Source: a bacterium
Lineage (GTDB): Bacteria; CSSED10-310; JAJRTK01
Reading direction: 5' to 3'
Length of the DNA stretch: 12,569 bases
NCBI GenBank assembly: GCA_024278345.1
Contig: JAJRTK010000531.1
Span: forward strand, 1-12,569
In this document: one piece after another, positions 1-12,569 of the stretch
How positions within the stretch are numbered: position 1 is the stretch's first letter
How the letters are laid out: each line of letters opens with the position of its first letter
Made by a program: the position numbers and the translations under genes
The notes under the pieces: model-generated
The model's database searches: none
What the model was told of the DNA's origin: nothing
What the model saw: the letters and a program-made list of their open reading frames with translations, nothing else

Positions 1-25
1 CCCCAGCGGTGATGTTGTCAACCGG
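1..25. repeat. 25-bp direct repeat, copy 1
   Basis: These 25 bases (ccccagcggt... ending gtcaaccgg) recur exactly at 105-129, a period of 104 bases. Only two copies are visible, and the window edge cuts off anything further left. Repeated sites of this size near an edge could be the end of a mobile element or part of a longer array. No transposase gene is visible here. Confidence 0.85.
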
Positions 26-45
26 TTTCTTCGCCGAAACGGTGG

Positions 46-64
46 CACCGGCATCTTGCCGGTG
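46..64. repeat. Perfect hairpin between the two 25-bp repeats
   Basis: CACCGGCA (46-53) and TGCCGGTG (57-64) form a perfect 8-bp stem around a TCT loop. It lies in the 79-base spacer between the 25-bp direct repeats. No U-tract follows on either strand, so it is not an obvious terminator. Confidence 0.6.
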
Positions 65-104
65 TAGCGCCCTCCGGGCTGCACGGAGCCGGGAAGGAGG
101 CCCG

Positions 105-129
105 CCCCAGCGGTGATGTTGTCAACCGG
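105..129. repeat. 25-bp direct repeat, copy 2
   Basis: This is an exact copy of bases 1-25. The sequence after it (atgataggtccccc) differs from that after copy 1 (tttcttcgcc), so identity stops sharply at the right edge of the unit. Confidence 0.85.
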
Positions 130-228
130 ATGATAGGTCCCCCGAAAACCACGCCTCAAGAAGAGCAAGTCCCTTGTCCCCGGAATCGAACGGGAAAACA
201 ACCGGGGATCTGTGGTAAGAGTGGGGTG

Positions 229-237
229 GGGCTCGGT
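229..237. repeat. 9-bp direct repeat (candidate target duplication), left copy
   Basis: The sequence gggctcggt directly abuts the left terminal inverted repeat of the 238-441 element and recurs exactly at 442-450, directly after the right one. This is the arrangement expected of a target-site duplication made on transposition. Confidence 0.6.
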
Positions 238-441
238 GGCCTCGTCCATCGTTTCGGCCACAAAAATACGACGCAGAGCGTCGTACATAAATGTGGGTCC
301 AGGGAGCTGGCTCCCTGGCGTGGGTCTGGGAGCAGCGCTCCCAGCGGAGGTTCGGAGGCGGAGCCTCCGCAGGGTTCCAGGGCCTCCGGCCCTGGCGCTG
401 TGTCCGGATTTCGCAGCGTGGCCGAAACGATGGACGAGGCC
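238..441. mobile_element. 204-bp MITE-like element with perfect 24-bp terminal inverted repeats
   Basis: Bases 238-261 are the exact reverse complement of 418-441 over all 24 positions. Pairing stops on both sides: 237/442 and 262/417 do not pair. The element is bounded immediately by a 9-bp direct repeat (229-237 and 442-450), as expected of a target-site duplication. It contains no gene-sized reading frame of its own, only five perfect stem-loops (267-395). Size, inverted ends and duplication fit a non-autonomous miniature inverted-repeat transposable element, with a transposase supplied from elsewhere in the genome. The alternative is a large transcribed stem-loop, because the two 24-mers could pair in RNA and present the inner hairpins on a stalk. 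I do not recognise the family. Confidence 0.65.
267..395. repeat. Cluster of five perfect stem-loops inside the MITE-like element
   Basis: The five hairpins have perfect stems: 267-274/278-285 (TACGACGC, loop AGA); 299-307/310-318 (CCAGGGAGC, loop TG); 326-333/337-344 (CTGGGAGC, loop AGC); 353-359/363-369 (CGGAGGC, loop GGA); and 377-384/388-395 (CCAGGGCC, loop TCC). Loops are two or three bases and spacers about seven. Bases 289-307 plus the returning arm GCTCCCTGG recur at 12311-12340. This makes it a dispersed palindromic (REP-like) family. Function unknown. Confidence 0.75.
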
Positions 442-450
442 GGGCTCGGT
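442..450. repeat. 9-bp direct repeat (candidate target duplication), right copy
   Basis: This is an exact copy of gggctcggt at 229-237, directly after the right terminal inverted repeat. The 127 bases from here to the start codon at 578 hold nothing else I recognise apart from a weak purine-rich stretch (AAGG at 561-564). Confidence 0.6.
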
Positions 451-577
451 CATCATTTTGGCCACGGATCCCCGCGAAGAGCATCCCATTCGCTGGCAGT
501 GCGGTTCCCCAACGGCCCGGTTGGTGCCCCAAACTGCAGGCAGAAACCCCATACAACCTGAAGGTCAGTGTCAAGCC

Positions 578-1615
578 ATGAAGATCCATCACCTCAACTG
601 CGCCACCATGTGTCCAATTGGCGGAAATCTCATCAATGGTTCCGAGCCTCCTTGGTCCAGGGCGCGGATGGTCTGCCATTCCCTTCTCATCGAACTTGGT
701 GAAGAGCTTGTTCTTGTGGAGACGGGCCTTGGTACGGACAACATCGCCAACCCTTCGCGGTTGGGCCTGATGTTTCGGCTTTTTGCCAATCCCAGTCTGG
801 ACCCATCTGAAACAGCCGTGCGCCAGATCGAAAAGTTGGGGTTCAAGGCCTCCGACGTAAGGCACATCCTCATCACTCATCTCGATATCGATCACGCGGG
901 GGGACTTGCCGATTTTCCCGATGCTCGTATCCACATCTTTGAGGACGAATTCCGTGCCGCTATGCGGCCCGTAGGCTTCAAAGAGCGGCATCGGTACAAT
1001 AGCAGTTTCTGGGCTCATGGTCCTTACTGGAGGTGTTATTCGCCTCAGGGCGAGCCCTGGTTCGGTTTCGATTCTGTTCGCCAGCTCGAAGGACTTCCGC
1101 CGGAGATTCTCATCATCCCGATGACAGGCCATACCCGTGGCCATTCCGCCATTGCAGTCCAAGGTCCCCGGGGCTGGCTCCTTCATGCAGGCGACGCCTA
1201 TTTCCACAAGGATGAGATGCGTCCCGCGGGTGGGCGGTGTAGCCCCGGCCTTGATATCTTCCAGACTCTCATCCAGATAAACGAGCCTGCCCGAAAAAAA
1301 AACCAGGCACGCCTTCGCAAACTGGCGCTGGACAAGGCCGGAGAAGTCCGCATTTTCTGTGCTCACGACCCCGACGAATACATGAGCCTAGCCCAACCGA
1401 CGGAACATTCCCCAAGTGACGGCAGTTCAGGAGTGAAGATGCCCGTCCAACCTTCTTCCCAGGGACAAACCGCCATGCCCAAGCCCAAGCCGGACCAGAA
1501 AGACCAGGATCTCTTAGAAGACTGGAAGAAGCTCAACTCCGATCCGCCCCACATAGGCGACCTCAAGAAGCACCCACAAAAGGGGGCTTCGGGCGATAAA
1601 AAGCCGGCCAATTGA
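578..1615 (+). CDS. MBL-fold metallo-hydrolase (AHL-lactonase-like family)
   Basis: The 345-residue product is a metallo-beta-lactamase-fold hydrolase, predicted cytosolic because no signal peptide is visible. Metal-site residues in order are H101-L-D103-I-D105-H106 in THLDIDHAGG, H189 in TGHTRGHS, D206 in LLHAGDAYF, and H263 in FCAHDP. The first motif is HxDxDH, not the classical HxHxDH of quorum-quenching lactonases such as AiiA. From memory, this variant is normal in a bacterial MBL subgroup that shares the HHLNC N-terminus and the WFGF segment (about 161-164). The substrate is therefore open, and lactonase activity should not be assumed. Residues 270-345 form a hydrophilic Pro/Lys/Ser-rich tail beyond the catalytic fold. 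The ATG at 578 is chosen because homology-like sequence starts there, with AAGG 13 bases upstream. The frame stays open to 212, but that part is repeat DNA. It converges with the next gene, with 24 bases between stops. Confidence 0.88.
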   Translation: MKIHHLNCATMCPIGGNLINGSEPPWSRARMVCHSLLIELGEELVLVETGLGTDNIANPSRLGLMFRLFANPSLDPSETAVRQIEKLGFKASDVRHILITHLDIDHAGGLADFPDARIHIFEDEFRAAMRPVGFKERHRYNSSFWAHGPYWRCYSPQGEPWFGFDSVRQLEGLPPEILIIPMTGHTRGHSAIAVQGPRGWLLHAGDAYFHKDEMRPAGGRCSPGLDIFQTLIQINEPARKKNQARLRKLALDKAGEVRIFCAHDPDEYMSLAQPTEHSPSDGSSGVKMPVQPSSQGQTAMPKPKPDQKDQDLLEDWKKLNSDPPHIGDLKKHPQKGASGDKKPAN

Positions 1616-1639
1616 CTGTGGTCCGCCCTCTGTTCCCGG

Positions 1640-2458
1640 TCAGATCATATCGAAGTGCATTTTGCAATTGCGGCCAAGGTTTTCCAAGAACTGCTCGAAG
1701 TTCCTGCGCAACATTGCATCCTTGGGAAACTGTGCCACGGCCTGCCGGAAGATGATCTCAGCTTCGACGGTATGCCCCGCATTTGCCAGGCATAGGGCGA
1801 GGTTTTCCCTGAGAGCCGGTGAGCTGGGATCGTGGCGACAGGCCATGCGGTAATGCTGTATGGCTTTGTCATAGCGCTCAGTTTCCTCGAGTGAGCGCGC
1901 CACGATGAAGTGGAGAAACGCTCCTTGGGCTTTCTGCAAGGGCATGTCTTCCAGAAGACCGACAACCTCATCCAGCCCACCATCCTGAGTCAACAGCTCA
2001 TAAGGCCAGGCCTCGGCTCCCACAAGGGAGCAAAGGTCCATCAAAAGATGGGCGGCGTCCGCCAAGCACACTTGTGTCGGGACCGCCAAATCCAGCCACT
2101 GGACGGTGGGAGTCTCCTCGATGGCCTGCATGGCGATGCGCTGTCTCCAGAGCTCCGCGGCGACCGGAACGAGATCCTCGAGATCCCGGCTGAGAACAGG
2201 GCACCGAAATTGGCGGTAGCCGCCCGGTTGCTGGACGGCGAGGAAAGGATGGCAGACCAGGAGCTTGCCTTCATCGCTCAAAGCATCGGTGGTCTGCTCT
2301 GGATCGAATGTGACCAGATCACCGAACACCCCACGGGCACCCCGCGGGAACCCCCTTAGGATCGCCATGCCCGGAGCCAAGACCAAAGCCGGTACAATGT
2401 CACCGTCCAGATCGATATGGACTACGTCGAGCTCCCCTTGCATCTGATCTTCAAACAC
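1640..2458 (-). CDS. TPR-containing protein of unknown function
   Basis: The 272-residue soluble protein has no signal peptide or membrane helix. Residues 1-170 match nothing I recognise; they are mixed hydrophobic/acidic with several Cys. Residues about 179-246 form two tetratricopeptide repeats: FLHFIVARSLEETERYDKAI then PALRENLALCLANAGHTVEA, each followed by a second helix (IQHYRMACRHDP and EIIFRQAVAQFP). A capping helix follows (NFEQFLENLG). TPRs bind partner proteins, so an adaptor or chaperone role is likely but not shown. The start is GTG at 2458-2456, chosen over the ATG at 2443 because a strong GAGGAGAGG lies 8 bases upstream of it. It is separated by 309 bases from the next gene upstream, so co-transcription with 2768-3466 is uncertain. 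Confidence 0.8.
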   Translation of the reverse strand: MFEDQMQGELDVVHIDLDGDIVPALVLAPGMAILRGFPRGARGVFGDLVTFDPEQTTDALSDEGKLLVCHPFLAVQQPGGYRQFRCPVLSRDLEDLVPVAAELWRQRIAMQAIEETPTVQWLDLAVPTQVCLADAAHLLMDLCSLVGAEAWPYELLTQDGGLDEVVGLLEDMPLQKAQGAFLHFIVARSLEETERYDKAIQHYRMACRHDPSSPALRENLALCLANAGHTVEAEIIFRQAVAQFPKDAMLRRNFEQFLENLGRNCKMHFDMI

Positions 2459-2466
2459 CGGACGAA

Positions 2467-2475
2467 CCTCTCCTC
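2467..2475 (-). promoter_or_regulatory. Ribosome binding site supporting a GTG start
   Basis: On the minus strand this reads GAGGAGAGG and ends 8 bases before GTG at 2458. It is much stronger than anything in front of the in-frame ATG at 2443. Confidence 0.7.
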
Positions 2476-2767
2476 ACGACTCCGAAGGAACTTGGCGCTG
2501 CCGCCCTTACCGTGGCAGGCAGCCGGCAAAAAGCCACACGGAGGAAGCCACCGTGCATCGAGCATATTGTGAAACCCGGATATCTTTCCCGGATTGTAGC
2601 GAGGTAGTGGGGCTTATGTCCACCAAGGACGAGGAGAGGCGGTCACCGGAGGTGTGTAGGGTGGGTTTCAGCCCACCCGTGGCCGTCATCAACAGGCCGC
2701 CCGCCGAGGAGACCGGTAAAGGCGCCGCCGAAGCTCCGCAGTGAGATTTCCGGGTGAAAGCCTCCGG
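2476..2767. other. Non-coding gap between two TPR genes
   Basis: With the ribosome binding site, the stretch 2459-2767 is 309 bases without a supported gene. The only clear structure is the hairpin at 2659-2678. Neither an intrinsic terminator for the gene ending at 2768 nor a clear -10/-35 pair for the gene starting at 2458 could be found. Confidence 0.5.
2659..2678. repeat. REP-like palindrome
   Basis: GGGTGGG (2659-2665) pairs perfectly with CCCACCC (2672-2678) around TTTCAG. This GGGTGGG-TTTCAG-CCCACCC form resembles palindromes dispersed between genes in many bacteria. No U-tract follows on either strand, so it is listed as a repeat, not a terminator. Confidence 0.55.
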
Positions 2768-3466
2768 TCAACCGTCGGCTTCTTCGTCCTCCTCGTCCTC
2801 GGGCGCCAGCTTGTCCAGCAGATTGAGAACGACGCCATAGACTTGGAGCAATGCTGGAGGGGCATCATCGGGATCGAAGTCCTCGGGGATCAGCCCTTCA
2901 AGATCTTCAAACGCCTCTTCATCGCGGCCTTCGTGGATGAGAAGAGTCGCCTTCATCATGGCTGCGTCGATGATTTCTTCAATGGGCGCATTCTCAATCA
3001 CCGAATAGAGGACCAACGCTGAGCCATAGCTATCCAGTGCTTCTTCGACGTACCCTAGCTTTTCATAGCACTGGCCCAAGCTCACACGAAACTGTGGAAC
3101 ATTCGGTTCCGCCGTGACGAGTCCTTCAAAAATAATCACCGCGGAATCAACATTTCCCGCATCCAGCGCCTCTGCCCCAAGGACGGCTGCCTCCGCTAGT
3201 TCTTCCATCGAAATGCCGAAAGCCTCGGCGGGGCTGATGTCACCCTTGGCCATCCCAATGGTGACGCGTTCGAGGTTTTCAGCTTCTTCAGGGTTCTCCT
3301 TCGCCCATGTGTCGTATTCCTCGTCCGTCATCTCCTCTTCCACCACATCGGCGGTAGGTTTCGGTTCCTTCAACTCCTCGGCTGCCCGCCTCTGTGCCTG
3401 CGTAGGGGGCAGATTGTGGCGAGTCATGGGAATCATTGGTTTTGGTGCGCGTCCCTGGTCAGTCAT
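2768..3466 (-). CDS. TPR protein resembling SycD/LcrH-type chaperones
   Basis: The 232-residue acidic cytosolic protein has a basic, Pro-rich N-terminus (1-40) and a Glu-rich stretch (41-65). Three TPR-like units follow: about 88-121 (MEELAEAAVLGAEALDAGNV), 122-155 (VPQFRVSLGQCYEKLGYVEE) and 165-195 (IIDAAMMKATLLIHEGRDEE). It ends in an acidic DEEDEEADG tail. Order and spacing recall class II type III secretion chaperones (SycD/LcrH), including the characteristic short helix before TPR1 and the pattern F..LG.CY..LG.Y..A...Y. No other secretion gene is present, so this shows fold kinship only. ATG at 3466 is preferred over ATG at 3472 because AGGAG lies 7 bases before the former and abuts the latter. 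Confidence 0.82.
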   Translation of the reverse strand: MTDQGRAPKPMIPMTRHNLPPTQAQRRAAEELKEPKPTADVVEEEMTDEEYDTWAKENPEEAENLERVTIGMAKGDISPAEAFGISMEELAEAAVLGAEALDAGNVDSAVIIFEGLVTAEPNVPQFRVSLGQCYEKLGYVEEALDSYGSALVLYSVIENAPIEEIIDAAMMKATLLIHEGRDEEAFEDLEGLIPEDFDPDDAPPALLQVYGVVLNLLDKLAPEDEEDEEADG

Positions 3467-3473
3467 CGACATT

Positions 3474-3479
3474 CTCCTA
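3474..3479 (-). promoter_or_regulatory. Ribosome binding site deciding between two ATGs
   Basis: On the minus strand this reads AGGAGA. It lies about 7 bases before ATG 3466 but overlaps the space needed before ATG 3472, so it supports the downstream start of the SycD-like gene. Confidence 0.6.
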
Positions 3480-3530
3480 ATCCGCCTGTATACGGTTGCC
3501 AAGCTTCCGCGACACGGCATCAGAAAGTCA

Positions 3531-3569
3531 GAGCGGAGGAAAGTTTTTGAGCAAAACCTTCCTCCGCTC
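3531..3569 (-). terminator. Strong 16-bp hairpin after the arginine-rich gene
   Basis: GAGCGGAGGAA (3531-3541) pairs perfectly with TTCCTCCGCTC (3559-3569). After one A/C mismatch, GTTTT (3543-3547) pairs with AAAAC (3553-3557), leaving loop TGAGC. It lies 68 bases past the stop at 3637 and before the next gene. No U-tract follows on either strand, so a terminator role is only likely. It may instead stabilise RNA 3' ends. Confidence 0.5.
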
Positions 3570-3636
3570 GATTTAACAGAGTTTACGATTCAATTCCAGT
3601 CATGAAAGCGAAGTTCTCGTCAAAGTACCCTGCCAG

Positions 3637-4974
3637 CTAGGCAAAGATTGCTCTACCAACGTGGCAGATAGGGGGCCGCATGGGCCGGAAGAATGGCAGG
3701 CGCCTTTCGCTCACGTCATTCCGGAACTGGTTGAACGGATTTCGCTTGAAGGCTGCATCAGCCTTGTCCATCCGGCGATCCTGCGCCCGCAGCCTGCGAA
3801 GCTGGCCGCCCAGGCGTCCCAGGCGATTCCGTGCTGCACTCAGGTGACGCTGCTCGCCCGGCGTCAGCTTTCCATCGGCGGCGAAGCGTTGCTCCAACCG
3901 GCCAAGGTGCTTTCGGGCATTGTCGTAATTGACCTGCTTGTTGGCGATATTCCGATCACGCTTCGCCGAGTTGATATTGCGGCGATCAAACAAGCCGATC
4001 TGTCCATCGGAACGAGCCCTGCGATAAGCGTTGCTCACCCGGTGGTTTGCCTTGTGGGCTTGCCACTTGTGGGCGCTGTCCGATATGCGGTTCCGGGCCT
4101 TCGAGGCACCGGAGCGTAGCATTCTGCCGCGTGCGCTGCGGAACATGTAGACATTGCCAGTGCGCCGCGAGCGGTAGCCCTGGGAAGTCCGAGTAAATCG
4201 TGGGCGTGGCCGACTGACGCTGGTGCGCTGTGTCTTCCATCCGTTGGAGTCCCGGACGATCCTGCGCGATGTCCGACCGGGATGGTGGTGGTGGTGGCGC
4301 ACGCGCCCGCGACTGACCCGCGGTCGCGGGAGCCTGGCGGGACGATGACGGCGGCCACCCACGCGGCGACCGATCCCGAGAGCTGAATCGATGTTGTGGC
4401 GAATCTTATTGAAGAAGCCGCGGAAACCAGTAGTTGCTTTCCGATCCGAGCGATCCATCCGGCGATCATTGGCACGCATTCGGCCAAGGGCTCTGCCGGT
4501 TCGATTCAACCGACCTCGGGCGGCTCGAATGTGCCGACTCTCGGCCGGAGTGATCTTGCCATCTCTGGCTGCCCGCATTTCGACGTTGCCAAGGTGCCGT
4601 CGCTGGCTGTCATAGCGAACCTGCATGTTGGCAATGTTGCGATTTCGGTTTGCCCCGTTGATTTGGCGCTGCTCGTACTTCGTGATCACGCCATCGGCTG
4701 CCGCCTTGCGATAAGTGCGACTTGCCCGGGAATTGGCGGTTCTGGCTTGCCACCGGTGCGATGCGTCAGAAGAACGGAACTTTGCCTTGCTGTGGCCCCG
4801 GCGCATCATGCGGAACTGCTGGCGCAGGCCCAAATATTTGGTGCGACCGACCTGTGCCCGGTGGATGTGGACCCTGGGCTTGGCCGAGCGAACCTTAGGT
4901 GCCGACGGAGCCGGCTGCCTTTGAATCCAGCCCTGGCTATCGGCAGCCTGGCTTCTGCCACGAATCGTCGTCAT
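3637..4974 (-). CDS. Arginine-rich protein with two EF-hand-like repeat modules
   Basis: The 445-residue protein is about 21% arginine (95 by my count), with no signal peptide or membrane helix. Two copies of a ~148-residue module lie at about 43-190 and 271-418. Each carries two acidic loops that look like half EF-hands: ADGVITKYE (93-101) and RDGKITPAE (137-145), then SDGQIGLFD (322-330) and ADGKLTPGE (366-374). Both modules share RNIAN, HLG and ND/QDRRMD. The linker has five consecutive His (227-231). The loop pattern recalls bacterial proteins with repeated ADGxxTxxE...QN motifs, whose function I do not know. The charge suggests binding to nucleic acid, acidic polymer or an acidic partner. 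Both modules are conserved in this frame, which supports it over the long opposite-strand frame. ATG 4974 has AAGGAG 6 bases upstream. Confidence 0.78.
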   Translation of the reverse strand: MTTIRGRSQAADSQGWIQRQPAPSAPKVRSAKPRVHIHRAQVGRTKYLGLRQQFRMMRRGHSKAKFRSSDASHRWQARTANSRASRTYRKAAADGVITKYEQRQINGANRNRNIANMQVRYDSQRRHLGNVEMRAARDGKITPAESRHIRAARGRLNRTGRALGRMRANDRRMDRSDRKATTGFRGFFNKIRHNIDSALGIGRRVGGRRHRPARLPRPRVSRGRVRHHHHHPGRTSRRIVRDSNGWKTQRTSVSRPRPRFTRTSQGYRSRRTGNVYMFRSARGRMLRSGASKARNRISDSAHKWQAHKANHRVSNAYRRARSDGQIGLFDRRNINSAKRDRNIANKQVNYDNARKHLGRLEQRFAADGKLTPGEQRHLSAARNRLGRLGGQLRRLRAQDRRMDKADAAFKRNPFNQFRNDVSERRLPFFRPMRPPICHVGRAIFA

Positions 4975-4980
4975 AATATT

Positions 4981-4986
4981 CTCCTT
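4981..4986 (-). promoter_or_regulatory. Ribosome binding site of the arginine-rich gene
   Basis: On the minus strand this reads AAGGAG and ends 6 bases before ATG 4974. It is one of the best Shine-Dalgarno matches in the window and supports translation of this compositionally odd reading frame. Confidence 0.7.
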
Positions 4987-5166
4987 TTTTCTTTCCTCAT
5001 CTGCCGCCTCATGGACGGGTCTCTGGAATCCGGGAAAGTGGCCTCCCTATTCATCAGGAAGAACTACCGCTTCCCGCGAGTTCTACACTATCTTATCGGC
5101 TGACTTCACCGAAAGTTGCCTTTTTTCCCCAAAAAAAACAGTCTGGAAAAATAGGGTGAGCCCAGT

Positions 5167-5223
5167 TTCCAGCGAGTATGTGAGCCTGCGGGGGGCTGGA
5201 ATGCACACTCGCACATTCCAGCC
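5167..5223 (-). terminator. Alternative hairpins downstream of the transporter operon
   Basis: Bases 5194-5203 (GGCTGGAATG) pair perfectly with 5214-5223, a 10-bp stem with a 10-base loop. The arm at 5195-5201 (GCTGGAA) can instead pair with 5167-5173 (TTCCAGC). The two stems share an arm and exclude each other. On the minus strand the first stem lies 54 bases after the operon's last stop (5278). A run of eight U follows only at about 5138-5131, so intrinsic termination is uncertain. Confidence 0.45.
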
Positions 5224-5235
5224 AATCCTCGCCAG

Positions 5236-5251
5236 GGACTCAAGGTAGTCC
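5236..5251 (-). terminator. Small hairpin after the last operon gene
   Basis: GGACT (5236-5240) pairs with AGTCC (5247-5251) around six bases, 26 bases past the stop at 5278. No U-tract follows in the operon's direction. Together with 5167-5223 it makes a structured 3' end. The rest of the 303-base gap 4975-5277 shows only homopolymer runs (C7T7 near 5260, T6C4A8 near 5121-5138) and no gene. Confidence 0.3.
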
Positions 5252-5277
5252 AAAAGCTCCCCCCCTTTTTTTTCACG

Positions 5278-5985
5278 CTAGCCTTCTCTATTGCTGGTCG
5301 ATTCGACGCCGCCTTTGAGGCGTTCGATGATTTCAAGGCGCTTCGTTGCGTACTTCAGGTAGTTCGTGGACTGTTCCACGAAACTGTTAAGAAGCGGGAG
5401 GTCGGGAGTTAAATCCTTCGCCTTGTTGAAGTGATCGACGGCCTGTGTGAACCACTTCTTGGCCTGAGACGGCGCGCTTTCCTGAACCAGGCTCACGTTC
5501 CAGTACTTGATTCCCTGCTCCAGAGCTTGAAGACCATAGTCGTATTCCTTGCCTCCTTCGCCCTTGTATTGAGGCGCATATTCGCCTTCACTCATCTGCT
5601 CCCGCTGCGTGGCGATCTGCGCTGTTACCTTGTCGCCATCACTCTTGAACCAATCCTTCGCCTGGTCGGTGAGATTGCCCCAATCCACTTCCCCCAATCC
5701 TTCCACGAAGTCCTTGCTTTTCTCCGCGACGGCCTTGCCGACTTCCTTGGTCTTTTGGACGACATCCTGGCCGACCTTTTTACCGACCTTCTTGGAAAAG
5801 CTCACCCAGGCAGCCCAGTCACTTCCTTGCCACTGCCAGGGATAGCGTCCGGCCTCTTTGCTGTAAAGAAACATCGAGCCAACAACCAGCAAGATCGCCA
5901 CCACGACGATGATAGAAACCAACCGCGTCAAAAGGCCTGCCTTGGCTGGTTCACCCGATTCGTTTTTGGCACTTCGTCCACCCAT
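5278..5985 (-). CDS. Single-helix membrane-anchored protein, fourth gene of the ABC operon
   Basis: The 235-residue protein has a short hydrophilic N-terminus (1-18), one hydrophobic helix at about 19-41 (LLTRLVSIIVVVAILLVVGS), then an exterior of about 190 residues. Positive charges before the helix predict an N-in, C-out (periplasmic) topology. Residues 62-115 are Lys/Val/Asp-rich and probably helical (VGKKVGQDVVQKTKEVGKAV). Residues about 145-222 look like a TPR-type helical array (YDYGLQALEQGIKYWN, then AKKWFTQAVDHFNKAKDLTP). I recognise no named family. It starts 32 bases after the ATPase stop with AAGGAG 9 bases before ATG 5985, so it is almost surely co-transcribed. A periplasmic partner of the permease arm or the wall-bound binding protein is an inference from position and topology. 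Confidence 0.8.
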   Translation of the reverse strand: MGGRSAKNESGEPAKAGLLTRLVSIIVVVAILLVVGSMFLYSKEAGRYPWQWQGSDWAAWVSFSKKVGKKVGQDVVQKTKEVGKAVAEKSKDFVEGLGEVDWGNLTDQAKDWFKSDGDKVTAQIATQREQMSEGEYAPQYKGEGGKEYDYGLQALEQGIKYWNVSLVQESAPSQAKKWFTQAVDHFNKAKDLTPDLPLLNSFVEQSTNYLKYATKRLEIIERLKGGVESTSNREG

Positions 5986-6017
5986 CGATCCTTACTCCTT
6001 CAATTCCGTTCGTTGTT

Positions 6018-7127
6018 TCATGCTTCCTTGGCGCTCAGTTCTTCTTCGAAATAGCGGCGCTCCACCTTGGTGCTGATCTCGTGAACGATTTCGGCAAACT
6101 CCGGTCGCCGCTGCATTTCCGCGGCAGGTTCTGACGGTTGTGGCACTGCGGCCTCCTCCAGAATGGTGCCGGGAGATTCGCTCAAAATGTACACGCGATC
6201 CCCTAAATAAACTGCTTCCGCTAGATCGTGGGTGATCAAGAAAACCGTGGCTTCCACCTCATCCCAAATCCGGACCAGGAGATCCTGCATCTCCCAGCGC
6301 GTGACCCGATCTAAAGCGCCAAACGGCTCGTCCATCAAAATGATGTCCGGCTTCAGGGCAAGTGTCCGTGCGATGGCTACCCTTTGGCGCATGCCGCCGG
6401 ACAGCTCGTGAGGATACTTGTTTTCATTGCCTGACAGATTCACCTTGTCCACCCATTCCATCGCCTCCTCCTTGATGAGGCGTCTGCGGTGTCCACGAAT
6501 ACCGATGAGCGAATCGAGGGCCGCCAGAAGGGGGTTTTTCCTTCGGCGCAGTTCTTGGCACATCAGGCCAAATGCCACGTTTTGCCAGACCATGAGTTGT
6601 GGAAACGAGCTGTAATTCTGAAAGACCATTCCCCGATTCGATCCCGGCCCGCTGATAGGCTTCCCTCGGACGAGAACCGTGCCTGTTGTCGGGGGATAGA
6701 AACCGGCGATCATGTTCAAGATCGTCGATTTACCACAACCACTCGGTCCCAACAGGCAGATAAACTCGCCAATATCCGGGATGTCGTAGACTCGAAAGCT
6801 CACATCCTTGACCGCCGTGAACTTCTTGCGCCCTTGGCCAAAGGTCTTTGTCACGTTGTCGAACGTCACAATCCACATCTCGGGGTCGGGATCGTCCGGG
6901 TATTGCTCCGGAGCATGGGCGTGAGGAATCTCGAAACGCGTCTGCAGAACCTTGGAAGTTGCCGCGGGGGTAGCCTGGACGGGAACTGGCTTCGTTTCTT
7001 CGGCTTCGGGGAAGTCGGCTCCTTCCGGCGGGACGATTGGGGCGTCCATGCCCGGATTACCTTCCTTGCCCGTGGTTCCAACCCGACGCCGCTGGAGATC
7101 AAAATCGCCGTTTTGCTGATCGACCAT
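6018..7127 (-). CDS. ABC transporter ATPase, NitT/TauT (SsuB/TauB/NrtD) type
   Basis: The 369-residue cytosolic ATPase should power the permease encoded just upstream. Walker A is GPSGCGKST (127-135), the Q-loop Gln is Q170 (MVFQNYSSFP), the signature is LSGGMRQ (242-248), Walker B is IILMDEP (262-268) with the catalytic Glu E267, the D-loop is GALD, and the switch His is H300. The set is complete, so it should be active. Family members are usually about 250-270 residues. The excess is an N-terminal Pro/Glu-rich extension (1-83), a basic insertion (about 190-218) and a C-terminal tail (about 325-369). ATG 7127 lies two bases after the permease stop, with GGAG inside the permease's last codons, so translation is probably coupled. 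Substrate cannot be deduced. Confidence 0.95.
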   Translation of the reverse strand: MVDQQNGDFDLQRRRVGTTGKEGNPGMDAPIVPPEGADFPEAEETKPVPVQATPAATSKVLQTRFEIPHAHAPEQYPDDPDPEMWIVTFDNVTKTFGQGRKKFTAVKDVSFRVYDIPDIGEFICLLGPSGCGKSTILNMIAGFYPPTTGTVLVRGKPISGPGSNRGMVFQNYSSFPQLMVWQNVAFGLMCQELRRRKNPLLAALDSLIGIRGHRRRLIKEEAMEWVDKVNLSGNENKYPHELSGGMRQRVAIARTLALKPDIILMDEPFGALDRVTRWEMQDLLVRIWDEVEATVFLITHDLAEAVYLGDRVYILSESPGTILEEAAVPQPSEPAAEMQRRPEFAEIVHEISTKVERRYFEEELSAKEA

Positions 7128-7129
7128 GA

Positions 7130-9721
7130 TTAGCGGCTCCTGTCATGAGGAAAGAGGTAATGAATCACTCGTGTCCACGCCCAGTTTAGGCAGAAGGCCA
7201 AGAGCACGATGAGCACGACGACGACGTAGAGATGTTCCGGATGCCCGCGCCGGTTGGATGTCCAGATGATGTAGCCTAGGCCGTTTTCCACCCCGAGCTG
7301 CTCTGCTAGAATGATCCAGGTCCACCCGACACCGAAGGTAAATCGAAGGGCCTTCCAAATCTCAAGCTTTGACACGCCGATGAGCACCCTCCGCACGATC
7401 TGGCCTCGGCTCAGCCCCAGCGTCGATGCTGTGTCGAGATAAACCTGAGGCACCGCCTGGACGGCGGCGATGGTGTAGGGGAGCAAGACCACGAAGTTGC
7501 AGATAAAGAGGAACAAGTATTTCTGGCTCTCGGCCAGGCCCGCCCATGCGATGGTGAGAGGAATGAATGCCGGGAGAGGCAGATAGAGCCCTGAAAGGCG
7601 GATCAACTCGAACAACGCTCCCATCTTCGTGAACGAGCCCATGATGATGCCCAACGGCACCGCGATGAGGACCGCCCAAAAAAAACCCACCACGATACGG
7701 ACCATGCTCGTCGCCAGCGCACTCTCTCGGAACCGGTTCCAAGAAAAACCCTCCAAGAGCGGAAACAGGTAATCGAAATCCGTTTTTTCCAACGCCTGGT
7801 GAAGATTTTCCAGTGAAAGCTTGTTCCAGCTTTTCCCCACTGATCCCAGGATGGCGCGCCGCGAGAGCTCCGGACGGAAGACCGAGAAACCAGAAAAAGA
7901 ACCCGAAAAACGCTCCCAAGAAAAATCTTGGACCAAAGGCCAACTCCACGAAACTTTCCAGGCGCCCATGAGGTTTCGATCGAACCAAAGTGCTGGCGCA
8001 CCTTCCGCCATTTCCGTGGGACTGGGGAGATTGCTGACCCGGAACTTTTCTTTCGGCCGCTGCAAGCCAAACCCGGAGGCTACAGCTAAATCAACCTCTA
8101 CGATGTAGGCCTTCACCCCGACCGCCTGGGCGAACGCCGTGGACATCCAGGCCATCGCCGGCAAACCACTCGGTTCATCCGGTGATTGTTCCCCCGCCGC
8201 TTCCCGTGAAGTCTTCGGATCAACTGGCGGATCCCCCCCAGCGGCTGGATCTTCGCCAGTGGACTTGTTCTCGGCCCCTTCAATATCTTGCGCGGAGTCT
8301 TCAACGCCGCCTTCGTTGCCTGCCGCCGCTTCACCGTGGGAGACCGTCTCGCCATCTCCACCTTTGCTCTCTTCCTTTGCGTCCCCGTCAGCTCCGTCAA
8401 CTGAGCCTTCAGGCGTCTCACTGTCACCCCCGTCCCGCTGGTGGGCTTCCCCATCCCCTTCTTGAGACGTGCCATCCTCGGACGCCTCCTTGGCACCCTC
8501 GGCGGCGACCGGCGCCTCTTGGCCATTGGGGGCATCCATCTCCTCGCTGCCGGAGCCTTCCGAGTCGTCTTTGCCACCATCCGAAGTGGCCTCCCCTTCT
8601 AAAGCCTCGCCTTCCTTTGATGCAGCTTCGCCTTCCTTTGTCCATGGAGAAGATGCCTTTGGGGCCTCCAGCCCAACGCCCACTAGGGCCAGTGTCTGCG
8701 GGAGCTCCGGATAAGTCTCGACGGAAAGGGGCGGGAGAGCATCATACGACAGCGTCGAAACTGTAATGGGAATCGAGCGCTTCTTCTCAGTGCGGGCCAG
8801 CTCCAAGGAAACCGCCATTTCCTCTGCCTTGAAATGAAGAAGCACTTCTTCATCCAAAGCCAGCAGAGCGATGGGGGAAGAGGGGCCAAGTCCCGCTCGG
8901 TAGATCTTCTCTGGATCTGCCACGGTCCCCACAAGAAGCTTGTCGCTTTTTCGGCGGAACGTCCCCTGGACTCCCAGCTCTTTCGCCAAATCTAAGAGAT
9001 CGGATTCTTCCAGGCGATCTCCACCCCCTTTGTAGGGGTGCATGGTTCCTCGCATGCGCCGCTCCAGGCGCACCTTGACGCGGCCTCTCAGGGAATCGAG
9101 CTCGAACAGAACGGGTTCCCCGGCCCTGACGGCGGCCTTGTAGGGCAGGGGCCCAAATCCTCCGCCTGTCTCAGCTTTCTCCACATCCACCACGATGGCC
9201 CGGTAGGTCGTCGCATCCACCCGGGCAAACTGACCCAAACCGAACTGATCGGCGGTTTGAAAGATGCCGGGATAGTTTGCCTGGTTAAATTCCGGGAGAG
9301 CATTTTCCGCCATCGGGGGGAGATCGAGGACGACGGTGTTGCCACTGGCCGTGCGGATCAAATGAAGTTGGTGGGTGTTGCCGTCGATGTTGAGGCTGAC
9401 CTCGTCACCCAGCCTGACCTTTTTGGACGGGAATCGCTGTTCGATGGCATGGGTCAGCCACACCGGGTAGGTCGTCGCCCAGCCCCAAGCCAAAAAAATG
9501 GCGCAAAGAAAAAGAGCTGGGAGTGCCAAATAGCTCGCAATGGAAATAGTCTCGCGGATCCTGAAAAAGGGTTCCAGCAGGCGAAAAGGGAGAGCCAGCA
9601 ACCAGATCAGCTTCCAGACGGCGCGAGACACCGGTCCTAGCTCATCTATCTCCTCCTCCTCGTAAAGGTTTTCTTCCAGGTCAACTGCTTCGAATTCTTC
9701 GTCGTGATCATTTGGCTTCAT
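7130..9721 (-). CDS. ABC transporter permease with a giant periplasmic insertion
   Basis: The 863-residue inner-membrane permease belongs to the BPD_transp_1/NitT-TauT class, whose members are usually about 250-300 residues. It has an acidic N-terminus (1-30), a hydrophobic amphipathic segment (35-54), and a first helix at 59-84. A soluble, probably beta-rich region (85-355) follows, then an acidic Gly/Glu/Asp/Ser linker (about 362-520) and a second folded stretch (521-660). The membrane core is at about 668-855. Within it, the ATPase-contacting EAA loop is TASTLGLSRGQIVRR (764-778), and GLGYIIWTSN resembles SsuC/TauC ends. Thus nearly 600 residues sit between helix 1 and the core, predicted periplasmic. 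ATG 9721 is chosen because AGGA lies 6 bases upstream; the open extension to 9847 is Arg/Gly-rich and runs through intergenic DNA. The ATPase gene follows after two bases. Confidence 0.92.
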   Translation of the reverse strand: MKPNDHDEEFEAVDLEENLYEEEEIDELGPVSRAVWKLIWLLALPFRLLEPFFRIRETISIASYLALPALFLCAIFLAWGWATTYPVWLTHAIEQRFPSKKVRLGDEVSLNIDGNTHQLHLIRTASGNTVVLDLPPMAENALPEFNQANYPGIFQTADQFGLGQFARVDATTYRAIVVDVEKAETGGGFGPLPYKAAVRAGEPVLFELDSLRGRVKVRLERRMRGTMHPYKGGGDRLEESDLLDLAKELGVQGTFRRKSDKLLVGTVADPEKIYRAGLGPSSPIALLALDEEVLLHFKAEEMAVSLELARTEKKRSIPITVSTLSYDALPPLSVETYPELPQTLALVGVGLEAPKASSPWTKEGEAASKEGEALEGEATSDGGKDDSEGSGSEEMDAPNGQEAPVAAEGAKEASEDGTSQEGDGEAHQRDGGDSETPEGSVDGADGDAKEESKGGDGETVSHGEAAAGNEGGVEDSAQDIEGAENKSTGEDPAAGGDPPVDPKTSREAAGEQSPDEPSGLPAMAWMSTAFAQAVGVKAYIVEVDLAVASGFGLQRPKEKFRVSNLPSPTEMAEGAPALWFDRNLMGAWKVSWSWPLVQDFSWERFSGSFSGFSVFRPELSRRAILGSVGKSWNKLSLENLHQALEKTDFDYLFPLLEGFSWNRFRESALATSMVRIVVGFFWAVLIAVPLGIIMGSFTKMGALFELIRLSGLYLPLPAFIPLTIAWAGLAESQKYLFLFICNFVVLLPYTIAAVQAVPQVYLDTASTLGLSRGQIVRRVLIGVSKLEIWKALRFTFGVGWTWIILAEQLGVENGLGYIIWTSNRRGHPEHLYVVVVLIVLLAFCLNWAWTRVIHYLFPHDRSR

Positions 9722-9854
9722 TGAGCTTCCTTTTGCTCCCCTCCTCCGATGAGTTCTACGAGTCGGAGACGCTCGAACTCCCGCTGGCTCCGCGAATCTC
9801 CCGCGAAGGCCCCCGCTTTGTCGAATTTCGGTGGGGTCACCGGACAACAGAGCC

Positions 9855-9893
9855 CTGATACCGGGCGCATCCCTGATACGGCCTCGGTATCAG
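9855..9893 (-). promoter_or_regulatory. Competing stem-loops between binding-protein and permease genes
   Basis: CTGATAC occurs twice (9855-9861 and 9873-9879), and its complement GTATCAG once (9887-9893). The distal copy can pair over 8 bp (9855-9862 with 9886-9893), the proximal one over 7 bp (9873-9879 with 9887-9893). The two folds exclude each other. Lying after the binding-protein gene inside the operon, they could stabilise upstream mRNA or limit read-through into the permease. No ligand-binding class is recognised. Confidence 0.5.
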
Positions 9894-9897
9894 TGCC

Positions 9898-9914
9898 GCT
9901 CAGCTACTCTGAGC
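9898..9914 (-). terminator. 6-bp hairpin in the operon's internal spacer
   Basis: GCTCAG (9898-9903) pairs perfectly with CTGAGC (9909-9914) around CTACT. It is the middle one of three stacked hairpins in the 234-base spacer. No U-tract follows on the minus strand. Confidence 0.35.
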
Positions 9915-9916
9915 TA

Positions 9917-9941
9917 GGGACTGGCGTTTTTCCGCCAGCCC
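9917..9941 (-). terminator. Hairpin just after the binding-protein stop
   Basis: CTGGCG (9921-9926) pairs with CGCCAG (9933-9938). GGG/CCC (9917-9919/9939-9941) extend it past one bulged A. It begins 14 bases after the stop at 9956. On the minus strand no U-run follows, so it more likely shields the upstream mRNA's 3' end or gives partial termination. This would suit a binding protein needed in excess over the permease. Confidence 0.45.
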
Positions 9942-9955
9942 CTCGAAATAGACCA

Positions 9956-11608
9956 TCATTCAGGAGTCAAAACCTTGATCTCCACTCGCCGCGACAGCGC
10001 ATTGGATTCCAGAGGCTTGGTCCAACCCATGCCAGAGGTGAAGAACTTGTCCTTCTGCTTCTTGAAGTCGGGGAACTTGTTGATGAGCGCCAACAGGACG
10101 CCGCGGGCACGCTGCTGTGAAAGCTCTTTGACTCGCTGGGCATGCTTCTTGAGATAGGCACTGCCCAGGGCCTTGGCATCCTCGTATTTCGAACGATCCG
10201 CATGGCCGATGATCACGATGGTGCTGTTGCCAAACTGCGAGGCCATCCGCCCGATTTCCGCAACGATTTTGTCGGAATTCGGGTCGTACTTCGCGTTGAC
10301 GTCCGCCCGGTTCGGAGCAAAGTGGATCCGCACCGTCCGCGTCAAGATCTCCTGCGCCTTCTCAGGATCGAAATCCACCTTGAGCGGGACGTAGGTGTCG
10401 ACGTACTCGTTTTTGCTCTCTTTGTAGTCGGCAGCGATCTTCTCGATGATCCTGGGATCCATCACCTTGTTAAATGGTACCGGATGCGCCAGGTAACCGG
10501 CTTCCTGGTAGATGTTGTTAATGGTGTCCCAGGTGTTTTCGAAGTTCGATGGGTTATTGACGTTGATCAGGAACTCAGCGTTCTCAGCGTAGTTCGTCGC
10601 GTGGGCATCCGCCATCATGGCTTCGGCTTCACCTTTGGGCAGACTGAACGCGGCCTCGAAGAGTGCCGCCGCTTTCGCCTTGTCGTCCGTCACCATCCTC
10701 ATTCCCTCAAAGATCCCTCTTACTAGACCTTCGAGGACGTCGGGATGGTCCTTGGCAAAGTCGGCTCGCGCAGCCCAAACATCCGCGATGACCCGCTTGG
10801 CGTCCGCGGTTGTCGAAACCAGCGCCACGTCTTTGATTCCGCTCTTCTTCGGATCGGAGATGTTGTAAATATCCGGTGCCCAAGAAACACAAACGTCCAC
10901 GGTGTCGTCATTCACAAACGCATTCGCCGCCTGGAAGGCGTCACCCGTGAAGCGGAAGATGACCTGATCGGGCTTGATCCCCGCAAAATAGAGCAAGTTC
11001 AAGATGTAGTAGTGCGACGGCGAGTTCTGCGCCAACGCGATGACTCGTTTCTTGCCGTCTTTGGGGCGAAGGTCGTTGATGGTCTTGATGCCGCCTCGCG
11101 CCACAACGCCGTCCCCACCGTTCGACCAGTCGATCTGCTGGTAGATCCGCAGGCCCGTTCGAGAATCCTTCGCCAATTCGGGCGCAAAAAGCGCCATCAT
11201 GTCCAGCGTTCCCCACAAAATGTGGGACTTGCCGGCGGCAAACGCATTCCGGGCTTCGATGGGATCATCGATAATCGGCAATTCCACCCGAAAACCGAAC
11301 TGCTTGTAGAAGAGGCTGTCGTCGTTCGCCTTCAACCCGCCGTTGGCCATGATGATCGGCGCCCAGCCGATCCAAAGGTTGATAGGGAAGATAACCGTCT
11401 TGGTCTCATCCCACTGATATCCGCTCACGCCCTTTACCGGGGGCAGCGTCTCGGCCGGGACATACGAGTATTTCTCGACCGTTGTGATGGGGGTACCCGT
11501 CGGATCTTCCGGCGGCGGCTGAGAATTCGCCGTGCCGCTAACAAGCAGCCCCATAAACACTGGTAGCGCCATGAGTCCACTCAAACGGCGCATCATTCTC
11601 TTCATCAT
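9956..11608 (-). CDS. NitT/TauT-type substrate-binding protein fused to an OmpA-like domain
   Basis: The 550-residue periplasmic protein is the first gene of the operon. The signal peptide is 1-29 (basic MMKRMMRR, hydrophobic LMALPVFMGLLVSG, probable cut after TANS); there is no lipobox Cys. Residues about 70-400 resemble the NMT1/SsuA/TauA binding-protein fold: FPINLWIGWAPIIMANGG near the start, FAAGKSHILWGTLD, and a second-lobe NSPSHYYILNLLYFAGI. Residues about 425-548 form an OmpA-like domain: VRIHFAPNRADV, IVIIGHADRS, LSQQRARGV, GMGW and NALSRRVEI. D471 and R500 occupy the positions that hold diaminopimelate of peptidoglycan in OmpA. The fusion should tether the receptor to the cell wall. 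GGAGG 7 bases before ATG 11608 decides the start; the open extension to 11683 has no such site. Ligand unknown. Confidence 0.93.
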   Translation of the reverse strand: MMKRMMRRLSGLMALPVFMGLLVSGTANSQPPPEDPTGTPITTVEKYSYVPAETLPPVKGVSGYQWDETKTVIFPINLWIGWAPIIMANGGLKANDDSLFYKQFGFRVELPIIDDPIEARNAFAAGKSHILWGTLDMMALFAPELAKDSRTGLRIYQQIDWSNGGDGVVARGGIKTINDLRPKDGKKRVIALAQNSPSHYYILNLLYFAGIKPDQVIFRFTGDAFQAANAFVNDDTVDVCVSWAPDIYNISDPKKSGIKDVALVSTTADAKRVIADVWAARADFAKDHPDVLEGLVRGIFEGMRMVTDDKAKAAALFEAAFSLPKGEAEAMMADAHATNYAENAEFLINVNNPSNFENTWDTINNIYQEAGYLAHPVPFNKVMDPRIIEKIAADYKESKNEYVDTYVPLKVDFDPEKAQEILTRTVRIHFAPNRADVNAKYDPNSDKIVAEIGRMASQFGNSTIVIIGHADRSKYEDAKALGSAYLKKHAQRVKELSQQRARGVLLALINKFPDFKKQKDKFFTSGMGWTKPLESNALSRRVEIKVLTPE

Positions 11609-11615
11609 GCGAAAG

Positions 11616-11620
11616 CCTCC
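11616..11620 (-). promoter_or_regulatory. Ribosome binding site of the first operon gene
   Basis: GGAGG on the minus strand, 7 bases before ATG 11608. It fixes the start that gives a normal-length signal peptide. A 5-bp hairpin (11625-11629 with 11636-11640) lies directly upstream and might affect access to this site. Confidence 0.75.
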
Positions 11621-11824
11621 TTGGCTTGGCCCTCCCCAAGGGCCATCTCTTTCGGGGATCGCGTAACCCTGCTCCGCAACCACGCCGCTCCAAGGACAAC
11701 ATCCAGCCCCCGCTAATCCCTCGTGGCAAGCCGCTACGCTCGCCCACTCGCAACTCTTCGCAACGCTGTCCTAACTTGTCGGCGAGACAGGCAGGAGACA
11801 GTTCTCACCTACACCCTCAAACCA

Positions 11825-11853
11825 CATCTAGTCAAACCATTAGACAAAATCAA
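11825..11853 (-). promoter_or_regulatory. Candidate promoter of the transporter operon
   Basis: On the minus strand, TTGATT (11853-11848) is followed after 17 bases by TAGATG (11830-11825). This matches -35 at four and -10 at three of six positions with ideal spacing. Transcription would start near 11818, giving a leader of about 210 bases. This is the best sigma70-like pair I noticed by eye, in one of the few AT-rich parts of the gap, but it is weak. Confidence 0.25.
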
Positions 11854-12096
11854 CACACGCCTCCAGTTCCGAACCCCCCAGAATCACCTGGTTTTCCAAC
11901 GCACCCACTTCCCAAATTTCATTTCAAAACCGCCAAAAAATGAAGAAGAGACTGTCGATTCCCTTGGGTTGTACTCCGCTCACGTCGGCGGCAGTCCGTC
12001 CGCCGACACTCGCCTCTTCCAGCGACGGCAACACCCCGATCCGACGCACGATTCCCGCGCTTGAACCTACCCGCAACCGTTGATACCACTTTCCGC
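11854..12096. other. Gap between operon leader and selenocysteine tRNA
   Basis: The full non-coding stretch 11609-12096 is 488 bases. Besides the candidate promoter, it holds a perfect 8-bp hairpin, GTCGGCGG (11984-11991) with CCGCCGAC (12000-12007). Upstream of the tRNA, TTGAAC (12061-12066) and GATACC (12082-12087) could be a poor promoter with a short 15-base spacer. No supported gene was found. Confidence 0.4.
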
Positions 12097-12194
12097 GGAA
12101 GCGGATGGGGGCTGGTGCCCCCCACGGTCTTCAAAACCGCGCGTACGGCCCTGAACAGGTCGTAGGTGGGTTCGATTCCCACACGCTTCCGCCA
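12097..12194 (+). tRNA. selC: tRNA-Sec (UCA)
   Basis: This 98-base gene encodes selenocysteine tRNA, including its own CCA (12192-12194). The acceptor is GGAAGCGG (12097-12104) against ACGCTTCC (12183-12190): seven pairs plus a non-Watson-Crick G/A at the eighth, then discriminator G. The D-stem is 6 bp (GGGGGC/GCCCCC, 12107-12122) with a four-base loop, a hallmark of this tRNA. The anticodon loop CTTCAAA carries TCA at 12131-12133, with stem CGGT/ACCG. The long variable arm is TACGGCC/GGTCGTA (12144-12164). The T-arm is GTGGG-TTCGATT-CCCAC (12166-12182). The start GGAAG and end CTTCCGCCA match E. coli selC. No selenoprotein or selA/B/D gene is in the window. selC is a classic integration site for islands in other bacteria, and inverted-repeat DNA begins 63 bases downstream. 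Confidence 0.96.
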
Positions 12195-12201
12195 GCGGAT
12201 C

Positions 12202-12216
12202 CCGCCGGCCCGGCGG
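12202..12216 (+). terminator. Possible hairpin after tRNA-Sec
   Basis: CCGCCG (12202-12207) pairs with CGGCGG (12211-12216) around GCC, eight bases after the tRNA. A T-run (tcttttt) occurs only at 12242-12248, so it is not a textbook intrinsic terminator. Confidence 0.3.
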
Positions 12217-12310
12217 CCCGGGCGCGCTACCGAGAATAGGGTCTTTTTCCAGGGTATTCACGCAAGGCGGGACAAAGATTGGAAATAAAAGGAAAACGCG
12301 CAGCGCACAA

Positions 12311-12340
12311 AAATGTGGGTCCAGGGAGCGAGCTCCCTGG
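12311..12340. repeat. Second copy of the dispersed hairpin core
   Basis: aaatgtgggtccagggagc (12311-12329) is identical to 289-307. After a two-base loop (GA here, TG there), the returning arm GCTCCCTGG (12332-12340) is also identical. Only the loop differs, which is typical of REP-like palindromes under structural constraint. Confidence 0.75.
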
Positions 12341-12430
12341 TGGGTGCAGGGCGAAGTCCTGCCAGGGGCGGGAAGCCGAGCGTCAGCGAGACGCGGCCCA
12401 CAGGGCCGCAGCCAGCGTCCCCGGACGACC

Positions 12431-12499
12431 TTCGAGTCACGCAAACGTGACCCTTCGAGTCACGCAAACGTGACCCTTCGAGTCACGCAAACGTGACCC
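12431..12499. repeat. Three tandem 23-bp repeats, each a small hairpin
   Basis: Identical units start at 12431, 12454 and 12477. Each contains GTCACG-CAAA-CGTGAC, a 6-bp stem with a four-base loop. There are no unique spacers between units, so this is not a CRISPR array. The unit's TCACGCAA matches the start of the terminal inverted repeats at 12257 and 12569 (TYCACGCAA), so the array may be subterminal copies of the same recognition site. Confidence 0.85.
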
Positions 12500-12569
12500 G
12501 CCGAGCGGAGCGCGGCGCTGCCCGATGCCAAGTTTTTTTTCCGCGACCCATTGTCCCGCTTTGCGTGGA

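Follow-up and report, generated by a model that had tools for sequence, protein, structure and literature searches.

Gene content and predicted functions of the locus

The window (the whole 12,569-nucleotide stretch of DNA that was analysed) is an entire contig of an unfinished genome, G000, which is 88% complete. Its tetranucleotide composition correlated with that of eight other contigs of G000 at r = 0.89–0.94 and with loci of other genomes at 0.40–0.85, and this match to the rest of the bin ruled out a mis-binned contig. The minus strand carries four genes, in the order receptor (11608–9956), permease (9721–7130), ATPase (7127–6018) and gene 4 (5985–5278), separated by spacers of 234, 2 and 32 bases. 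Re-reading of the sequence showed that the original prediction had all these genes, coordinates and spacers right, and that they form an operon-like set of NitT/TauT-type importer genes, as it had also claimed. The features are as follows.

9956..11608, minus strand: receptor, 550 aa; signal peptide, TauA/SsuA-type substrate-binding domain (residues ~67–390) and OmpA domain (~455–547)
9722..9955, minus strand: spacer between receptor and permease, 234 bases, with strong hairpins; single copy in the genome
7130..9721, minus strand: permease, 863 aa; TM1 at 59–77, extra periplasmic loop at 78–665, TM2 to the end at 666–863
8147..8701, minus strand: acidic low-complexity linker within the permease loop (residues 341–525), 185 residues; 26% D/E, 53% G/S/A/P/T, 9% hydrophobic
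6018..7127, minus strand: ABC ATPase, 369 aa; PF00005 (ABC_tran) at 1.6e-30, N-terminal extension of ~85 aa
5278..5985, minus strand: gene 4, 235 aa; single-pass membrane-anchored helical protein with a predicted periplasmic C-terminal part and the motif GRxPWxWxxxDWxxF

The AlphaFold2 model of the receptor (pLDDT 89) found TauA and SsuA as its closest solved structures. TauA (6ssy_B) was matched with a Foldseek E-value of 8.7e-15, and structure comparison with the same chain gave Z = 27.0 over 287 residues at 3.8 Å. The modelled fold is TauA-like at high confidence. TauA binds the amine of taurine through Glu106 and Asp205 (PMC6906117). These residues align with Asp166 and Asp276 of the receptor, and both are invariant in the family. 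Because the amine-binding positions remain acidic and invariant, the pocket hints that the solute probably bears an amine.

The C-terminal part of the receptor matched PF00691 (OmpA) with 35.2 bits, above the Pfam cut-off of 27.2, and was nearest by sequence profile to the peptidoglycan-binding domain of Acinetobacter OmpA (PDB 3td3, E = 2.9e-15). Asp471 of its GHxD motif and Arg500 of its LSxxR motif, which could be aligned with those of A. baumannii OmpA, were invariant in 40 relatives. In the work on 3td3, the conserved Asp and Arg of the OmpA domain are said to hold diaminopimelate. The receptor had been described as wall-bound; its OmpA domain is intact, and from Asp471 and Arg500 it is predicted to bind peptidoglycan.

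Read from the ATG the permease has 863 aa, and read from a TTG further upstream it would have 905. Its C-terminal core is normal and was modelled by AlphaFold2 with pLDDT >85. This region matched PF00528 (BPD_transp_1) with 34 bits, over the Pfam cut-off, and the protein matched the TauC/SaoP models with E about 1e-22. By hydropathy, some 580 extra residues fall in the first periplasmic loop, and a conserved LPSPTE motif at residue 565 divides this loop. The giant periplasmic arm of the original prediction thus stands as a very long periplasmic loop but not as a rigid arm, since residues 135–557 were mostly modelled with pLDDT <50 and the loop contains the 185-residue linker. No relatives of this loop were detectable.

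In the ATPase, Walker A (GPSGCGKST), the signature (LSGGM), Walker B (ILMDEP) and the switch His (LITHD) could all be read intact from the sequence, and its NCBIfam matches were of the SaoA/TauB/NtrCD type, each below the curated cut-off. Extra termini had been ascribed to it; what we observed is an intact ATPase that is extended at its N-terminus, and such extensions were seen again in Riflebacteria. Gene 4 was correctly taken for a membrane-anchored helical protein: it has one membrane helix, at the N-terminus, and no Pfam or NCBIfam family was matched over cut-off.

Compared with TauABC and SsuABC of the NitT/TauT type, the window shares the receptor fold, the permease core and the ATPase, and keeps the acidic amine-binding positions of TauA. 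To these it adds the OmpA fusion, the extra permease residues, the N-terminal extension of the ATPase and an additional gene. The NCBIfam equivalog scores of TauABC were not reached by the receptor (35.7 vs 490 bits), the permease (81.9 vs 342) or the ATPase (204.1 vs 357).

Relatives of the receptor and the PspA-linked operon

A scan of genome contigs yielded 80 relatives of the receptor, with matches spanning most of its length. The nearest, at locus L011, is 62% identical and the remainder 42–50%. These relatives are metagenome bins, and their phylum names, taken from record titles, are provisional; L011 is titled Planctomycetota, and the titles comprise Acidobacteriota, Riflebacteria, Planctomycetota, Deltaproteobacteria, Elusimicrobia, Armatimonadota and others. 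The receptor gene is usually followed by one for a permease (mostly 260–350 aa, median 287 where found) and then by one for an ABC ATPase. In some relatives no permease gene adjoins that of the receptor, and this protein may therefore serve another function as well.

Clustering of the neighbours gave the usual operon order as a PspA-family gene, receptor, permease, ATPase, a helical TM protein (~290 aa, two membrane helices at the N-terminus) and a two-AAA ATPase of the AAA+ type (~600 aa). The PspA-type gene lies directly upstream of the receptor in 58 of the 67 loci with enough upstream sequence. Among the 50 loci with enough downstream sequence, the TM protein is present in 43 and the AAA ATPase in 36. 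Operons of PspA, TM-Snf7 and two-AAA genes with an ABC ATPase, a permease and a PBPB-OmpA protein (example OGG56892.1) have been described by Ravi et al. 2024 (PMC11237479), who also proposed wall binding for this system. The importer core is widespread and already published.

The window has in common with the system of Ravi et al. the binding domain with OmpA, the permease and the ABC ATPase. What the window and L011 both lack are the linked genes for PspA, the TM protein and the AAA ATPase; in these two loci the receptor has a signal peptide in place of a TM anchor, the permease is 863 or 694 aa long, and gene 4 is present. Searches of G000 and of G008, the genome of L011, brought up no PspA of the linked subfamily, no such TM protein and no two-AAA ATPase; the AAA matches obtained covered the common AAA region alone (E about 1e-17, FtsH-like). 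PspA is not wholly missing from G000: with the general Pfam model, three ordinary genes of the PspA family came up at other places in this genome, and one weak match, over cut-off, in G008. Two of the G000 genes, when compared with the model of the linked subfamily, scored only ~4 bits, and it is the linked subfamily alone that is absent. As G000 is 88% complete, the absence of the linked module rests on two genomes.

When 92 receptors were placed in a tree, those of the window and L011 grouped together with full support. Their common stem is long and arises within lineages with the PspA-linked operon, which makes the loss of the module a derived state. For want of the linked PspA and AAA genes, we treat the window as a stripped and elongated variant of the Ravi-type system rather than a full member.

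Permease loops, gene 4 and the receptor anchor

The tree shows three places at which the loop between TM1 and TM2 is long: in the window and L011 (863 and 694 aa), in Riflebacteria and their kin (permeases of 402–453 aa), and in a Planctomycetota group (~530 aa). The loop of the window lies mainly before LPSPTE and that of L011 after it, and profiles of the loops, when compared among the three clades, did not match one another. Differing insertion points and the lack of detectable similarity indicate recurrent addition in one region rather than a shared domain. We therefore prefer that sequence-unrelated arms arose at least three times; a shared origin, with homology below detection, is the less favoured possibility.

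A homologue of gene 4 (26%) adjoins the operon of L011, the only locus among the 80 relatives to have one. Further relatives, detected by profile searches with E-values of 7e-14 to 2e-6, lie in other genomes of Planctomycetota, in a conserved neighbourhood of a GAF-SpoIIE phosphatase, a tRNA-dihydrouridine synthase (Dus), the gene-4 relative and NtrC-type regulators. G008 has three gene-4 matches, and in G026, G110, G126 and G142 a gene-4 relative and the SBP-OmpA operon are both present on different contigs. The occurrence of these relatives in other neighbourhoods marks gene 4 as a member of an independent family that was recruited next to the importer.

The same data bear on the idea that the parts are chance neighbours, gene 4 being a separate gene that trails the importer and the permease insert a neutral disordered expansion. 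Such a reading agrees with the frequent location of the gene-4 family elsewhere, and with an insert that is mostly of low model confidence and partly of low complexity. However, two genomes of unlike GC (0.58 and 0.69) and phylum grouping both have gene 4 after the ATPase in the same orientation, and in the window the gap between the two genes is 32 bases. We regard mere adjacency as rather unlikely.

The receptors of nearly all relatives begin with a membrane helix that looks uncleaved, for example VGPTxLGKxVxFLFIxxL, so that the protein would reach from the inner membrane to the wall. In the window, L011 and Riflebacteria, the N-terminus instead looks, as judged by eye, like a cleavable signal peptide. 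This loss of the anchor was seen in 9 of 13 rows with a long permease loop, the other four being anchored, against none of the 55 short-loop rows. A Fisher p of 1.5e-8 computed on these rows is invalid owing to kinship, as there are two independent anchor losses only; for the same reason the pattern is a lead and not a result. It suggests that the permease arm replaces the inner-membrane anchor of the receptor, which two events cannot prove. More specifically, the tether in the inner membrane and the permease loop may trade places, an anchor-free receptor fixed to the wall being reached by a permease boom, but this we hold to be doubtful. If true, the receptor of this ABC importer would stay in one place on the wall, neither diffusing nor lipid-anchored.

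The original prediction had gone further and read all four parts as one co-evolved machine, an importer spanning the envelope; in such a model the permease arm and gene 4 would be indispensable as bridges. It draws on the fact that the window and L011 both combine the receptor with a long permease and gene 4, and on the confinement of anchor loss to long-loop lineages, which is the part of the claimed periplasmic-side co-variation that held, although it does not extend to four parts as one unit. Co-occurrence among the 80 relatives spoke the other way and gave the pattern that the original prediction had itself named as its refutation: the receptor fusion is kept in many phyla by a core without long permease or gene 4, the permease being typically 287 aa and gene 4 present at one locus. 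Other lineages lengthen the permease in an operon without gene 4, gene-4 relatives are found apart from the core, the loops of L011 and the window were inserted at different points and those of the other clades are unrelated in sequence, and two anchor losses give no significance on the tree. A single co-evolved unit is unlikely.

A probable derived member of a wall-tethered importer family

The reading that we prefer, with a probability of roughly 0.7, is that the locus encodes a derived member of a widespread TauABC-like ABC importer family whose peptidoglycan-tethered receptor bears an OmpA domain, and that in this lineage the linked module was lost or replaced, the permease loop grew and gene 4 was recruited. 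The receptor would be exported and its signal peptide removed, and the OmpA domain, by its conserved residues, would grip peptidoglycan of the diaminopimelate type. The two-lobed domain would capture a small solute, probably amine-bearing as judged from the alignment with TauA. The loaded receptor would then hand the solute to a homodimeric permease powered by the ATPase, a role predicted from the fold and the motifs. In the lineage of the window, the PspA/TM/AAA module may have been lost or replaced, leaving the receptor bound to the wall only, while the permease loop grew. A protein of the gene-4 family, which already existed elsewhere in such genomes, could have been recruited beside the operon, and the long loop together with gene 4 may hold the wall-bound receptor close to the permease.

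Alternatively, the set could sense the state of the envelope and relay it from wall to membrane within a PspA/AAA remodelling system, the copy in the window being a sensory remnant and not mainly a nutrient importer. The operon association with PspA, the TM protein and the AAA ATPase would fit such a role, as would the several loci that have PspA and the receptor but no adjacent permease, and the TM anchor and OmpA domain that let a receptor span from membrane to wall like MotB-type proteins. However, the lineage of the window has a complete ABC unit with intact motifs and yet lacks the linked remodelling genes, and the residues of the ligand pocket are invariant; we consider a sensory remnant improbable. 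The likeness to MotB/PomB-type proteins and to Pal/OmpA lies in an OmpA domain with conserved Asp and Arg, and the TM-anchored relatives resemble the membrane-to-wall tether of MotB. The receptor of the window differs from all of these in having a solute-binding domain, in lacking the TM anchor and in its context, which is neither flagellar nor Tol.

ABC importers are viewed as having receptors that move freely in the periplasm, carry a lipid anchor or are fused with the permease. A family with a putative wall-binding receptor raises the question of how solute is delivered when the receptor cannot diffuse. Its natural variants (TM plus wall or wall only, short or long loops, with or without PspA/AAA) allow direct tests of delivery, and could tell the role in transport apart from the one in envelope stress that has been proposed for the PspA-linked systems.

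The spacer of 234 bases between receptor and permease is strongly structured, with a predicted RNA fold of −111.5 kcal/mol (z = −4.9). No terminator-like site was seen in it on the strand of the genes, and the idea of a dispersed repeat was rejected, as no further copy exists in G000. Possibly, it allows differential mRNA stability or processing between the receptor and the permease.

Receptor loci and the receptor–permease spacer

In four loci from other genomes (L066, L072, L085 and L087), the PspA-family gene is present together with the SBP-OmpA receptor, and an adjacent permease or ATPase was not found within nearly 8 kb downstream. Therefore, the receptor may function without a transporter of its own.

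The spacer between the receptor and permease genes (9722-9955, minus strand) contains several GC-rich hairpins, and its folding is much stronger than that of shuffled sequences (z = −4.9). In a search of the window's genome, this sequence was single-copy.

Relatives of the fourth gene

We also observed that L145, L146, L148, L149 and L150 share one conserved gene neighbourhood in Planctomycetota, in which genes for a GAF-SpoIIE phosphatase and Dus are accompanied by one for a membrane protein resembling the gene-4 product and by two-component regulators of the NtrC type.

Genes flanking the operon

560-1615, plus strand: metallo-beta-lactamase-fold hydrolase
3637-4974, minus strand: Arg-rich protein, 445 aa, two repeated halves
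12097-12194, plus strand: selenocysteine tRNA, anticodon TCA, adjoining the importer operon

The hydrolase resembles N-acyl homoserine lactonases, a likeness scoring far under the curated cut-offs. A Pfam search of the Arg-rich protein gave no family above cut-off; its halves repeat each other (INGANRNRNIANMQVRYDSQRRHLG versus INSAKRDRNIANKQVNYDNARKHLG). For the selenocysteine genes, a model search placed a SelB-type factor, scoring above the curated cut-off, on another contig (C109) of the same genome.
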